From: Acidobacteriota bacterium
Lineage (GTDB): Bacteria > Acidobacteriota > Thermoanaerobaculia > Gp7-AA8
NCBI GenBank assembly: GCA_021781455.1
Contig: JAJXWV010000077.1
Coordinates: forward strand, 111,302 to 175,301
DNA: 64,000 nucleotides
Direction: 5' to 3'
Shown: positions 1 to 64,000 of the stretch, one piece after another
Position numbering within the stretch: the first letter of the stretch is position 1
Layout: every line of letters begins with the position of its first letter
Notes under the pieces: generated by a model
Told to the model about the DNA's origin: nothing
Seen by the model: only the letters and a program-made list of their open reading frames with translations
Database searches by the model: none
Translations under genes and position numbers: made by a program

Positions 1-56
1 TCACGTCGCCGATCCCGGCGCCACTGGTACCAATTCAACCAATACAGGCCACTAGC
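1..56. mobile_element. Partial copy of palindromic element A (right end)
   Basis: These 56 bases are identical to 25155-25210, the right half of a 168-bp imperfect palindrome described there. The left half lies outside the window. The shared end reads GGTACCAATTC then CAGGCCACTAGC. There is no coding capacity, which suggests a MITE-like dispersed element. Confidence 0.75.
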
Positions 57-76
57 CGACCCGCTCCCGCAACGCA

Positions 77-107
77 AACGGCGGCCCGATGGCCGCCGTT
101 GGTGTTT
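77..107. terminator. Hairpin, possible terminator of a gene left of the window
   Basis: A perfect 10-bp stem AACGGCGGCC/GGCCGCCGTT closes a CGAT loop and is followed by GGTGTTT. The stem ends in A-T pairs next to a short T-rich stretch, as in an intrinsic terminator for a plus-strand gene outside the window. The U-tract is weak. Confidence 0.4.
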
Positions 108-110
108 ATG

Positions 111-164
111 AAGTCCTGAGTGCTGAGTCCTGAGTCCTGAGTCACGCCGCCCACTCAGGACTCC
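111..164. repeat. Inverted heptamer array (CTGAGTN unit)
   Basis: About four units of CTGAGTC/CTGAGTG face a shorter arm ACTCAGGACTCC across a spacer of about 9 nt. The right arm touches the stop codon of the sigma-factor gene. Confidence 0.8.
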
Positions 165-862
165 TACAGCTTCCCGATGCTCTCCATGACGTTGGCGACC
201 ATGCGGTCGCAGCGGCTGTGGCCGAATGTGAAGAGGCTCTCGAAGGTGAGGCCGGCGCGGCGGTAGACGTTCTCGCGGAGGATCTCCCGGGCGCGATAAA
301 GGCGGGTCTTGACGACGTCTTCGCTCACGCCGAGGCATTCAGCGACTTCCCTGGTGTCGAGCCCCTCGATCTCTCGCAACATGAGAACCATGCGGTACGA
401 CTCCGGCAGCGCGGCGATCTCGCTTTCCACGAGGACGCGCAGCTCCGCGGCGGCCAGCTGTTGTTCGGGATCGGGGTCGTTGCTCTGGATCTGTTCCATG
501 GCAGTCTCGTCCAGGTCGTCTGCGATGCGCAGCGGGCGCGGGCGCACGCGCGCGAACGCCTCATTGATGGCGATTCTAGTCATCCACGTGGAGAAGGAGG
601 CTCGCTCTTCGAACTGACCGAGATGCACATAGGCGTTGATGTAGGCCTGCTGCATCACATCCTCGGCCTCGGCCTCGTCGCGCACGATGGCACGCACGGT
701 GCGGTAGATCCGCTGGTTGTGCCGGCGCATGATCAGCTCGAACAGCGAAGTCTCGCCGGCGATCACACGCCGGATGATTTCGTTGTCCGTTAGGGCGTCG
801 CGCGACTTGAGGTCGGCAATGATCGCGGTCATGACCAGGGAGTCTCCGTTCTTACGATTCAT
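164..862 (-). CDS. RNA polymerase ECF-type sigma factor (sigma-70 family)
   Basis: Directs RNA polymerase to alternative promoters. The 232-aa product has sigma region 2 (around FELIMRRHNQRIYRTVRAIV and the DAEAEDVMQQAYINAY stretch) and region 4 near the end (LPESYRMVLMLREIEGLDTREVA, then a helix-turn-helix with VSEDVVKTRLYRARE). The C-terminal tail holds a single Cys. The frame stays open up to 955, but the ATG at 862 follows a good ribosome-binding site (AAGGAGAAGGG) and is preferred. No anti-sigma gene is adjacent: the plus-strand neighbour encodes a secreted cupredoxin. Its regulon is unknown. Family call is firm, subgroup not assigned. Confidence 0.9.
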   Translation of the reverse strand: MNRKNGDSLVMTAIIADLKSRDALTDNEIIRRVIAGETSLFELIMRRHNQRIYRTVRAIVRDEAEAEDVMQQAYINAYVHLGQFEERASFSTWMTRIAINEAFARVRPRPLRIADDLDETAMEQIQSNDPDPEQQLAAAELRVLVESEIAALPESYRMVLMLREIEGLDTREVAECLGVSEDVVKTRLYRAREILRENVYRRAGLTFESLFTFGHSRCDRMVANVMESIGKL

Positions 863-1000
863 GCGGCGGCCCTTCTCCTTCGCCGGCTGAACTGATCCGT
901 TGTCTGGCGAAGTGTTGGTGGAGAGTGTATTGGACGCAGCCGCTTCTCTGATCAATGGAGTGTAAGGGCAGCGAAAGGTGACACTGGCGGCCTCGGCTGT

Positions 1001-1140
1001 GAGTCCTGAGTCCTGAGTGCTGAGTGCTGAGTCCTGAGAAGAAAGTGTCGAAAAGGGGAAAGCCTTACGCGCGACTTGCCCTCACATTGCAGAGCGTCGG
1101 GATCAGACTCAGGACTGTCACCCTCAGGACTGTCACCCTC
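1001..1140. repeat. CTGAGTN heptamer array with degenerate second arm
   Basis: Five to six units (GAGTCCT, GAGTGCT) at 1001-1038 are followed about 70 bp later by a weak mate arm at 1106-1140, a duplicated AGGACTGTCACCCTC. The rest of the 956-1230 gap holds no gene I can see. The arms are farther apart and less well matched than elsewhere. Confidence 0.6.
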
Positions 1141-1230
1141 GACGCCCACGAAGCGTCCAATCCGGGAGGCGCTTCGCATCGTGCATAAACGGCGTGCTAG
1201 ACTTCACACGCCTCTCCGGAGATATCTGAC

Positions 1231-1899
1231 ATGAAACGACTTCTCGTCGTTGCGTGCATCTGTGCGCTCGCAGCGGGTGAGCTGGCAGCGGCGTCCGTCA
1301 GCGGCAGAGTGGCATTCGTAACGAAACGAGGCCAGCATCCCATCGTCGACGAGACCGTGGTCTGGCTCGAGCCCGTCGGATCCACTCATGCCGGCCGCCG
1401 TTCCGCCGCGACATTCACGATGACGACGCGCGGTAAGACCCTCATCCCGCACGTTCTGCTGATACCCACGGGCTCGACGGTCAACTTTCCGAACCACGAC
1501 CCGATCTCCCACAATCTCTTCTCGCTATCCACCGGCAACGATTTCGACCTCGGCCTCTACCGTGCAGGGACAGGAAAGGCACACACCTTCAACACGGCCG
1601 GGATTGTGAACGTTTACTGCAATGTGCACCCGAACATGTCCGCGGTCATTCACGTGATGGCCACCCCGTACTACGGATTCGTCCAGCGCGACAGCACCTT
1701 CTCGCTCTTTGACGTGCAGCCGGGCCGCTACGATGCGGTGGTCTGGAACGAGATCGGCGGCACGGCGCGACTCGGCCCGGTGGAAGTCCCGGCGGGCGGA
1801 GTGGCGAATCTCTCCATCAGCCTCGACAGCCGCGGCGAGCGCGCCACCGGGCATTTGAACAAGTTCGGCAAGCCTTACCCCCCGCCCGCCGACTACTAG
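1231..1899 (+). CDS. Secreted cupredoxin-like copper-binding protein
   Basis: The 222-aa protein has an N-terminal signal peptide (about residues 1-21, ending GELAAA). Its central domain (about 65-145) resembles plastocyanin: FPNHDPISHN supplies a candidate His ligand and CNVHPNMSAVIHVM supplies the Cys, His and Met of a type-1 copper site. The last third is a beta-rich segment resembling a carboxypeptidase-regulatory-like fold. It probably binds copper and acts outside the inner membrane, but an electron-transfer role is not shown. A GGAG motif precedes the ATG. The kinase gene starts 4 bp after its stop, so the two are probably cotranscribed. Confidence 0.8.
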   Translation: MKRLLVVACICALAAGELAAASVSGRVAFVTKRGQHPIVDETVVWLEPVGSTHAGRRSAATFTMTTRGKTLIPHVLLIPTGSTVNFPNHDPISHNLFSLSTGNDFDLGLYRAGTGKAHTFNTAGIVNVYCNVHPNMSAVIHVMATPYYGFVQRDSTFSLFDVQPGRYDAVVWNEIGGTARLGPVEVPAGGVANLSISLDSRGERATGHLNKFGKPYPPPADY

Positions 1900-1903
1900 G
1901 ACG

Positions 1904-4135
1904 ATGGCAGCGCAGATCATCGGCGGGACAGCCACGGCGGAGACACCGAGCCCCGACTCACAACCGCTGCGGCGCCCGCTGGTGATCGAGCGCGCCCGCT
2001 TCCCGCTCGTTCTGAAGCTGTTCGTGCTGACCGCCCTGCTGATCATCATCGTCGTGGGAATTGCAGTCGGCATCACCGTCGAGCGCGCCAATGCCATCGC
2101 TCACGCAACGGTGAACACGTCGATTTCGAACGCTGCGAAACTGTTTCGCGATTTCGAGCGGCAGCGGCTGGAACGGCTGACTCTGTCGGCGCAAATCGTC
2201 GGCAACAACATCTCCTTTGTCGCTTACATCCAGAAAGGCCTCAACGCCACCAGCGGCAATGGCTCGCCCACGGCTGCGGCATCGCCGCCGATCGACCTCG
2301 TCAGTATTCTCGACCAGCTCAGCCAGTGGAAGGAATCGCTCGGCAGCGATCTGCTGATCCTGCTCGACGACCAGGGACGGGTCGTGGCCCGGACCGACGA
2401 TCCGGCCGTGACCACGGAGCACAGCGAAGACCTGTACTCGCAGAGCTCCCTCGTGCAGAGAATCGTCGACGACGCCTCCATCGACCACACTCTCGGCGTG
2501 CTCGTCTCACGAGGGCGCATGTACCACGCCACCGTCGTTCCGGTGGCCACCGGTGCCAATCGCGTTCGCGTCGCCTATCTCGTGAACGCCTACGCCATCG
2601 ACGACACCTTCGCGAACCGCATCGCCGAATCGACGAACGCCGGGGTCATGTTCGCAGCCGCGCCGAGCGTGCTGGCCACCGGAATCGTGGCGCGCTCGTC
2701 GAACTCGCCCAGCGTCGGCGTGCAGCAGATGAGCGGCATCGACCAGGTCTTCCGCACCGGCAAGCCGATTCCGCCGTCTGACATCCAGGCGGACCGCAGC
2801 GCCTATGTCCTCACCGGCGAGCCGCTGTTCGCCGGTCACCAGACCCTCGGAGCTGCGGTGTTCGTCCGCTCCCTCGACCGGGAACTGGCGCCGTTCCGCG
2901 AGATCGAACACACCCTGTTCGCCGGAGGGGGCGCCGCTCTCGTCCTGGCACTCATCTTCTCCTGGTTCATCGCCAAGCGCGTCACCCGCCCCATTGAGAA
3001 CCTCGCCACCGTCGCGCAGGAGGTCACGTCCGGCAACTACTCGGTCGAGCCGTCTGTCGACGGCACCGACGAGATCGGAATTCTGGGTCGTTCGTTCGCG
3101 CAGATGATCAGGGCCCTCCGCGACAAAGCCGCGCTCGAGGAGCTCTATCACCAGATGGCCGCCCGCTCCGGCGAACGCGACGCCGGACGCCTCACGCGCG
3201 GCACGATGTCGACCCGGCCGGGGGGAGATGCCGCCACGATGTGGCTCGGCACGACCACGCCACCGCCCTCCATGGCGCCGGCGGCGCCCGGCGAGCTGGG
3301 CGAGGGCGAGATCTTCGCGAACCGGTATCGCATCGAGCAGGTCGTCGGTCGCGGCGGCATGGGCGTCGTCTACAAGGCCTTCGACACACAACTCGAGGAG
3401 ATCGTCGCCATCAAAACGCTGCCCGGCGACGTGATGCACCGTTCCGGCGATGACCTGGAGCGGTTCAAACGCGAGATCCGCGTGGCGCGCCGGATCACCC
3501 ATCGAAACGTCGTCCGCACCTATGACTATGGCGAGGCCGAAGGCGTCTACTTCATCAGCATGGAGTTCGTGCGGGGCTACACGCTGGCCGATTGCCTGGC
3601 CGATGCCCCGGACCACCGCATGCCCCCCCGCGTCGCCCTGGGCACCGCGCGCCAGATCTGCCGCGGACTGCAGGCCGCGCACGAGCAGGGAATCGTGCAC
3701 CGCGACATCAAGCCCCAGAACGTCCTCATCGACCACAAGGGCGAGGTCAAGCTCATGGACTTCGGGATCGCGCGCATTACCGAGTCCGCCGACGCCATGA
3801 CCGCTGCCGGGCTGATCATCGGCACGCCGCACTACATGAGTCCCGAGCAGGTCCAGGGAAATCAACTCGACGCCCGCGCCGACGTGTACTCGATGGGCGT
3901 GCTGCTGTACGAAATGCTCTCGGGCCACAGGCCATTCGAGTCGAGCTCGCTCACCGGAGTGTTGACGGCACATCTCACCCAGGAACCGCCGTCGCTCGAC
4001 ATCAGGGCCGACGTCAACCGCGAGGTCAACACCATCGTCCTGCGCTGCATGCAGAAAGATCGCGACGCCCGCTACGCCGATGCCGGCGAGCTGCTTGCCG
4101 AGCTCGACCGCGTGCAGACAGCAGTGGGGGCCTAG
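1904..4135 (+). CDS. Membrane sensor Ser/Thr protein kinase (HAMP plus Pkn2-type kinase domain)
   Basis: This 743-aa protein has a histidine-kinase-like sensory front end joined to a eukaryotic-type kinase. A first membrane segment lies near residues 35-60, followed by a large extracytoplasmic sensor region (about 60-340, Cache-like), a second membrane segment near 340-360, and a HAMP linker beginning AKRVTRPIENLA. The kinase domain starts near 470: glycine loop GRGGMGVVY, ATP-binding lysine K504 in VAIK, catalytic HRD ending D601, and DFG at 619-621, then GTPHYMSPEQ and a DVYSMGV motif. All key residues are present, so it should be active. It probably phosphorylates cytoplasmic targets in response to a periplasmic signal. 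The cupredoxin directly upstream may be part of the sensing unit (inference). Confidence 0.93.
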   Translation: MAAQIIGGTATAETPSPDSQPLRRPLVIERARFPLVLKLFVLTALLIIIVVGIAVGITVERANAIAHATVNTSISNAAKLFRDFERQRLERLTLSAQIVGNNISFVAYIQKGLNATSGNGSPTAAASPPIDLVSILDQLSQWKESLGSDLLILLDDQGRVVARTDDPAVTTEHSEDLYSQSSLVQRIVDDASIDHTLGVLVSRGRMYHATVVPVATGANRVRVAYLVNAYAIDDTFANRIAESTNAGVMFAAAPSVLATGIVARSSNSPSVGVQQMSGIDQVFRTGKPIPPSDIQADRSAYVLTGEPLFAGHQTLGAAVFVRSLDRELAPFREIEHTLFAGGGAALVLALIFSWFIAKRVTRPIENLATVAQEVTSGNYSVEPSVDGTDEIGILGRSFAQMIRALRDKAALEELYHQMAARSGERDAGRLTRGTMSTRPGGDAATMWLGTTTPPPSMAPAAPGELGEGEIFANRYRIEQVVGRGGMGVVYKAFDTQLEEIVAIKTLPGDVMHRSGDDLERFKREIRVARRITHRNVVRTYDYGEAEGVYFISMEFVRGYTLADCLADAPDHRMPPRVALGTARQICRGLQAAHEQGIVHRDIKPQNVLIDHKGEVKLMDFGIARITESADAMTAAGLIIGTPHYMSPEQVQGNQLDARADVYSMGVLLYEMLSGHRPFESSSLTGVLTAHLTQEPPSLDIRADVNREVNTIVLRCMQKDRDARYADAGELLAELDRVQTAVGA

Positions 4136-4141
4136 CTCGCT

Positions 4142-4264
4142 CGCAGATCGCGGGTGGCGGGTGGCAGCGTGCAACGCCCCCGCGAGCCCTTGACTCCAGC
4201 CTGCGACCTGCGACCTGCGACCTGCGACCTGACACCTGACACCCGCGACCCAACACCTGCGACC
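4142..4264. repeat. Heptamer array (GACCTGC unit), imperfect arms
   Basis: A short left arm (GGGTGGC units) at 4142-4165 faces four GACCTGC units plus degenerate copies at 4200-4264. It lies between the kinase stop and the start of the porin-like gene. Confidence 0.65.
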
Positions 4265-4300
4265 TATCTCGCGCGCCGCGATGCTTCTACAATCGCCCAT

Positions 4301-5488
4301 ATGCGGTCGTTTGTGCTGTCCATCTTCCTCTGTCTTGTCACCGCCTCTCTCATCGCACAATCGTCTTCGCTGCAGTTCCACGGTTTCGTGACTGCCCGTG
4401 GCGTCTACGTGAAGGCGCAACCGTCGTGGACGGAAGCGGGATTCGGACGGTTCGACGTCGGCGCCGTCAGCCCCGAAAGTCACCGTACCGTCAACATCGA
4501 AATTGCGCAGCTGGGCCTCGACTGGACTCCGACGTCGTGGCTGGTCCTGCACGCCGACGGCGTGGGACGGCGGGAGCCGTCCGGCACGAAAGGACGGCGC
4601 GCCGGGCTGGTGCAGGCCTACGCAGATTTCTACAACGACCATTGGCGCCTGCGCCTCGGGAACTTCTGGCTTCCCACCTCGCGCGAGAACACCGGACCGC
4701 TCTGGACCTCTCCCTACACGATCACGTATTCGGCGCTGAACACGTGGATCGGCGAAGAGCTCCGCCCCACCGGCGCCGACCTGCAGTTCTCGCCGAATTT
4801 CTACGTGAGCCTCGGCGCAACGGCCTTTCGCGGGAACGACAGGGCCGGGACCGAGCTCGCTGCGCGCGGCTGGAGCTTCGGCAACCGTCTCACCCTCTAC
4901 GATGAGCCGCTGCCGCTGCCTGCGCCCGGCACCACCACCAGGCCGATTACCCACGATCTCGATCACCACAACGGATACGCCGGGCGAATCCGGCTGCAGC
5001 TTCCGGAACGGGCCCTGCTGCAGATCGCGCACATCGACAACCGCGCCGAGCTCCGGCCTGAGATCGACGGGCAGACTCCCTGGCAGACCCGCTTCAACGT
5101 CATCGGCGCGACGGTCGGCCTGACCAGCCCGACCACCGCCGCCGCGGAGTGGTCATCGGGACGGACCAGCGTGGCGTTCCCGCACGGCATCTTCGGGCTC
5201 GATTTCAAGACCGGGTACGTCCTGCTTTCGCAGAAGAACGGAGCCGACCGATGGACCGTGCGCTTCGACCGCTTCTGGACGAAGAGCCATCTCCCGATGA
5301 GCTACGACTCGAGCTACGAAAACGGCCGTGCCGTGACGGTAGCCTGGCTGCACGACACCAGCGCCCACATGCGCACCGGCGTCGAGTACGCCCGCGTCAA
5401 GGGCGACCGCCAGGGACTCGACGAGCTCGGATTGAATCCCAATACTGGCGGTTCGACGATCACTCTCGAGCTGCGATACGGATTCTGA
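4301..5488 (+). CDS. Porin-like outer-membrane beta-barrel protein
   Basis: The frame is open from 4154, but its first 49 codons read through the heptamer array. The ATG at 4301 begins a clear signal peptide (MRSFVLSIFLCLVTASLIAQ, cleavage probably after IA), giving 395 aa. The mature part alternates short aromatic and polar beta strands, contains many Arg, Trp and Tyr residues, and ends in a strand finishing LELRYGF. The terminal phenylalanine is typical of outer-membrane barrels. It is probably a channel or structural outer-membrane protein; the substrate is unknown. The stop codon TGA is the first part of the following CTGAGTC array. Confidence 0.7.
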   Translation: MRSFVLSIFLCLVTASLIAQSSSLQFHGFVTARGVYVKAQPSWTEAGFGRFDVGAVSPESHRTVNIEIAQLGLDWTPTSWLVLHADGVGRREPSGTKGRRAGLVQAYADFYNDHWRLRLGNFWLPTSRENTGPLWTSPYTITYSALNTWIGEELRPTGADLQFSPNFYVSLGATAFRGNDRAGTELAARGWSFGNRLTLYDEPLPLPAPGTTTRPITHDLDHHNGYAGRIRLQLPERALLQIAHIDNRAELRPEIDGQTPWQTRFNVIGATVGLTSPTTAAAEWSSGRTSVAFPHGIFGLDFKTGYVLLSQKNGADRWTVRFDRFWTKSHLPMSYDSSYENGRAVTVAWLHDTSAHMRTGVEYARVKGDRQGLDELGLNPNTGGSTITLELRYGF

Positions 5489-5577
5489 GTCCTGAGTCCT
5501 GAGTCCTGAGTGAGGTCGATAGAGCGCAGCACTCAGGACTCAGCACTCAGCACTCAGCACTCAGCACTCAGGACTCA
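5485..5577. repeat. Inverted CTGAGTN heptamer array between convergent genes
   Basis: Left arm 5485-5514 has four CTGAGTC/G units. Right arm 5528-5577 has about seven complementary ACTCAGG/ACTCAGC units. The spacer is about 13 nt. The array supplies the stop codons of both neighbours: TGA at 5486-5488 on the plus strand and TGA at 5575-5577 on the minus strand. The RNA of either strand could fold into a stem of roughly 30 bp. Confidence 0.88.
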
Positions 5578-6420
5578 CTTCTTCTTCTGCCGCATCATCC
5601 AGAGCGCGAGACGGGGATCCTGATAAGCGCTGTCCCACGAGTCGTGGCCCACGCCGTTGTATTCGGTATAACGCACGTCGCCGCCGGCCGCCCGCAGTGC
5701 CGCCACCATGCGCCGCGACTGCGCCACCGGCACTTCGTCATCATCGACCGAGTGGAAGGCCCACACCGGGATCTTTCCGATGTCGCGAGCCAGCACGCCA
5801 TACGGATCGGGAGCGAGCAGCACCTGCATCAGGCCGGGCGGCGGGCGGCGCGGAAACGGGTCGTCCGATTGTCGAACCACCTCGCCGGCGATCGGCACCA
5901 GCGCGGCCCAGCGCTGGGGATGGCGCGCGAAGTACCACACTCCCGACCCTCCCATGGAGATTCCGGTCAGGTAGACGCGCGTCCGGTCGCCGTGGAACTC
6001 TTCGATCGAGGCGTCGAGCGCAGCCAGCGCCTGCTGCTCCATCTCGCCGTACCACTCCTGATCCGCCACGCACTGGGGGAGAACCACGACAGCCGGATAT
6101 CGGTCGGGATCACTGCTCAGGACCAGCGGAAGGCCGACCGTGAGCTGGCTGAGATTGTCGTCGCCCCGTTCACCGCTTCCGTGCAGGAAGAGGATCACCG
6201 GCCAATGGTGGATCTTCGAATAGTGCGGCGGAAGCCAGACGCGATAGCGGTAGAAGTGGCCGTTGACGGCCACGCTGCGCTCGAGAAAGCCCTCCGTGGA
6301 CGTGCAGCCGCCGAAGAGAAGCAGCAGGCAGAGAGCGCAGAGGGCAGAGCGCAGAGCGCAGGTGGATGTGGCAGCCAACCTGCGATCTGCGACCTGCCCT
6401 CTGCGCTCTGTTGTTCTCAC
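5575..6420 (-). CDS. Alpha/beta-hydrolase lipoprotein (esterase/peptidase-like)
   Basis: A 281-aa hydrolase of the dienelactone-hydrolase/PHB-depolymerase type. It has an oxyanion region FLHGSGERGDD, nucleophile elbow GISMGG, acid residue within HSVDDDEVP and catalytic His in GVGHDSW. A lipobox-like FGGC precedes the mature part, so it is probably a lipoprotein in the periplasm or outer membrane. The start is uncertain. A GTG at 6420 overlaps the upstream stop as GTGA and suggests coupling, but a TTG further in would give a more usual signal peptide. The signal region is encoded by a GCAGAGC-type heptamer array, giving a repetitive SALCALC-like sequence. The substrate is not predictable. Confidence 0.75.
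   Translation of the reverse strand: MRTTERRGQVADRRLAATSTCALRSALCALCLLLLFGGCTSTEGFLERSVAVNGHFYRYRVWLPPHYSKIHHWPVILFLHGSGERGDDNLSQLTVGLPLVLSSDPDRYPAVVVLPQCVADQEWYGEMEQQALAALDASIEEFHGDRTRVYLTGISMGGSGVWYFARHPQRWAALVPIAGEVVRQSDDPFPRRPPPGLMQVLLAPDPYGVLARDIGKIPVWAFHSVDDDEVPVAQSRRMVAALRAAGGDVRYTEYNGVGHDSWDSAYQDPRLALWMMRQKKK
6326..6410. repeat. Inverted heptamer array (GCAGAGC unit) inside a coding start
   Basis: Arms at 6326-6362 (GCAGAGC, GCAGAGG) and 6379-6410 (CTCTGCG, GATCTGC) are complementary around a 16-nt spacer. The array lies within the 5' end of the lipoprotein gene and encodes part of its signal peptide. Confidence 0.8.
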
Positions 6421-7169
6421 TCGAAGAGATCGTACTCGGGGACCGGCGCCTCGTCCGTCGGGGTCGTCCGCCAGGTCTCGAAGACATGCAGGTCGAGGAG
6501 CACCAGAAAGACCTCGCGCATCATCGCGCCGCGGCTGACCAGTCCGTCGAACAGGCCTCGTTTCGATTCCTTGATGACGTGATTCAGGTTGTGGATGACG
6601 GTGTGCCGCTGGCGATAACCGGAGCGGGAGCAGAAACAGTTGAGCGCCGCTTCGATCTTGTAGCGGGCCTGATACGGCGCCGGCACCATCTCGAAGACCT
6701 CGCGCCGCATGACTCGAATGCCCGACAGCACCGGCCCGCACTGCATCTTCAGGTGCAGAAAGTTGAGGATCTCACCGCGGTTGCGCACGCCGATGTTCAT
6801 GTCGCACTCGTCCTCCACGACCGGGAGGACCAGTGTGGCGATGTGCTCGTCGCTGACGTTGTACATGTCGCCATCGACGAAGAAGAGGACGTCGTTGGCG
6901 GCGTTGTCGACGCCGATGCGCATGGCGTAGCCCTTGCCCGCGTTCTCGCGGAGGGCGATGGTTTTCACGTCGAAGGCCCGGGCGATCTCCACGGTCCGGT
7001 CGGTCGAGCCGTCGCTCACCACGATGACTTCGTCGATCAACGGACTGCGGGTCAGCACACTAAGCACGTCACCTAGTGTCTTCTCCTCGTTATAGGCGGC
7101 GATGATGGCGGTTGTCCCCACGCGTCTCCCGACTTTGGCGAATTCACCAGGACCCGTTGCAACGGGCAC
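6417..7169 (-). CDS. Family 2 glycosyltransferase
   Basis: Transfers a sugar from a nucleotide donor in the cytoplasm. The GT-A fold is clear: TTAIIAAYNEEKTL at the start, VSDGSTDRT for nucleotide binding, and a DxD-type FVDGDM metal site, followed by a region typical of polyprenyl-phosphate or glucosyl-glycerate-type enzymes. No C-terminal membrane helices are obvious. The frame is open to 7289, but the upstream codons cross a CTGAGTG array. A GTG at 7169 is used here; an internal GTG just before GTTAII is another possibility. Acceptor and pathway are unknown. It overlaps the downstream lipoprotein gene by 4 bp. Confidence 0.82.
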   Translation of the reverse strand: MPVATGPGEFAKVGRRVGTTAIIAAYNEEKTLGDVLSVLTRSPLIDEVIVVSDGSTDRTVEIARAFDVKTIALRENAGKGYAMRIGVDNAANDVLFFVDGDMYNVSDEHIATLVLPVVEDECDMNIGVRNRGEILNFLHLKMQCGPVLSGIRVMRREVFEMVPAPYQARYKIEAALNCFCSRSGYRQRHTVIHNLNHVIKESKRGLFDGLVSRGAMMREVFLVLLDLHVFETWRTTPTDEAPVPEYDLFE

Positions 7170-7198
7170 ACCATAGCACACGGGACGAGCACGCCTGA

Positions 7199-7349
7199 CT
7201 GAGTGCTGAGTGCTGAGTGAGCGCACGACATCGTTAGCGGACGCAAGCGTAACCATCTGGTGACATTGGCCGGTCCAGAGTTCAACCACAGAGACGCAGA
7301 GGCACAGAGATTCACAGAGAAAAACTCTGTGTAGCTCGGTGTCTCTGTA
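7199..7349. repeat. Short CTGAGTG array and CACAGAG-type inverted repeat
   Basis: The gap 7170-7533 has about three CTGAGTG units at 7199-7220. At 7285-7349 there is an inverted array with left arm ACCACAGAGACGCAGAGGC and further CACAGAG copies facing CTCTGTGTAGC and GTCTCTGT. A related inverted copy is at 24966-25029. No gene is seen in the rest of the gap. Confidence 0.6.
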
Positions 7350-7533
7350 CTACTAGCTCGAAGTTTCTGCGCGCCACGCGAAGATTTCCTTGCACAAATC
7401 GACAGGACGACCGGTCCCCTCGCCCTGTGCTCTCCGACGAACAACCTGACCAGGTTCCCGTCCGCACGTTCCGCGCAACGGTGACATGTCAGAACCTCCT
7501 TTGACACAATGCGGATGAGCAAGGAACAAGCCT

Positions 7534-8745
7534 TTGACCGATCGCAAACGATCCTTTTTCTATCTCGGCTCCGTCGCAAGCGTTCTTTACTTCTCCGAAG
7601 GGCTGCCCTACGGCATCGTCAAGGACTTCGTGCCGATGTACCTGCGGTTCCGGCACGTGGACCTCACGTCCATCGGTCTGCTGAACATCGTGGCGTTCGC
7701 CTGGACGTTCAAGTTCCTCTGGTCACCCCTCATCGACGAGCTCGGCACGTATCGGCGGTGGATCACCAGCGCCGTGGCGGTGATCGCCTTGACGCTCGGC
7801 GGCATGGCCGTCGGGCACGAGCTCGGGTTGCTCTACTACGCGCTCGTGGCCGTGCTGGCGATTGCCTCGGCCACGCAGGACATGGCCGTCGACGCCTTTA
7901 CGATCCGGGCGACGCCGCAGAAGATGCTCGGACCGATCAACGCCATACGCGTCACCGCCTATCGCATCGCGTTGATGCTGCCGGGCGTCCTCGGCGTCGT
8001 CGCCGGCAGCTACGGATGGTCGGCATCGTATGCGACGGCAGCGGTCGTGGCGGCGGTCGTCTTCGCCATCTCCCTGACCCTGCCCAATGACCGCGGCGCA
8101 ACCGCTGCCGCACGCCCGAACTTCATCGGCGCGCTCAAGCACTGGCTGCTCCGGCCGAAATCGGGACTGCTGCTGACCATCGCCCTGACCTATCGCCTGG
8201 GCGAGATGACCATCGTCTCGATGATCAAGCCGTTCTGGGTGGACCGCGGCTATTCGCCGGCGGAGATCGGAACGATCACGTCGATCATCGGAGTCATCGT
8301 CTCGATCGCCGCCGCCATCGCCGGCGGCATGCTCGTTTCGAAGTTCGGGCTGTATCCGTCGCTGATCGCCGTCGGTGTCGCCCAGTCGATCTCGAACATC
8401 GGCTATGCCGTCGTCGCCACGATCTCCGCCGGACGCTGGGCCATCTATGTCGCCGCGATTCTGGAGAACGTCGGCTACGGCCTCGGCACGACCGTCTTCC
8501 TGGCCTTCCTCATGTCGCTCTGCGATCGCGAGCGGGCCGCAAGCGAGTACGCGCTGCTCTCGGCGGCCTTCGCTCTAACCGGAACCATCATGGCCAGCGC
8601 CAGCGGCGCGATCGCCCAGCATGCCGGCTATCCGGCCTTCTTCTGGCTCACCGTTGCACTCGGCATCCCGGCCCTGGTCGTCATCCCGTTCGTGCGCGAC
8701 GTGATCCCCGAAGAACCGGAAGGACCTGCGGTCGTGGAGGGCTGA
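7534..8745 (+). CDS. AmpG-like major facilitator (muropeptide permease family)
   Basis: A 403-aa membrane protein with about 12 hydrophobic segments. The LYFSEGLPYGIV opening and the SATQDMAVDAFTIR motif in the cytoplasmic loop region are characteristic of AmpG, which imports anhydro-muropeptides for wall recycling. The start is TTG at 7534, preceded by AAGGAAC at suitable spacing; no ATG fits the family N-terminus better. RsmE follows after one base. The AmpG family also contains other transporters, so the substrate is inferred. The mur cluster elsewhere in the window fits a recycling role but is distant. Confidence 0.8.
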   Translation: MTDRKRSFFYLGSVASVLYFSEGLPYGIVKDFVPMYLRFRHVDLTSIGLLNIVAFAWTFKFLWSPLIDELGTYRRWITSAVAVIALTLGGMAVGHELGLLYYALVAVLAIASATQDMAVDAFTIRATPQKMLGPINAIRVTAYRIALMLPGVLGVVAGSYGWSASYATAAVVAAVVFAISLTLPNDRGATAAARPNFIGALKHWLLRPKSGLLLTIALTYRLGEMTIVSMIKPFWVDRGYSPAEIGTITSIIGVIVSIAAAIAGGMLVSKFGLYPSLIAVGVAQSISNIGYAVVATISAGRWAIYVAAILENVGYGLGTTVFLAFLMSLCDRERAASEYALLSAAFALTGTIMASASGAIAQHAGYPAFFWLTVALGIPALVVIPFVRDVIPEEPEGPAVVEG

Positions 8746-8746
8746 G

Positions 8747-9451
8747 GTGCACCATCGGATCTACTTCCCCCATCTGCAGACGAGCGGCGAGGTCGTCGTC
8801 GAAGGCGACGAGTTCCATCACGCGGTGCGCGTTGCCCGCGTCCGCGAGGGCGAGGAGGTCGAGCTGTTCGACGGCCGCGGCGCCGCGGCAGCGGGTACGG
8901 TCCTGGCCATCGGACGCGATCGGGTCTCCGTACGGATCGAGGGACCGATCGGGTCGCGGGAGCCGGAGATCGACCTGACCGTGGCCATGTCCATCATCCA
9001 GCTCGAGAAGTTCGAGCTCGTCCTGCAGAAGGTCACCGAGCTCGGGGCGCGGTCGATCATTCCGCTGATCACCGACCGCATCGAGCTGCGGCCGGAGCGC
9101 TACCGCGGGAAACGCGAGCGCTGGGAGAAGATCGTCTTCGAGGCCGTCAAGCAGTCGGGGCGGGCGCGCCTTCCGGACATCCACGAGCCGGCGCGATTCG
9201 ACGATGCCCTCGCATTCGACGGGCTGCGCGTGGTCTTCGAGGCCGAAGCCGAGCCGTCCCTGCTCCCCGCTCACTTCGAACGTGTGATGTTACTGATCGG
9301 TGCCGAAGGCGGCTTTAGCGAACGGGAGATCGAGCTCGCCAGGGACCGTGGCTGTCTGTTCCAGCGGCTCGGCTCTCGGCGGCTCCGTGCGGAAACAGCC
9401 GCGATCGTGGCAACGGCCACGATCGCGCGGCGCGCTGGTGAACTCGATTAG
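8747..9451 (+). CDS. rsmE: 16S rRNA (uracil1498-N3)-methyltransferase RsmE
   Basis: SPOUT-class methyltransferase that methylates N3 of U1498 in 16S rRNA. The 234-aa protein has an N-terminal PUA-like part (EFHHAVRVARVREGEEVELFDG) and the trefoil knot with LLIGAEGGFSEREIE and RLGSRRLRAETAAI, which bind S-adenosylmethionine. The start is GTG at 8747, one base after the ampG stop, with GGAGGG as ribosome-binding site. Length matches the family. In many bacteria rsmE is next to prmA and dnaJ, which here lie a few kilobases away. Confidence 0.95.
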   Translation: MHHRIYFPHLQTSGEVVVEGDEFHHAVRVARVREGEEVELFDGRGAAAAGTVLAIGRDRVSVRIEGPIGSREPEIDLTVAMSIIQLEKFELVLQKVTELGARSIIPLITDRIELRPERYRGKRERWEKIVFEAVKQSGRARLPDIHEPARFDDALAFDGLRVVFEAEAEPSLLPAHFERVMLLIGAEGGFSEREIELARDRGCLFQRLGSRRLRAETAAIVATATIARRAGELD

Positions 9452-9550
9452 CGTGAGATGGAACCTGTACGGGCGTGACTCGAATCACTAGCACGCTGGT
9501 CGGTGCCGCCCCGACAATCACCTTCGCGAACCGAAAGCGAGGCGAACGAT

Positions 9551-10933
9551 ATGGCACCGACAATTCTCGAGCCCGCAACTCCCTCAAAAGTAGCGGAACC
9601 AGCGCTCACTACGCTGAAGCAGACACTGAAGCAGAAGATCGAGGCACACCGCCCTCGAACCACACGACTTCTCAAGGAATTCGGGAAAGTCGTCATTGAC
9701 CAGGTCACCATCGATCAGTGCATCGGGGGAGCTCGCGACATTCGCAGCCTCGTGACCGACATCTCCTATCTCGATCCGCAGGAAGGCATCCGCTTCCGCG
9801 GCAAGACGATTCCCGAAACGTTCGAGGCACTCCCAAAGGCGGCCGGCTCCGACTATCCGACCGTCGAGTCGTTCTGGTACTTCCTCCTCACGGGCGACAT
9901 CCCGACTCCGGCTCAGGTCGACGAGGTGGTGGCCGAGTGGAAGGTTCGCCAGGCGGTTCCTCAGTACGTTTTCGAAACGATTCGAGCGCTTCCCCGCGAC
10001 AGTCATCCGATGGCGATGCTCTCCATCGGCATCCTGTCGATGCAGAAGGACTCGAAGTTCGCGAAGGCTTACCACGATCCGGCGTTCAACAAAATGAACG
10101 CGTGGGAGTTCCTGTACGAGGACGCGTATGACCTCGTGGCTCGGATCCCCGTCATCGCGGCGTTCATCTACAACCTGAAGTACAGGAGCGACAAGCAGGT
10201 CGGCGTCGATCCGAAGCTGGACATGGGCGCCAACTTCGCGCACATGATCGGCCAGACGAAGACGTACGAGGACGTGGCCCGGATGTACTTCATCCTCCAC
10301 TCCGATCACGAGTCGGGCAACGTCTCCGCCCACGCCACACACCTCGTGCACTCTGCGCTTTCGGACCCTTACTACGCGTACTCGGCCGGCCTCAACGGCC
10401 TCGCGGGACCGCTTCATGGCCTCGCCAACCAGGAAGTGCTCGACTGGACGCTCAAGTTCCAGGACAAGTACTGCCGGGGCGTCGAGCCCACCAAGGAGCT
10501 GGTCACGAAGGCACTCTGGGACACGCTCAATGCCGGTCATGTCGTACCGGGCTACGGCCACGCGGTGCTCCGCAAGACCGACCCGCGGTATATGGCGCAG
10601 CGTGAGTTCTGCCTCAAGACCCCGGGCCTCAAGGAAGATCCTCTCTTCAAGCTCGTCTCGATGATCTTCGAGGTGGCGCCGGGAGTGCTGCAGGAGCAGG
10701 GCAAGGCCAAGAACCCGTGGCCGAATGTCGATGCGCAGTCGGGCGTCATCCAGTGGCACTACGGTGTCACCGAATGGGACTTTTACACCGTCCTCTTCGG
10801 CGTCGGCCGGGCCCTCGGCTGCATGGCCAACATTACGTGGGACCGCGGCCTGGGCTACGCCATCGAGCGTCCGAAGTCCGTCACCACCCCCATGCTGGAG
10901 AAGTGGGCAGAAGAAGGCGGACGCAAGTTCTGA
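9551..10933 (+). CDS. Citrate synthase, eukaryotic (mitochondrial) type
   Basis: Condenses acetyl-CoA and oxaloacetate to citrate. The 460-aa product matches the mitochondrial-type family: FILHSDHESGNVSAHATHLV, NGLAGPLHGLANQEVL, VVPGYGHAVLRKTDPRY and NVDAQSGVIQ. Expected catalytic residues are H289, H337 and D394. The length also fits this type rather than the roughly 430-aa bacterial hexameric type. The ATG at 9551 is preferred over in-frame upstream codons because GAGG lies just before it. It is followed by a strong terminator, so it is transcribed separately from the second citrate synthase downstream. An allied 2-methylcitrate synthase activity cannot be excluded. Confidence 0.93.
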   Translation: MAPTILEPATPSKVAEPALTTLKQTLKQKIEAHRPRTTRLLKEFGKVVIDQVTIDQCIGGARDIRSLVTDISYLDPQEGIRFRGKTIPETFEALPKAAGSDYPTVESFWYFLLTGDIPTPAQVDEVVAEWKVRQAVPQYVFETIRALPRDSHPMAMLSIGILSMQKDSKFAKAYHDPAFNKMNAWEFLYEDAYDLVARIPVIAAFIYNLKYRSDKQVGVDPKLDMGANFAHMIGQTKTYEDVARMYFILHSDHESGNVSAHATHLVHSALSDPYYAYSAGLNGLAGPLHGLANQEVLDWTLKFQDKYCRGVEPTKELVTKALWDTLNAGHVVPGYGHAVLRKTDPRYMAQREFCLKTPGLKEDPLFKLVSMIFEVAPGVLQEQGKAKNPWPNVDAQSGVIQWHYGVTEWDFYTVLFGVGRALGCMANITWDRGLGYAIERPKSVTTPMLEKWAEEGGRKF

Positions 10934-10943
10934 TTTGAAAACC

Positions 10944-11009
10944 GGGACGCTCTTCGCGTCCCACCGGATCCCGGCAGAGGGAGATGCTTCGGCATCTCCC
11001 TTTTCTTTT
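10944..11009 (+). terminator. Intrinsic terminator with UUCG loop
   Basis: A first hairpin GGGACGC/GCGTCCC (10944-10962) is followed by GGGAGATGC-TTCG-GCATCTCCC (10979-11000) and TTTTCTTTT. The second is a textbook intrinsic terminator directly after the citrate synthase stop. It shows that this genome does use canonical terminators beside the heptamer arrays. Confidence 0.9.
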
Positions 11010-11016
11010 GCTCTCG

Positions 11017-11165
11017 TGTGGCGCGGGCTTCCAGCCCGCGGCGGCATCAGAGCGCGGGCCGAGTAGGGACGCGCAGCAGCGCGTCCGCAGCTTCATCCTC
11101 GCCGTCAACGCCGAGGTTGCGGACGCGCTGCTGCGCGTTTCTACCGCTGCTGGAAAGCCCGCGCC
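11017..11165. repeat. Large palindromic intergenic repeat
   Basis: Outer ends GTGTGGCGCGGGCTTCCAGC and GGAAAGCCCGCGCCACAC are inverted copies. An inner pair GACGCGCAGCAGCGCGTCCG / GCGGACGCGCTGCTGCGCG is also inverted. It resembles the GTGTGGGGCAGGCTTTCC family at 15129 and 23021. Confidence 0.75.
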
Positions 11166-11218
11166 ACACGACGTTCGGGAGAGTGGTAGATTTACCGGCC
11201 ACTAACGCGGAGGGGAAG

Positions 11219-12502
11219 TTGCCTGACACACTGACCATCAAAGACAACCGCACCGGCAAAACCTACGACGTCAAGATCACCGACGACACCATCAAGGCCA
11301 CGGATCTGCGTCAGATCAAAGTCCACGATGAGGACTTTGGGATGATGACCTACGACCCGGCGTTCATGAACACCGCGTCGTGCCGCAGCTCGATCACGTT
11401 CATCGACGGCGACAAAGGCATCCTGGAGTACCGCGGCATCCCCATCGAGCAGCTGGCCGAGAAGAGCACGTATCTCGAGACCGCCTATCTGCTGCTGAAC
11501 GGCACGCTGCCGAACAAGGCGCAGCTGGACGAGTGGAAGAACGAGATCACCATGCACACGATTCTGAACGTGAATCTGCAGGCGCTGATCGACTCCTTCC
11601 GCTACGACGCCCATCCCATGGGCCGCCTCATCTCCACGATGGCCGCCCTCGGCACGTTCTATCCGGAAGCGAAGAACATCTTCGATCCAGTCTGCCGCCA
11701 GAAGCAGATCGTCCGCATCATCGCCAAGATCATCACCATCGCCGGGTTCAACTACCGCCGCAGCATCGGCATGCCGTATTCGTATCCCGACAACGACCTC
11801 TCCTACCCCGGCAACTTCCTGAACATGATGTTCAAGATGACCGAGAGCAAGTACAAGGTGAGCCCGGCGCTCGAGCGCGCTCTGGACATCCTCTTCATCC
11901 TGCACGCCGACCACGAACAGAACTGCTCGACGAGCACGATGCGCGTCGTCGGCAGCTCACAGGCAGACCCATACTCGTCGGTGGCCGGGGCGGCCACTGC
12001 GCTCTACGGCCCGCTCCACGGCGGCGCCAACGAGGCCGTCATCCACATGCTCAACGAGATCGGCTCGACCAGGAACATTCCGGCCTACATCGAGAAGGTC
12101 AAGGCGGGTGAAGGGAAGCTGATGGGCTTCGGCCACCGCGTCTACAAGAACTACGACCCGCGCGCCAGGATCATCAAGAGGGCCGCGTATGACGTGTTCG
12201 AAGTGACGGGCAAGAACCCGCTGCTCGACATCGCTCTCGAGCTCGAGAAGATCGCCCTGGAAGACGACTACTTCGTGAAGCGGAAACTCTATCCGAACGT
12301 CGACTTCTACTCCGGACTGATCTACCAGGCCCTCGACATCCCGATGGAGATGTTCACGGTGATGTTCGCCATCCCGCGCGTATCGGGCTGGCTCGCACAG
12401 TGGCAGGAGATGCTGAACGACCCCGATCAGAAGATCTCCCGTCCGCGCCAGATCTACACGGGTGCCCGCAAGCTCGATTACGTCCCGATCGGTAAGCGCT
12501 GA
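11219..12502 (+). CDS. gltA: Citrate synthase, bacterial hexameric type
   Basis: Second citrate synthase, 427 aa, the standard length for Gram-negative type-II GltA. The expected catalytic residues are H267 (GPLHGGANE), H306 (GFGHRVYKNYDPRA) and D362 (YPNVDFYSG), nearly the same numbering as the E. coli enzyme. The frame is open from 11018, but that part runs through a palindromic repeat. TTG at 11219 is chosen because GGAGGGGA precedes it and it gives the family length. It is separated from the eukaryotic-type gene by a terminator and a repeat, so the two can be expressed independently. An inverted GGCTCCT array follows the stop directly. Confidence 0.95.
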   Translation: MPDTLTIKDNRTGKTYDVKITDDTIKATDLRQIKVHDEDFGMMTYDPAFMNTASCRSSITFIDGDKGILEYRGIPIEQLAEKSTYLETAYLLLNGTLPNKAQLDEWKNEITMHTILNVNLQALIDSFRYDAHPMGRLISTMAALGTFYPEAKNIFDPVCRQKQIVRIIAKIITIAGFNYRRSIGMPYSYPDNDLSYPGNFLNMMFKMTESKYKVSPALERALDILFILHADHEQNCSTSTMRVVGSSQADPYSSVAGAATALYGPLHGGANEAVIHMLNEIGSTRNIPAYIEKVKAGEGKLMGFGHRVYKNYDPRARIIKRAAYDVFEVTGKNPLLDIALELEKIALEDDYFVKRKLYPNVDFYSGLIYQALDIPMEMFTVMFAIPRVSGWLAQWQEMLNDPDQKISRPRQIYTGARKLDYVPIGKR

Positions 12503-12608
12503 TCTGGCTCCTGGCTCCTGGCTCCTGGCTCCTGGCTCCTGGCTCCTGGCTCTTAGGCACGAACAATACATCCTGCCCCCAAGAGCCAAGAGCTGAGAGC
12601 CAAGAGCT
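12503..12608. repeat. Inverted heptamer array (GGCTCCT unit) between convergent genes
   Basis: Left arm 12503-12555 holds seven GGCTCCT units. Right arm 12580-12608 holds complementary AGAGCCA/AGAGCTG units, with a spacer of about 24 nt. It fills the whole gap between the stops of gltA and ppa. Confidence 0.88.
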
Positions 12609-13217
12609 TCATCCGAACTTCTCCGCGTAATCCGCGCACGCCGCTTCGACGACCTTCGCTGCATGGTCGAAGCCGTAGGTGCCGGCGATGCGGATCTTCG
12701 CCGGCTGGCCGGGGACGATCTTGTACGTGGCGAAGTAGTGCTCCAGCCTCTCCACCAGCACGGGCGCGACGTCGGCCAGATCGGCGGCATCGCCCCAGAC
12801 GTAGTCGCCGCGGAGGACAGCGATGATCTTGTCGTCGGCCTCGCCGCGGTCGATCAGCTGGATCCCGCCGATGACGATGGCCGGAATGATGATCTCGGAC
12901 CTCGTGATGGGCCGCTCGGAGAGGATGCAGACATCGAGCGGATCGCCGTCGGCGTGATCGGCTCCGGGCATGAGCGCAGCCACTCTGGTCCCGCAATAGG
13001 TTCTCGGGATGAAGCCGTAGAGCGCCGGCGGCTGCGAGGAGGTGCGCTGCGGCCGGTCGACGCGCAGATACCCGCTGACCTTGTCGACTTCGTACTTCAC
13101 GAGATCGAACGGGGTGAGCTCGATGAAGGCGTTCACGACGCGCGGCAGCTCCTCACCGGCCGAAAGGCCGTGCCAGGGGTGCGGGCGCCATTGGGCGAAT
13201 GACGTCGGATCGGGCAT
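12609..13217 (-). CDS. ppa: Inorganic pyrophosphatase (family I)
   Basis: Hydrolyses pyrophosphate in the cytoplasm and so drives biosynthetic reactions. The 202-aa protein has the hallmark [10 protein letters not shown] (DxDPxD) metal-binding motif, an upstream substrate lysine in [10 protein letters not shown], and [10 protein letters not shown]. The C-terminal part contains HYFATYK. The first ATG fits the family start. The downstream gap towards the convergent gltA gene is completely filled by a heptamer array. Confidence 0.95.
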
Positions 13218-13234
13218 GGCTGCGGATTTTACGC

Positions 13235-13366
13235 GAGGGAGGGGTGCAACCTTCCAGCCCGGCGGCGGTCGGGCATCCTGTCCGAGCGGTTACGTCAAAG
13301 CCAGGAGTCGCCGGCCTGGAAGGCCGTGGACCGGCGGGCAGGATGCCCGCACCCCCGCGCCGCACG
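13235..13366. repeat. Palindromic repeat (GGGCATCCTG type)
   Basis: GGGGTGCAACCTTCCAGCCC ... GGGCATCCTGTCCG faces CGGGCAGGATGCCCGCACCCC in inverted orientation across about 50 nt. It belongs to the general class of intergenic palindromes also seen at 45994-46092. No gene is present. Confidence 0.65.
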
Positions 13367-14206
13367 TCACGCCCGGAAGAGCCCGGCCCACCACTCGCCC
13401 TTCTGGCGCTGCTCCTCGAGCTGCAGGCTGTACAGCGCTGCGGCGCGGACGACCTCGTCGCGGCGGGTGGTCAGGACCCCGCTGAGGACGACCGCTGCTC
13501 CCGATTTCGCGTGCCGCACGATCTCACCCAGCAGCGCGATGATGACCTCCGGAAGGATGTTCATCGTCACGACGTCGAACCTGCCGCCGCGCAGCGCCTC
13601 GACGCTTCCGATGAAGAGCGGCATCGAGGCCGGCGCCACGCCGTTGCGCGACCGGTTCTCGCGCAGCGCTGCGTAGGCGTCGAGATCGTTGTCGAACGCC
13701 AAAGCTCGTGTCGCACCGAGGCGAAGCATGGCCAGCGCGAGGATTCCGCTGCCGGAGCCCACGTCCATGCCTCGCCTGCCCGAGAGGTCGATCGATTCCA
13801 GGATCTCGACGCAGAGCGACGTGGTCTCGTGCGAGCCCGTTCCGAAGGCCTGCTCCTGCGGAATGATGATGCGAAGCCGCGAGGTGTCGGCGGAAATCAG
13901 ACTCGCCGCGGGCGCGACGACGAATCGTGTGCCGATGAAGATCGGCTCGAGCGACTGCTCGTAGAGCGCGAGCCAGTCCAGGCGATCCCGGTCGACGGCC
14001 TGCACCTCGATCGCGGCCAGGTCGCTCAGCCCCTCCAACGCCTCCTGGCGATCGGCAACCGAATCGAAATACGCCGTGAGAACGCCCCTTCCGTTCACCT
14101 CGGCTGAGCTGTTGCCGGTCGACGCCGTCGTGAAGAGCCGTGCCTGGATCAGCTCTTCGGCCGCCGCAGTGCCGTCAAACGAGATCTCCAGGATGAAATC
14201 CTTCAC
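13367..14206 (-). CDS. prmA: Ribosomal protein L11 methyltransferase
   Basis: Methylates ribosomal protein L11 with S-adenosylmethionine. The 279-aa protein has the PrmA signature IIPQEQAFGTGSHETT, the SAM-binding loop GMDVGSGSGILALAML and the substrate-side motif MNILPEVI. The N-terminal L11-binding domain occupies about residues 1-90. Its catalytic domain is complete. The last codons abut a palindromic repeat. Adjacent translation-related genes (rsmE, dnaJ nearby) are the usual company of prmA. Confidence 0.93.
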   Translation of the reverse strand: MKDFILEISFDGTAAAEELIQARLFTTASTGNSSAEVNGRGVLTAYFDSVADRQEALEGLSDLAAIEVQAVDRDRLDWLALYEQSLEPIFIGTRFVVAPAASLISADTSRLRIIIPQEQAFGTGSHETTSLCVEILESIDLSGRRGMDVGSGSGILALAMLRLGATRALAFDNDLDAYAALRENRSRNGVAPASMPLFIGSVEALRGGRFDVVTMNILPEVIIALLGEIVRHAKSGAAVVLSGVLTTRRDEVVRAAALYSLQLEEQRQKGEWWAGLFRA

Positions 14207-14285
14207 CGCCGGATCGTAGCAGGAAGGGGCATCGCCCTTGAGAGTCGGCGGGCCAGGACTCTCCGTTGGTGGCGCAGACGCTCCT

Positions 14286-14309
14286 GGCGCAGACAGGAAT
14301 GTCTGCGCC
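14286..14309. repeat. Short hairpin GGCGCAGAC/GTCTGCGCC
   Basis: A 9-bp stem with a 6-nt loop just downstream of the small membrane-protein gene (minus strand). A direct copy of GGCGCAGAC lies 15 bp to the left. There is no T-run, so terminator function is only possible. Confidence 0.45.
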
Positions 14310-14318
14310 CCAGGACCC

Positions 14319-14735
14319 TCAGTTCCCCATTCCGCGGTCGTTGCGGGCCAGGGCCCGGCGCCGGGAACTGTAGAAGGCGAAGAGGAACAGCTGGAGCATG
14401 GCCACGACCCAGAAGGCCGCGCCGAGAGAGGCGGCGCTCTGTGCGAGATCGGCGTCGCTCCCGAGCATGATCACGAACGCGTACATCGCCACGGCCGCGC
14501 TGAAGCAGATGAGCGCTGCAAAGCGGAAGCGACGCGCGTCCTCCTCGATGCGCGTCAGGTCGCGCGAGCGTGCCGCTCCGCCGCCGAAGGTCGCCGGAAC
14601 GAGGAAGAGCAGGCCGAACATGATCGGGAGCAGTTCGATGCGCTGGATGCCACCGTCGAGAATCAGCAGAGCCGTGGCGGCGATCAGGAGCACGCCAGCG
14701 ACGGCGCAGGCGACGCGCAGAGAGGGAGAAATCAT
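14319..14735 (-). CDS. Hypothetical four-helix membrane protein
   Basis: A 138-aa protein with four hydrophobic segments (about residues 8-26, 34-52, 73-92 and 102-122), an acidic/basic loop after the second, and a basic tail (SSRRRALARN). I do not recognise a family. A Glu- and Arg-rich cytoplasmic loop separates the two helix pairs. It lies upstream of prmA on the same strand with a hairpin between. Function unknown. Confidence 0.65.
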   Translation of the reverse strand: MISPSLRVACAVAGVLLIAATALLILDGGIQRIELLPIMFGLLFLVPATFGGGAARSRDLTRIEEDARRFRFAALICFSAAVAMYAFVIMLGSDADLAQSAASLGAAFWVVAMLQLFLFAFYSSRRRALARNDRGMGN

Positions 14736-14894
14736 CGTGACCTCGAGCGGTTGGACAACCGTTGGACGCGCGTGCTTGTCACACCGCGCCTGGTCATTCT
14801 GCCAACGAATCCTGTGTCGCGCAATTCCCGCATCCGGTGAGCGGCGCCACGAGCGCGTTCCGCTCGCTGCCTATACTCGGTCACGGAGGGAACT

Positions 14895-15116
14895 ATGGTC
14901 GAGTTGACCCGAGATGAGCAGGATTACGTCGTGAACGTCTTGCGATCCGCGCACACGGAGCTCCTGCGCAACCTGCATCACGCCGACAGCCGTGACTTCC
15001 GCCAGACACTGCGCACCGTGATCGATCTGAACGAGCGCATCGTCGGTAAAGTGTCCGAGACGACGCCCGCCGCGCTGGATCGCGCCGACTGCGCCACGCA
15101 GCCCGCCCGGCAATGA
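14895..15116 (+). CDS. Small hypothetical protein (73 aa)
   Basis: A charged, mostly helical protein beginning MVELTRDEQDYVVNVLRSAH. The ATG has a good ribosome-binding site (GGAGGGAACT), which supports a real gene despite its size. No signal peptide, membrane segment or known motif is seen. It stands alone between genes read in the opposite direction. Function unknown. Confidence 0.65.
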   Translation: MVELTRDEQDYVVNVLRSAHTELLRNLHHADSRDFRQTLRTVIDLNERIVGKVSETTPAALDRADCATQPARQ

Positions 15117-15128
15117 CTGCAATCACCC

Positions 15129-15208
15129 CACGTGTAGGGCAGGCTTTCCAGCCTGCCCAGGAAAACGTTCTTACCCGGAAGGGCTGGCTGGAAAGCCTGC
15201 CCCACACG
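15129..15208. repeat. Palindromic repeat (GTGTAGGGCAGGCTTTCC type)
   Basis: GTGTAGGGCAGGCTTTCCAG and the inverted CTGGAAAGCCTGCCCCACAC enclose a spacer. A close relative sits at 23021-23080. It lies between two converging genes just after the dnaJ stop. Confidence 0.75.
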
Positions 15209-15214
15209 GGGGCC

Positions 15215-16330
15215 TTACGCGCTGAAGAACTCTTTGACCTTGTCGAGCACTCCGCGGTCGCCCACGGATTCTCCCTCGGCCGAGGCGAGCTGTTCGTAGA
15301 GCTTGCGCTGCTCTTCGGTCAGCGACGACGGGATCCGCACGTTGACGTGCACGTAGTGGTCACCGCGCCCGCGGCCGTCGAGGAACTGAACGCCCTTGCT
15401 GCGCAGGCGGAAGACCTGATTGGGCTGCGTTCCTGCAGGCACGCGCAGCGATTCCTTCCCCTCCAGGGTATCGACATCCACCTCTCCGCCCAGCGCCGCC
15501 CGGGTCACGCTGATGAATTCCTCGGTGTGGATGTCGTACTCGCGGCGCGTGAACTTCTCGTGCTCGCGGACGGAGATGAAGACGTACAGGTCGCCCGCAG
15601 GACCGCCGTTGTAGCCCGACTCCCCTTCTGCGGCGACGCGCAGCCGTGAGCCGTCGTCGACGCCGGCGGGAATCTTCACACTGATCTTCTTTTCCTCGCG
15701 GACGCGCCCCTGGCCGTTGCACCCAGCGCACGGTTCCTTGATCACTTTTCCGCTGCCGCCACATTGCGGGCAGGTGCGGGAGACGGCGAAGAATCCCTGG
15801 GCATAGCGGATCTGGCCGTGCCCGCCGCAGCCGGTGCAGGTCACCGGATGAGTACCAGGCTTGGCGCCGGCGCCATTGCAGGTCACGCACGTGACGGTGC
15901 GGGGAACGTCGAGGGTGACCTCTTTTCCGAAGGCCGCGTCGAGGAACTCGATCTCGAGGTCGTAGCGGAGATCGTTGCCGCGGGCGGGCCGGGTAGCGCG
16001 GCGACGGCCTGTGCCGAAAAAGTCGCCGAATCCGAACAGGTCGCCGAGGATGTCGCCGAAGTCGGCGAACTGGTTCGGGTCGAAGCCGTTCATGCCGCCG
16101 ACGCCCTGATGGCCGTAGCGGTCGTATCGGGCGCGCTTCTCGTCGTCGGAGAGCACGCCATAGGCTTCGGCCGCTTCCTTGAATTTCTCCTCGGCGTCGG
16201 CGTCGCCCGGGTTCTTATCCGGGTGGTACTTCAGCGCCAGCTTGCGGTAAGCCTTCTTGATATCGTCGAGCACCGCGCCGCGCTGCAGGCCGAGGACTTC
16301 GTAGTAATCACGCTTCTCTGTTGTCGCCAT
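15215..16330 (-). CDS. dnaJ: Chaperone protein DnaJ
   Basis: Type I J-protein co-chaperone of DnaK, 371 aa. The J domain (about 1-70) has [10 protein letters not shown] and the HPD motif in [12 protein letters not shown] Gly/Phe linker ([16 protein letters not shown]) follows. The zinc domain has four CxxCxGxG-type repeats beginning [24 protein letters not shown] and CAGCNGQG. The C-terminal substrate domain starts at [12 protein letters not shown]. The ATG at 16330 gives the family start; an ATG at 16348 is in frame but adds six atypical residues. It is last in the hrcA-grpE-dnaK-dnaJ operon, and a palindrome follows. Confidence 0.97.
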
Positions 16331-16376
16331 GAGTATCCGGATTTCCATCGCCCGCGCTGCGGGCGGCCGGAGCCAC

Positions 16377-18215
16377 CTACGAGGGCAGGTCCGTGGACGT
16401 CATCGATTTCGACGGGTTGTAGAGCATGACGCTCGTGAGCAGCCGCGAGGCGCTCTGCAACTCGAAAATCGCATCGTTAAGCCGCTGCTTCTCTTCCGAG
16501 ACCACCATCTCCTTGGCGCGGCTGATCATCGACTGCACCTTGGAACGGTCGTCATCGCTGAGAAGTTTGCCGAACTCGCGAAAGACCTTTTCGTTCGTGT
16601 AGATCATCCCCTCGAGCTTGTTCTGCAGCAGGCGGATCTCCCGGCGTTGGGCATCGAGGCGCTGGTGCTCCGAGGCCTCGTTGACCAGCCTGTCGATCTC
16701 TTCCTTGCTCAGGCCGCCGGCCGGGTTGATCTGCACGCCCTGCGACTGACCCGTGGCCTGGTCGCGCGCGGTGACGTTCACGATGCCGTTGGAGTCGATG
16801 GAGAACGTCACCTCGATCTGGGGAACGCCGCGGGGCGCCGGCGGAATGCCCACCAGCTGGAACTTGCCTAAGGCCTTGTTCTCGCGTGCAAACTCGCGTT
16901 CGCCCTGCAGCACGGAAATCTCGACCTTGTTCTGGTTGTCGGCCACGGTCGTGAAAATGAGGGAGTTCTTCGTGGGGATCGTGGAGTTGCGCTCGATCAG
17001 CTTGGTGAACAATCCGCCATGCGTCTCCAGGCCCAGCGACAGCGGCGTGACATCGAGCAGGATCATGTCCTTGATGTCGCCGCGGAGGATGCCGCCCTGG
17101 ATTCCGGCGCCGACGGCCACGACCTCGTCCGGGTTGATGTTGCGGTTCGGCTCCTTGGCGAAGACCCTCTGCACCGCTTCGATGACCTTCGGCATGCGCG
17201 TCTGGCCGCCGACGAGGACGACTTCGTCGATCTGCGACGGGTTGACTCCGGCCGCGGACATGGCGTCCCTCACGGGGTCGATGGTCTTCTGGATGAGATC
17301 GTCGACCATGCGCTCGAACTCGTGGCGGGTCAGGACGGTGTTGAGGTGCTTCGGCCCCGAAGAGTCAGCGGAGATGAACGGCAGCGTGATCCGGCTCTCG
17401 GCGGCGGTGGAGAGCTCGCACTTGGCGCGCTCCGCTGCTTCCTTGAGGCGCTGCAGAGCCATGCGGTCGTCGCGAAGGTCGATCCCGCTGTCGCGTTTGA
17501 ACGCGGCGATGAGCCAGTCCATGATCCGCTTGTCGAAGTCCTCGCCTCCGAGGTAGGTGTCGCCGGCCGTAGAGAGCACCTCGAAGAGGCCTTCCTCCAG
17601 CTTCAGGATCGAGATGTCGAACGTGCCGCCGCCGAGGTCGTAGACCGCGATGATCTGGTTCTTCTTGTTGTCGAGACCGTAAGCCAGCGCCGCCGCGGTC
17701 GGCTCGTTGATGATGCGGAGCACTTCCAGTCCGGCGATCTTGCCCGCGTCGCGCGTGGCCTGGCGCTGCGAGTCGTTGAAGTAAGCCGGCACCGTGATGA
17801 TCGCCTCGTTCACCGCCTCTCCGAGGAACTCCTCGGCAAAGGCCTTGATCTCCATGAGGATGAAGGCTGAGATCTCTTCCGGCGAGTAATCGCGATCGCG
17901 AACCTTCAGGTGAACGTCCCCGTTCGGAGCGGGCACGATCTGGTAGGGCAGGACCTGTTTGGCGCGCGCTACCTCGTCAGACTCGTACTTGCGTCCAATC
18001 AGGCGCTTGATGGCGAAGACCGTGTTGAACGGATTCGTGATCGCCTGCCGCTTGGCGATCTGGCCCACCAGACGCTCTCCATCCTCGGTGAATCCCACCA
18101 CCGACGGCGTGGTCCGGCTCCCTTCCCGGTTCGAGATCACCTGCGGCGTGGCAACGTCCACCACAGCCACGCATGAGTTCGTCGTCCCGAGATCAATTCC
18201 GATGATTTTCGGCAT
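16377..18215 (-). CDS. dnaK: Chaperone protein DnaK (Hsp70)
   Basis: ATP-dependent Hsp70 chaperone, 612 aa. The nucleotide domain begins [15 protein letters not shown] and contains [13 protein letters not shown] and [11 protein letters not shown]; the substrate-binding domain contains [16 protein letters not shown] and the [12 protein letters not shown] stretch. The protein ends soon after the lid helices and lacks the long Gly-rich tail seen in many DnaKs; it finishes STDLPS. It lies between grpE and dnaJ and is probably induced by heat through HrcA. Confidence 0.98.
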
Positions 18216-18279
18216 GAGCTATCGATTAACAGAGGAGCGGGGTCAACTCATCCTTATGCGTTGCCTCAGGATACGACAC

Positions 18280-18882
18280 TCAGGCCGCAGGCGCCTCGTC
18301 CGGCCCTCCGACGGCCACCTTCACCAGGGCTGGGCGAAGCAGGCGATCATTCAGGAAATATCCCTTCTGCATGATCTGCGCGACCGTGTGGGACGGGACG
18401 CTGGGGTCCTCCTCGCTCACGACCGCCTCGTGAATGTTGGGGTCGAAACGCACGCCGGACTGGTCGATCGTGCGCAGGCCGTATCGCTGCAGCACGTCGA
18501 ACATCTGCTTGTAGATGAGCGAGACGCCGCGGTTGAACTCGTCGCCCTCTTCGGCATGCTCGAGGGCCCGGTCGAAGTTGTCGAGCACCGGCAGCAGATC
18601 GCGGAAAACGTCCGCCATGGCGAAGCGGAAGAAGTCCTGCTTTTCACGGTCCGAGCGTTTGCGATAGTTCTCGAAATCGGCCAGGGTGCGGAGGTACCGG
18701 TCGCGGAGGTCGCTGTTCTCGGCTCGAAGGGCCACGTCCTGCGACGCTGCGGCTTCGTTGCCACCGGCAGCCTCTTCGGCTGCCAGTTCCATTTCATGCT
18801 CGATGTCTTCGACCGACGCCCCGGTGTCCTCGATGACATAGGCGTCGTCTTCGGTCTCGGGCTTTGGTTTCTTCTCGTCCAT
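18280..18882 (-). CDS. grpE: Nucleotide exchange factor GrpE
   Basis: Releases ADP from DnaK. The 200-aa protein has an acidic, disordered N-terminus, a long coiled-coil helix (about 50-95, LRDRYLRTLADFENYRKRSD), and the beta-domain motif KGYFLNDRLLRPALVKV. Length is normal. It starts one base before the hrcA stop region (hrcA ends at 18884), so translation is probably coupled. Confidence 0.96.
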   Translation of the reverse strand: MDEKKPKPETEDDAYVIEDTGASVEDIEHEMELAAEEAAGGNEAAASQDVALRAENSDLRDRYLRTLADFENYRKRSDREKQDFFRFAMADVFRDLLPVLDNFDRALEHAEEGDEFNRGVSLIYKQMFDVLQRYGLRTIDQSGVRFDPNIHEAVVSEEDPSVPSHTVAQIMQKGYFLNDRLLRPALVKVAVGGPDEAPAA

Positions 18883-18883
18883 G

Positions 18884-19954
18884 TCAGCGCTGCTCTCCCT
18901 CTTCCTCGATCTTCCGGCTCAACGCCCGGCCGAGATAGTCGACCAGTGGCGCCATGCGTGAGTACTCCATGCGCATCGGGCCGAGAATCCCGACAATGCC
19001 GAGCGGAGCGTTATGGGTGCCGTAGCTGCGGGCCACGATACCGAAATTGTGGATGTTCGTGAAATCACTTTCCGATCCGATGAGGATCTGCAGGCCGTCT
19101 TCCACGAGGCAGGCGTTGAGGATGTCGACGAGCTTCTCCTTCTCCTGGAGGGCCAGGAAGGTCTTGCGAAGAGCGCCGGCATCCGAGAACTCCCGCTTGG
19201 TCAGCATCGACTCGGCACCCTCGAGGTACAGCTCGTGATTGACTGGCGTGACGTCGTCCACGGCCTCGATGCCGAGGGCGATGGTCTTCTGGAGCATGCT
19301 GTCGTGCAGCGCCCGTTCCTGCTCGGTCATCCGCACCAGACGGCGGCGGATGGCGTCGAGGGTCAGTCCGGCGAACTCGACCGAGATGTAGCGGCTGATC
19401 TTGTCCAGCTCGTCGCGGGTGAACGAGAGCCTCGACTCCACGATCTTGTTCACCACCACGCCGTTGGTGCCGACGATGATGCACATGATCTTGTTCTCGG
19501 CCACCAGAACGAAGTCCATGCTGCGGATCGTGAACTGCAGCAGTGTCGGCATGAACACCATGCCGACCTGGTCGCTCAGCCGCGACAGGAGCCTTGAGGC
19601 GAGCCCCAGCACTTCCTCGATCTCCGTGGTGTGGGAGACCTCTTCGTTGATGGTGTCGATCTCATGCTGGGGAAGGCGGCGCGACTTCATCAGGTGGTCG
19701 ATGAAGAAACGATAGCCGCGGTCGGTCGGGACACGACCTGCCGAGGTGTGCGGTTGCTGGAGGTAGCCCAGGTCCTCGAGATCGGCCATGACGTTGCGGA
19801 GGCTGGCCGGAGAGAGGTTGAACCGGCCGCTCTTCGACAGCGAGCGGGAGCTGATGGCCTCACCGGTGGAGACGTGCTGAATGACGATCTCGCGCAGCAC
19901 CTCGCGGGCGCGGCTGTCGAGTTCGTCGCCGTGAATGTCGAGCCTGGCGGTCAT
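18884..19954 (-). CDS. hrcA: Heat-inducible transcription repressor HrcA
   Basis: Repressor of the heat-shock operon. The 356-aa protein starts with a winged helix (EVLREIVIQHVSTGEAISSR, then SPASLRNVMADLEDLGYL and a TSAGRVPTDRGYRFFID wing) followed by the GAF-like dimerisation domain (IMCIIVGTNGVVVNKIVE). The C-terminus has the conserved LGILGPMRMEYSR-type segment. It is first in its operon, directly under a CIRCE operator and a promoter, so it represses itself and grpE, dnaK and dnaJ. GroEL-assisted folding of HrcA is known for the family, but groEL is not in this window. Confidence 0.97.
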   Translation of the reverse strand: MTARLDIHGDELDSRAREVLREIVIQHVSTGEAISSRSLSKSGRFNLSPASLRNVMADLEDLGYLQQPHTSAGRVPTDRGYRFFIDHLMKSRRLPQHEIDTINEEVSHTTEIEEVLGLASRLLSRLSDQVGMVFMPTLLQFTIRSMDFVLVAENKIMCIIVGTNGVVVNKIVESRLSFTRDELDKISRYISVEFAGLTLDAIRRRLVRMTEQERALHDSMLQKTIALGIEAVDDVTPVNHELYLEGAESMLTKREFSDAGALRKTFLALQEKEKLVDILNACLVEDGLQILIGSESDFTNIHNFGIVARSYGTHNAPLGIVGILGPMRMEYSRMAPLVDYLGRALSRKIEEEGEQR

Positions 19955-19964
19955 GGGTTCGGGA

Positions 19965-19991
19965 CTGGCACTCCGAGTTGCCGAGTGCCAG
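19965..19991 (-). promoter_or_regulatory. CIRCE operator (HrcA binding site)
   Basis: CTGGCACTC, nine bases, then GAGTGCCAG form a perfect inverted repeat 10 bp upstream of hrcA. The arms match the CIRCE consensus (GCACTC-N9-GAGTGC) in the core; both outer positions differ from TTAGCACTC but stay complementary to each other. Confidence 0.93.
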
Positions 19992-19996
19992 GCGCC

Positions 19997-20025
19997 AATG
20001 TAGAAATGGAGTGTGGCACTGTCAA
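19997..20025 (-). promoter_or_regulatory. Housekeeping sigma-70 type promoter of hrcA operon
   Basis: On the minus strand TTGACA (20020-20025), 17 bases, then TACATT (19997-20002). The initiation point would fall about 7 bp further, inside or beside CIRCE, so bound HrcA would block initiation. This is the clearest promoter in the window. Confidence 0.85.
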
Positions 20026-20116
20026 GGTTAACGCCAGCGGGATGCCGATGATTTCGCGGGATTTACGACCGGCGGGCGGTGTCCGCAGACGCCCCGCGAC
20101 CGGCGTCAGGAGAATC

Positions 20117-20758
20117 ATGAAACGACTCGCCGTCGCCATTGCAGCGCTCGCCATCGCCACGGTCGCGCCCGCCCAGCAGACGATCGACCGCATCGCAGCC
20201 GTCATCGATCAGCAGGTCATCACCTTGAGCGAGATCGACCAGATGGAACAGATCCGCTTCTTTCCGCGGACAGCCGTCTCGGAGGATGACTATCGGCATG
20301 CCATCCTCGAGTCGCTCATCGCCCAGATGCTCCGATTTCGCGACGTGCAGCGCTTCGGTGCCGAGGACGTACCGAAGGACTCGATCGAGGCGCGCGTGCA
20401 GGAGATCCAGAAGCGCTTCGCCTCCCCTGCCGATTTCACCGCAGCCCTCGCTCAGGCCGAGCTGACACCCGACGAGCTGCGCGCCCTGGTCAAGCGCCAG
20501 CTGCAGGTCGAAAGCTACATCCAGGACCGCTTCGCGCCGCTGATCTTCGTCTCGAACGACGAGATCCAGAAGTACTACAGCACGACCTGGTCGCAGCAGA
20601 GGCGCGAGCGCGGCCTCCCCATCCCCCCGCTGGCCGACGTCCGCGACGAGATCCGCACGCTGCTCAAGTCGTCGAACCTGCAGAAGGAGATCGAGAACTG
20701 GACCGCCGAGCTGCGGTCGCGAGCGAACGTGGACATTTACACGTGGCGGAAGGGGTGA
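20117..20758 (+). CDS. SurA-N-like periplasmic chaperone without PPIase domain
   Basis: A 213-aa exported protein with signal peptide MKRLAVAIAALAIATVAPAQ. The mature part resembles the SurA N-terminal chaperone domain: DRIAAVIDQQVITLSEIDQ, then paired helices with LESLIAQMLRFRDVQRFG, and a segment ending LLKSSNLQKEIENWTAELRSRANV typical of the SurA C-helix. The parvulin peptidyl-prolyl isomerase domain is absent. AGGAG precedes the ATG. The gene is divergent from hrcA with 162 bp between starts, sharing the region that contains CIRCE. It probably helps outer-membrane proteins fold (inference). Its own promoter was not identified. Confidence 0.8.
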   Translation: MKRLAVAIAALAIATVAPAQQTIDRIAAVIDQQVITLSEIDQMEQIRFFPRTAVSEDDYRHAILESLIAQMLRFRDVQRFGAEDVPKDSIEARVQEIQKRFASPADFTAALAQAELTPDELRALVKRQLQVESYIQDRFAPLIFVSNDEIQKYYSTTWSQQRRERGLPIPPLADVRDEIRTLLKSSNLQKEIENWTAELRSRANVDIYTWRKG

Positions 20759-20763
20759 GGAAG

Positions 20764-20848
20764 GAATTGAAAATTGAAAATTGAAAATTGAAAATTGAAA
20801 ACTAATTGAAAGTCGCGGCGGGTTGTTTCAATTTTCAATTTTCAATTC
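20764..20848. repeat. Inverted heptamer array (ATTGAAA unit) between convergent genes
   Basis: Left arm 20764-20800 has five to six ATTGAAA units, right arm 20826-20848 has complementary TTTCAAT units, spacer about 25 nt. It fills the gap between the SurA-like stop and the ligA stop. It is the only A+T-rich array here, showing that the 7-bp format, not base composition, is conserved. Confidence 0.88.
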
Positions 20849-20849
20849 G

Positions 20850-22844
<1,995 letters not shown>

Positions 22845-22870
22845 TTATCGCGAGGCATCTGCCGCTCCCC

Positions 22871-23098
22871 GTCATCCTGAGCCGGCGAAACCGCGGGCCC
22901 CGTCACTCTGAGCCGGCGCAACCGCGTGGGCGGCGGACGGGCGGGAGCGGTGGAGCGCGGCGAAGAGTCTCTTACCGGGACGATTGGTCCGCTGGAGACC
23001 TTCGCCACGCTTCTCCTGGTGTGGGGCAAGCTTTCCGGCCCGCCAGGGAGGGCATGCTGGAAAGCCTGCCCCACACCGAGCGGTTCAGGGTGACGGGG
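22871..23098. repeat. GTCATCCTGAGCC repeat with a nested palindrome
   Basis: One copy of the GTCATCCTGAGCCGGCG family. The left half runs through GGAGCGCGGCGAAGAGTCTC and CTTACCGGGACGATTGG to about 23010; the right end CGGTTCAGGGTGACGG resumes at about 23083. Between them sits a GTGTGGGGC...GCCCCACAC palindrome (23021-23080). The gap 22833-23118 holds no gene. Confidence 0.75.
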
Positions 23099-23118
23099 GA
23101 TCGTCTCGCGGTCGCTCC

Positions 23119-23601
23119 TCAACTGCGCGTCAGATACCGCGACCGCCCCACCGCCTTCTCCACGAAGCCCATCAGCCGCAGCCGGGCGTCGAGCTGGGCG
23201 AGGAAGTCGCGACGGCCCTTCACGAGATTGAGATTCAAGGCGACGAAGCGCATGCCGCGCGGGGTGTCGTAGTAGACGATCATCCGATCGCCGCCGATCA
23301 TCTGTTCAGTCCCTCGAATCGCCGTCCAGGCGATCGTCCTCTGCCTCAGGTTGTGAAGCGGCCGGAGAACGATCGATTCTTGGCCGAGCTGGGCGACCGG
23401 GCGCAGCGTCCCCAGCCACACCTTGAGCCCTCCGATCCAGAGCGTCCCGACGTATAGCCAGACCGCGCGCTCGCCCAGCCAGCCGAAGCGCGCGCTCGGG
23501 TCGAGCAGAAGCCAGGCAATCATGGCCGCCGTTGCGCTTCCCGCAACGAGGACGATGGACAGCCCCGCCCGCCTGACCCAGGGCCGGAATGAATAAATCA
23601 T
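23119..23601 (-). CDS. Hypothetical membrane protein with PH-like domain
   Basis: A protein of about 160 aa with two adjacent membrane helices (SIVLVAGSATAAMIAWLLL and AVWLYVGTLWIGGLKVWL) followed by a beta-rich soluble part (about 75-140) resembling bacterial PH-like domains (VAQLGQESIVLRPLHNL, GTEQMIGGDRMIVYYDTP). An upstream TTG at 23649 would add 16 residues; the ATG gives a more compact start. Function unknown. It is divergent from the response-regulator gene. Confidence 0.6.
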   Translation of the reverse strand: MIYSFRPWVRRAGLSIVLVAGSATAAMIAWLLLDPSARFGWLGERAVWLYVGTLWIGGLKVWLGTLRPVAQLGQESIVLRPLHNLRQRTIAWTAIRGTEQMIGGDRMIVYYDTPRGMRFVALNLNLVKGRRDFLAQLDARLRLMGFVEKAVGRSRYLTRS

Positions 23602-23719
23602 GACTGAGAAGCCGTTTGACGTACGGGAAGCATCTTCCGTGAGGCGCAACGGTACGTTAAATCCTGTCGAATGAATGCCTCAGCTCGGTATGAGTTTCGC
23701 ATAATGGGAGAGCGAGAGA

Positions 23720-24160
23720 GTGTCGATGTCGGTGGGCAAACTGGATGGAACGGGCCGCAGGATCCTGGTCATCGACGATGACCTCGCCATCCGCATCCTT
23801 CTGCAGGCGGTGCTCAGGCGGATGAAGTTCGACGTGGAGTTGGCCGAGGACGGAGCAGCCGGGCTCGAGAAGCTGCAGCGCGACGGTGGCGGCTACGACC
23901 TCATCCTCCTCGACCTGATGATGCCCCGGCTCAACGGATTCGAGTTCATCGAAAAAATCCGCGAGAGCTATGCGGGGCGGCGTCCGCACATCGTCGTCTT
24001 CACGGCCGCAGGCAAGCGCGGCGTGGAAAAGATTCCGGCCGACGCGGTCTGCGCCTCGATCCTGAAGCCGTTCGACCTGGACCGCTTCATCGAGATCATC
24101 GGCGAGTGCCTCAATCACGATCACGAGACGCGCCCCGTTCCCCACGCAGCCAAGCGGTGA
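23720..24160 (+). CDS. Single-domain response regulator (CheY/Spo0F-like)
   Basis: A 146-aa receiver domain: acidic pocket VIDDDLAIR, phospho-acceptor Asp in LILLDLMMPRLNG, Thr in VVFTAAG and Lys in SILKPFDLDR. There is no output domain, so it acts by protein-protein contact or phosphotransfer. GTG at 23720 or ATG at 23726 can start it; both follow GGGAGAGCGAGAG. No histidine kinase gene is adjacent. It converges with the methyltransferase gene downstream. Confidence 0.9.
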   Translation: MSMSVGKLDGTGRRILVIDDDLAIRILLQAVLRRMKFDVELAEDGAAGLEKLQRDGGGYDLILLDLMMPRLNGFEFIEKIRESYAGRRPHIVVFTAAGKRGVEKIPADAVCASILKPFDLDRFIEIIGECLNHDHETRPVPHAAKR

Positions 24161-24186
24161 CCGAATCGCGAATTGCGCGACAGGCG

Positions 24187-24879
24187 TCAGTGCTTCACCT
24201 TCCACTCGATCTGCCTGAGGATGCCGAGCAGGATCGTGGCCTCCCGCGTGTCGAGCTCGGCGCGGCCGGCGATCGCGCGCACATCGTCGTAAATCCTGTC
24301 GGGATTGTTCGGGTGCAGAAAACCGATGTCGACCAGCAGCGCCTGCGCACGTTCGTGCAGCCGCTCGACCAGTCCCGCTTCCGCCAGGTCGCGGCTTCGC
24401 GGCGCGGGCTCGATCGTCGAGGCGGCGAAGCAGAAGATCCCCACGGCCTGAGCGAGGTTCATGGTCGGGAACTTCGCATTCGTGGGGATGGCCGCGGTCT
24501 TCTGGCAGACGGCGATCTCATCGGCGGTGAGGCCGCTGTCCTCGCGCCCGAAGACGAGCGCCAGCGTCTGGTCGCTCCGCAGCGACGCGTGTAGCGCCGC
24601 GACGTCGAACGGTGCCAGCTGGGCGGAGGTCGTCCGTCCGCGCAGCGACGTCGTGGCGACGGTGACGTGCGCGTCGGCGATCGCCTCGACCAGCGTCGGT
24701 GCGAAGCGCGCCCGCTGCACGACGTCCTCCGCACCGCTGGCCCACCACGTCGACAGCGGCTGCAGCTCGGGATGCCGTCCGGCGATGCAGAGCTCCTCGA
24801 ACCCGAAGTTCTTCATCACCCGCGCAGCGGCACCGACATTGCCGGCTTCACGAGGTTCGACGAGGACGATGCGGAGCAT
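24187..24879 (-). CDS. TrmJ/LasT-like RNA 2'-O-ribose methyltransferase
   Basis: A 230-aa SPOUT methyltransferase. The start MLRIVLVEPREAGNVGAAAR, then LVFGREDSGLTADE and IPTNAKFPTMNLAQAV are the three SAM-knot motifs of the TrmJ group, which methylates position 32 of tRNAs in other bacteria. The C-terminal helices (LLGILRQIEWK) resemble the TrmJ tail. The target is inferred from family only. Confidence 0.85.
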   Translation of the reverse strand: MLRIVLVEPREAGNVGAAARVMKNFGFEELCIAGRHPELQPLSTWWASGAEDVVQRARFAPTLVEAIADAHVTVATTSLRGRTTSAQLAPFDVAALHASLRSDQTLALVFGREDSGLTADEIAVCQKTAAIPTNAKFPTMNLAQAVGIFCFAASTIEPAPRSRDLAEAGLVERLHERAQALLVDIGFLHPNNPDRIYDDVRAIAGRAELDTREATILLGILRQIEWKVKH

Positions 24880-24965
24880 GAGGACCGCCTTTTCTCAATT
24901 CTGGCTCTTCGAGAACTTCATTGGGTAGGCTGTTCGACTGTCGGCGCCGGGGACGGGTTTTCTCA

Positions 24966-25029
24966 GCCACAGAGAACACGGAGACGCCTGCGCGATGAAC
25001 TTTCAGTGCTCTCTGTGTGCTCTGTGGTA
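24966..25029. repeat. CACAGAG-type inverted repeat
   Basis: CCACAGAGAACACGGAG and CTCTCTGTGTGCTCTGTGG face each other across about 28 nt. The same type is at 7285-7349. It is directly followed by element A. Confidence 0.65.
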
Positions 25030-25042
25030 AGAAAACATGCGA

Positions 25043-25210
25043 GCTAGTGGCCTGTATCGGCTGAATTGGTACCACCTGGCTTGGTCTCGACGCCGTGAGC
25101 TTCGTTGCGCCTCCTCAGCATAGTCACCGCTATGCCTGCGTCGGCGCGCCTCGCTCACGTCGCCGATCCCGGCGCCACTGGTACCAATTCAACCAATACA
25201 GGCCACTAGC
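25043..25210. mobile_element. Palindromic MITE-like element A (full copy, 168 bp)
   Basis: The ends GCTAGTGGCCTGTAT and ATACAGGCCACTAGC are perfect inverted repeats. Complementarity continues imperfectly through GAATTGGTACCA and GTGAGC to a centre near GCATAG/CTATGC. The right 56 bp are identical to 1-56. No open frame or transposase is seen. The gap 24880-25313 otherwise holds no gene. Confidence 0.8.
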
Positions 25211-25313
25211 TGCATCTCGAACAATTCAGCTGCCTCATGGGGGATCGCCTATCTCTGGCCGACGCGCCGTCATCGTGTAGATGTCACCCACGAAATAGCC
25301 GGAAGCGCCGTGT

Positions 25314-26681
25314 TCAAGACGCAATCTCCCGCGCCATCCGCCGCACGCTCTCCAGCATGGCGTCGGCGTGCGACCGCTCCGTCGCCGGATTGATCATCGT
25401 GACGCGCAGCACGCGCCGCCCCTTGAGGATCGTGGAGGTGATCCACGCTTCGCCGCTGCGGATGAGGCGCTCGCGGATCCGGGCGTTGAGCTCGTCGCTG
25501 CCCCGGTAGCGAAAACAAAAAATGTTGAACTCCGGCTCGTGCATGGCCTCGAAGTCCTCGGAATCGCGCACGCGCTCGTAGAGGTGCCGCGTCACGGCCG
25601 TGACCTTCTCCAGCGCTTCGGTGAACGGCGCCGTGCCGTGAAGCCTCAACGTGAACCAGAGCTTGATGGCATCGGCGCGCTTCGAGCACTGGATCGTAAT
25701 TTCGCCGAGGTTGTCGGAGGCACGATCGGCGTGGAAGAGGTAGGGAGCGTCGGCGTCGAACGCCCGGCGCAGCCAGTTGCCGTCGCGCACGAGGACGACA
25801 CCCAGCGACAGCGGCATCCAGAGCATCTTGTGCGGATCCCACGCGAACGAGTCGGCGCGGTCGAGACCTCGCACGAGATGGCGGAGCGAGTCGCTGAGCA
25901 GCACGGACGCACCGTGCGCCGCGTCGACGTGCAACCAGGTCCGATGGCGGTCGCGCAGATCGGCAACGGCCATCAGGTCGTCGAATGCCGCGGTGGCGGT
26001 CGATCCCGCGGTCGCCACGATGGCCAGGATCGAGGCGTCGCTCTCCTCGGTTTCCTCGATCATCTCGCGGAGGACGTCTAGGTCCATGCGGTGGGCGTCA
26101 TCGGTCGGAACCTTCAGCACGTCTTCCGCGGCGATGCCCATGATCGCGGCGGCCCGGCCGATCGAGTAATGCGCATCGGCAGAAGCGATGACGACGGGCC
26201 GCTCTCCGCGGCTGCTGTGAAGCCAATGGGCTCGAGCTGCCAGGAGTGCGGTCAGGTTCGCCGCCGACCCGCCGGAAACGGCGGTTCCTTCCGCTTCGGC
26301 CGGATACCCCGCACGATCGGCCAGCCAGCGGATGACTTCTTTCTCGATGATCGTCGCGGCGGGGCTCATCTCCCAGACCGCGGTCGACTGGTTCAGGGTC
26401 GAGACCACGAGATCGGCGATCACCGCGGTGGGAAACGGCGGGCAGACCTGGTGGCCCATGTACGACGGGTGGTGGAGGTGATTCGCGTAGCGGGCGAGCA
26501 GGGCGACGAGATCGAGCGCAGCGGCGGGAGGCGCGTCGAGCTTGAGCAACTGGCGAAGCTCATCGGGGGTCTTCCACTCCACCACCGGCGAGGAAGCGAC
26601 GCCCGCGACGTGGTCGAACATCGCATCGACGATCCGGTGGGCGAGTGCGCGGTTTTCGGAGTCGTACATCGGGATGACCAT
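25314..26681 (-). CDS. PLP-dependent group II amino-acid decarboxylase family
   Basis: A 455-aa fold-type I enzyme of the aromatic-amino-acid/glutamate/diaminobutyrate decarboxylase group. It contains a PLP-phosphate region (SGGSAANLTALLAARA), substrate-side His in the DAHYSIGRAA stretch, the HVDAAHGASVL motif and the Schiff-base lysine in WDPHKMLW. The usual C-terminal region is present. Whether it uses an aromatic amino acid or another one cannot be decided here. It has no partner gene, and is bracketed by element A on one side and element B with a heptamer array on the other. Confidence 0.88.
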   Translation of the reverse strand: MVIPMYDSENRALAHRIVDAMFDHVAGVASSPVVEWKTPDELRQLLKLDAPPAAALDLVALLARYANHLHHPSYMGHQVCPPFPTAVIADLVVSTLNQSTAVWEMSPAATIIEKEVIRWLADRAGYPAEAEGTAVSGGSAANLTALLAARAHWLHSSRGERPVVIASADAHYSIGRAAAIMGIAAEDVLKVPTDDAHRMDLDVLREMIEETEESDASILAIVATAGSTATAAFDDLMAVADLRDRHRTWLHVDAAHGASVLLSDSLRHLVRGLDRADSFAWDPHKMLWMPLSLGVVLVRDGNWLRRAFDADAPYLFHADRASDNLGEITIQCSKRADAIKLWFTLRLHGTAPFTEALEKVTAVTRHLYERVRDSEDFEAMHEPEFNIFCFRYRGSDELNARIRERLIRSGEAWITSTILKGRRVLRVTMINPATERSHADAMLESVRRMAREIAS

Positions 26682-26720
26682 GACGGGCCGCGATGCTACC
26701 GCCGCGCGAGGCGAAACTGA

Positions 26721-27096
26721 AGAGTGCTGAGCACTGAGGGCTGAGTACTGAGTCGTTCCACTCTCCTATTCAAGTCGCCAATCGGGAATTGTCGAGGCGG
26801 TGGATCCGCCGACATCATTTAGCGGCGGCCGTCAGGCCGCCGTCCGATCGGCCTAACCCAGCGTCCGAGCGCGCGACAGATCGTCTGTTTCCGTGGCCTT
26901 CTGTCGGACACTTCGTGCCCTCGTACGCTGTTGCCTTCACTTGCTCCGGCGACCTCACGGCCGCCACTAAATTCTTATGGCGGCGATGCCGCCTCTTGAG
27001 CGTGCGTGCGATCTGGTGGGATTTCACAGCCCAAATTTGGACAAGACGACTACTCAGTACTCAGCACTCAGTACTCAGCACTCAGTACTCAGTACT
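26721..27096. repeat. CTGAGTN heptamer arms separated by a nested element
   Basis: Left arm about 26721-26753 (CTGAGCACTGAG, CTGAGTACTGAGT) and right arm about 27051-27096 (about six ACTCAGT/ACTCAGC units) are complementary but lie about 300 bp apart. Element B occupies the middle. The pattern suggests insertion of B into a compact array. The gap 26682-27100 has no gene. Confidence 0.75.
26796..26995. mobile_element. MITE-like element B, copy 1
   Basis: About 200 bp. Outer hairpins GGCGGTGGATCCGCC and GGCGGCGATGCCGCC enclose inverted ends ATTTAGCGGCGGCCGTCAGG and a less exact ACGGCCGCCACTAAATT. It shares extended similarity with 38353-38563 (for example CCTTCTGTCGG then CGTGCCCTCG). It does not encode a protein. 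Confidence 0.78.
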
Positions 27097-27100
27097 TCGT

Positions 27101-27523
27101 TCACGCATCGCCCGCGTTGAACAAGTCGTCGAGCGACATCGGCGGATTGAACTGGTGCATGACGGCGGCCCAGGCGAAGAAGTAGCGGTCGCGCGCCACG
27201 CGGTAGCGGCGCGGGAAGCGCGTGCCGGCCGGGCGGTCGTCCTCGAAGATGTAAACGAAGCCGCCCTGCTCGAAGATGACGATGCGCCATCCTTCGTCGC
27301 GATCGTCGAACGGCTCGTCGATCGAGCCCATCGGGACGTCGGCGGCAGTGAAGTGCCGCAGATCGCGATCGGCGTTTTCCCAGCCGGGAAACCAGGCCAG
27401 CTCGCCGTGCGTGGGGCTCACGAAGTGCACGATCTTGCCGGCATCCTCCATCTCGCGGAGCTCGACCGAAAAATCGGGGACGAGCGGCACGGTGGCGAGG
27501 TCGATGTCGTTCCAGTTCGTCAT
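27101..27523 (-). CDS. Hypothetical protein (140 aa)
   Basis: A soluble, acidic protein beginning MTNWNDIDLATVPLVPDF, with aromatic-rich stretches (WFPGWENADRDLRHF, GGFVYIFEDD, YFFAWAAVMHQFNPPMSLDD). No signal peptide or membrane segment. The frame extends upstream only through an AGATCGC heptamer array, so the ATG at 27523 is chosen. I do not recognise a family. It is divergent from the MmcQ/YjbR gene. Confidence 0.65.
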   Translation of the reverse strand: MTNWNDIDLATVPLVPDFSVELREMEDAGKIVHFVSPTHGELAWFPGWENADRDLRHFTAADVPMGSIDEPFDDRDEGWRIVIFEQGGFVYIFEDDRPAGTRFPRRYRVARDRYFFAWAAVMHQFNPPMSLDDLFNAGDA

Positions 27524-27525
27524 TT

Positions 27526-27649
27526 CAGATCGCAGATCGCAGATCGCAGATCGCAGGTGCGGGTTGCACCTTCTGCGCCCGGCCTGTGCACGATAACGGA
27601 GTTTTCGATCGGCTTCACCTGCGATCTGCCATCTGCTATCTGCGATCTG
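27526..27649. repeat. Inverted heptamer array (AGATCGC unit) between divergent genes
   Basis: Left arm 27526-27557 has four AGATCGC units; right arm 27616-27649 has complementary GCGATCT, GCCATCT and GCTATCT units; spacer about 58 nt. It lies between two divergent genes, so terminator function does not explain this copy. Confidence 0.83.
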
Positions 27650-27668
27650 ACTACAATCCGAACACCAC

Positions 27669-28001
27669 ATGAAGAAGAAGGGCACCACCTGGGACACCGT
27701 CGTCAAGCTCGGCCTGGCGATGAGGAAGGTCGAGGAGTCGACCTCCTACGGCACTCCGTCATTGAAGGCGAAGAAGAAATTTCTCCTCCGGCTGAAGGAA
27801 GACGGCGAATCGATCGCCATCAAGATCGGATTCGACGAGCGCGAGATGCTGATGAGCGCGAATCCGGAGGCGTTCTACCTCACGGATCATTACCGTCCCT
27901 ATCCGGCGATGCTGGTGCGGCTGTCGAAGCTGACGCGCGAAGAGCTCTCCGACGTGTTGAAGCTCGCATACGAGTTCGTCACGTCGAAACGGGTGCCCTG
28001 A
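27669..28001 (+). CDS. MmcQ/YjbR family protein
   Basis: A 110-aa single-domain protein of the YjbR (CyaY-like fold) family: TWDTVVKLGLAMRKVEESTSYG at the start, a FLLRLKEDGESIAIKIGFDE beta sheet, and the C-terminal LTREELSDVLKLAYEFV helix. Members are thought to bind DNA or small ligands, but a function is not established. It starts 20 bp after the heptamer array. Confidence 0.85.
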   Translation: MKKKGTTWDTVVKLGLAMRKVEESTSYGTPSLKAKKKFLLRLKEDGESIAIKIGFDEREMLMSANPEAFYLTDHYRPYPAMLVRLSKLTREELSDVLKLAYEFVTSKRVP

Positions 28002-28052
28002 GGACCGACCGCGTCAATCGCGGGTGCGTCCACGCCTGGACCGTCCAATTGA

Positions 28053-28319
28053 TCACTGCGGGGAAATGATTGTGACCTGCTGCGTCTCGTTGTTCGTGAT
28101 GCTGATCATCGCCCAGATGCGCGTGTCGGGATCCGCGCCACCCGGGACGATGCGCACCGTAGTCGTATTGCCCTGCTTCAGCTGTTTCAGCGATGAGGTC
28201 ACGTCCACGCTGCCGAACCATGGCGCGTCCTGCGCACTCCGCTGCAACGGGAGCGTGAAGCCAGGAAAGAAATCCGCGTAGGAATACGAGCTCACGTAGC
28301 ACCCTCCCTCGGGATTCAT
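28053..28319 (-). CDS. Hypothetical protein, probably detached mature part of a secreted protein
   Basis: An 88-aa beta-rich polypeptide beginning MNPEGGCYVSSYSYADFFPG and containing TVRIVPGGADPDTRIWAMIS. It looks like the mature region of an exported protein but carries no signal peptide itself. Its ATG overlaps the stop of a 22-codon hydrophobic leader as ATGA. A frame of 119 codons extends upstream to 28412, but that part is the leader read out of frame. Either a one-base frameshift split one gene, or translation is coupled. Family unknown. Confidence 0.5.
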   Translation of the reverse strand: MNPEGGCYVSSYSYADFFPGFTLPLQRSAQDAPWFGSVDVTSSLKQLKQGNTTTVRIVPGGADPDTRIWAMISITNNETQQVTIISPQ

Positions 28320-28384
28320 GTGGACGAGAGACCGACTAGAAGAGCGGCGGCCAGAGCGAGGACACGAAAGAGCAGCGCGTTCAT
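28316..28384 (-). CDS. Hydrophobic leader ORF (signal-peptide-like, 22 aa)
   Basis: Reads MNALLFRVLALAAALL and ends shortly after in SST with TGA. It has a perfect signal-peptide composition (one Arg, long Leu/Ala core). Stop and downstream start overlap as ATGA. On its own it would be a useless signal peptide, which supports a frameshifted gene or a coupled leader. Confidence 0.45.
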   Translation of the reverse strand: MNALLFRVLALAAALLVGLSST

Positions 28385-28539
28385 GTCGCTCTTTTGCCAT
28401 AACTCCGGCCACGAGGAGGTCGTTGTCAGCACAGAGCGAAGTGTGGATGACGCGCGCCGGAGCCCAATCGAAACGGCGACCCGGTGGCCGCCCGTTCTCG
28501 AGAAACGAGCGGCTGAAAGCCGGTGCTCCAGGGATCTGC

Positions 28540-30460
<1,921 letters not shown>

Positions 30461-30466
30461 GGCTTC

Positions 30467-30706
30467 CGTCACTCGGAGCTGGCGGAGCCGCGGCCCCCAT
30501 CACTCTGAGCCGGCGCAGCCGCGGGGTGGATGGGTGGGTGGAGCGGCGCAGCGCGGCGAAGAGTCTCAAAATTGCACGATCGCGGTGAGCCAGCTGTCAC
30601 GCGCGATCCATTCCCGCCGGCTAATCGTCCCGGTAAGAGAGCCGCGCTCCACCGCTCCCGCCCAACCGCCACCCCCGCGGTTGCGCCGGCTCAGAATGAC
30701 GGTGAC
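30467..30706. repeat. GTCATCCTGAGCC-type near-palindromic repeat
   Basis: The left half (CACTCTGAGCCGGCGCAGCC, then GGAGCGGCGCAGCGCGGCG) faces an inverted right half (CGCGCTCCACCGCTCCCGCC, CGCGGTTGCGCCGGCTCAG). Other copies are at 22871, 39196, 43063 and 48248. No gene is present in 30461-30732. Confidence 0.75.
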
Positions 30707-30732
30707 ACCGCTTTCGTGGCCCGGAACGGGTG

Positions 30733-31365
30733 TCACTTGGCGGCGTTGATCGCGTCGCGCAGCTTGGCGACATCGGGATTGCCGGGCTGCATCTGATCGA
30801 GCGTCGCCAGGCGCGTGCGGGCCTGGTCGTAGCGATGCGTTTCGGCGAGCACCAGTGCGGCGTTGTAGGTAGCCTGCCACTGGGACGGCTGCTCGCGCTC
30901 GACCTGCTCGAACGCGGCCAGAGCCTTCTCCGACTGCCCCGATTGCTTGTAGCAGATGCCGAGGTCCGTGCGGACGCTGGCATCCTCACGCAAGCTGAGG
31001 GCGTGCTCGAGATAGCCGATGGCCTGCGGGTATTTCGCGACGTCCATGTACATGTCGCCGAGCTGGACGAGCGGATCGGGATCGTTCGGATTCGCGGCCG
31101 CCTGCTGCTTGAGCGTGTTGAGGCGCTGCAGCACCGCCGCCATCGGCGCGTTCGCCCCGGCCATCGGGCTTCCAGGCATGGCGTTGACCGCAGCCTCGGC
31201 GCCGGAGGGCGCCGCATCAGCCGTGGCGACGCCGATTCCGGCCGCCGCGGCGGCATCGCGTCCGGCGAGGTGCGAGCTGGCGAGCTTCGGCCCGATGATG
31301 AAGCTGCCGACGATCAGTCCGAGAGCGAGGCCGCAGGCCGTGAAGAAAAGGTTGTCGCGATTCAT
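30733..31365 (-). CDS. Membrane-anchored TPR protein
   Basis: A 210-aa protein with one N-terminal membrane helix (FFTACGLALGLIVGSFIIG), an Ala-rich linker (about 35-75) and three or four tetratricopeptide repeats (DPLVQLGDMYMDVAKYPQAI, SVRTDLGICYKQSGQSEKAL, ATYNAALVLAETHRYDQART). It resembles the TPR part of CcmH/CycH-type proteins, but no cytochrome-assembly gene is nearby. Probably a scaffold on the outer face of the inner membrane. Confidence 0.8.
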   Translation of the reverse strand: MNRDNLFFTACGLALGLIVGSFIIGPKLASSHLAGRDAAAAAGIGVATADAAPSGAEAAVNAMPGSPMAGANAPMAAVLQRLNTLKQQAAANPNDPDPLVQLGDMYMDVAKYPQAIGYLEHALSLREDASVRTDLGICYKQSGQSEKALAAFEQVEREQPSQWQATYNAALVLAETHRYDQARTRLATLDQMQPGNPDVAKLRDAINAAK

Positions 31366-31490
31366 GGCTCGTGCTTTCCAGTTGAAATTTGAAGTTCGGC
31401 ATTATGCATGAACCGCCGATCACCCCGATGTCATCCCTCGCTCGAGCTTCCAAGAAACTCCCAGTGTTTGTGCGGGCTCTGGCGTTCGTT

Positions 31491-31606
31491 GCCCTTCTCC
31501 CCGCCGCAGCGGGGAGAAGGTGCCGAAGGCGGATGAGGGGATCTCCTTTTGAACGAGGCCCCGACCCCTCACCCCGGCCCTCTCCCCGCTGCGGCGGGGA
31601 GAGGGG
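31491..31606. repeat. Palindromic repeat CTCTCCCCGC type
   Basis: Two inverted units: CCTTCTCCCCGCCGC / GCGGGGAGAAGG and CCCTCTCCCCGCTGC / GCGGCGGGGAGAGGG. They are joined by AGGCGGATGAGGGG. Intergenic palindromes of this kind are common in many GC-rich genomes. The gap 31366-31672 has no gene. Confidence 0.7.
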
Positions 31607-31672
31607 GAACGATCGAACGTTTCTTCTCTCCGGTGTCGCGCCTGCGCGATTCGAGCGCTCGGGATGACAGAC

Positions 31673-33187
31673 TCACCCCCGCGTGATGATCTCCTTCAGC
31701 ATCTGGTCCTGCAGCTGGTACACCGCATAGACGCCGACGTGGTAGTTGTTGAACAGGAACGAGAACGCGTAGATCTTTCCGCTCTGTGCGTGCACGTATC
31801 CGGACAGCCCGACCACCCCGACGATGTAGCCCGTCTTGGCGTAGACCTGCCGCGCGTAGGGCGCGGCGCGAAGACGATGCCCGAATTTCGCGTCGGGATC
31901 GCCGGAATACGGCAAGGAGCTGACGAAGACCTCGCGGTAGGGCGTGCTCCACATGTAGCGAAGAAGATGGATGAAGGCGTTGGCGGAGGCGCGGTTCTGG
32001 CGCGACATCCCGGAGCCGTCGGCCTGGTGGAACTCATCGGCGGGAACGCCGAGCTTCGTGGTCAGCCATTCCGTGACCTCGCCCGTCCCCTCTTTCCACG
32101 AGCCTTCGTGCCGTGTCTCGGCGCCGATCATCTTCACGACCTGTTCGGCGTAGGTGTTCTGGCTCTTCTTGTTGATCACGTAGACGAGGATCTCCAGCGG
32201 CGTCGCGTGCTGGGCCACGGGCTGCCAGTCCGGGCGTGGATCACGAGGTGTAACGACGATGTGACCGAGGACCTTGATGCCGTTGCGGGCGAAGGTCTCG
32301 TTGGTGACCGTGGCGAAGTACTGGATCGGCTCCTCGACGGTGACGAACACTTCGGTCGGCCCCGAGCGCGAAGGCACTCCGCCGCGCACCACGACGTCGT
32401 TGGTGTTGCGGATGCGCGTGATGAACGGCAGGCCGCGGCCGGTGACGCAGGTGTTGTCGACCTTCACGAAGCTCGTCGGCGGCTCGAGCTGGACGACGCA
32501 GCGCTTGCCGTAGCGGCTGGGCAACACCCGCACCTGAATGCAACCCTCCTGCATCGAGAAGGCAGAGACCGGCGCCTCGTACCAGTTGACGAGCTGGTCG
32601 ACAGGCCAGGTCGGATGGATGTACTCCGTGTCCATGTAGCCGTACTCGAAGATCAGGTTTCCCTTGATCGTCTTCACTCCGGCACGCTTGAGGTCCGTGG
32701 CCCACTCGTCGATGACAGCCGTGGCGTGGCCGTCATGGAATCGGCCGCCGATGGTGGGATCACCGTGTCCGACGATCTTGACGTCGCCGTCGAGCGTGCC
32801 GGTCGGATCCACTTTGCCGCTGATGTAGACGGTGGTCAGCACCTTGAAGTCGGGATGAAGGATGTCGATCGCGGCCGCCGTCGTGAAGAGCTTCATGTTC
32901 GAGGCCGGCGCAAGCGGTTGATGCGGGTTCTTCTCCGCCACCACGGTGCCGTTGTCGAGCTCCACCACCTGGACACTGACTTCGGAGTTGCGCGCCACGG
33001 TGCCGTTGAGCAGCGACTGCAGCCTCTCCGGCAGGGTCGTGCCTCTCGCCACTTCGGCGGGAACGGCGGCCACGGCGCGGCGCCTGACGCTCCGGCGCCG
33101 CTTCTTTGCGGCCCAGACATCATGGGGAGCGGCTGTGATGAGGAAGATCAGTGCGAACGCGATCAGGGAGGAACGTCGAAACGTCAT
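31673..33187 (-). CDS. D-alanyl-D-alanine carboxypeptidase/endopeptidase (PBP4, S13 family)
   Basis: Trims or opens peptidoglycan cross-links in the periplasm. The 504-aa product has a signal peptide (SSLIAFALIFLITAAPHDVWA), the serine motif LAPASNMKLFTT (SxxK), the SxN-type motif DGSGMSRQN and the KTG motif VYAKTGYI. A large insert between the first two motifs is typical of PBP4/DacB. The ATG at 33187 gives a proper signal peptide; a TTG at 33226 is less likely. Part of the window's wall-metabolism set, though alone here. Confidence 0.92.
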   Translation of the reverse strand: MTFRRSSLIAFALIFLITAAPHDVWAAKKRRRSVRRRAVAAVPAEVARGTTLPERLQSLLNGTVARNSEVSVQVVELDNGTVVAEKNPHQPLAPASNMKLFTTAAAIDILHPDFKVLTTVYISGKVDPTGTLDGDVKIVGHGDPTIGGRFHDGHATAVIDEWATDLKRAGVKTIKGNLIFEYGYMDTEYIHPTWPVDQLVNWYEAPVSAFSMQEGCIQVRVLPSRYGKRCVVQLEPPTSFVKVDNTCVTGRGLPFITRIRNTNDVVVRGGVPSRSGPTEVFVTVEEPIQYFATVTNETFARNGIKVLGHIVVTPRDPRPDWQPVAQHATPLEILVYVINKKSQNTYAEQVVKMIGAETRHEGSWKEGTGEVTEWLTTKLGVPADEFHQADGSGMSRQNRASANAFIHLLRYMWSTPYREVFVSSLPYSGDPDAKFGHRLRAAPYARQVYAKTGYIVGVVGLSGYVHAQSGKIYAFSFLFNNYHVGVYAVYQLQDQMLKEIITRG

Positions 33188-33242
33188 CGGGCCGAAGGAT
33201 ACCTTTCTCGCTGCGCCGCCGTGCAAACAGCGTGCAGCATAG

Positions 33243-33304
33243 AAGCGGGTAGCGGGTAGCGGGTAGGGAGGGCCTACCCGCTACCCGCTACCCGCTACCC
33301 GCTT
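33243..33304. repeat. Inverted heptamer array (GCGGGTA unit)
   Basis: Left arm 33243-33271 with four GCGGGTA units and right arm 33274-33304 with complementary TACCCGC units have almost no spacer. The right arm encodes the last residues (AGSG) and the stop codon of the HAD gene. Confidence 0.88.
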
Positions 33305-34067
33305 CGAACTGCGCGATCACCGAAGGCAGCTCGTCGAGGTTCGTGATGGTCGCGTCAGCAACGATGTCCAGATCGTGAGCGACCGGCGGAGCGACAGCCG
33401 TGCCGCGCAGCGCCGGGATGAAGTGCACCGCGCGCATACCGCACTGTTGTGCGCCGTAGACGTCGACGTAGAGGTTGTCGCCGACGAAGAGCATCTCGTC
33501 GTAGCGGACGCCGAGGGCGCTGCGGAGATGCTCGAAGATGGACGGCCGCGGCTTGCACTCCCCGTGCTCGTTGGAGAACACCATGGCGTCGATCGAGCTC
33601 GCCAGGTCGAGGCGGCTGAGGACATCCCGAAGCACGTAACCGGGCGTGCGGCCTGTGTTGCTGATCAGACCGACCGAGAGCTCGCGGGCCCGGATCGCCC
33701 GCAGCACGTCCTGAGCGCCGGGAACGATGTTGGGGAGGACATCGAGCGCGGCGCGGGCGTAAGCGTGCTCGAGCTCCTCGAGCAACGGCTCGTCGAAGGT
33801 TGACGGCTCGATCCCGAGCTCCTCGAGGAAGTGCTCGATCTGGCGCCGGCAGGGAATGTCGATATCGCTCGACCAGTACAGCTCCTGGCAGCGGTGCCAC
33901 ATGTCGCGGTAGGCGCGATGAATGCGCTCCGCTGCGGCGGCGAGCCCGCGGGCGGCCAGAATCTCCTCCAGCCGCCGCAGACGAAGCTGCTGCTGCGCCA
34001 GCGAAATCTCCGGCGTGTCGGTGATCAGAGTTTCCCAGAGGTCGAATGCGATCGCTTTCAAGGGCAT
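33288..34067 (-). CDS. HAD-superfamily hydrolase
   Basis: A 259-aa phosphatase-like enzyme. Motif I is FDLWETLI (nucleophile Asp; the usual second Asp of the motif is Glu-Thr here), motif II is LISNTGRT, motif III Lys is in ECKPRPSIF and motif IV is FVGDNLYVDVYGA. A helical cap lies between motifs I and II. Substrate unknown. Its C-terminus AGSG and stop are read from the GCGGGTA array, so the ancestral tail may have been replaced. Confidence 0.85.
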   Translation of the reverse strand: MPLKAIAFDLWETLITDTPEISLAQQQLRLRRLEEILAARGLAAAAERIHRAYRDMWHRCQELYWSSDIDIPCRRQIEHFLEELGIEPSTFDEPLLEELEHAYARAALDVLPNIVPGAQDVLRAIRARELSVGLISNTGRTPGYVLRDVLSRLDLASSIDAMVFSNEHGECKPRPSIFEHLRSALGVRYDEMLFVGDNLYVDVYGAQQCGMRAVHFIPALRGTAVAPPVAHDLDIVADATITNLDELPSVIAQFEAGSG

Positions 34068-34088
34068 GACGTTCGTTTCGAGAGGGAG

Positions 34089-34200
34089 TTACGAGGTTGC
34101 GCGGTTCCGCGGTTGCGCGGTTGCGCGGTTGCGCGGTGGAGGAGGAAAGATGAGCACCGAACACCGCGGAACCCCGCAACCGCGGAACCGCGTAACCCGG
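34089..34200. repeat. Inverted octamer array (GGTTGCGC/GGTTCCGC unit)
   Basis: Left arm 34089-34138 with six GGTTNCGC units, right arm 34160-34200 with complementary GCGGAACC/GCAACC units, spacer about 21 nt. The unit is 8 bp with one variable position, and it ends at the DUF2203 stop. Confidence 0.85.
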
Positions 34201-34521
34201 TCAATTCAACTTCACCCGCCCCGAAAACCCCTCTTCGTATCCGTGGAAGTACTGCAGCGCGGGCTCGGGATGCTTCCAGCAGTAGTAACCGCTGCCGCAG
34301 TCGAAGTCGATGAGCCAGAGGCCCTTCACTTCGATGCCGAGCTTCATGACCGCTTCGGCCCAGCGGCCGACGATCGCTTCGTACTCCGGGTCGATCTCCT
34401 CGGGCTCGTTCGGCTCCTGTCGTTCGGCGAGCTTTTCGAGCTCGGCAACCGCGTCGCTGGTGAGCTGCTGCACGGCCGGCAGGAGCCCGGCCGCTTCCTC
34501 GTAGGTGAAGATGCGCTTCAC
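34201..34521 (-). CDS. DUF2203 family protein
   Basis: A 106-aa protein starting (GTG) [20 protein letters not shown], a typical DUF2203 opening, followed by coil-forming EELERQEPNEPEEIDPEYEA-type acidic text and the conserved LWLIDFDCGSGYYCWKHPEP and GFSGRVKLN end. GTG at 34521 overlaps the upstream stop as GTGA; an ATG at 34542 would overlap it by 25 bp. Cotranslated with the MCE gene. Function of the family is unknown. Confidence 0.75.
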   Translation of the reverse strand: MKRIFTYEEAAGLLPAVQQLTSDAVAELEKLAERQEPNEPEEIDPEYEAIVGRWAEAVMKLGIEVKGLWLIDFDCGSGYYCWKHPEPALQYFHGYEEGFSGRVKLN

Positions 34522-35156
34522 CGGGTCACGTCGTCGATCCATTTTTCGAACCGTTCCTTGAGCTTCTTCGCTTCGTCGGCGTGATTGGAGGCGCGAAGAT
34601 CGGCCTCTGCCTTCGCCACACGCCTGCGCGCCTCGTCGAGGTGCTGCTGCAACGACTGCGCACCTTCTTTTTTCCACTCCGGCACTTTCGCCGACCAGCT
34701 GGCGAAGTCGTTCTCGTCGATGATCGCGTCCGCCCTGGCCCGGGCCTTGTCGAGCAGCGGCTTGACCGCGGCGCCGTGCTTCGCCAGCCAGCGGCTGATC
34801 TTGTCCTCGCGAGCGTAGAGGATGGCGCCGTCGTCGACGGGAGGGCCGACGGCGAACGTGTTGCTGACCTGGAGCTCGTGCTTGTCGGCCGAGAAGAGGG
34901 AGTCGGTGACGATGGCCCGCCGGTGGTCGCGGGCCAGCCGCACCGTCACGGCATCACGGCCGTCGACCTTGTCGATGCCGACGACCCGGCCGACCACGAC
35001 GTCATCTGCGACGACCGGGTCGCCGCGGCGAAGCGAGGAGGCGTCGTCGAAGACGATCGTAGCCTTCACTTCTCCGCGGTGCGCGAACCACCGCGCGCCG
35101 AACCAGGCCGCCACGGCCAGGCCGATCATCAGAATCAGGGCGAAGAATCTGCGCAT
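34518..35156 (-). CDS. MCE/MlaD-domain membrane protein
   Basis: A 212-aa protein with one N-terminal membrane helix ([20 protein letters not shown]) and a periplasmic MCE (MlaD-like) domain containing [20 protein letters not shown] and VGRVVGIDK. The second half is a charged helix ([16 protein letters not shown], then EEARRR-like heptads). MCE domains carry lipids between membranes in Gram-negative bacteria, but the ABC partners (MlaE, MlaF) are not here, and the helix is short compared with PqiB-type proteins. Upstream codons to 35306 are repeat DNA. Confidence 0.8.
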
Positions 35157-35225
35157 GAGGACGAGTGTAGCGGACGAGGGCAGACGTCCGCCGAGCGAAA
35201 CCGGGATTGCCAAGCGTTCATTCTT

Positions 35226-35316
35226 GGGAGATCGCAGATGGGAGATGGCCGATGGCAGATCGCAGGGCGGCGGCAGCAGATCGGAATCTCGCCTGCGATC
35301 TGCCATCTGCGATCTC
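35226..35316. repeat. Inverted heptamer array (AGATCGC/AGATGGC unit)
   Basis: Left arm 35226-35266 (GATCGCAGATGGGAGATGGC) and right arm 35291-35316 (GCGATCTGCCATCTGCGATC) are complementary around a 25-nt spacer. It lies between divergent genes, upstream of acpP. Confidence 0.83.
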
Positions 35317-35406
35317 GAGCCCCCTTGTTCTCGCCAGCCAGCAACTTGTGCTAAAACGCACCCTGCATTTCAGAACCCCCGTTTTTCATTTCAGGAGGAG
35401 ATACCG

Positions 35407-35646
35407 ATGTCGGTAGAGGATAGGGTCAAGTCAATCATCGTCGAGCAACTCGGCGTAGACGCGGACGAGGTCACTCCGGACGCTTCGTTCGTCGAGGACC
35501 TTGGCGCCGATTCGCTCGACACCGTCGAGCTGATCATGGCGTTCGAAGAGGAGTTCGGCGTCGAGATCTCCGACGACGAGGCCGAGAAGATCCGCAAGGT
35601 CAAGGACGCCGTCGACTACATCGAAAAGCACACCAAGGCGCAATAA
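35407..35646 (+). CDS. acpP: Acyl carrier protein
   Basis: Carries growing fatty acids on a phosphopantetheine arm. The 79-aa acidic protein has the attachment serine S36 in [27 protein letters not shown] gives an optimal ribosome-binding site. The extremely strong site suits a highly expressed protein. fabF follows 112 bp downstream across a heptamer array. Confidence 0.98.
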
Positions 35647-35666
35647 AGCAGCGCCGCGTCTTTTTT

Positions 35667-35743
35667 AGTGCTGAGTACTGAGCACCAGGTACTGAGTGAT
35701 CCGCAGGGCGAGCTCAGGACCGGTACCCGGTACTCAGCACTTG
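35667..35743. repeat. Inverted CTGAGTA heptamer array between acpP and fabF
   Basis: Left arm 35667-35697 (AGTGCTGAGTACTGAGCACC) and right arm 35715-35743 (GGTACTCAGCAC) are complementary around about 17 nt. It lies inside what would normally be one operon. Confidence 0.8.
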
Positions 35744-35758
35744 TTTTGAGGAGCCTTC

Positions 35759-37003
35759 TTGACCAGACGACGAGTGGTCATCACCGGCCTGGGCATGATC
35801 TCCCCGCTCGGGATCGGCAACGAGCCGACCTGGCAGGGGCTCATCGAAGGCCGCTCCGGCATCGGACCGATCACCAAGTTCGACGCCAGTGCCTACGCCT
35901 GCCGCATTGCCGGTGAGGTGCGCGGGTTCGATCCTGAGAAGTGGATCGAGAAGAAGGAAGTCAAGAAGTCCGACACCTTCATCCATTACGCGATCGCCGC
36001 TGCGCAGATGGCCATCGACGACTCCGCGCTGGACCTCAAGAAGGAAGACCCCGACCGCGTCGGCGTGATCATCGGATCGGGCATCGGCGGGCTTCCGCTG
36101 ATCGAAGAGACGCATCGCAAGCTCCTGGAAAAGGGGCCGTCGCGCATGTCGCCGTTCTTCATCCCCGGACTCATCGTGAACCTCGCGGGCGGGCACATTT
36201 CCATCCGCTTCAACGCCCAGGGGCCGAGCTCCGCGCCGGCCACGGCCTGCGCGACCGGATCGCACGCGATCGGCGATGCCTTCAAGATCATCCAGCACGA
36301 CGAGGCCGACATGATGTTCGCCGGCGGCAGTGAGGCGGTCATCACCCCGCTGGCCGTAGGCGGATTCTCGGCCATGCGCGCCCTGTCGACGCGCAATGAC
36401 GAGCCGCAGCGCGCCTCACGCCCGTGGGACGCAGGCCGCGACGGCTTCGTCATGGGCGAGGGCGCCGGCATTCTCATCCTCGAGGAACGCGAGCACGCCC
36501 TCGCGCGCGGCGCGAAGATCTACGCCGAGATCACCGGCTACGGCATGTCCAGCGACGCCTTTCACATCACCTCACCGTCGGAAGACGGCGGCGGGATGAT
36601 GCGAGTCATGCAGCGCGCGCTCAAGGACGCGAAGCTGCAGCCGACTGACATCCAGTACATCAACGCCCACGGAACTTCAACGCCGGTCGGCGACAAGATC
36701 GAGACCATCGCCATCAAGCGCGTCTTCGGCGACCATGCCTACAGGCTCGCCATCAGCTCCACGAAGTCGATGACCGGCCATCTCCTCGGCGCCGCCGGCG
36801 GACTGGAGTCGGCCATCACGGCGCTGGCCATCACCAACCGCATCCTCCCACCGACGATCAACTACGAGGTCCCCGATCCCGCGTGCGACCTCGACTACGT
36901 GCCGAACAAGGCCCGCCCCTTCGACCTCGTGCACGCCATGTCGAACTCCTTCGGCTTCGGCGGCACGAACGCCACGCTGATCTTCTCGCGCCACGAGGGG
37001 TAG
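35759..37003 (+). CDS. fabF: 3-oxoacyl-ACP synthase II (KAS II)
   Basis: Condenses malonyl-ACP with acyl-ACP in fatty-acid elongation. The 414-aa protein has the catalytic Cys164 in TACATGSHA, His304 in [11 protein letters not shown] and His341 in [11 protein letters not shown], matching the E. coli enzyme with an offset of one. TTG at 35759, with GAGGAG upstream, is the start. It is paired with acpP as usual. Confidence 0.97.
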
Positions 37004-37005
37004 AC

Positions 37006-37080
37006 GAGTGCTGAGTGCTGAGTGCTGAGTGCTGAGTGCTGAGTGCTGAGTGCTGAGTGCTGAGTCCTGAGTCCTGAGTC
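37006..37080. repeat. One-armed CTGAGTG array, about eleven units
   Basis: 75 bp of almost pure CTGAGTG (last units CTGAGTC) directly after the fabF stop. The mate arm is missing; instead CGTCATTCCGAGCG, a start of another dispersed repeat, follows at 37091. Confidence 0.85.
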
Positions 37081-37140
37081 GCTGCAGTTCTGTCATTCCG
37101 AGCGTCAGCGAGGAATCTGGGCGGGCGGGGCGCGGACTGG

Positions 37141-37809
37141 TCAGGCTTCAGGCTGGTATGACGCCAGCCACTCCGCAAACGTTCCATGCCCGTGCTCGCG
37201 AGCCACCTCCGCCGACGTCTTGCCGTCGCTCCCGGCGGCATCGCCGTGCGCGCCGTGATTCAGGAGCAGCGTGGCCATGCGCATGTCGCCACGGCCGGCG
37301 GCCGTGTGCAGAGGCGTGTACTCCATCTGTTGTCGCGCATCTGGATTGGCCCCGCGGCTGAGCAGGAGCTCCATCATGTCGTGATCACCGACCGCCGCAG
37401 CGGCGTGCACCGCGCCGACGCGCATGGCATTGCTCGACTGCTGGTGGATGTCCGCGCCCGAATCGAGCAGAAACCGGTCCACCTCGGGATGGCCGAAAAA
37501 CGTGGCGAAGCCGATCGGTGCGAATCCGTCCACGCTGTGTCGGACCAGCAGCGAGCGGTCGCCGGCGATCATGCCGCGCACGGCTTCGAGATCGCCGCGC
37601 GCGCACGCCTCGAAAAAGCCCGCCGGCGCGCCGCGCTCGGCCAGCAGCCGCCCGAGAGGCGCGTGACCGTGATAGATCGCGGTGAGGATCGCACCCACGC
37701 CGTTGCCGTCCACGGCGCGGACCACCGAAGGGTTCACGTCAATCAATCGCGACACACGGGCGGTCTCGCCCGCGCTCACGGCGGCGATGAACTCCTCGCT
37801 GTGACTCAT
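37141..37809 (-). CDS. Ankyrin repeat protein
   Basis: A 222-aa protein made of about five ankyrin repeats; clear ones are GFAPIGFATFFGHPEVDRFLL, RVGAVHAAAAVGDHDMMELL and TPLHTAAGRGDMRMATLL. No membrane or signal segment. Used for protein binding. The sequence AATTGGTACCATT lies a few bases upstream of the ATG. Confidence 0.9.
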   Translation of the reverse strand: MSHSEEFIAAVSAGETARVSRLIDVNPSVVRAVDGNGVGAILTAIYHGHAPLGRLLAERGAPAGFFEACARGDLEAVRGMIAGDRSLLVRHSVDGFAPIGFATFFGHPEVDRFLLDSGADIHQQSSNAMRVGAVHAAAAVGDHDMMELLLSRGANPDARQQMEYTPLHTAAGRGDMRMATLLLNHGAHGDAAGSDGKTSAEVAREHGHGTFAEWLASYQPEA

Positions 37810-37815
37810 GGGGAA

Positions 37816-37828
37816 AATGGTACCAATT
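37816..37828 (-). promoter_or_regulatory. Motif AATTGGTACCATT upstream of ankyrin gene
   Basis: Identical 13-mer to 52395-52407 upstream of ftsZ, both 7-15 bp before an ATG on the minus strand. It is nearly palindromic (AATTGGTACCAATT) and its core also occurs in element A. Confidence 0.35.
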
Positions 37829-37909
37829 GCGCGGATCTCAATGACACGAAAACAGCAAACGCCTCATCTTTAGGAACATCTCAGCCTACAATGGTCGTTG
37901 GTAATCATC

Positions 37910-38134
37910 ATGAGCGACAGAATTCCGATTCAGAAGGCCAAAAAGCTCATCACGGTTTCCGAGCGCAACCTCCAGAACGCTGCCACCCGCCTCCTCCCGA
38001 AGCACAACAAGCTGGTCTCGACGGAAGTCGAATACCTCCGCCGCGTGCTTCCCGACAAGGCGACCCAGGTTGAGATCGACGAGAAAGTCCTCGCCGTTCG
38101 CAAGCTTCCCTGGTCCGAGCTCGTTGCCGACTAG
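37910..38134 (+). CDS. Small hypothetical protein (74 aa)
   Basis: Starts MSDRIPIQKAKKLITVSERN and contains TRLLPKHNKLVSTEVEYLRR and DEKVLAVRKLPWSELVAD. Basic, helical, without membrane segments. I considered the RNA polymerase omega subunit, but the omega motif around the first helix is lacking. A real gene is suggested by composition and the in-frame ATG. Function unknown. The next 218 bp up to element B hold no gene I can see. Confidence 0.5.
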   Translation: MSDRIPIQKAKKLITVSERNLQNAATRLLPKHNKLVSTEVEYLRRVLPDKATQVEIDEKVLAVRKLPWSELVAD

Positions 38135-38352
38135 CGCCGAAACCGTGATCCTCATCGACGAACCGGCCTGACGGACGACCGGCCAATCGAAGAGCAACTC
38201 CGCAGCGCCCCCTCAGCAGTTCCCTCTGCAACGACGCAGCCCCGCCGTTCACGATCACTGCACCCTCTCGAAGCGAACATTCGCGCAGAAGAAGGACAGG
38301 CTGAGAGCGCGTCGTCCAGGGCGGTGAGAATCCTTGGCTTCGAGGCGTGATG

Positions 38353-38563
38353 AGGCGGCGGAGCCGCCGACTCAATTTACAGTAGCGGCGGCCGTCAGGC
38401 CGTCGTCCGATCGGTCCAACGCAGCGTCTGAGCGCGCGAAGCGCGCGACAGACACCAGGAACCAGCCTTCTGTCGGGCACTCCGTGCCCTCGACGGCTGA
38501 CGCGATCACCCGTTTCGGCGGCCTAACGGCCGCCGCTAAATTCTTGCGGCGGCTACGCCGCCT
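38353..38563. mobile_element. MITE-like element B, copy 2
   Basis: About 211 bp. Outer hairpins GGCGGCGGAGCCGCC and GCGGCGGCTACGCCGCC flank inverted ends TAGCGGCGGCCGTCAGGCC and GGCCTAACGGCCGCCGCTA. The end match is better than in copy 1. Internal text is related to 26796-26995. Confidence 0.8.
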
Positions 38564-38647
38564 GGCCAGCCGCGGCGGGAGCCGCCGAGAACTTCGCGCT
38601 CCTCGTCTTTGCCGCCGCGTGGCAACATAGACGAGGAGCTGAGACCG

Positions 38648-39205
38648 ATGACCTATTGCGCCGTCGCACCCGGACATCCGCTGCACGGGCCGTATCACGA
38701 CACCGAATACGGATTCCCATTGCGCGACGACGACCGTCTCTTCGAACGCCTCGTGCTGGAGATCAACCAGGCCGGGCTGTCGTGGCTGACGATTCTCAAA
38801 AAGCGCGAGGCGTTCCGCGAAGCGTTCGACGGTTTCGCGATCGAGCGCGTGGCGCGCTTCACTCCGACGCGACGGGAGCGGCTGATGGGGAACGCGGACA
38901 TCATCCGCAACCGCCTGAAGATCGAAGCAGCGGTCGAAAACGCGCGGCGCATCGTGAAACTGCAGAAGAAACACGGTTCCTTCGCGCGATGGCTCGATGC
39001 GCAGCATCCGCGGCCGAAGAGCGACTGGGTCCGGCTGTTCAAATCGGAGTTCGTCTTCACGGGCGGCGAGATCACCGGCGAGTTCCTGCTGAGCACCGGC
39101 TACCTGCCCGGCGCGCACGTCGAGGACTGCCCCGTCTACGCGCGTGTCCTCGCGGCAAGGCCGCCATGGGCGCGATCGTCACGAACTTCCACTCCGTCAT
39201 CCTGA
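38648..39205 (+). CDS. tag: DNA-3-methyladenine glycosylase I (Tag family)
   Basis: Removes 3-methyladenine from DNA. The 185-aa protein has C4 and H17 (MTYCAVAPGH ... YHDTEYG), NQAGLSWLTILKKREAF around the active site, and the C-terminal HVEDC, which together form the Tag zinc site. GAGGAG lies upstream of the ATG. The last 20 or so residues (RSSRTSTPSS) are read from the adjoining repeat, so the natural C-terminus may be replaced. Confidence 0.88.
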   Translation: MTYCAVAPGHPLHGPYHDTEYGFPLRDDDRLFERLVLEINQAGLSWLTILKKREAFREAFDGFAIERVARFTPTRRERLMGNADIIRNRLKIEAAVENARRIVKLQKKHGSFARWLDAQHPRPKSDWVRLFKSEFVFTGGEITGEFLLSTGYLPGAHVEDCPVYARVLAARPPWARSSRTSTPSS

Positions 39206-39270
39206 GCCGCCGGAGCCGCGGGGGTGGCGGGTCGGTGGAGCGGCGGAGGACGGCGAAGGACCCCCTGCAA
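39196..39270. repeat. Half copy of GTCATCCTGAGCC repeat
   Basis: GTCATCCTGAGCCGCCGGAG, then GGTGGCGGGTCGGTGGAGCG and GGCGAAGGAC, covering only the left half. It overlaps the end of tag and borders a broken gene. Confidence 0.7.
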
Positions 39271-39289
39271 TTTCATCATGGGCTGGGCG

Positions 39290-39493
39290 GTGGAACCGTG
39301 ATCGCGAGACGCATGATGCGCGATCGAAGTTCTCGATGCTGTCCATCTCCGGTGCGTTGAGCAGGCGGCCGTCGAGTGCGTGCGTCCAGCCGTGGTAGCC
39401 GCACTGCAGGACGGGACGCTGTCCGCTGTCGTGGGCCACCGGGCCGGCGCGATGGCGGCAGACATTCGACATGGCCCGCAGGACGCCGTCGGA
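39290..39493 (-). pseudogene. Remnant of a Rieske [2Fe-2S] oxygenase-type gene
   Basis: The minus frame reads DGVLRAMSNVCRHRAGPVAH then QCGYHGWTHALDG. C-x-H and C-x2-H in this spacing form the Rieske cluster motif of ring-hydroxylating oxygenase alpha subunits. In-frame TGA stops just upstream at 39494-39496, inside a heptamer array, and similarity ends before a half copy of the GTCATCCTGAGCC repeat. Only about 50 codons of the iron-sulfur domain remain, and the catalytic iron domain is missing. Confidence 0.75.
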
Positions 39494-39605
39494 TCATTGA
39501 TGATTGATGAACCGCAGAGAGGATTGACAGTCTTCGGTTCATCAATCATCAATCTCAGATCTCAACCCCCCCGGTCATCGGTTCATAAATCATCAATCTC
39601 AGATC
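39494..39605. repeat. Inverted heptamer array (GATTGAT unit)
   Basis: Left arm TCATTGATGATTGATGAACC faces GGTTCATCAATCATCAATC at 39536-39554, and a second copy GGTTCATAAATCATCAATC at 39579-39597. It ends at the stop of the permease gene. Confidence 0.75.
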
Positions 39606-40928
39606 CTAGATATCCGTCCGCCTGGTCCGCCATCGCATGACCAGGAACATCGGCACACTGAGCGCCAGAAGAGCCAGCGCCCAGATGCTGTCGCGTGGAT
39701 CGGCGGCGATCGCTCCGCCCAGGAAGGCGACGGAAGCGAGCAAGGCAAGCCCGGTCGTGTACGGGTGACCCCAGCTGCGGAACGGCCGCGGTACATCGGG
39801 CTCGCGTCTGCGGAGGACGAACAGCGAAAGGAACGACAGCGCGTAGTTGGCCACGAAGAAGAAGGCCAGTTTGGCGATCACGTTCTCGAAGGTCCCCGTG
39901 ACGATGAAGACCGCCGCCAGCGCGCTGCTGAACAGCAGGGCCACGTCAGGGGTGCCGCCGGCGTTGACCTCGCGGGCGCCGCGCCAGAAGAGCCGGTCCT
40001 GGCTCATCGCATAGAGGACTCGCGGAGCCATCAGGATGCTGGAGTTCACGGCGCTGAAGAGCGCCACCACCATGAGGCTGCGCAGGATCGTGTCGCCGTG
40101 GGGGCCGAACAGGTAACGCGCCACGACGCCGGCCGCGAGCTTGTTCCCGGCCATCGACCCGAGAGGGACGACGCGCAGAAAGGCGACGTTCAGCAGCAGG
40201 TAGATGGCAATCACCATGAGCACGCCGCCGAACATCGAGCGGGGGATGTCGCGACCCGGCTTCTTCACCTCTTCCGAAAAGTAGACCACCGCCGACCAGC
40301 CGTCGTACGTGTAGATCACAGCCTGCAGCGAAAGAACGAATGCCACCAGCAGCGATCCTTCGCGCTCGGTCTCGAACGCGCTGTGCATCGGATTGCGACT
40401 GCCGAGGGAGAAGCAGGCCACGATCAGCACGAGCAACGCGGCCACCTTCAGGAGACTGGTCAGGTCCTGCGTTGCCGCTCCGGAGCGGACCCCGAACCAC
40501 TGGACGAGCGTGAACACCGCCACCACGGCCAGGGCGACGGCCTCGATGATGCGCAGCCTCGGAAAGAGCACGATCGAGTACTCGGCGATGACGATGGCCA
40601 TGGCCGCGGAGGAACCGCAGGTGGAGATCCAGTCGCTCCAGCCGACGATGAAGCCGGGGTAGTCGCCCAGCGCGCGCCGGACGAAGACGTACTGGCCGCC
40701 GGAGCGGGGCGTCATCGCGCCGAGCTCGGCCAGGGCATTCGACCCGAGCAGAGCGTAGAGCCCACCGATGATCCAGATGGAAGCAAAGGCCCAGAAGGTC
40801 GGCAGGTGCTCGGCGATCTCGCCAGGCGTGCGGAGAATTCCGGCGCCGATCGTGTTGCCGATCGTCACGGCCAGACCGAAGGTCACCCCTAAAACGGCGA
40901 TCAGCCTGCCGCCGCGACGCTCGAGCAC
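39606..40928 (-). CDS. Amino acid permease (APC superfamily)
   Basis: A 440-aa integral membrane protein with about 12 hydrophobic segments. The start AVTIGNTIGAGILRTPGEIA matches the unwound first helix that binds the substrate amine, and GSNALAELGAMTPRSGGQYV is the typical second segment. A GTG at 40928 starts it. It probably imports or exchanges an amino acid; specificity unknown. Confidence 0.88.
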   Translation of the reverse strand: MLERRGGRLIAVLGVTFGLAVTIGNTIGAGILRTPGEIAEHLPTFWAFASIWIIGGLYALLGSNALAELGAMTPRSGGQYVFVRRALGDYPGFIVGWSDWISTCGSSAAMAIVIAEYSIVLFPRLRIIEAVALAVVAVFTLVQWFGVRSGAATQDLTSLLKVAALLVLIVACFSLGSRNPMHSAFETEREGSLLVAFVLSLQAVIYTYDGWSAVVYFSEEVKKPGRDIPRSMFGGVLMVIAIYLLLNVAFLRVVPLGSMAGNKLAAGVVARYLFGPHGDTILRSLMVVALFSAVNSSILMAPRVLYAMSQDRLFWRGAREVNAGGTPDVALLFSSALAAVFIVTGTFENVIAKLAFFFVANYALSFLSLFVLRRREPDVPRPFRSWGHPYTTGLALLASVAFLGGAIAADPRDSIWALALLALSVPMFLVMRWRTRRTDI

Positions 40929-40970
40929 CGCAAGAGTTTAAGGGATCAGGCCGCTGGCACGGCGGGATTT

Positions 40971-41044
40971 GAGTCCTGAGTCCTGAGTGCTGAGTCCTGA
41001 GAGGCATCGCGCACTCAGGACTCAGCACTCAGGACCCAGGACTG
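40971..41044. repeat. Inverted CTGAGTC heptamer array
   Basis: Left arm 40971-41001 has four units, right arm 41012-41044 has complementary ACTCAGG/ACTCAGC units; spacer 10 nt. It sits just downstream of the OmpA-family stop (minus strand). Confidence 0.88.
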
Positions 41045-41051
41045 GGAGAGG

Positions 41052-42941
41052 CTACTGGGTGATGATCAGCTCCACGCGCCGGTTCTGCTGCCGTCCGGCC
41101 GCGGTCTTGTTCGTGGCAATGGGCTCACTCTCGCCCTTGCCGACGGCCGTGACGCGATCCGCCGGGATTCCCTGGGCGACGAGGTAGTCGCGAACCGCCT
41201 GAGCGCGCTTGTCGGAGAGCTCCATGTTCTTCTCCGACGTGCCGACGTTGTCGGTGTGTCCCTCGACCGCGACCTTGACGTTGCTGTCGTCCTTGAGGCG
41301 CGCAGCGATCTTCTGCAGGGTATTCTTTGCGCCTTCCTTGAGCGCGGTCTTGCCGGTGTCGAAGAAGATGCCCGGCAGCGTGACGATGAAGCCGCGATCG
41401 GTTTTCTTCGTGGCCGCCAGGCGGGCCAGCTCCTGCTGCATCTGCATCTGCTTCATTTCGGCGTCGCGCTGAGCCAGCTGCTGACGGGCTTTCTCGAGCT
41501 CGGCAGCCTGCTGCTGGGCCTGCTGGGCCTGCAACTGGGCCTGCTGCTGGGCCTGGGCGGCCTGCTGCTGGGCCTGCTGCGCGGCTGCGGTGGCCTGTTG
41601 GGCAGCCTGCTGGGCCTGCTGAATCTGCTGCTGCATCTGCTGCGCCTGTGCCTCAGCCTGCGCTCGGCGCTGCTGAGCGGCCGCAATGGCGGCCTGATTC
41701 TGCTGATCGATCCGGGTGCGCATGCTCAGGTCGGCGTCGCGCTCGCGGCGCAGGGCGTCGAGTTGCTGTTGCTGGGCAATGAGCTCCTGCTGGCGCTGCG
41801 CGAGGACGTCCGGCGCGAGCGCGCCCGACTGCTGCGAGGTTTGCAGCTGATTGCGGAGGCTGTCGACCTGGCTGGAGAGCGAGTCGACGTTCGCCTGTTC
41901 ACGCGCCTGGATCGCTCGGAGGGCGATCTGCTGGTCTTCCAACTGGCGGCGTGCGGAGTCGACATCCGAAGCGTTGCCGCTGGCCAGGGCATTTTCGTAA
42001 CGCGTGTAGGCCTGGTCGACCTGTTGTTCGGCGAGGGTGCGCGCGGTCCGGTCCTGCTCGATCCGGGCCTGGGCGGCCTGCTGGCTCGCCAGGATCTGCT
42101 GCCGGAGCTGGTCGAGCTGGGCCTGCTGGGCCTGGCGACTGGCCTGCTCCTGGGCGAGCTGCGCCTGAAGTGCGGCGGCCTGGCGCTGCGCCTCTTCGCG
42201 CTGCGCGCGTTCTGCCGCGGCCTGGCGCTCGCTTTCCGCCTGAGCGAGCTGCGTGCGCTGGAGCTGCAGCGGCGCCAGCTGTGTCGTGGCGCTGTTGCCG
42301 CGGGCGGTGTAGTAGGCGCGGCGCGCCATCATTTCGGAGACGTAGGCAAGATAGTCGGCGCTGTCGCTGTTGCCGGCTCCGCGGGCGATCTTCCGTGCGG
42401 ACCCGAGGTACTCCTGTGCGGTCTTGAGATCGTCCGGCGCGACCTGGTCGCCGCCGGCGGCCTTGGCCGCATCGACGATGCCCTGGGCGTAGGCGATGCG
42501 CTCCTTCGACGTCGAGCCGCGGTTCAGGTCGATGGTGGGCGATTCCTCGACCAGGTTCACCGTGGCCTTACCGCCGAAGCGGTTGATGTCGTTCTGCAGA
42601 GAGGTGATGGCGGCGTTGGTGCCGATCCATCGTGACTTGGCCAGTGCTGCGCGGGAGGCCCAGAGCGCCTCGATGGCCCAGAGGCGCGACTGTTCCCGCG
42701 TGCTGCTTTTCGGCGCGTTCCAGTTCTGCTGCGCGAATTGCAGGCGGGCGGCCGCTTCGTCATAAAGACTCTTCGCGTACTGCATGGCGCCGTTCTGTTC
42801 GGCCACCTTCAGAGCCGCCTGCGCCTCATTGAGGTTGGCGAGCTCCTGCTGCGCGACGCGGTCCTTCGCTGTGGGCGTCTGAGCCAGTAACGGTGCAGCG
42901 AGGAACCCCATGAGCAGCACCGCGATGACAGATCGATGCAT
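41052..42941 (-). CDS. OmpA-family protein with long Gln/Ala coiled coil
   Basis: A 629-aa protein. Signal peptide (HRSVIAVLLMGFLAAPLLAQ), an N-terminal helical domain (about 25-200) resembling DUF4398 (AKDRVAQQELANLNEAQAAL), a very Gln- and Ala-rich coiled coil (about 215-510) and a C-terminal OmpA peptidoglycan-binding domain (about 516-629: FFDTGKTALKEGAKNTLQ, VEGHTDNVGTSEKN, QNRRVELIITQ). A strong site AAGGAGGATGT precedes the ATG. It probably spans the periplasm and holds the envelope to peptidoglycan. The Gln/Ala stretch is unusually long. Confidence 0.88.
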   Translation of the reverse strand: MHRSVIAVLLMGFLAAPLLAQTPTAKDRVAQQELANLNEAQAALKVAEQNGAMQYAKSLYDEAAARLQFAQQNWNAPKSSTREQSRLWAIEALWASRAALAKSRWIGTNAAITSLQNDINRFGGKATVNLVEESPTIDLNRGSTSKERIAYAQGIVDAAKAAGGDQVAPDDLKTAQEYLGSARKIARGAGNSDSADYLAYVSEMMARRAYYTARGNSATTQLAPLQLQRTQLAQAESERQAAAERAQREEAQRQAAALQAQLAQEQASRQAQQAQLDQLRQQILASQQAAQARIEQDRTARTLAEQQVDQAYTRYENALASGNASDVDSARRQLEDQQIALRAIQAREQANVDSLSSQVDSLRNQLQTSQQSGALAPDVLAQRQQELIAQQQQLDALRRERDADLSMRTRIDQQNQAAIAAAQQRRAQAEAQAQQMQQQIQQAQQAAQQATAAAQQAQQQAAQAQQQAQLQAQQAQQQAAELEKARQQLAQRDAEMKQMQMQQELARLAATKKTDRGFIVTLPGIFFDTGKTALKEGAKNTLQKIAARLKDDSNVKVAVEGHTDNVGTSEKNMELSDKRAQAVRDYLVAQGIPADRVTAVGKGESEPIATNKTAAGRQQNRRVELIITQ

Positions 42942-43062
42942 ACATCCTCCTTCGTTCCGTGGGTTGGACTTTAGCCGACTTGGGCAATTTGAGTGCAATT
43001 TCCAGGCGGCGCTGGTGACGAGTGTCAACTGGACTCGATGTTGCGCGCGGGTTAGGCGCCCT

Positions 43063-43242
43063 CCGTCATCCTAATCCTGAGCCGGCGCAACCGTGCCCCC
43101 GTCATCCTGAGCCGGCGGAACCGCGGGGGTGGTGGATGGCGGGAGCAGTGAAGCGCGGCGAAGGATCTCTTACCGGGACGATTGGCCGGCTGGAGACTCT
43201 TCGCCGCGCTCCGCCGGCTCGGAGTGACGGAGGGCCGACCGG
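43063..43242. repeat. GTCATCCTGAGCC-type near-palindromic repeat
   Basis: Tandem left halves GTCATCCTAATCCTGAGCC and GTCATCCTGAGCCGGCGGAA, the conserved centre CTTACCGGGACGATTGG and a right half with CTCTTCGCCGCGCTCCGCCG. It ends at the stop of the solute-binding gene. The 121 bp from 42942 hold only a possible promoter region. Confidence 0.8.
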
Positions 43243-43243
43243 C

Positions 43244-44401
43244 TCAGAGCGACGGCGGCCGCCTCAGCTGCCCGTTCCGGATCTCCTCGATGACGACCTT
43301 CTTGCCGACGGGATTGCGATCAGGACCGAGCGTGATCGTGCCCGTTACGCCCGGGAAATTCTTCGTGGCCGCAATGGCATCGCGCAGCGAGGAGCCATCG
43401 GGCTTCTTTGCGCGCCGCATCGCGTCGGCCAGAACCCTCGCGGCGTCGTATCCCAGAGCCGCCATCGAGTCGGGTTTCACGCCGAATCGCTGCCTGTACT
43501 TGTCGACGAAGTTGCGCACGATGGCCGCCGAATCGTCCACGAAATAGTGGTTCGAGTAGTAGCAGCCGTCGAGCGCCTTGCCGCCGATCTCGATCAGCTT
43601 CGGCGATTCCCAGCCGGCGCCACCCGCCAGCGGCACCGTGATGCCGAGCTCTCGCGCCTGCCGGGCGATCGGTCCGATGTTCGTGTAGTACCCCGGTACG
43701 AACAGCACCTCCGGGTTCGACGGCTTGATGCTCGTGAGCTGCGGGCGGAAGTCGCTGTCGTCGCTGGTGTAGCTCGCGCGCGCCACGATCCGGCCGCCCA
43801 GCTTCGTGTAGCGCTGCTCGAACACGCGTCCCAGTCCCTTCGAGTCGTCGCTCCTGACGTCCGTCAGCATGGCCACGCGCCTGGCGCCGAGGTTCTTCGC
43901 GATGAACTCCGCCAGGGCCTGCCCCTGCTCCTCGTCGGTGAAACACATGCGGAAGATGCAGTCGCCCTTCTTCGTGACCCCGGGATTCGTGGAGGAGGGC
44001 GTGATCATCGGAACGTGATCGGCCTGGGCGATCGGAGCCGCAGCCAGGGAAGCCGACGAGGCCACCTCGCCGAGAAGGGCGACGACCTTGTTCTCGGAGA
44101 TCAGCTTCGTCACGGCGTTTGCCGCTTCGTCCGGGTTCGACTCGTCGTCCTCGGTGATGATCTTGATCTTCCGGCCGTTCACGCCACCTTTCTCGTTGAT
44201 CTCGTCGATGGCCATCATGATTCCGTCGTGTGTGGAGGTACCGAACGTCTCCTGGGCTCCCGTGAGCGAGCCGAACTCGCCGACCAGGATGTCGCCGCCG
44301 GCCGGAGTGGTGCCGCGGGTGACGTTCTCGGTCTTCGGAGCACAGGCGAGAAAGGCGAAAGAGAGGGCAGCCGCGATTGCGATCAGAGCTCTGTTTGGCA
44401 C
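43244..44401 (-). CDS. Branched-chain amino-acid type ABC solute-binding lipoprotein
   Basis: A 385-aa periplasmic-binding protein of the LivJ/Leu-Ile-Val type: EFGSLTGAQETFGTSTHDG, MAIDEINEKGGVNGRKI, a VALLGEVASSASLAAAP stretch and GYDAARVLADAM. A lipobox FLAC/A follows a hydrophobic signal, so it is probably a lipoprotein. GTG at 44401 is the best start, but no strong ribosome-binding site is seen. No permease or ATPase gene accompanies it. The last residues (LRRPPSL) border the next repeat. Confidence 0.87.
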   Translation of the reverse strand: MPNRALIAIAAALSFAFLACAPKTENVTRGTTPAGGDILVGEFGSLTGAQETFGTSTHDGIMMAIDEINEKGGVNGRKIKIITEDDESNPDEAANAVTKLISENKVVALLGEVASSASLAAAPIAQADHVPMITPSSTNPGVTKKGDCIFRMCFTDEEQGQALAEFIAKNLGARRVAMLTDVRSDDSKGLGRVFEQRYTKLGGRIVARASYTSDDSDFRPQLTSIKPSNPEVLFVPGYYTNIGPIARQARELGITVPLAGGAGWESPKLIEIGGKALDGCYYSNHYFVDDSAAIVRNFVDKYRQRFGVKPDSMAALGYDAARVLADAMRRAKKPDGSSLRDAIAATKNFPGVTGTITLGPDRNPVGKKVVIEEIRNGQLRRPPSL

Positions 44402-44442
44402 GTCGTGGCAGGCGGGTGCATTACCTCTGCCAGCACCGGAGC

Positions 44443-44490
44443 GCAGGTGGCACCCACCTGCGGTCTGCGGTCCGTGGTCTGCCATCTGCG
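44443..44490. repeat. Heptamer array (GGTCTGC unit), mostly one arm
   Basis: CACCTGCGGTCTGCGGTCCG and GTGGTCTGCC, GATCTGCG-like units, with only a short mate (CGCAGGTGGC). It ends three bases before the aldehyde dehydrogenase stop. Confidence 0.6.
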
Positions 44491-44492
44491 CT

Positions 44493-45962
44493 CTACAAAT
44501 TCACCCAAACGCTCTTCGTCTGCGTGTACTTCTCCAGCGCGTCGCGGCCCTGGTCGCGGCCGAAGCCGGACTCCTTGAAGCCGCCGAACGGCAGGGCCGG
44601 GTCGTAGAGGTTGTACGTGTTGATCCAGACCGTACCGGCCTTGATGGCGCGGGCGATGCGATGAGCCTTGGAGATGTCGCGCGTCCAGACCGCGGCGGCC
44701 AGACCGTACATGGTGCCGTTCGCCTTCTCGACGGCATCGTTCGCGTCGGAGAAGCGGATCGTGGCCAGCACCGGTCCAAAGATCTCCTCGCGGGCGATGG
44801 TCATCTTCGGATCGACGTCGTCGAAGATCGTCGGCTTCACGAAGTAGCCCTTGCCGGTGCCGATGTCGGTGCGCTCGCCGCCGATGACGAGCTTTGCGCC
44901 CTCGTTCTTCCCCGACTCGATGTAGCGCAAGACCGTGTCCATCTGCACCTTCGAGACGATCGCGCCGAGGCGCGTCTTCGGATGGAGCGGATCACCGGCG
45001 ACCATCCTGGAGGCGCGTTCCGACACCTTCGCCAGCAGCTCGTCGTGGACGGAGTCTTCGACGAGCAGACGCGAGCCTGCTGCGCAGACTTCGCCCTTGC
45101 CGTAGAAGATCGCGTTCAGCGCGCCGCGCGCCGCGGCATCGAGATCGGCGTCGGCGAAGACGACGTTCGGCGACTTGCCGCCGAGCTCCAGCGACACTTT
45201 CTTGAGCGTCTTCGCGGCGCGAGCCATCAGCGCCTTGCCTACTTCCGTCGATCCGGTGAAGGCGATGGCGTCGACGCCGGGATGATCGGCGATGGCGGTG
45301 CCGGTCACCTTTCCCGGCCCCGGCACGATGTTCAGAACGCCGGCGGGAAGGCCGCACTCGCGGGTGTACTCCGCGAATTTCAGAATCGACAGCGAGGTGT
45401 TCTCCGCGGGCTTGAGGACGACGGTGTTCCCGCAGGCCAGCGCCGGAGCGATCTTCCAGACGGCAAGCATCAGCGGGAAGTTCCACGGCGTGATCGCGCC
45501 GACGACGCCGACCGGCTCGCGCAGCGTGTACGTGAAGGCGTTCTCGGCGATGGGGATCGTCTCGCCCGTCACTTTTCCGGCCCAGCCGGCAAAGTAGTCG
45601 AGGCACTCCGCCGCGGCCGGAGTGTCGACGAACTGTGACTCGAAGATCGGTTTGCCGTTGTCGATGGTCTCGATCCGACCGATCTCCTCGGCTCGTGCGC
45701 CCAGCATCTCCGCGAGGCGGAAGAGGATCTTGCCGCGATCGCGCGGCTTCATCTTCTGCCACTCGCTGCCCGGTTCCATCTGCGCACGCGCGGCGCGCAC
45801 TGCGGCGTCGACGTCCTCCACGCCCGCCGAGGCGACCTTCGTGATCGCCTCCTCGGTCGCGGGATTGACGGTGGTGAATGTCTGTCCTGCTTTCGCGTCG
45901 ACGAACTCGCCGTTGATGAAGAGCTGGTTGCGGAATCCCGTGCTTTCTGCGGTTGCGGTCAT
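44493..45962 (-). CDS. NAD(P)-dependent aldehyde dehydrogenase
   Basis: Oxidises an aldehyde to an acid. The 489-aa product has GAITPWNFPLMLAVWKIAPA, the cofactor site FTGSTEVGKAL, the general base Glu in SLELGGKSP, and the catalytic Cys in GEVCAAGSRLL. The ATG at 45962 fits the family start; the long frame above it is not coding. Substrate undefined (betaine-aldehyde-like or fatty-aldehyde-like). It lies beside an aldo/keto reductase gene on the same strand. Confidence 0.93.
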   Translation of the reverse strand: MTATAESTGFRNQLFINGEFVDAKAGQTFTTVNPATEEAITKVASAGVEDVDAAVRAARAQMEPGSEWQKMKPRDRGKILFRLAEMLGARAEEIGRIETIDNGKPIFESQFVDTPAAAECLDYFAGWAGKVTGETIPIAENAFTYTLREPVGVVGAITPWNFPLMLAVWKIAPALACGNTVVLKPAENTSLSILKFAEYTRECGLPAGVLNIVPGPGKVTGTAIADHPGVDAIAFTGSTEVGKALMARAAKTLKKVSLELGGKSPNVVFADADLDAAARGALNAIFYGKGEVCAAGSRLLVEDSVHDELLAKVSERASRMVAGDPLHPKTRLGAIVSKVQMDTVLRYIESGKNEGAKLVIGGERTDIGTGKGYFVKPTIFDDVDPKMTIAREEIFGPVLATIRFSDANDAVEKANGTMYGLAAAVWTRDISKAHRIARAIKAGTVWINTYNLYDPALPFGGFKESGFGRDQGRDALEKYTQTKSVWVNL

Positions 45963-45993
45963 GGCGATCGATGCTAGCGCAAACGTGAATTGG

Positions 45994-46092
45994 GGTGCGG
46001 ACGTCTCGTCCGCCGACGACGGACGCCCCGTCCGGCGCTTTGGAAGACCGCGGGACGGGACGTCCCGCGGCTGCGGGCGGGACGCCCGCACT
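45994..46092. repeat. Palindromic repeat (GGGACGTCCCG type)
   Basis: GTGCGGACGTCTCGTCCGCC, CGGACGCCCCGTCCGG, GCGGGACGGGACGTCCCGCGG and GCGGGCGGGACGCCCGC. Several nested inverted repeats fill the gap. Confidence 0.7.
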
Positions 46093-46093
46093 C

Positions 46094-47224
46094 CTAGGCG
46101 CCGACCGCCGACTCCACGTACGGCGTGATGTCGAAGTTGTGGAGATAGAGGTCGTGGATCTCTTCCATCTCGGCGTCGTTCAGCGGGTCGTAGGCCGAGG
46201 CCCCGGCGAACTCCTCGAGCTGCTCGAGGTTGTAGATGTTCGGCAGCGCCGAGAGGATCGACGGATGCGCGTAGAGCCAGAGCATCGCCAGCTGCCCGAT
46301 GCTGACGCCGCGCTGCTCGCAGAAGGGAGTCAGGCGCTCGATCTTCTGCAGCCCTTCGATGAGCCACGCCCGCGGGCGGTGCGAGCGGTGGTCGCTCTCG
46401 TCGAATTTCGTCTCCATCGTGTACTTCCCCTCCAGCATTCCGGAGGAGTGCGTGACCCGGATGAGGAACTGCGGCCCGCCGCGAGCCAGAGCCGGCGTCT
46501 TCCACGAACGGAACGACGGGTCATACGACGCGGTCGGCTCGCAGAGCTTCTTGTGCGTCTCACCGCGCCGGGCCTCCTCGGCTCCCGCGTACGTCCGCCC
46601 TTCCTCTGCCGTCTCCGCGGCCAGGATGAACTCGCGGCCGGGGTCCTGCTCGAGGATGTTGAAGATCATCTGGGTCACCGGCGCCTTGCGGACGGCGTTG
46701 GCGTAGATGCCCTCATCGCGCCAGCCGATGGCCGGCCCGAGCGACGGGCCGTAGGAGCGGATCTTTCCTTCGCGCTTGAGCGCCTCGAGCGTTTCCCAGT
46801 GCTCGTCCTCGAGCAGCTGCACCACGCGCGGGTTGTGAGGCTGGTAAATGTCGATGTGATCGCGGCCGAGGCGCTTCAGCGATTGCTCGCAGGCAAAGCG
46901 CACGAACTCCGGGCTCATGTTCTGCGGAAGCTCGCGCTGGCCGCGGGGCCGCTCGGGATGGTTGTAGAAGTCGTAGCCGAACTTGGTGCCGACCACCGTG
47001 TCGGCGTGTTCCCGCAGGATCGGTTGCAGCACCGTCTCGCCGCGGCCGTTGCCGTACGCGTCGGCCGTGTCGATGTAGTTGACGCCGCGGTCGAGCGCGG
47101 CGCGGATGAGGTCCTGCGCCTGCGCGTCGGTGTAGCTGCCCCACCATCCGGTGGTCACCGTCCAGGTCCCGAAGCCGAGCTCGGAAACCCTCAAGTCCGT
47201 TCCGTGCAATGAGCGGTATCGCAT
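46094..47224 (-). CDS. Aldo/keto reductase
   Basis: NAD(P)H-dependent carbonyl reductase, 376 aa. It has GFGTWTVTTGWWG near the start, the catalytic Asp and Tyr in VNYIDTADAYGNGRGE, the Lys in TKFGYDFYN and the His-equivalent region IDIYQPHNP. A middle insert of about 60 residues (EEGRTYAGAEEARRGETHKK and neighbours) makes it longer than usual. ATG at 47224 has GGGAG upstream. Confidence 0.9.
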   Translation of the reverse strand: MRYRSLHGTDLRVSELGFGTWTVTTGWWGSYTDAQAQDLIRAALDRGVNYIDTADAYGNGRGETVLQPILREHADTVVGTKFGYDFYNHPERPRGQRELPQNMSPEFVRFACEQSLKRLGRDHIDIYQPHNPRVVQLLEDEHWETLEALKREGKIRSYGPSLGPAIGWRDEGIYANAVRKAPVTQMIFNILEQDPGREFILAAETAEEGRTYAGAEEARRGETHKKLCEPTASYDPSFRSWKTPALARGGPQFLIRVTHSSGMLEGKYTMETKFDESDHRSHRPRAWLIEGLQKIERLTPFCEQRGVSIGQLAMLWLYAHPSILSALPNIYNLEQLEEFAGASAYDPLNDAEMEEIHDLYLHNFDITPYVESAVGA

Positions 47225-47263
47225 GTGAATGTGATCTCCCAGAAGGTGGGATGGTAACAAAGT

Positions 47264-47347
47264 GGACCGCAGACCGCAGACCGCGGACCGCAGACCGCAG
47301 GAAGGCGCAACCAACCTCTGCGGTCTGCGGTCTGCGGTCTGCGGTCT
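47264..47347. repeat. Inverted heptamer array (AGACCGC unit)
   Basis: Left arm 47264-47300 has five AGACCGC/GGACCGC units, right arm 47316-47347 has complementary GCGGTCT units, spacer 15 nt. It lies between the reductase start and the hydratase stop. Confidence 0.88.
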
Positions 47348-47357
47348 CGCCCCCCCC

Positions 47358-48158
47358 CTACTTCCCGGCAAAGCTCGGCTTGCGCTTCGAGTTGTACGCG
47401 CCGAGCCCTTCTTTGGCGTCGGCGCTCTGGAAGAGCTGCTGCTGCAGTTCGCGCTCGACGGCCAGCGCGCTCTCGAACGGGATCTCCCAGCCGGTCTGCA
47501 CGGCGCGCTTGATCCGTCCGACCGCTCGGGAGGCCTTGTTCGGCGGGCAGAAACTGCAGGCGTACTCCATGACCCGGTCCCACCACGTCTTGCCGCCTTC
47601 TTCGGCCGGCCAGATGTAGTTGACGATGCCGAGGTCGCGGGCCACTTCGAAGTCGAAGAGGGTGCCTTCGACCATCAGCTCGATGGCCTTCGACTTGCCG
47701 ACGATGCGCGAGAGCCGCTGCGTGCCGCCCGTTCCCGGAAGCACACCGAGCGTGACTTCGGGCAGTCCGACTTTGCCTGCGCCCTCTTTGGCGATGCGGA
47801 TGTCGGCGGCCATGGCGATCTCCAGACCGCCGCCGACGGTGTGGCCGTTCATGGCCGCGATGACCAGCTTCGGCGTCTGCTCGAGCCGGTTCAGCGTCTC
47901 GTTCGCATGCAGGCAGAAGTAGTACTTGAACTGCGGCGTGACCTCGGAAAGCATCTTGATGTTCGCGCCGGCGGAGAAGAACTTGTCCCCCGCTCCGCGC
48001 ATCACGATGACGTGCACGTCGTCGTCCATGCGAGCGCGCAGGATGCACTCGTCGAGCTCGCGGTTCATCTCGTAGGTGTAAGTGTTCGCGGGCGGATCAT
48101 TCAATTCGAAGATCGCCACGCCCTTCTCCACCCGGTAATCGATCAGGTTTGCAGACAT
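47358..48158 (-). CDS. Enoyl-CoA hydratase/isomerase (crotonase) family
   Basis: A 266-aa crotonase-fold enzyme. It has the oxyanion hole GAGDKFFSAGANIKML and GHTVGGGLEIAMAADIR, with Glu in the first active-site position (GGGLE) and PEVTLGVLPGTGGTQRL supplying the second. Both glutamates used by hydratases appear present, so hydration of enoyl-CoA is likely. Probably fatty-acid oxidation. Confidence 0.92.
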   Translation of the reverse strand: MSANLIDYRVEKGVAIFELNDPPANTYTYEMNRELDECILRARMDDDVHVIVMRGAGDKFFSAGANIKMLSEVTPQFKYYFCLHANETLNRLEQTPKLVIAAMNGHTVGGGLEIAMAADIRIAKEGAGKVGLPEVTLGVLPGTGGTQRLSRIVGKSKAIELMVEGTLFDFEVARDLGIVNYIWPAEEGGKTWWDRVMEYACSFCPPNKASRAVGRIKRAVQTGWEIPFESALAVERELQQQLFQSADAKEGLGAYNSKRKPSFAGK

Positions 48159-48202
48159 GGGCAGATGTCCTCCGTCAGTTTGGGCGCGGATTGTAGACCA
48201 TT

Positions 48203-48481
48203 GCGAATTGCGGATTGGGAAGTGGAAATTGCGAATTGCGAGGATCCGTCATCCTGATCCTGAGCCGGCGAAACCGCAGTCCCGTCACTCTGAGCCGGCG
48301 CAACCGCGGGGGTGGTGGTTGGGCGGGAGCGGTGGAGCGCGGCGAAGAGTCTCTTACCGGGACGATTGGGAAGCTTGAGACTCTTCGCCGCGCTGCGCCG
48401 CTCCACCCAACCTCCTTCCCTGCGGCTCCGCCGGCTCAGAGTGACGGGATTGGCTCAATCCGCAATGCGCAATCCGCAATG
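48203..48481. repeat. Heptamer arms (GAATTGC unit) with nested GTCATCCTGAGCC repeat
   Basis: Left arm 48203-48240 (GCGAATTGCGGATTGGG, GAAATTGCGAATTGCG) and right arm 48454-48481 (CAATCCGCAATGCGCAATCC) are complementary, but a complete GTCATCCTGAGCC repeat (48248-48444) lies between them. No gene in 48159-48591. Confidence 0.8.
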
Positions 48482-48591
48482 TCCCCACGGCTCCGCCTGC
48501 CACGTTCATCCTCTCCGGCTCTGTCTGGCACCGCCGTTGCTCAATTGGAGGTGTCCGGCGCGAGGACGCCGGCATCGACTGGAGGAAATGA

Positions 48592-48846
48592 ATGAACATC
48601 ATCGGATGGCTGATTTTCGGACTGATTGTCGGCGCCATCGCCAAGTTCCTCATGCCCGGAAGGGATCCCGGCGGCTGGATCGTGACGATCCTGATCGGCA
48701 TCGCCGGCTCGTTCATCGGGGGCTTTCTCGCCTCAACGTTGTTAGGCCGGCCGGAGCAGACCGCGGGCTGGATCGGGTCGATCGTCGGCGCGATCATTCT
48801 GCTGTTCATCTATCGCCTCATCGTGGGCCGTCGTTCTGTGATCTGA
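48592..48846 (+). CDS. GlsB/YeaQ/YmgE family stress-response membrane protein
   Basis: An 84-aa protein with three membrane helices and the family motif [20 protein letters not shown] followed by [23 protein letters not shown] provides the ribosome-binding site. Family members are stress-induced in other bacteria. A terminator follows. Confidence 0.93.
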
Positions 48847-48872
48847 GCGGTCTCCTTGACGCGAATCAACAA

Positions 48873-48898
48873 GGGCCTCGCGGAAGCGGGGCCTTTTT
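48873..48898 (+). terminator. Intrinsic terminator after the GlsB-like gene
   Basis: GGCCTCGC-GGAA-GCGGGGCC stem with one G-U pair followed by TTTTTG. A compact stem and T-run make it a good terminator. Confidence 0.8.
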
Positions 48899-48901
48899 GT
48901 T

Positions 48902-49037
48902 GCGGGTTCCGAGGTTGCGAGGTTGCGAGGTGTTCGGCCGAGGGATTTGCGCGCAGCCCGCACACCTCGTGACCTCGTGACCTCGTGACCTCGCGACCCC
49001 GCAACCTCGCGACCCCGCAACCCCGCAACCCCGCACC
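48902..49037. repeat. Inverted octamer array (GGTTGCGA/CCTCGTGA unit)
   Basis: Left arm 48902-48931 (GTTGCGAG units) and a longer right arm 48960-49037 (CCTCGTGA, CCTCGCGA, CCCCGCAA units), spacer about 28 nt. Confidence 0.8.
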
Positions 49038-49136
49038 CCCCCCCACCTCCCCGTCCGATCAGGTCTTTCCGACGGCGACTCTTCAACAAACTGTGACGAA
49101 CTCCGTACGCTCATCGACCCGCGTAACGTAATTTTG

Positions 49137-49143
49137 GGAACTT
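49137..49143 (+). promoter_or_regulatory. Possible sigma-E-like -35 box upstream of htrA
   Basis: GGAACTT is an exact match to the E. coli sigma-E -35 motif, but no convincing -10 element is found at the right distance. An ECF sigma gene occurs in the window; a link is speculative. Confidence 0.2.
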
Positions 49144-49290
49144 CGTCTCAACGGATATGGCCGGTTGCGCTACGCTGGCACCACGGGTGCACGCGATTTC
49201 CGCGGCGTCGAGGTTGAAGTTCCCACCCGAATTCGCACGGCACGGCCGGCTTCCCAACAGCAGAGTGAGCCAAGAGGAGTCAGGAAACTT

Positions 49291-50880
49291 ATGAGTATGA
49301 GTCAGTCCACGAAACGCTTGTTGTCGACCATGGCGATCATCATCGCCTCGGTTGCGTTTGGCGTCCTCATCAGCGCGGATCTCGGAATGATCCGGACGTC
49401 GCACGCGCAGCAGATCACCACGGTGCCCTCCCCCCAGGGACCCATCACGACGATGACCATCCCGTCGTTCGCCGACGTGGCCGCCCGCGTGATGCCCGCC
49501 GTGGTTTCCATCACGTCCACCGAGATCGTGAACGTCCCGGCCAATCCGCACGGATTCGGCTTCGGCGGCATGGACCCGTTCGATTTCTTCTTCGGGCCGA
49601 ACCAGCAGGGGCCGGGGCAGCGCAACCCGCGGATGCCGCGACGAGGCCAGCCGCAGACGCCGAGCAATCCCGATGACCAGACCGAGCAGCGCGCCGGCGG
49701 GTCGGGATTCATCATCTCGCCCGACGGATACATCCTCACCAACAACCACGTGGTGGAAGGCGCCTCCAAGGTGCAGGTCCACTACGGCGCGGACGAGAAC
49801 GGCAACGGCGGAGAGACGGTCGACGCCAAGATCATCGGCCGCGATCCTTCGACCGACATCGCCCTTCTGAAGATCGACGTCGGCCATCCGCTTCCCACCG
49901 TTCCCCTCGGCGACTCCGACCGCGCTCGCAACGGTGACTGGGCGATCGCCATCGGCAATCCCTACCAGTTCGAGAACACGCTGACCGTCGGCGTCATCTC
50001 CGCCAAGGGGCGCGCCCTCGGCCTCAGCGAGGAGACCCGATCCTTCGAGAACTTCATCCAGACCGACGCCGCCATCAACTTCGGCAATTCCGGCGGCCCG
50101 CTGCTCAACATCAACGGCGAGGTCGTCGGCATCAACACGGCCATCCGCGGCGGCGGAGCTCAGGGCATCGGCTTCGCCACGCCGATCAACACCGCCAAGC
50201 GCCTGCTGCCGCAGCTGAAGCAGGGCAAGGTCGTTCGCGGCTACCTCGGGATGCAGATCACCGAAGTGGGCGAGAACGAGCAGAAGGCCTTCAATCTGCC
50301 GGCGGCTCGTGGAGCGCTCGTGCAGATGGTCGAGCCGGGCAAGCCCGCCGATCGCGCCGGGATCCAGCACGGTGACGTCATCGTCGACATCGACGGACGC
50401 ACGATCCAGAACAACCGCCAGCTCATCGACTACATCTCCTACCTGCCGGTAGGGACGGAGGTGAAGATCGGTCTCATCCGGAACGGCCGGCACATGGTCG
50501 TCACGGCCAAGACCGCCGAGCGTCCGCCCGACGTCGCGCAGGCAGAAGAGACGACGCCAGGGGCGACCGCTCCGGCGCATGACAAGCTCGGACTGTCGGT
50601 CCAGGACCTCACGGCGGGTCTCCGCCAGCAGTACGGGCTTCCGGACAACATCACGGGCGTGCTCGTGACCGGTGTCCGCGACGTCTCCGCAGCCGGTGAG
50701 GCCGGGTTCAGCGAAGGCGACGTCATCACTGAGCTTCAGGGACAGAAGGTCACCAGCGTCGACCAGTTCCGCCGTCTGCTCGACAGCTTCAAGAGCGGCC
50801 AGTGGATCCGGATGTACGTGACCACACCGACGCGCCAGGGCCGTCCGTTCTCGTCCTACCGCGCGCTGCAGATTCCGTAG
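49291..50880 (+). CDS. HtrA/DegP-type periplasmic serine protease (two PDZ domains)
   Basis: Degrades or refolds misfolded envelope proteins. The 529-aa product has a membrane anchor/signal (STMAIIIASVAFGVLISADL), the trypsin-like domain with catalytic H153 (TNNHVVEGA), D189 (STDIALLKI) and S267 (NFGNSGGPLL), and two PDZ domains (about 335-430 and 440-529). A Gly/Pro/Phe/Asn-rich insert lies between residues 85 and 130. ATG at 49291 has AGGAAACTT upstream. Followed by a strong hairpin. Confidence 0.95.
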   Translation: MSMSQSTKRLLSTMAIIIASVAFGVLISADLGMIRTSHAQQITTVPSPQGPITTMTIPSFADVAARVMPAVVSITSTEIVNVPANPHGFGFGGMDPFDFFFGPNQQGPGQRNPRMPRRGQPQTPSNPDDQTEQRAGGSGFIISPDGYILTNNHVVEGASKVQVHYGADENGNGGETVDAKIIGRDPSTDIALLKIDVGHPLPTVPLGDSDRARNGDWAIAIGNPYQFENTLTVGVISAKGRALGLSEETRSFENFIQTDAAINFGNSGGPLLNINGEVVGINTAIRGGGAQGIGFATPINTAKRLLPQLKQGKVVRGYLGMQITEVGENEQKAFNLPAARGALVQMVEPGKPADRAGIQHGDVIVDIDGRTIQNNRQLIDYISYLPVGTEVKIGLIRNGRHMVVTAKTAERPPDVAQAEETTPGATAPAHDKLGLSVQDLTAGLRQQYGLPDNITGVLVTGVRDVSAAGEAGFSEGDVITELQGQKVTSVDQFRRLLDSFKSGQWIRMYVTTPTRQGRPFSSYRALQIP

Positions 50881-50890
50881 TCGAAAGAAC

Positions 50891-50919
50891 GGGGGCGCGG
50901 TCGGAAGAACCGCGCCCCC
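50891..50919. terminator. Strong GC hairpin after htrA
   Basis: GGGGGCGCGGT and ACCGCGCCCCC form a perfect 11-bp stem with a 7-nt loop 10 bp after the htrA stop. There is no T-run, so it may be factor-aided or protect mRNA. A second hairpin GGCGCAC/GTGCGCC follows at 50959-50979. Confidence 0.7.
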
Positions 50920-50985
50920 GGAGCAGATGGTCCCGGGTCCCTCTCCCCAGGACCGCCCGGCGCACAGGAGGGGTGCGCCTAACAG

Positions 50986-51062
50986 CAGCGGGTAGCGTGT
51001 GGCGTGTAGCGGGCAGGAGCCCTTTCGGCCCTGCTCACTACACGCCACCCGCTACCCGCTCG
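50986..51062. repeat. Inverted heptamer array (GCGGGTA/GCGTGTA unit)
   Basis: Left arm 50986-51018 (GCGGGTAGCGTGTGGCGTG) and right arm 51029-51062 (complementary CACGCCACCCGCTACCCGC), spacer about 10 nt, with CCTTTCGGCC in the loop. It separates the convergent htrA and ftsZ genes. Confidence 0.83.
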
Positions 51063-51081
51063 TTGTTTCGTGGTTGTCGTC

Positions 51082-52380
51082 CTAGTCGCTGAGATTGCGA
51101 ATCACCGTCGGAATATCGAGGTCATTGCCGAAATCACTCGACGCCATCGGCCCGAACCCGCCGCTGCCGTCGGTCCGTGTGGATCCCTTTCGAAAAAACG
51201 GGGGATCGTAGATCTCCCCCTCCGCGCCGATCTGAGGCGGCGCCGGCGCTTCCTGCGTCACCTCGTGCTGGCCGGCCAGGTCTCTCGGCGCGAAAGGCCG
51301 ATACGGAATCGCGGGAGCCGCCGCCGCGCCGCGCGCTGCCGCCGGTGCCGAGAGCTGCTCGCCGCGGGTGTTCAGAAATCCCTTGGTGGCGGAGTCGAAA
51401 CCGGTCGCGATCACCGTGACCTTGACCTCGTCCTTCATGGCCGGGTCGATGACGGTGCCGAAGATGATGTTCGCCTCCTCGTCCGCCGCTTCCTGGATGA
51501 TCGAGGCCGCTTCATGGACCTCGAAGAGCGTCATGTCGCTGCCGCCGGTGACGTTGATCAGCACGCCCTTGGCGCCTTCGATGGAGGCCTCTTCGAGCAG
51601 CGGCGAGGAGATGGCGCGCTGCGCCGCTTCCACCGCGCGATGCTCCCCGCTCGACACGCCCGTGCCCATCAGGGCCATGCCCATGCCGTGCATGATCGTC
51701 TTCACGTCCGCGAAGTCGAGGTTGATCTCGCCGGGGACGGTGATCAGATCGGAGATGCCCTGCACGGCCTGCCGCAGGATGTCGTCGGCCATCTTGAAGG
51801 CGTCGTTGAGCGAGGTGCCGCGCTCGACGAAGTTCAACAGCCGCTCGTTCGGAATCGTGATGAGGGTGTCCACCGTGTCGCGCAAGGCCCGGATCCCCTG
51901 CTCGGCCTGGACGCGCCGGCGCTTCCCTTCGAAGGCGAACGGCTTGGTGACCACGGCCACGGTCAGCGCGCCCAGCTCCGCCGCCAGCGAGGCGATGATC
52001 GGAGCGGCGCCGGTGCCGGTCCCACCGCCCATGCCGGTGGTGATGAAGATCATGTCCGCGCCGCTGAGCGCCTCCAGGATCCGGTCGGTGTCCTCCAGCG
52101 CGGCCTGCTTGCCGACTTCGGGATTCGCGCCGGCGCCGAGGCCCTTGGTGAGCTTGCCGCCGATCTGAATCTTGATCGGCGCCAGCGAGTGCCGCATGGC
52201 CTGGACGTCGGTGTTCGTGATCATGAACTCCACGCCCCGGATGCCGGCCTGAATCATGCGGTTGACGGCGTTCCCACCACCCCCACCAACCCCGATGACT
52301 TTGATCTTGGCGGTGAGCTGTTCGTCGTCCATCGTGACCGTCAGCTTCGGATCGCCAGACTTCTCGTCAAATGTAATCAT
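51082..52380 (-). CDS. ftsZ: Cell division protein FtsZ
   Basis: Tubulin-like GTPase that forms the Z ring. The 432-aa protein has [16 protein letters not shown], the tubulin signature [12 protein letters not shown], a T7 loop [10 protein letters not shown], an Ala/Pro-rich linker (about 335-415) and the C-terminal peptide [11 protein letters not shown], which binds FtsA and other partners. It is last in the transcribed cluster, behind an AGACCAC array, so it may have an extra promoter. The motif AATTGGTACCATT lies just upstream. Confidence 0.98.
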
Positions 52381-52394
52381 TAACCGTCTCCCGG

Positions 52395-52407
52395 AATGGT
52401 ACCAATT
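52395..52407 (-). promoter_or_regulatory. Motif AATTGGTACCATT upstream of ftsZ
   Basis: Same 13-mer as at 37816-37828. It lies 15 bp upstream of the ftsZ ATG and partly overlaps the place of the ribosome-binding region (GGGAGACGG follows). Near-palindromic; function unknown. Confidence 0.35.
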
Positions 52408-52438
52408 TCTGGCTAGTTTTCGAACAACTATTTACGTG

Positions 52439-52570
52439 TCAGACCGCAGACCACAGACCACAGACCACAGACCACAGACCACAGACCACAGACCACAGAC
52501 CACAGACCGCAGGTCGGGACCGTGGACGCGGAACTCTCTGCGGTCTGCGGTCCGTGGTCTGCCGTCTGTT
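52439..52570. repeat. Inverted heptamer array (AGACCAC unit) between ftsA and ftsZ
   Basis: Left arm 52439-52513 has about ten units (one AGACCGC, eight AGACCAC, one AGACCGC). Right arm 52538-52570 has complementary GCGGTCT, CCGTGGT and GCCGTCT units. Spacer about 24 nt. It lies 30 bp upstream of the ftsZ start and 4 bp beyond the ftsA stop. Confidence 0.88.
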
Positions 52571-52574
52571 CCTT

Positions 52575-53804
52575 CTAGCTCGACGCAAACCACTGCTTCA
52601 TCGTGTCCGCCACCCGCGCCAGTCCGCGCCGCGGCTGACGGCTCCTCTTGGCCTGATGGCGGAAACCCCACAGCAGCAGGCCCGCGGCTGCAGCCCACTC
52701 CGGCCCGTTGACCGTGTCGGCCAGGCCGCCCAGACCGCGCGGCACGCCCTTGCGCGCCTGCTGATCGAAGATCTGCTCGACCATCTCCACGACCCCGTCC
52801 ATCTCCGCGCCGCCGCCCACCACCACGACGCCCGAACGGATCTCCTTCTCCAGCCCTACCTTCTCCAGATCGCGGTAGACGAGCTTGGCGATCTCTGCGG
52901 CCCGCGGCTCGAGGATTCCGGTCAGCTCCTGCTTGGTGAGGATCTTCGGCGCCCGTCCGCCGACGGTCGGCACCTCGATGGGATCATCCTCGGTGACCAG
53001 CGAGGCCAGCGCGCAGCCGTAGCGCTTCTTGATCCGCTCGGCGTCCTCCATCGGTGTGCGCAGGACCACGCTGATGTCGCTCGTGAAATGGCCCGCGCCG
53101 ACCGGCAGCACGTTCGTATGGACGACGTTCCCTTCCAGGAACACTGCGTAATCGGTCGTGCCGGCGCCGAGGTCCATGAGCAGGACGCCCATCTCGCGCT
53201 CGTCCTGGGTGAGCACTGCCTCGGCGGCGGCCAGCTGCTCGAGGACGAGCTCCTGCACGGCGATGCCGGCCTTGTTCACGCAGGTGAGCACGTTCTGGTT
53301 GTGCGTCCGCGCGCCGGTGACGATGTGGACGTTCGCCTCCAGGCGGGTGGCCGTCATTCCCTGAGGGTCATGGATGCCGTCCTGGCCGTCGACCACGAAC
53401 TCGCGGGGGATGACGTGCAGCAGTTCCAGCTCCGCCGGGATGTTGATCGACTTGGAGGCCTCGATGACGCGATCGATGTCGTCCCGCGAGATCTCCTTGC
53501 GCTTTCCCATCACCGAGACCACGCCCCGGGAATTGACCGAGCGGATGTGATCGCCGGCCACGCCGACGTACACCGACTCGATCTGCAGGCCGGCCATGAC
53601 CTCGGCCTCGTCCACGGCCTTCTTCACGGCGTCAATGGCCTGGTCGAGGTTGATGATGTTGCCCCGCCGGGTCCCCTTCATCGGCGAGGTTCCCTTGCCG
53701 ATGATCTCGATCTGGTTGCGGTCGTTGATCTCGCCGACCAGCACGCAGACCTTCGACGTCCCGATGTCGAGCGCCACGATGTAGTTTTCTTCGGTCCTTG
53801 GCAT
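52575..53804 (-). CDS. ftsA: Cell division protein FtsA
   Basis: Actin-like protein that anchors FtsZ to the membrane. The 409-aa product has YIVALDIGTSKVCVLVGEI, the SHS2/1C region (GVAGDHIRSVNSRGVV), ATP sites LLMDLGAGTTDYAVF and VVVVGGGAEMDG, and a C-terminal amphipathic helix (RVADTMKQWFASS) for membrane binding. The ATG at 53804 is preferred over 53810, because the first one directly touches the ribosome-binding site AAGGAG. Confidence 0.97.
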   Translation of the reverse strand: MPRTEENYIVALDIGTSKVCVLVGEINDRNQIEIIGKGTSPMKGTRRGNIINLDQAIDAVKKAVDEAEVMAGLQIESVYVGVAGDHIRSVNSRGVVSVMGKRKEISRDDIDRVIEASKSINIPAELELLHVIPREFVVDGQDGIHDPQGMTATRLEANVHIVTGARTHNQNVLTCVNKAGIAVQELVLEQLAAAEAVLTQDEREMGVLLMDLGAGTTDYAVFLEGNVVHTNVLPVGAGHFTSDISVVLRTPMEDAERIKKRYGCALASLVTEDDPIEVPTVGGRAPKILTKQELTGILEPRAAEIAKLVYRDLEKVGLEKEIRSGVVVVGGGAEMDGVVEMVEQIFDQQARKGVPRGLGGLADTVNGPEWAAAAGLLLWGFRHQAKRSRQPRRGLARVADTMKQWFASS

Positions 53805-53843
53805 TGGCATCTCCTTCGATGCGCGAGGAATCCCTTCGCGCGC

Positions 53844-54692
53844 TCAGTTCGTGATCTGCACGGTGCTGGTGGCCGGCGGCAGCGGTGTCGCGGCCGCGAG
53901 CGTCCTCAGTGGTTTGACGATGATGCGGCCGCCGAATCGGAGGTCCGCGTACTCGATGCCGGCGTGGCCGAACTGCTCGGCCTCGGCGATGGCGTACAAC
54001 TGGCGCCACTTCGGCGCGATGTCTTCCGCATTGGCGTAGACGTATGCCCCCAGGCCGCGGTCGAAGATGGCGAACCCGCGCGGCGCCACCGGCTGCAGCT
54101 GGGCGATCCGCGAATAGAGCGCCGGATCGCTCTGCCGCAGCGAAGCGAGCAGGGCCATGGTGCGCTCCAGCTCCGGGCCGGCGGCGTTGGTGATCAGCGG
54201 CAGGTCCTTGTCGCCGACCGAGGGCGAGAGGTCGGCGATGACGGTGCCCGTGTCGTCCACGTAGCGGATCGCGCCGCCGGTCTCGAGCAGCGCCGCGGGC
54301 GTGCGCTCGGTGATCTTGATGCGCAGCGTGTCGGGGAGCTTCTTCTCGATGCTGATGCGGCGGATCCAGGAGATGGAGTCGAGGTCGCGCTGCACGCGGT
54401 CGATGTCGATCCGGAAGAGGTTCGCTCCGACGTAGTTGCGGGCGATCGACTCGATGGCCGAGCGGGGCGTGTGCACGAAGCCCGCGATCTCGATGTGCTT
54501 GACCGCAAACCGCGCGTCGGACTGCGTGTGCCGGTAGAGCCACAGGCCGAAGAGCGCGACCGCGGCCACGAAGACGACGTTCCGGGCGATGGCCAGGGCG
54601 CGTGTCAGCTGAATGCGCCGCTGATTACGGCGCACGCGCCCGACGTCGGATGGGCGGTGGAAGCGCTGCGTCGACTCGAAGCTCGTGCTCAC
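53844..54692 (-). CDS. ftsQ: Cell division protein FtsQ (POTRA)
   Basis: Bitopic divisome protein, 282 aa: a basic cytoplasmic N-terminus, one membrane helix (about 37-54, NVVFVAAVALFGLWLY), a POTRA domain (IEIAGFVHTPRSAIESIAR, then IDIDRVQRDLDSISWIRRI) and the FtsQ beta domain. Its ATG overlaps the murC stop (ATGA). Confidence 0.93.
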   Translation of the reverse strand: MSTSFESTQRFHRPSDVGRVRRNQRRIQLTRALAIARNVVFVAAVALFGLWLYRHTQSDARFAVKHIEIAGFVHTPRSAIESIARNYVGANLFRIDIDRVQRDLDSISWIRRISIEKKLPDTLRIKITERTPAALLETGGAIRYVDDTGTVIADLSPSVGDKDLPLITNAAGPELERTMALLASLRQSDPALYSRIAQLQPVAPRGFAIFDRGLGAYVYANAEDIAPKWRQLYAIAEAEQFGHAGIEYADLRFGGRIIVKPLRTLAAATPLPPATSTVQITN

Positions 54693-56062
54693 GCCGCGCC
54701 TCCACCGGACTCGGCCCGCACCAGCATCTCGGCGATCTCGTTGACGTCGCCGGCGCCCATGGTGATGAAGATGTCGTTCGGGTCGAGACGCCGGCGCATC
54801 TCGTTGTAGATCTCGTTGTTGCTGCGGTCGAGGAACTCGATCCCCGTCTGCTTCTCCGCGATCAGGCGCGCGGAGATACCCTCCATCGGCTTCTCGCGCG
54901 CCGCGTAGATCGGAGCCACGATGGCCACGTCGGCCGTCGAGAGCGCGCTTGCGAATTCGGCGGCGAAGTCGCGCGTCCTCGAATAGAGGTGCGGCTGGAA
55001 GAGCGCCACCACGCGGCGGTGCGGATATCCGCTCCGCGCTGCGGCGATGGTGGCGCGGATCTCGGTGGGATGGTGCGCGTAGTCGTCGACGATCAGCGCG
55101 CCCGTGTAGTCGCCGAGGATCTGGAAGCGGCGGTTCACGCCGAGGTACTTGGCCAGCGCCGCGGCGATGACCGGCACCTCGACGTGGAGCTCGAGGCCGG
55201 CCGCGATGGCCGCCAGGGCGTTGCGCACGTTGTGCAGGCCGGGGACGAAGAGCTTGAAGAAGCCGGCGCCCGGCACCTCGAACGAAGAGCCGCGCTCGTC
55301 GAAGGTGATGCCCTTCGCCGTCACGTCGGCGCCCGCATCGAGGCCGTAGCGGACCACGCGCACCTTCGCCGAGTCCAGGCTGTCCAGCACGTCGGCCACG
55401 GCCGGATCGTCGATGCAGCCGATGACCGCCCCGCCGGGGCGGACGCCTTGCAGATAGACGCGGAAGGCTTCCACGATGTTCTCGAAGGTGCCGTAGTACT
55501 CGAGGTGGTCTGCTTCGATGTTCGTGACCACGGCCACCTCGGGGCGAAGGTGATGGAAGGTGCGGTCGTACTCGTCGGCCTCCACGACCAGCAGCTCGCC
55601 GCGCCCGACTTTCGCGTTCGTGCCGAAGTTGCGGACCATGCCGCCGACCAGGACGGTGGGATCGAGACCAGCCTCCTCCAGGATCGTGGCCACCATGGCG
55701 GTGGTGGTGGTCTTGCCATGCGTGCCGGCGACGCCGACGGCGCGCTTGCGGTTGACGATCTCGCCGAGCATCTCGCTGCGGCGGAGGACGGGGAGGCCCG
55801 AGGCGTGGGCCGCGTCGATCTCGCGGTTCTCGCCGCGGACGGCCGCGGTGACGACGACGAGGTCGATTCCCGCGAGATGAACGGGGTCATGGCCGAGGAC
55901 GACGGAGACGCCGCGGCTCCGGAGCAGATCGGTGGCATCGGAGGCCTTGAGGTCGCATCCGGAGACGGTGAAGCCCGACGCCGCCAGGACTTCCGCGATG
56001 CCGCTCATGCCGATCCCGCCGATGCCGACGAAGTGGATCGATTTAATGTCATCAAAATTCAT
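54689..56062 (-). CDS. murC: UDP-N-acetylmuramate-L-alanine ligase
   Basis: Adds L-alanine to UDP-MurNAc in the cytoplasm. The 457-aa protein has IHFVGIGGIGMSGIAE, the ATP loop AGTHGKTTTTAMVA, the metal-binding EADEYDRTF, the HHPTEIRATI motif and a C-terminal domain with GAGDVNEIA. No murB lies beside it. It overlaps ftsQ by 4 bp, while 54 A+T-rich bases separate it from murG. Confidence 0.97.
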   Translation of the reverse strand: MNFDDIKSIHFVGIGGIGMSGIAEVLAASGFTVSGCDLKASDATDLLRSRGVSVVLGHDPVHLAGIDLVVVTAAVRGENREIDAAHASGLPVLRRSEMLGEIVNRKRAVGVAGTHGKTTTTAMVATILEEAGLDPTVLVGGMVRNFGTNAKVGRGELLVVEADEYDRTFHHLRPEVAVVTNIEADHLEYYGTFENIVEAFRVYLQGVRPGGAVIGCIDDPAVADVLDSLDSAKVRVVRYGLDAGADVTAKGITFDERGSSFEVPGAGFFKLFVPGLHNVRNALAAIAAGLELHVEVPVIAAALAKYLGVNRRFQILGDYTGALIVDDYAHHPTEIRATIAAARSGYPHRRVVALFQPHLYSRTRDFAAEFASALSTADVAIVAPIYAAREKPMEGISARLIAEKQTGIEFLDRSNNEIYNEMRRRLDPNDIFITMGAGDVNEIAEMLVRAESGGGAA

Positions 56063-56087
56063 TCTGAACGTGGCGTCTTAATATGAA

Positions 56088-56116
56088 AGTTTAAGTTTGC
56101 CTAGAGGACAACGCAA
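56088..56116 (-). promoter_or_regulatory. Candidate promoter for murC-ftsQ-ftsA
   Basis: TTGCGT (56111-56116), 17 bases, TAAACT (56088-56093) on the minus strand, 26 bp before the murC ATG and starting right after the murG stop. The local A+T richness supports it. Confidence 0.4.
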
Positions 56117-57208
56117 TTAGTTTCTCCGTAACGAGTCGATGTAATCGACAATCTTTTTCGTTGCATCGGGAGTGGAGAGCGACTTCGCCGCCACCCCCAT
56201 CCGCCGGGCCCGTTCCGGGTCGACGGCGATCTCGGAGATTGCGGCGGCCAGGCGCTCCGGAGTGAGCCGCGCTTCGGTGATGACGATCGCGCCGCCGGCT
56301 CTCTCCACCACACGTGCATTCATCTCCTGGTGATTGCTCGCGGCCGCGGCGAAGGGAACCAGGATCGCCGCACGCCCGACCGCGGCGAGCTCACCCAGAG
56401 TCATGGCCCCGGCCCGGCTGACCACCAGGTCCGCCGATGCGATCTCGTCGACGATCGGATCGATGTAAGGCACGACGCGCGCATTCGCGAACGCCGAGGC
56501 GCGGTAGGCCGCCTTCACCTGTTCCAACTCGCGCGGCCCGGTCTGGTGCGTGATCTCGAGGCGATCGCGGAGCCGCGCCAGGAACAGCAGCGCGCCGGTC
56601 ATGGCCTCGTTGAGCGCGTGCGAGCCCTGCGATCCGCCGAACAGAAGCAGGCGACGACGCCCCTCTGCGGCTGGCGCCCGGCGGTCCGGTGCCTCGAGGA
56701 ACTCCCTCCGCACCGGATCTCCGGTGACGACGCCGTCGGGCCGCTTCAGCCGCGGCAGCGCATCCGCGAAGCCGACGGTCACACCCCTGACGAATCTCGC
56801 CAGGATGCGATTGGCCAGACCCGGAAATGCGTCGAGCTCGTGGATCGTCGTCGGGACGCCGCGGAGTCTCGCTGCCAGAAGCACCGGCCCCGTCGAATAG
56901 CCGCCGACGCCTGCCACAACGTCCGGCCTGAGCGTCCCGATGAGCCGCCACGCCTGAACGAGTCCAACCGGCAGGCGGAGCAGGTTCTTCACGAGTTCCA
57001 CCGGGCCCTTGCCCTTCAGCCCGCCCGCCGAGATGAAGTGGATCTCGAACCCCGCCTTCGGAACGATCGTCTTTTCAAGACCGTACTCGGTGCCGACGAA
57101 GACGACCCTCCGCTCGCTTCCCCGCGCGACGAACTCCCGGGCAATGGCGATGGCCGGGTAGATGTGCCCACCCGTCCCACCACCCGCGATCATGAGGGTG
57201 TCAGGCAT
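56117..57208 (-). CDS. murG: Undecaprenyldiphospho-muramoylpentapeptide beta-N-acetylglucosaminyltransferase
   Basis: Makes lipid II by adding GlcNAc to lipid I on the inner membrane surface. The 363-aa GT-B protein has MIAGGGTGGHIYPAIAIA, TGDPVRREFLEA, LLFGGSQGSHALNEAM, the VVSRAGAMTLGELAA motif and VPFAAAASNHQEMNAR. Next to ftsW and murC as in the classical cluster. Confidence 0.97.
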   Translation of the reverse strand: MPDTLMIAGGGTGGHIYPAIAIAREFVARGSERRVVFVGTEYGLEKTIVPKAGFEIHFISAGGLKGKGPVELVKNLLRLPVGLVQAWRLIGTLRPDVVAGVGGYSTGPVLLAARLRGVPTTIHELDAFPGLANRILARFVRGVTVGFADALPRLKRPDGVVTGDPVRREFLEAPDRRAPAAEGRRRLLLFGGSQGSHALNEAMTGALLFLARLRDRLEITHQTGPRELEQVKAAYRASAFANARVVPYIDPIVDEIASADLVVSRAGAMTLGELAAVGRAAILVPFAAAASNHQEMNARVVERAGGAIVITEARLTPERLAAAISEIAVDPERARRMGVAAKSLSTPDATKKIVDYIDSLRRN

Positions 57209-57222
57209 GCCACCGCCCTCCC

Positions 57223-57296
57223 GGATCGCAGATGGCAGATCGCAGATCGCAGGTGTGGCCTCCCCTGCGATCTGCGATCTGCCATCTGCGATCTGT
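57223..57296. repeat. Inverted heptamer array (AGATCGC/AGATGGC unit)
   Basis: Left arm 57223-57253 with four units, right arm 57265-57296 with complementary GCGATCT and GCCATCT units, spacer 11 nt. It lies between ftsW and murG within the division cluster. Confidence 0.86.
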
Positions 57297-57328
57297 TCCG
57301 TTCACGCCCATCTCGCCCGCCCTCATGG

Positions 57329-58426
57329 TCAACTCGATTGTTGCGACAGATTCAGAAGTGCCCCCACCGCGATGAGGCTCGCGATCAGAGATGACCCGCC
57401 GTAGCTCACCAGCGGCAGGGGCAGGCCCTTGGTCGGCAGCAGGCAGAGCGCGACGCTGATGTTGATCAGCGCCTGCACACTGATCATCAGCGTGAATCCG
57501 ATGGCCGCGAAGAACGCGAAACGCTCCTGGCTGTACCGCGCCACCCGGAAGCCGCGCCACGCCAGGAACGCGAACGCCGAGATCAGAAGCAGCGCCCCCA
57601 CCAGCCCCAGCTCCTCGCCGATGATCGAAAAGATGAAATCCGTGTGCGGCTCGGGCAGGAAGAACAGCTTCTGCCTGCCGTTGCCGATCCCCAGCCCCCT
57701 CAGCCCGCCCGTGCCGACGGCGATCAGCGACTGCATCGCCTGGAAACCCTTCCCCAGTGGATCGGCCTCGGGATTGAGAAATGTAAACAGCCGGTCGCGG
57801 CGATACGCCGCCCCGAGAACCAGCGCCACACCCGCCGGGATCAGAGCGAGCGAAAAGAGCGCCACGCGCCGCCAGGCGATCCCCGCCGCGAAGACCATCC
57901 CCGCAGCGACGAGCACGACGGTCGTGGCCGTTCCGAAATCCGGCTCGAGCAGAATCAGCCCGGCCACCAGCGCCAGCACCGAGCCCAGCGGCAGCAGCGT
58001 CGTGGTGAGCTCGTTGATGCGATCCTCGCGGCGCGCCAGGTAATCCGCCAGGAACAGCACGACCACCGGCTTGGCAAACTCCGACGGCTGCAGCTGGAAG
58101 TGCCGCAGCACGATCCAGCGATGCGTCCCGTTGATCGGCGTTTCGAAGAGCGCCACGATCAGGGCCAGCAGCACCCCGCCCATGACGGTGTAAATGAAGC
58201 GGCGGTCGGCGAAACGGTGGAAATCGACGTGCATGAGCACGACCATGAGCGCGCCGCCGGCAATGAGCCAGGTGCACTGGCGCGTGAGGAAGTAGTAGGG
58301 ATTCCCGGCGCCGAACTTCTGCGTCGCGATGATCGCCGAGGCGCTGTAGATCATCACCAGGCCGATCACGACGATCAGCATGGCGGCGCCGAAGAGCCAG
58401 GTGTCGTATGAGAGTTTCTTACTCAT
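57329..58426 (-). CDS. ftsW: Peptidoglycan polymerase FtsW (SEDS)
   Basis: SEDS-family glycosyltransferase of the divisome. The 365-aa protein has about 10 membrane helices, starts MSKKLSYDTWLFGAAMLIVV and contains HRWIVLRHFQLQPSEFAKP and GLVGALLLISAFAFLAWRG. The final loop TKGLPLPLVSYGGSSLIASL is diagnostic. The ATG at 58426 is the family start; the frame above it is array DNA. Confidence 0.95.
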   Translation of the reverse strand: MSKKLSYDTWLFGAAMLIVVIGLVMIYSASAIIATQKFGAGNPYYFLTRQCTWLIAGGALMVVLMHVDFHRFADRRFIYTVMGGVLLALIVALFETPINGTHRWIVLRHFQLQPSEFAKPVVVLFLADYLARREDRINELTTTLLPLGSVLALVAGLILLEPDFGTATTVVLVAAGMVFAAGIAWRRVALFSLALIPAGVALVLGAAYRRDRLFTFLNPEADPLGKGFQAMQSLIAVGTGGLRGLGIGNGRQKLFFLPEPHTDFIFSIIGEELGLVGALLLISAFAFLAWRGFRVARYSQERFAFFAAIGFTLMISVQALINISVALCLLPTKGLPLPLVSYGGSSLIASLIAVGALLNLSQQSS

Positions 58427-58440
58427 TGCGGACTTGTTCC

Positions 58441-58514
58441 CGGGTTGCGCGGTTTCGCGGTTGCGCGGTTCCGCGGTGGTGGGGCGTACTGACACCTCGC
58501 AACCTCGCAACCCG
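58441..58514. repeat. Inverted octamer array (GGTTGCGC unit)
   Basis: Left arm 58441-58478 with four GGTTNCGC units, right arm 58494-58514 with CCTCGCAA units, spacer about 15 nt; the arms pair less well than in other arrays. Located between murD and ftsW. Confidence 0.75.
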
Positions 58515-58519
58515 GTGGC

Positions 58520-59854
58520 TCATAGACTCCTCACCAGTTCCTCAAAACGCTCCCCTCGATGCTCGAAGTTGCGGTACTGGTCGAAGCTGGCGCAGGCGGG
58601 CGAGAGCAGGACGGTGTCTCCGTCCTTCGCGTGCTCGGCTGCCCAGCGGACGGCGTGCTCCATGTCGTGGAGAGGGACGATCGTGGCCGCGCCGTCGAGG
58701 GCCTGGGCGATGCGCCCGGCGGCCTTGCCGATGGTCAGGACGGCGCGGGTTTTTTCGGCGACCAGATCGCGCATACGCTCGAACTCGCCGGCCTTGTCTT
58801 TACCGCCGAGGATGAGCCACACACTCGACGGAGAGAAACTCTCCAGCGACTTGAGCGTTGCGTCGACGTTGGTCCCCTTGGAGTCGTTGATCCAGCGCAC
58901 GCCGTCGCGCTCGCGGACCAGCACCATGCGGTGCGGCAGACCGGCGAAGGTGCCGAAGGCGATCTGTACGTCGACGTCGTCGACGCCGACGGCCCGTGCC
59001 GCCAGCCATGCCGCCAGCGCGTTCTCGGCGTTGGCCACTCCGGGCAGCTTCAGCGACGCTCGCGGGATGCGGCGCTCGTTTCCATCGGTGCGGATCACGA
59101 GCTGGTCGCCATCGAGAAAGGCACCGTTGTCGACGTGCACGGCCGACGAGAATCGCCACACCCGCACCGTCGACCGGCGAGGCACGCGCCGCCGCTCGTC
59201 GGCATTGACGATCGCCGTGTCGCCGAGCTCCTGATTGCGAAAGATGCGGTACTTCGCCGCCGCGTAGGCGTCGAAGTTCGGATAGCGGTCCATGTGATCG
59301 GGCGTGACGTTGAGGAGCAAAGCGACGTTCGCGCGAAATGTGTCGACGGTCTCCAGCTGAAACGACGAGAGCTCGAGCACGTAGGTCCGCGGCTTCTCGA
59401 AGTCGATCGAGCGGATCAGCGGCTCGCCGATGTTGCCGGCCACGATGGGCTGGCGACCGGCCACCTTGAGGATCTCGCCGATGAGCGCGGTCGTCGTGGA
59501 CTTCCCGTTGGATCCGGTGACAGCGATGATCTGCGAGGCCGGGCTGAAGGGCGTCGCGACAATGGCGTGGTAGGCCAGCTCGATCTCGCCGATCACCCGG
59601 ATGCCGCGCGCGCCCGCCTCCTCGAGCAGCGGAAGGCCCGCCGGCACACCAGGGCTCAGGACGATCTCACCGACGTCGTCGAGCAGACCTGTGTCCTCGC
59701 GGCCGAAGGCGCGCTCGACGCGGCCGTCGAGCTCGTACGGGAGCTCCGGCTGCGGCTTGCTGTCGGCCAGGACCACCGGCGTGCCCCGCTCCGCGAGATG
59801 GTTCGCCGCGGCGACGCCGGATTTGCCTGCTCCGATGACGAGTGTCTTCTTCAT
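58520..59854 (-). CDS. murD: UDP-N-acetylmuramoylalanine-D-glutamate ligase
   Basis: Adds D-glutamate to UDP-MurNAc-Ala. The 444-aa product has VIGAGKSGVAAANHLAERG, the ATP loop VTGSNGKSTTTALIG, NVTPDHMDRYPNF and the C-terminal WINDSKGTNVDATLKSLE segment. ATG at 59854; upstream codons belong to the array. Confidence 0.97.
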   Translation of the reverse strand: MKKTLVIGAGKSGVAAANHLAERGTPVVLADSKPQPELPYELDGRVERAFGREDTGLLDDVGEIVLSPGVPAGLPLLEEAGARGIRVIGEIELAYHAIVATPFSPASQIIAVTGSNGKSTTTALIGEILKVAGRQPIVAGNIGEPLIRSIDFEKPRTYVLELSSFQLETVDTFRANVALLLNVTPDHMDRYPNFDAYAAAKYRIFRNQELGDTAIVNADERRRVPRRSTVRVWRFSSAVHVDNGAFLDGDQLVIRTDGNERRIPRASLKLPGVANAENALAAWLAARAVGVDDVDVQIAFGTFAGLPHRMVLVRERDGVRWINDSKGTNVDATLKSLESFSPSSVWLILGGKDKAGEFERMRDLVAEKTRAVLTIGKAAGRIAQALDGAATIVPLHDMEHAVRWAAEHAKDGDTVLLSPACASFDQYRNFEHRGERFEELVRSL

Positions 59855-59943
59855 GGTTACGCGGTTCCGCGGTTCCGCGGTTCCGCGGTCACGGCGGGGA
59901 TCTCTCCACCGCGCAACCGCGGAACTGCGCAACCCCGCAACCG
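59855..59943. repeat. Inverted octamer array (GGTTCCGC unit)
   Basis: Left arm 59855-59889 has four GGTTCCGC units, right arm 59908-59943 has complementary GCGCAACC/GCGGAACT units, spacer about 18 nt. It begins directly after the murD start codon region. Confidence 0.84.
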
Positions 59944-59945
59944 TC

Positions 59946-61034
59946 TCATCTCAATTTCAACGTCGCCAGACTGATCATCGCGAAGATGATGGCGATGATC
60001 CAGAAGCGGACGACGACCTTCGTTTCTCTCCAGCCCGAAAGCTCGAAGTGGTGGTGAATCGGCGACATCTTGAAGATCCGCCGCCCGGTCAGCTTGAACG
60101 AGGCCACCTGCAGGATCACGGACAGGGCCTCGATGACGAACAAGCCGCCCACCAGGACCAGCAGGATTTCCTGCTTGATCATCACGGCCAGGCAGCCGAT
60201 CGCTCCGCCTAACGCGAGCGAGCCGACGTCGCCCATGAAGATCTCGGCGGGATGGGCGTTGAACCAGAGGAAGCCCAGCGACGCTCCCACCATCGCCCCG
60301 CAGAACACGGCCAGCTCGCCGGTCTGCGGGACCCAGGCGATGCGCAGGTAATCGGCGATGCGGAAATGCCCCGCCGCGTACGTCAGCACGGAGTAGGTCG
60401 CCGCGGCGATCAGCGTCGAGCCGATGGCCAGCCCGTCCAGGCCGTCGGTCAGGTTCACCGCATTCGATGCCCCGACCATGATGATCATGATGAACGGGAT
60501 GTAGAGCACGCCAAGGTTCAGCACCACGCGCGCAAAGAACGGGAACGTCAGCACCGTCGAGTAGTTGTTGTGGATGCTCGGCAGGTAGGCGATCGCCAGT
60601 CCGGCCAGCAGTGCCACGCCGAACTGGGCGGTGAACTTCTCCTTCGCCGTCAATCCCTGGTTCTGCTTCCTGGCGAGCTTGCGGTAATCGTCGATGAAAC
60701 CGATCGTGGCGTAGGCAAAGGTCACGAAAAGAATGATCCAGATGTACGGGTTGAGGATGTCGGCCCACAGGATCGTCGGGATCAGGATGGCCACGTTGAT
60801 GAGGATGCCGCCCATGGTGGGCGTGCCGGCCTTCATCTGATGAGACTTCGGCCCCTCTTCGCGGATGAACTGGCCGAGCTTGATCCGGCGCATGCGCTCG
60901 ATCAGCCACGGCCCGAGGATGAACGAGATCAAGAGCGCCGTGAGCGCTGCGAACGCCGTCCGGAAGGTGATGTAGCGGAAGACGTTGAATCCGACGATTA
61001 CGTCGCGGAGCGGATAGAGGAGGTAGTAGAGCAT
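59946..61034 (-). CDS. mraY: Phospho-N-acetylmuramoyl-pentapeptide-transferase
   Basis: Makes lipid I from UDP-MurNAc-pentapeptide and undecaprenyl phosphate. The 362-aa membrane protein has about 10 helices, [29 protein letters not shown], the [10 protein letters not shown] catalytic Asp segment, [17 protein letters not shown] and the [11 protein letters not shown] histidine triad. Confidence 0.97.
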
Positions 61035-61100
61035 TACGGCTGTTCCTCCCGGACACAGACGGAAGAAGGCAGGCAGCGGACGGCGGATGCGACCGCTCCA

Positions 61101-61181
61101 GCCGGTTGCCTGGTCACCGGGTCACCAGGTTGCCGTGTTTCCCGCACCCGGTGACTCGGTGACCCGGCGACTCGGCAACCG
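61101..61181. repeat. Inverted array (GGTCACCG/GGTGACTC unit)
   Basis: Left arm 61101-61134 (GGTTGCCTGGTCACCGGGTC) and right arm 61145-61181 (ACCCGGTGACTCGGTGACCC) are complementary around 10 nt. Units are about 8 bp and degenerate. Between murF and mraY. Confidence 0.75.
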
Positions 61182-61200
61182 AAGCGATCGACAGTCGACA

Positions 61201-62574
61201 TCACTCGCTCTCCTTCAGCATGGCCACGGCCTTGTCCAGTCCGACACCGCGCGAGGCCTTGAGCAGCACCAGATCGCCCGGGCGGACGAACTCGACGAGA
61301 AACCGCCCCGCCGATTCCGCGTCGGGAAAGTGATGCAGCTGGCCGTTGGAGAGGCCCGCCTGGCGCGCCCCGTCGAGCAGGGACTCGGCGCGGCGGCCCA
61401 CGCCGATGACCACGTCCACCGACGGCGAGATGGCCTGCCCTGCCTCGCGGTGGTAGTCGAGCTCGCGCTCGCCGAGCTCGAGCATGTCGCCGATGACCGC
61501 GATGCGCCGGCCCTTCACGTCCGCCTGCGCCATCAGTTGCAGGGCGCGGGAGAGAGCGTAGGGATTGGAGTTGTAGGTGTCGTCGTAGATCGTCGCGCCG
61601 CGGAACTGCGAGACCACGCCGCGGTGATAGGCGGGCTGAATGAGGGCGATGCCGCGCTCGATGCCTGACCAGCTGATTCCGATCGCGCGAGCCGTGGCCA
61701 CCGCCGCGAGCAGATTCTCGAGATTGTGCCGGCCGGGAAGGAGGAGGTCGAATTCGTGCGGCGACCCTTCTGCTTCGACGGTAACGGATGTGCCGAGGAG
61801 CCCTCGCTCACGGATCTTCGTGCCGTGGTAGTGGGCGGCGTGGTCGATGCCGTAGGTGACGATGCGGCCGTCGAAGCCGCGGCTGATCCTCACCACGTGC
61901 TCGTTGTCGGCGTTGACCACGATCGTCCCGCCGGGCTTCACGTTCTCGAGCAGCTCGCGCTTGGCCTCGGCGATCTTCTCGACGGTTCCGAAGAACTCGA
62001 TGTGCACCGGCCCGATGTTCGTGTAGACGCCGACGTCGGGATGCGTCAGGCCGGCCAGTAGAGCGATCTCGCCCTTGTGGTTCATCCCCATCTCGCTGAC
62101 CACGACCTCGGCGTCATCGGGCGTGTTGTCGATGCACAGCGGGCAGCCGATGAGGTTGTTGAAGTTGCCCCACGACTTGAACGTGCGCCGCTCGGTGCCG
62201 ATCAGCGTCGCGATCATCTCCTTGGTGGTGGTCTTGCCGGCGGAGCCGGTGACGCCGATCAGGAGAAAGTCGTAGCGCTCGCGGATCGCGCGCGCCAGCT
62301 GCTGGAGCGCAGCGGTGGTGTCGGGGACCTCGACGATGGCCTTGCCGGGCGGGATGGGCTCGGGAACGCGCGAGACGACCGCGGCGCGGCCGCTCTCCAG
62401 CGCCTGCGGCACGAACTGATGGCCGTCGAGGCGCTCGCCCCTGATGGCGAAGAACACGGAGTCGGGCTTCACTTCGCGCGAATCGATGACCACCGATTCC
62501 ACGACGGTATCGCCGCCCTGGACCACGCGTCCGCCGCTCATGCGCGCCAGTTCGCTGATGGTCAGGCGCGGCAT
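61201..62574 (-). CDS. murF: UDP-N-acetylmuramoyl-tripeptide-D-alanyl-D-alanine ligase
   Basis: Adds D-Ala-D-Ala to the wall precursor. The 457-aa protein has the ATP loop VTGSAGKTTTKEMIA, SWGNFNNLIGCP, SEMGMNHKGEI and the RGATIYDDTYNSNP motif, with the C-terminal substrate domain. The ATG at 62574 has GAGAGG upstream; a GTG at 62580 is in frame. Confidence 0.97.
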   Translation of the reverse strand: MPRLTISELARMSGGRVVQGGDTVVESVVIDSREVKPDSVFFAIRGERLDGHQFVPQALESGRAAVVSRVPEPIPPGKAIVEVPDTTAALQQLARAIRERYDFLLIGVTGSAGKTTTKEMIATLIGTERRTFKSWGNFNNLIGCPLCIDNTPDDAEVVVSEMGMNHKGEIALLAGLTHPDVGVYTNIGPVHIEFFGTVEKIAEAKRELLENVKPGGTIVVNADNEHVVRISRGFDGRIVTYGIDHAAHYHGTKIRERGLLGTSVTVEAEGSPHEFDLLLPGRHNLENLLAAVATARAIGISWSGIERGIALIQPAYHRGVVSQFRGATIYDDTYNSNPYALSRALQLMAQADVKGRRIAVIGDMLELGERELDYHREAGQAISPSVDVVIGVGRRAESLLDGARQAGLSNGQLHHFPDAESAGRFLVEFVRPGDLVLLKASRGVGLDKAVAMLKESE

Positions 62575-62586
62575 GAGCACCTCTCG

Positions 62587-62704
62587 AGCGGGTAGCGAGT
62601 AGCGGGTAGCGGGTAGGAGAGGCTGGGTAGCGGGTAGGAGAGGCGGGGTAGCGGGCAGGAAAGGCGGGGTGGGCCTACACGCTGCCCGCTACCCGCTACC
62701 CGCT
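62587..62704. repeat. Inverted heptamer array (GCGGGTA unit) with inner 20-bp repeats
   Basis: The left part 62587-62672 has six or more GCGGGTA/GCGAGTA units and a GGTAGCGGGTAGGAGAGGC-type longer repeat; the right arm 62673-62704 has complementary units. Between murE and murF. The following 186 bp hold no recognisable gene. Confidence 0.82.
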
Positions 62705-62890
62705 GGTGAAAGGTGGCCTGATCCGGCTCCGCCGCGCTTCTTCCCCGGCCATCGTCCCCTTCCCCAAGGGACTGCCTGACGATGACCATCCACGCACCCA
62801 CGCGAAGCCGAAACGACGGAGCCGGAACAGGACACCTTCCCCGGTCGCACGAATCATAAGACGATTTCATCACTGATATCAACATCAATT

Positions 62891-64000
62891 TCAACTCTTT
62901 TTTGGAATGCCTTTTTCGTTTCTCTTTTTCAGAGCGAGCTCGGCTTCTTCGCGATCGTCGAAGTGGTTGATCTGATCGCCGACGACCTGATAGCTCTCGT
63001 GTCCTTTGCCGGCGATGACCACCACGTCGTCCGGGCTGGCGCTGGCCACGGCGGTGGCAATGGCCTGGCGCCGGTCGGCGATCCGCGCGTAGCGGGCGCC
63101 GTCCACCGAACGGATGCCGTTCTCGATCTCGTCGAGGATCTTCTCGGGCTGCTCGCTTCGAGGATTGTCGCTGGTGAGAATGGTGTAGTCGGCGAGCTTT
63201 CCGGCGATCTCGCCCATCTGCGGCCGCTTTCCCTTGTCCCGGTCACCGCCGCAGCCGAAGAGCAGGACGATGCGCTGTCCGTGCGCGAGGTCGTGCACGG
63301 CGCGGAGCAGCTTGTCGAGCGCGTCCGGCTTGTGGGCGTAGTCGACGATGATCGTCGGCCCTTCGCCGTCTCCGACGCGCTCGAAGCGGCCGCGCACCGA
63401 CTGCAGGTTGCGCACGCCCGCTTCGACGACGTTCAGCGGCACGCCGATGGCCAGCGCGGCACCGATCGCACCGAGCCAGTTGTAGAGATTCGGAAGGCCG
63501 AGGAGGACGGAATCGACACGCACGTCGCCCCACGGTGTGCGCACCCGGCCGTGCAATCCACCGATGCTGATCTCGAAGTCGTCGGCGGGCCGGATCTCCG
63601 CCCCCGCGGAACGGCCGAACGAAACCGCCGCCGAGACCAGCTCCGTGGCGATGCGCCGTCCGTACTCGTCGTCGATGTTGACGATGGCGCTCTTCCGGCT
63701 CTGATCGATCTGATCGAACAGAATCCGCTTCGCCGCGAAGTAATCCTCGAAATCCTTGTGGAAGTCGAAGTGGTCCCGAGAAAGGTTCGTGAAGACGGCC
63801 GCGGCGAAGTGGATGCCGTAGGTCCGCTTCAGCGCCAGCGCATGGGACGACACTTCCATGACCGCGCGCGTCACGCCGGCGTCGACCATCTTGCGGAACC
63901 ACTGCTGAAGCGTGACTGAGTCGGGGGTGGTGCGATCGGCGGTCAGCCGTTCTTCGCCGGCGCGGTACTCGATCGTCCCCACCAGGCCGACCGGAACACC
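62891..64000 (-). CDS. murE: UDP-MurNAc-tripeptide synthetase (partial, 5' end outside window)
   Basis: Adds the third residue of the peptidoglycan stem. The sequenced part (about 370 aa) runs from TIEYRAGEERLTADRTTPDS through MEVSSHALALKRTYG, NLSRDHFDFHKDFEDY, VVDYAHKPDAL to the DNPRSEQP motif, which in MurE indicates meso-diaminopimelate as substrate. The N-terminal domain and the ATP loop lie beyond the right edge, and the frame stays open to base 64000. Confidence 0.96.
   Translation of the reverse strand, partial: GVPVGLVGTIEYRAGEERLTADRTTPDSVTLQQWFRKMVDAGVTRAVMEVSSHALALKRTYGIHFAAAVFTNLSRDHFDFHKDFEDYFAAKRILFDQIDQSRKSAIVNIDDEYGRRIATELVSAAVSFGRSAGAEIRPADDFEISIGGLHGRVRTPWGDVRVDSVLLGLPNLYNWLGAIGAALAIGVPLNVVEAGVRNLQSVRGRFERVGDGEGPTIIVDYAHKPDALDKLLRAVHDLAHGQRIVLLFGCGGDRDKGKRPQMGEIAGKLADYTILTSDNPRSEQPEKILDEIENGIRSVDGARYARIADRRQAIATAVASASPDDVVVIAGKGHESYQVVGDQINHFDDREEAELALKKRNEKGIPKKS

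Follow-up and report, generated by a model that had tools for sequence, protein, structure and literature searches.

We found that the predicted N-terminus of an alpha/beta-hydrolase lipoprotein (hereafter the esterase) in an Acidobacteriota genome is encoded by a hairpin of tandem heptamers, and that relatives carry either heptamer arrays of other units or plain leaders at the same site of the same gene. The reading we favour, with a probability of roughly 0.7 for the whole of it, is that a dispersed heptamer hairpin landed where the start of the esterase overlaps the stop of the gene before it, became the esterase N-terminus and persists there as a signal peptide. Translation from the GTG, export and lipidation of this leader are predictions from the sequence. 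The window is the whole stretch of DNA that was analysed, 64,000 nt of Acidobacteriota bacterium assembly GCA_021781455.1 (contig JAJXWV010000077.1, positions 111,302-175,301, forward strand); its genome is labelled G000.

The esterase gene lies on the minus strand directly behind a glycosyltransferase gene, with zero gap (Table 1). Its reading frame is intact throughout the 281 codons, with about 66% identity to the nearest orthologue. Orthologues of the glycosyltransferase are present in 18/18 family genomes of our collection, with 61-87% identity in the 17 closest named relatives, all metagenome-assembled Acidobacteriota, six of them labelled Thermoanaerobaculia. The hydrolase sits directly behind it in 11 of the 18. 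Two other repeats were seen nearby: a second heptamer hairpin (AGTCCTG/AGTGCTG type) at 5485-5557, separating the 3' end of the esterase from that of its convergent neighbour, and, by eye, a CACAGAG/CTCTGTG-like repeat at about 7286-7350, upstream of the glycosyltransferase, which resembles the array in the esterase leader of G015.

Table 1. Features of the esterase locus, in window positions
Feature	Position	Strand	Basis and remarks
Alpha/beta-hydrolase lipoprotein gene (esterase)	5575..6420	-	281 codons from GTG; Pfam Peptidase_S9, E 9.8e-10, also DLH
Glycosyltransferase family 2 gene, upstream neighbour	6417..7289	-	Listed ORF; true start maybe further downstream; stop TGA 6419-6417
Putative GTG start of the esterase	6418..6420	-	Overlaps the upstream stop as GTGA; sequence and orthologues
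Hairpin 5' arm (mRNA sense)	6378..6409	-	Codes ERRGQVADRR, charged n-region; inverted repeat and codon map
Hairpin loop	6364..6377	-	Codes AATS; in-frame TTG (6378-6376) straddles the arm-loop edge
Hairpin 3' arm (array of the earlier note)	6332..6363	-	Codes TCALRSALCA, beginning of hydrophobic core
Remaining hydrophobic core, CLLLLFGG	6307..6331	-	Outside the inverted repeat; translation and codon map
Putative lipobox Cys codon, residue 39 from GTG	6304..6306	-	Translation; orthologue leaders end at a Cys nearby

An earlier note on this DNA had described the 5' end of the gene, 6326-6420, as a heptamer array. The array is real (6332-6361, period 7, 4.3 copies, 91% matches), yet it makes up only half of the feature, being one arm of an inverted repeat whose second arm, inside the same interval, had been overlooked. 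The two arms are 32 nt each, 91% complementary and 14 nt apart, and the whole hairpin spans 78 bp (26 codons) just downstream of the GTG. On the RNA strand, 6310-6425 folds at -70.4 kcal/mol (z -7.1). Allowing one mismatch or fewer, GCAGAGCGCAGAGC has three matches in the window, where shuffles expect 0.11: two that overlap within the esterase array and one at 40748. The 5' arm is identical at 30 of 32 positions to a copy elsewhere in the same genome (C63:89589; shuffled maximum 22), so the window copy looks like a diverged member of a local GCAGATC-type family. The element contains no stop in any of its three frames, and the open frame alone is therefore no evidence. The earlier note had also pointed out that three units make seven codons. 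Removing three heptamers in silico does keep the frame, shortening the ORF from 281 to 274 codons, but the gain or loss of a single unit breaks it (85 or 72 codons).

Translated on the minus strand from GTG 6420, the N-terminus reads VRTTERRGQVADRRLAATSTCALRSALCALCLLLLFGGC; the 5' arm encodes residues 5-14, the loop 16-19 and the 3' arm 20-29. The layout of a type II signal peptide is present: a net charge of +4 precedes the best 12-residue window (KD 2.82), which is followed by FGGC. A lipobox is expected to carry L, V or I at -3, and the F found there is slightly unusual. The Ala/Leu/Cys stretch that the earlier note had the array lead into FGGC does exist, but the strongest hydrophobic run, LCLLLLFGG (residues 30-38), lies beyond the arms, with codon 30 straddling the edge. 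It is likely that the repeat works as a secretion signal, as had been proposed, with arms that would furnish the n-region but no more than the first part of the hydrophobic core. Good support exists for the companion proposal, by which the coding region has taken in a repeat. We found no in-frame ATG, GTG or TTG between the array and the lipobox Cys; 8 of 11 orthologues, including ones with plain leaders, have a GTG at 4 nt or less from the upstream stop; and arrays of other heptamers occupy the same site of the same gene in three other species.

Among the 11 orthologues with the same neighbour, the junction carries a heptamer array in four and none in seven, and each array is built from a different unit (GCAGAGC, GCAGAAG, CAGGCAG-like and CTCTGTG-like). 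The heptamer period was reached in 0/300 shuffles for G000, G007 and G011 and in 1/300 for G015; it was not significant against 300 shuffles in the other seven. Inverted-repeat scores were likewise matched in 0/300 shuffles for G000 and G007, 2/300 for G011 and 3/300 for G015. The G007 array is a perfect GCAGAAG repeat, and its leader reads VTEKAEGRRQKAEGKAKQLSYFCLLLSAFCLFLSC. Plain leaders of 19 or 20 residues, such as VSTARRTLVLLVVLALAAC, are found in G005, G014 and G017, and G001, from the same genus, has a 42-residue leader without a heptamer array. The seven also include G008, whose start codon is ambiguous. The hydrophobic leaders of the orthologues end at a Cys near the position of the window Cys. 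The earlier note had counted unrelated signal peptides in orthologues against its own reading; hydrophobic leaders unrelated to the repeat are indeed present in 7/11, and they fit replacement or extension of a leader, not refutation. On the glycosyltransferase tree, the array label of the esterase changes at least three times (gains or losses), and that of the SBP_bac_1 set four times. The G002 junction holds a palindrome that is not made of heptamers. At two loci where another gene follows the glycosyltransferase (L067 and L074), heptamer hairpins of further units (TTGAATG-like, GACCTTG) lie at the same junction.

These hairpins belong to a class that is dispersed in the family. The window contains 24 hairpins, 16 of which are tandem heptamers or octamers with differing units. 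Periodic hairpins number 70 per 744 kb sampled in G000 (49 of period 7), 22 in 398 kb of G011, and 3 and 2 in 200 kb each of G005 and G016; one shuffle of each sampled piece from these four genomes yielded 0. Several units occur per genome, among them AGTNCTG, GATCGCA, AATTGAA and AGCGGGT. Most copies are intergenic, with 48 of 71 in a first sample overlapping no called gene, and many lie close behind a gene: 76 sampled hairpins have a stop codon within 400 nt on their 5' side (either strand), 43 of them at 10 nt or less. Among spacers of at least 60 nt in G000, we saw no preference for spacer type (tandem 32/147, convergent 8/39, divergent 9/45), and with that preference absent a role as terminator is not favoured. 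Whatever the unit, 91 of 97 hairpins sampled from the four genomes have a G-skewed 5' arm, and so constant a polarity suggests that they form by one process. GCAGATC repeats have 46 matches in G000 and 0 in 17 relatives, and GCAGAAG repeats are absent from G000 and reach 98 in G009, 56 in G007 and 41 in G014, with 5 or fewer in four others; copies in different species thus come from different families. Octamer hairpins of the same architecture (GGTTGCGC/GGTTCCGC and related) lie in the window at 34095-34197, 48904-49023 and 59855-59942, and G011 also has 9-mer units (ATGGGACCT).

Capture of such an element as an N-terminus is rare per element. In a first, unbiased look at hairpins of G000 and G011, 56 had a downstream gene and 40 were open through the 3' arm; the only clear N-terminal capture among these 40 was the window gene. 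Further captures were taken from loci chosen for GCAG-type arrays. From 95 arrays with an open frame, 29 rows passed the start-codon rule and 13 were kept (the window, L065, L239, L246, L250, L276, L284, L297, L300, L306, L307, L327 and L332). Rows were dropped if a stop separated the arm from the gene, if no start lay upstream or if a later ATG was plausible, and L277 because its element is internal. With L296, added by eye, this makes 14 genes whose N-terminus, by our reading, lies inside the element and for which a later start is implausible; where L250 truly begins is uncertain. The captures include a phosphodiesterase in G009 (L327, MKAEGRKQKAEVRTTKRISHFSLLPSAFCLLPSFALFFFAC), an HlyD protein in G012 (L332, MKRKRVSGLGTWLLPSVFCLLPLLFLPAC), SBP_bac_1 in G009 (L296), CrtC in G007 (L246) and BatD in G014 (L300). 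Hairpins found at the N-termini of exported proteins range from 75 to 112 nt. We dropped the idea that the repeat unit supplies the start codon; in several captures the ATG overlaps or nearly overlaps the upstream stop (bases read by eye).

All 14 captures precede exported or membrane products, compared with 15 of 52 non-captured neighbours (P 1e-6), with different yardsticks for the two groups: captured genes were judged by family, orthologues or sequence, and non-captured ones by an N-terminal hydropathy rule. The 15/52 among genes that start after an array is near the baseline of 407/1161. With one error among the 14, P becomes 1.9e-5; L306 (no Pfam match) and L276 (an amidohydrolase) were called exported or membrane from sequence alone. 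The ambiguous L260, whose family (SCO1) is usually membrane-anchored, was counted as non-exported within the 52. One further copy is read in frame within a cytosolic enzyme: at L277 (G000, C85:17566-22566, gene 2410-3522, plus strand), two conserved stretches of a tRNA-guanine transglycosylase (Pfam TGT, E 9.2e-137) are separated by the roughly 24 residues that a GCAGATC-type hairpin adds, so tolerance of these elements is not confined to leaders.

The same pattern extends to other exported proteins. Across seven orthologue sets, a significant heptamer array immediately precedes the part coding for the mature protein in 34 of 81 loci: BatD 11/18, CrtC 6/16, SBP_bac_1 6/13, the hydrolase 4/11, the L297 family 4/14, HlyD 2/5 and phosphodiesterase 1/4. 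These denominators stand for 18/18 BatD loci, 16/17 for CrtC, 13/14 for SBP_bac_1 (L351 lacks the N-terminus), 14/18 for the L297 family (the rest being second pieces) and the best matches for HlyD (5/18) and phosphodiesterase (4/18). The L297 count leaves out L360 (array before the start) and L361 (a C-rich tract), which passed the statistic, and the BatD count includes L438 and L440 despite ambiguous starts. Array units across the sets include GCAGAAG, TTGAATG, ATGCAAA, GGTTTCT, GGGTCGA and GAATGCA, and at some loci, such as L421, the array gives the n-region only. Without the seven index cases, 27/74 loci bear arrays vs 35/407 exported genes sampled at large, a comparison in which thresholds differ slightly, the sets were picked for an array-bearing member and shared ancestry is ignored. 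In the G005 SBP_bac_1 orthologue (L346), the leader is directly preceded by a long palindrome of score 33 and span 111 that is not built of heptamers, so other palindromes too may reach leader-coding positions.

What a hairpin spells depends on its unit. GCAGAAG reads as Ala, Glu, Gly, Arg, Gln and Lys and its reverse complement as Leu, Pro, Ser, Ala, Phe and Cys, so a hairpin of this type with its purine arm first tends to spell a charged stretch and then a hydrophobic one. The second half is the more hydrophobic in 91% of 70 open frames of GCAG-type hairpins, compared with 12% of 60 when the arms are swapped, and 5/70 of these frames pass a simple signal rule (arms-swapped 1/60). For period-7 hairpins the effect is moderate (67% of open frames vs 34% arms-swapped). 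Over all 97 sampled hairpins there is no such effect by mean hydropathy (53% vs 55% arms-swapped), and the simple rule is passed by 8/211 open frames vs 6/201 arms-swapped and 6/269 shuffled. On both the hydropathy and the simple-rule results for these 97, we rejected the idea that any heptamer hairpin spells a signal peptide.

The reading that we favour can be set out as follows. A dispersed heptamer hairpin, related to the GCAGATC-type family of G000, would have landed right after the glycosyltransferase stop. An insertion after a stop would usually fall in a spacer; here the hairpin would lie inside the esterase frame because the esterase start overlaps that stop, and the same would hold wherever the next start does so. 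Being free of stops, the 78 bp could become the N-terminus, the purine-rich 5' arm providing a charged n-region and the pyrimidine-rich 3' arm coding Ala, Leu and Cys, which would lead on to the rest of the hydrophobic run and to the Cys. Captures of this kind, involving other heptamer units, would have recurred both in the esterase gene and in genes for further exported proteins of this family. The captured element probably persists since the demands on a signal peptide are few: given a charged start and a hydrophobic middle, almost any sequence is tolerated. We infer that an insertion survives chiefly if the protein downstream is exported and so requires a signal peptide, and that selection would underlie the association with exported products. 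Counting against this reading are the position of the strongest hydrophobic run outside the arms, a frame that would be open by chance in any case, the low share of hairpins that pass the simple signal rule, the rarity of captures, the cytosolic copy in L277, the arms conserved at third codon positions between G007 and G015, and the differing yardsticks behind the association with exported products. A broader proposal, which we regard as tentative and somewhat doubtful, is that tandem-heptamer hairpins are a standing source of signal peptides throughout the lineage, and that the signals of BatD-like, sugar-binding, CrtC-like and esterase proteins have been rebuilt repeatedly from the heptamer family of each species, since reading a purine-rich arm and then its reverse complement tends to give charged residues first and hydrophobic ones after. 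At these junctions the hairpin may in addition be kept for a second function, as a nucleic acid.

The most serious alternative, though in our view an unlikely one, is that the hairpin is a nucleic-acid element at operon junctions, acting in attenuation, processing, transcript stability or coupling, with its codon reading tolerated and the fit to a signal incidental. The very stable fold and the placement of hairpins close behind stop codons agree with such a role, as does the abundance of arrays at some junctions, far above background. So does the L297 family, where the hairpin-coded signal regions of G007 and G015 (L364 and L365) differ at 2/27 third codon positions and the mature parts at 114/272; the arms are near-identical at third positions and the loop has diverged. 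This arm conservation suggests constraint, homogenisation or renewal at the DNA or RNA level, not only on coding. A terminator or operon attenuator should, however, prefer some gene orientation, which these hairpins do not; many relatives lack any hairpin at the orthologous junction; and a pure RNA role does not predict the bias of captures to exported products.

Phase switching, in which slippage by one heptamer would shift the frame and turn a surface protein reversibly on and off as in Neisseria opa, seems improbable to us. Seven is not a multiple of three, a change of one unit breaks the window ORF in silico, and some relatives have perfect arrays, such as the GCAGAAG array of G007; the window array, however, is imperfect (91% matches), imperfect arrays disfavour slippage, and most hairpins are intergenic, with no frame to switch. 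Least probable of all is an artefact of annotation or expression, in which the esterase starts elsewhere or at a rare codon, or is dead, and the leader peptide does not exist: chance alone would be expected to leave the element open and a rare start such as CTG may lie between array and Cys, but the ORF is intact and shares about 66% identity with its nearest orthologue, a GTG at the upstream stop is common to orthologues with plain leaders, and intact genes of several genomes have the same arrangement.

Elements resembling parts of this arrangement are known. Heptamer repeats in Xanthomonas (GGGAATC) and Nostoc (GGGGA(C/T)T) are, according to the accessible part of the report, dispersed, mostly intergenic and nearer the upstream ORF, with 70 and 75 inverted pairs whose G-rich arms converge and with 11% and 7% overlapping ORFs at least partly (PMC4692102). 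In G000, too, tandem heptamers have inverted partners and are dispersed, for the most part between genes; the differences are that one unit per genome is described there, compared with several units and 8- and 9-mers here, that GGGAATC is not among the units listed above, and that no use as a signal peptide is described in that part of the report (PMC4692102). In Geobacter metallireducens, tandem hepta- and octamers of other units, some paired on opposite strands and one heptamer family lying within and between genes, are interpreted in the accessible text as regulator sites or RNA elements (PMC2700814). Palindromic elements of Rickettsia, about 150 bp long, lie in frame in protein-coding metabolic genes and are said to encode a conserved peptide (PMC10969869, as far as accessible). 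The window gene and L277 likewise have a palindrome in frame inside a coding gene; the elements here are shorter, made of tandem heptamers and placed at the N-termini of exported proteins. The opa genes of Neisseria have CTCTT repeats in the leader-coding region, where unit changes shift the frame, a switch that has been shown (PMC3960869, PMC5354566). They share with the esterase a short tandem repeat coded into a leader and a frame shift on unit change, in silico in our case; there the repeat is a single array of pentamers, whereas here it is a heptamer hairpin of a dispersed family, in a predicted leader (PMC3960869, PMC5354566). Inverted heptamer arrays, paired hepta- and octamers, in-frame palindromes and a tandem repeat in a leader were thus known already. 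No title or abstract found in the open-access literature described heptamer hairpins as signal peptides, and their putative use as such is apparently unreported.

The origin of new signal peptides is rarely seen, and here one gene has both plain leaders and leaders built from differing hairpins. With these in related genomes, the origin, tolerance and replacement of an export signal become traceable and testable. For purine-rich units there is a simple rule, that an inverted repeat at the start codon tends to read charged, then hydrophobic. There is also a warning, as gene callers that avoid repetitive starts may lose the leader and label such proteins cytosolic.

REP and REPIN elements are dispersed, mostly intergenic palindromes associated with Y1 (RAYT-type) transposases, and Y1_Tnp was found in 17/18 family genomes. 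We rejected a REPIN origin of the heptamer hairpins: heptamer or octamer hairpins occur in 2/20 Y1 transposase neighbourhoods, none nearer than about 0.95 kb, and, unlike REPINs, they do not flank the transposase genes. Non-heptamer palindromes adjoin several of these genes; at L206, L209 and L217, the palindromes flanking the Y1-family transposase gene are REP-like and separate from the heptamer hairpins.
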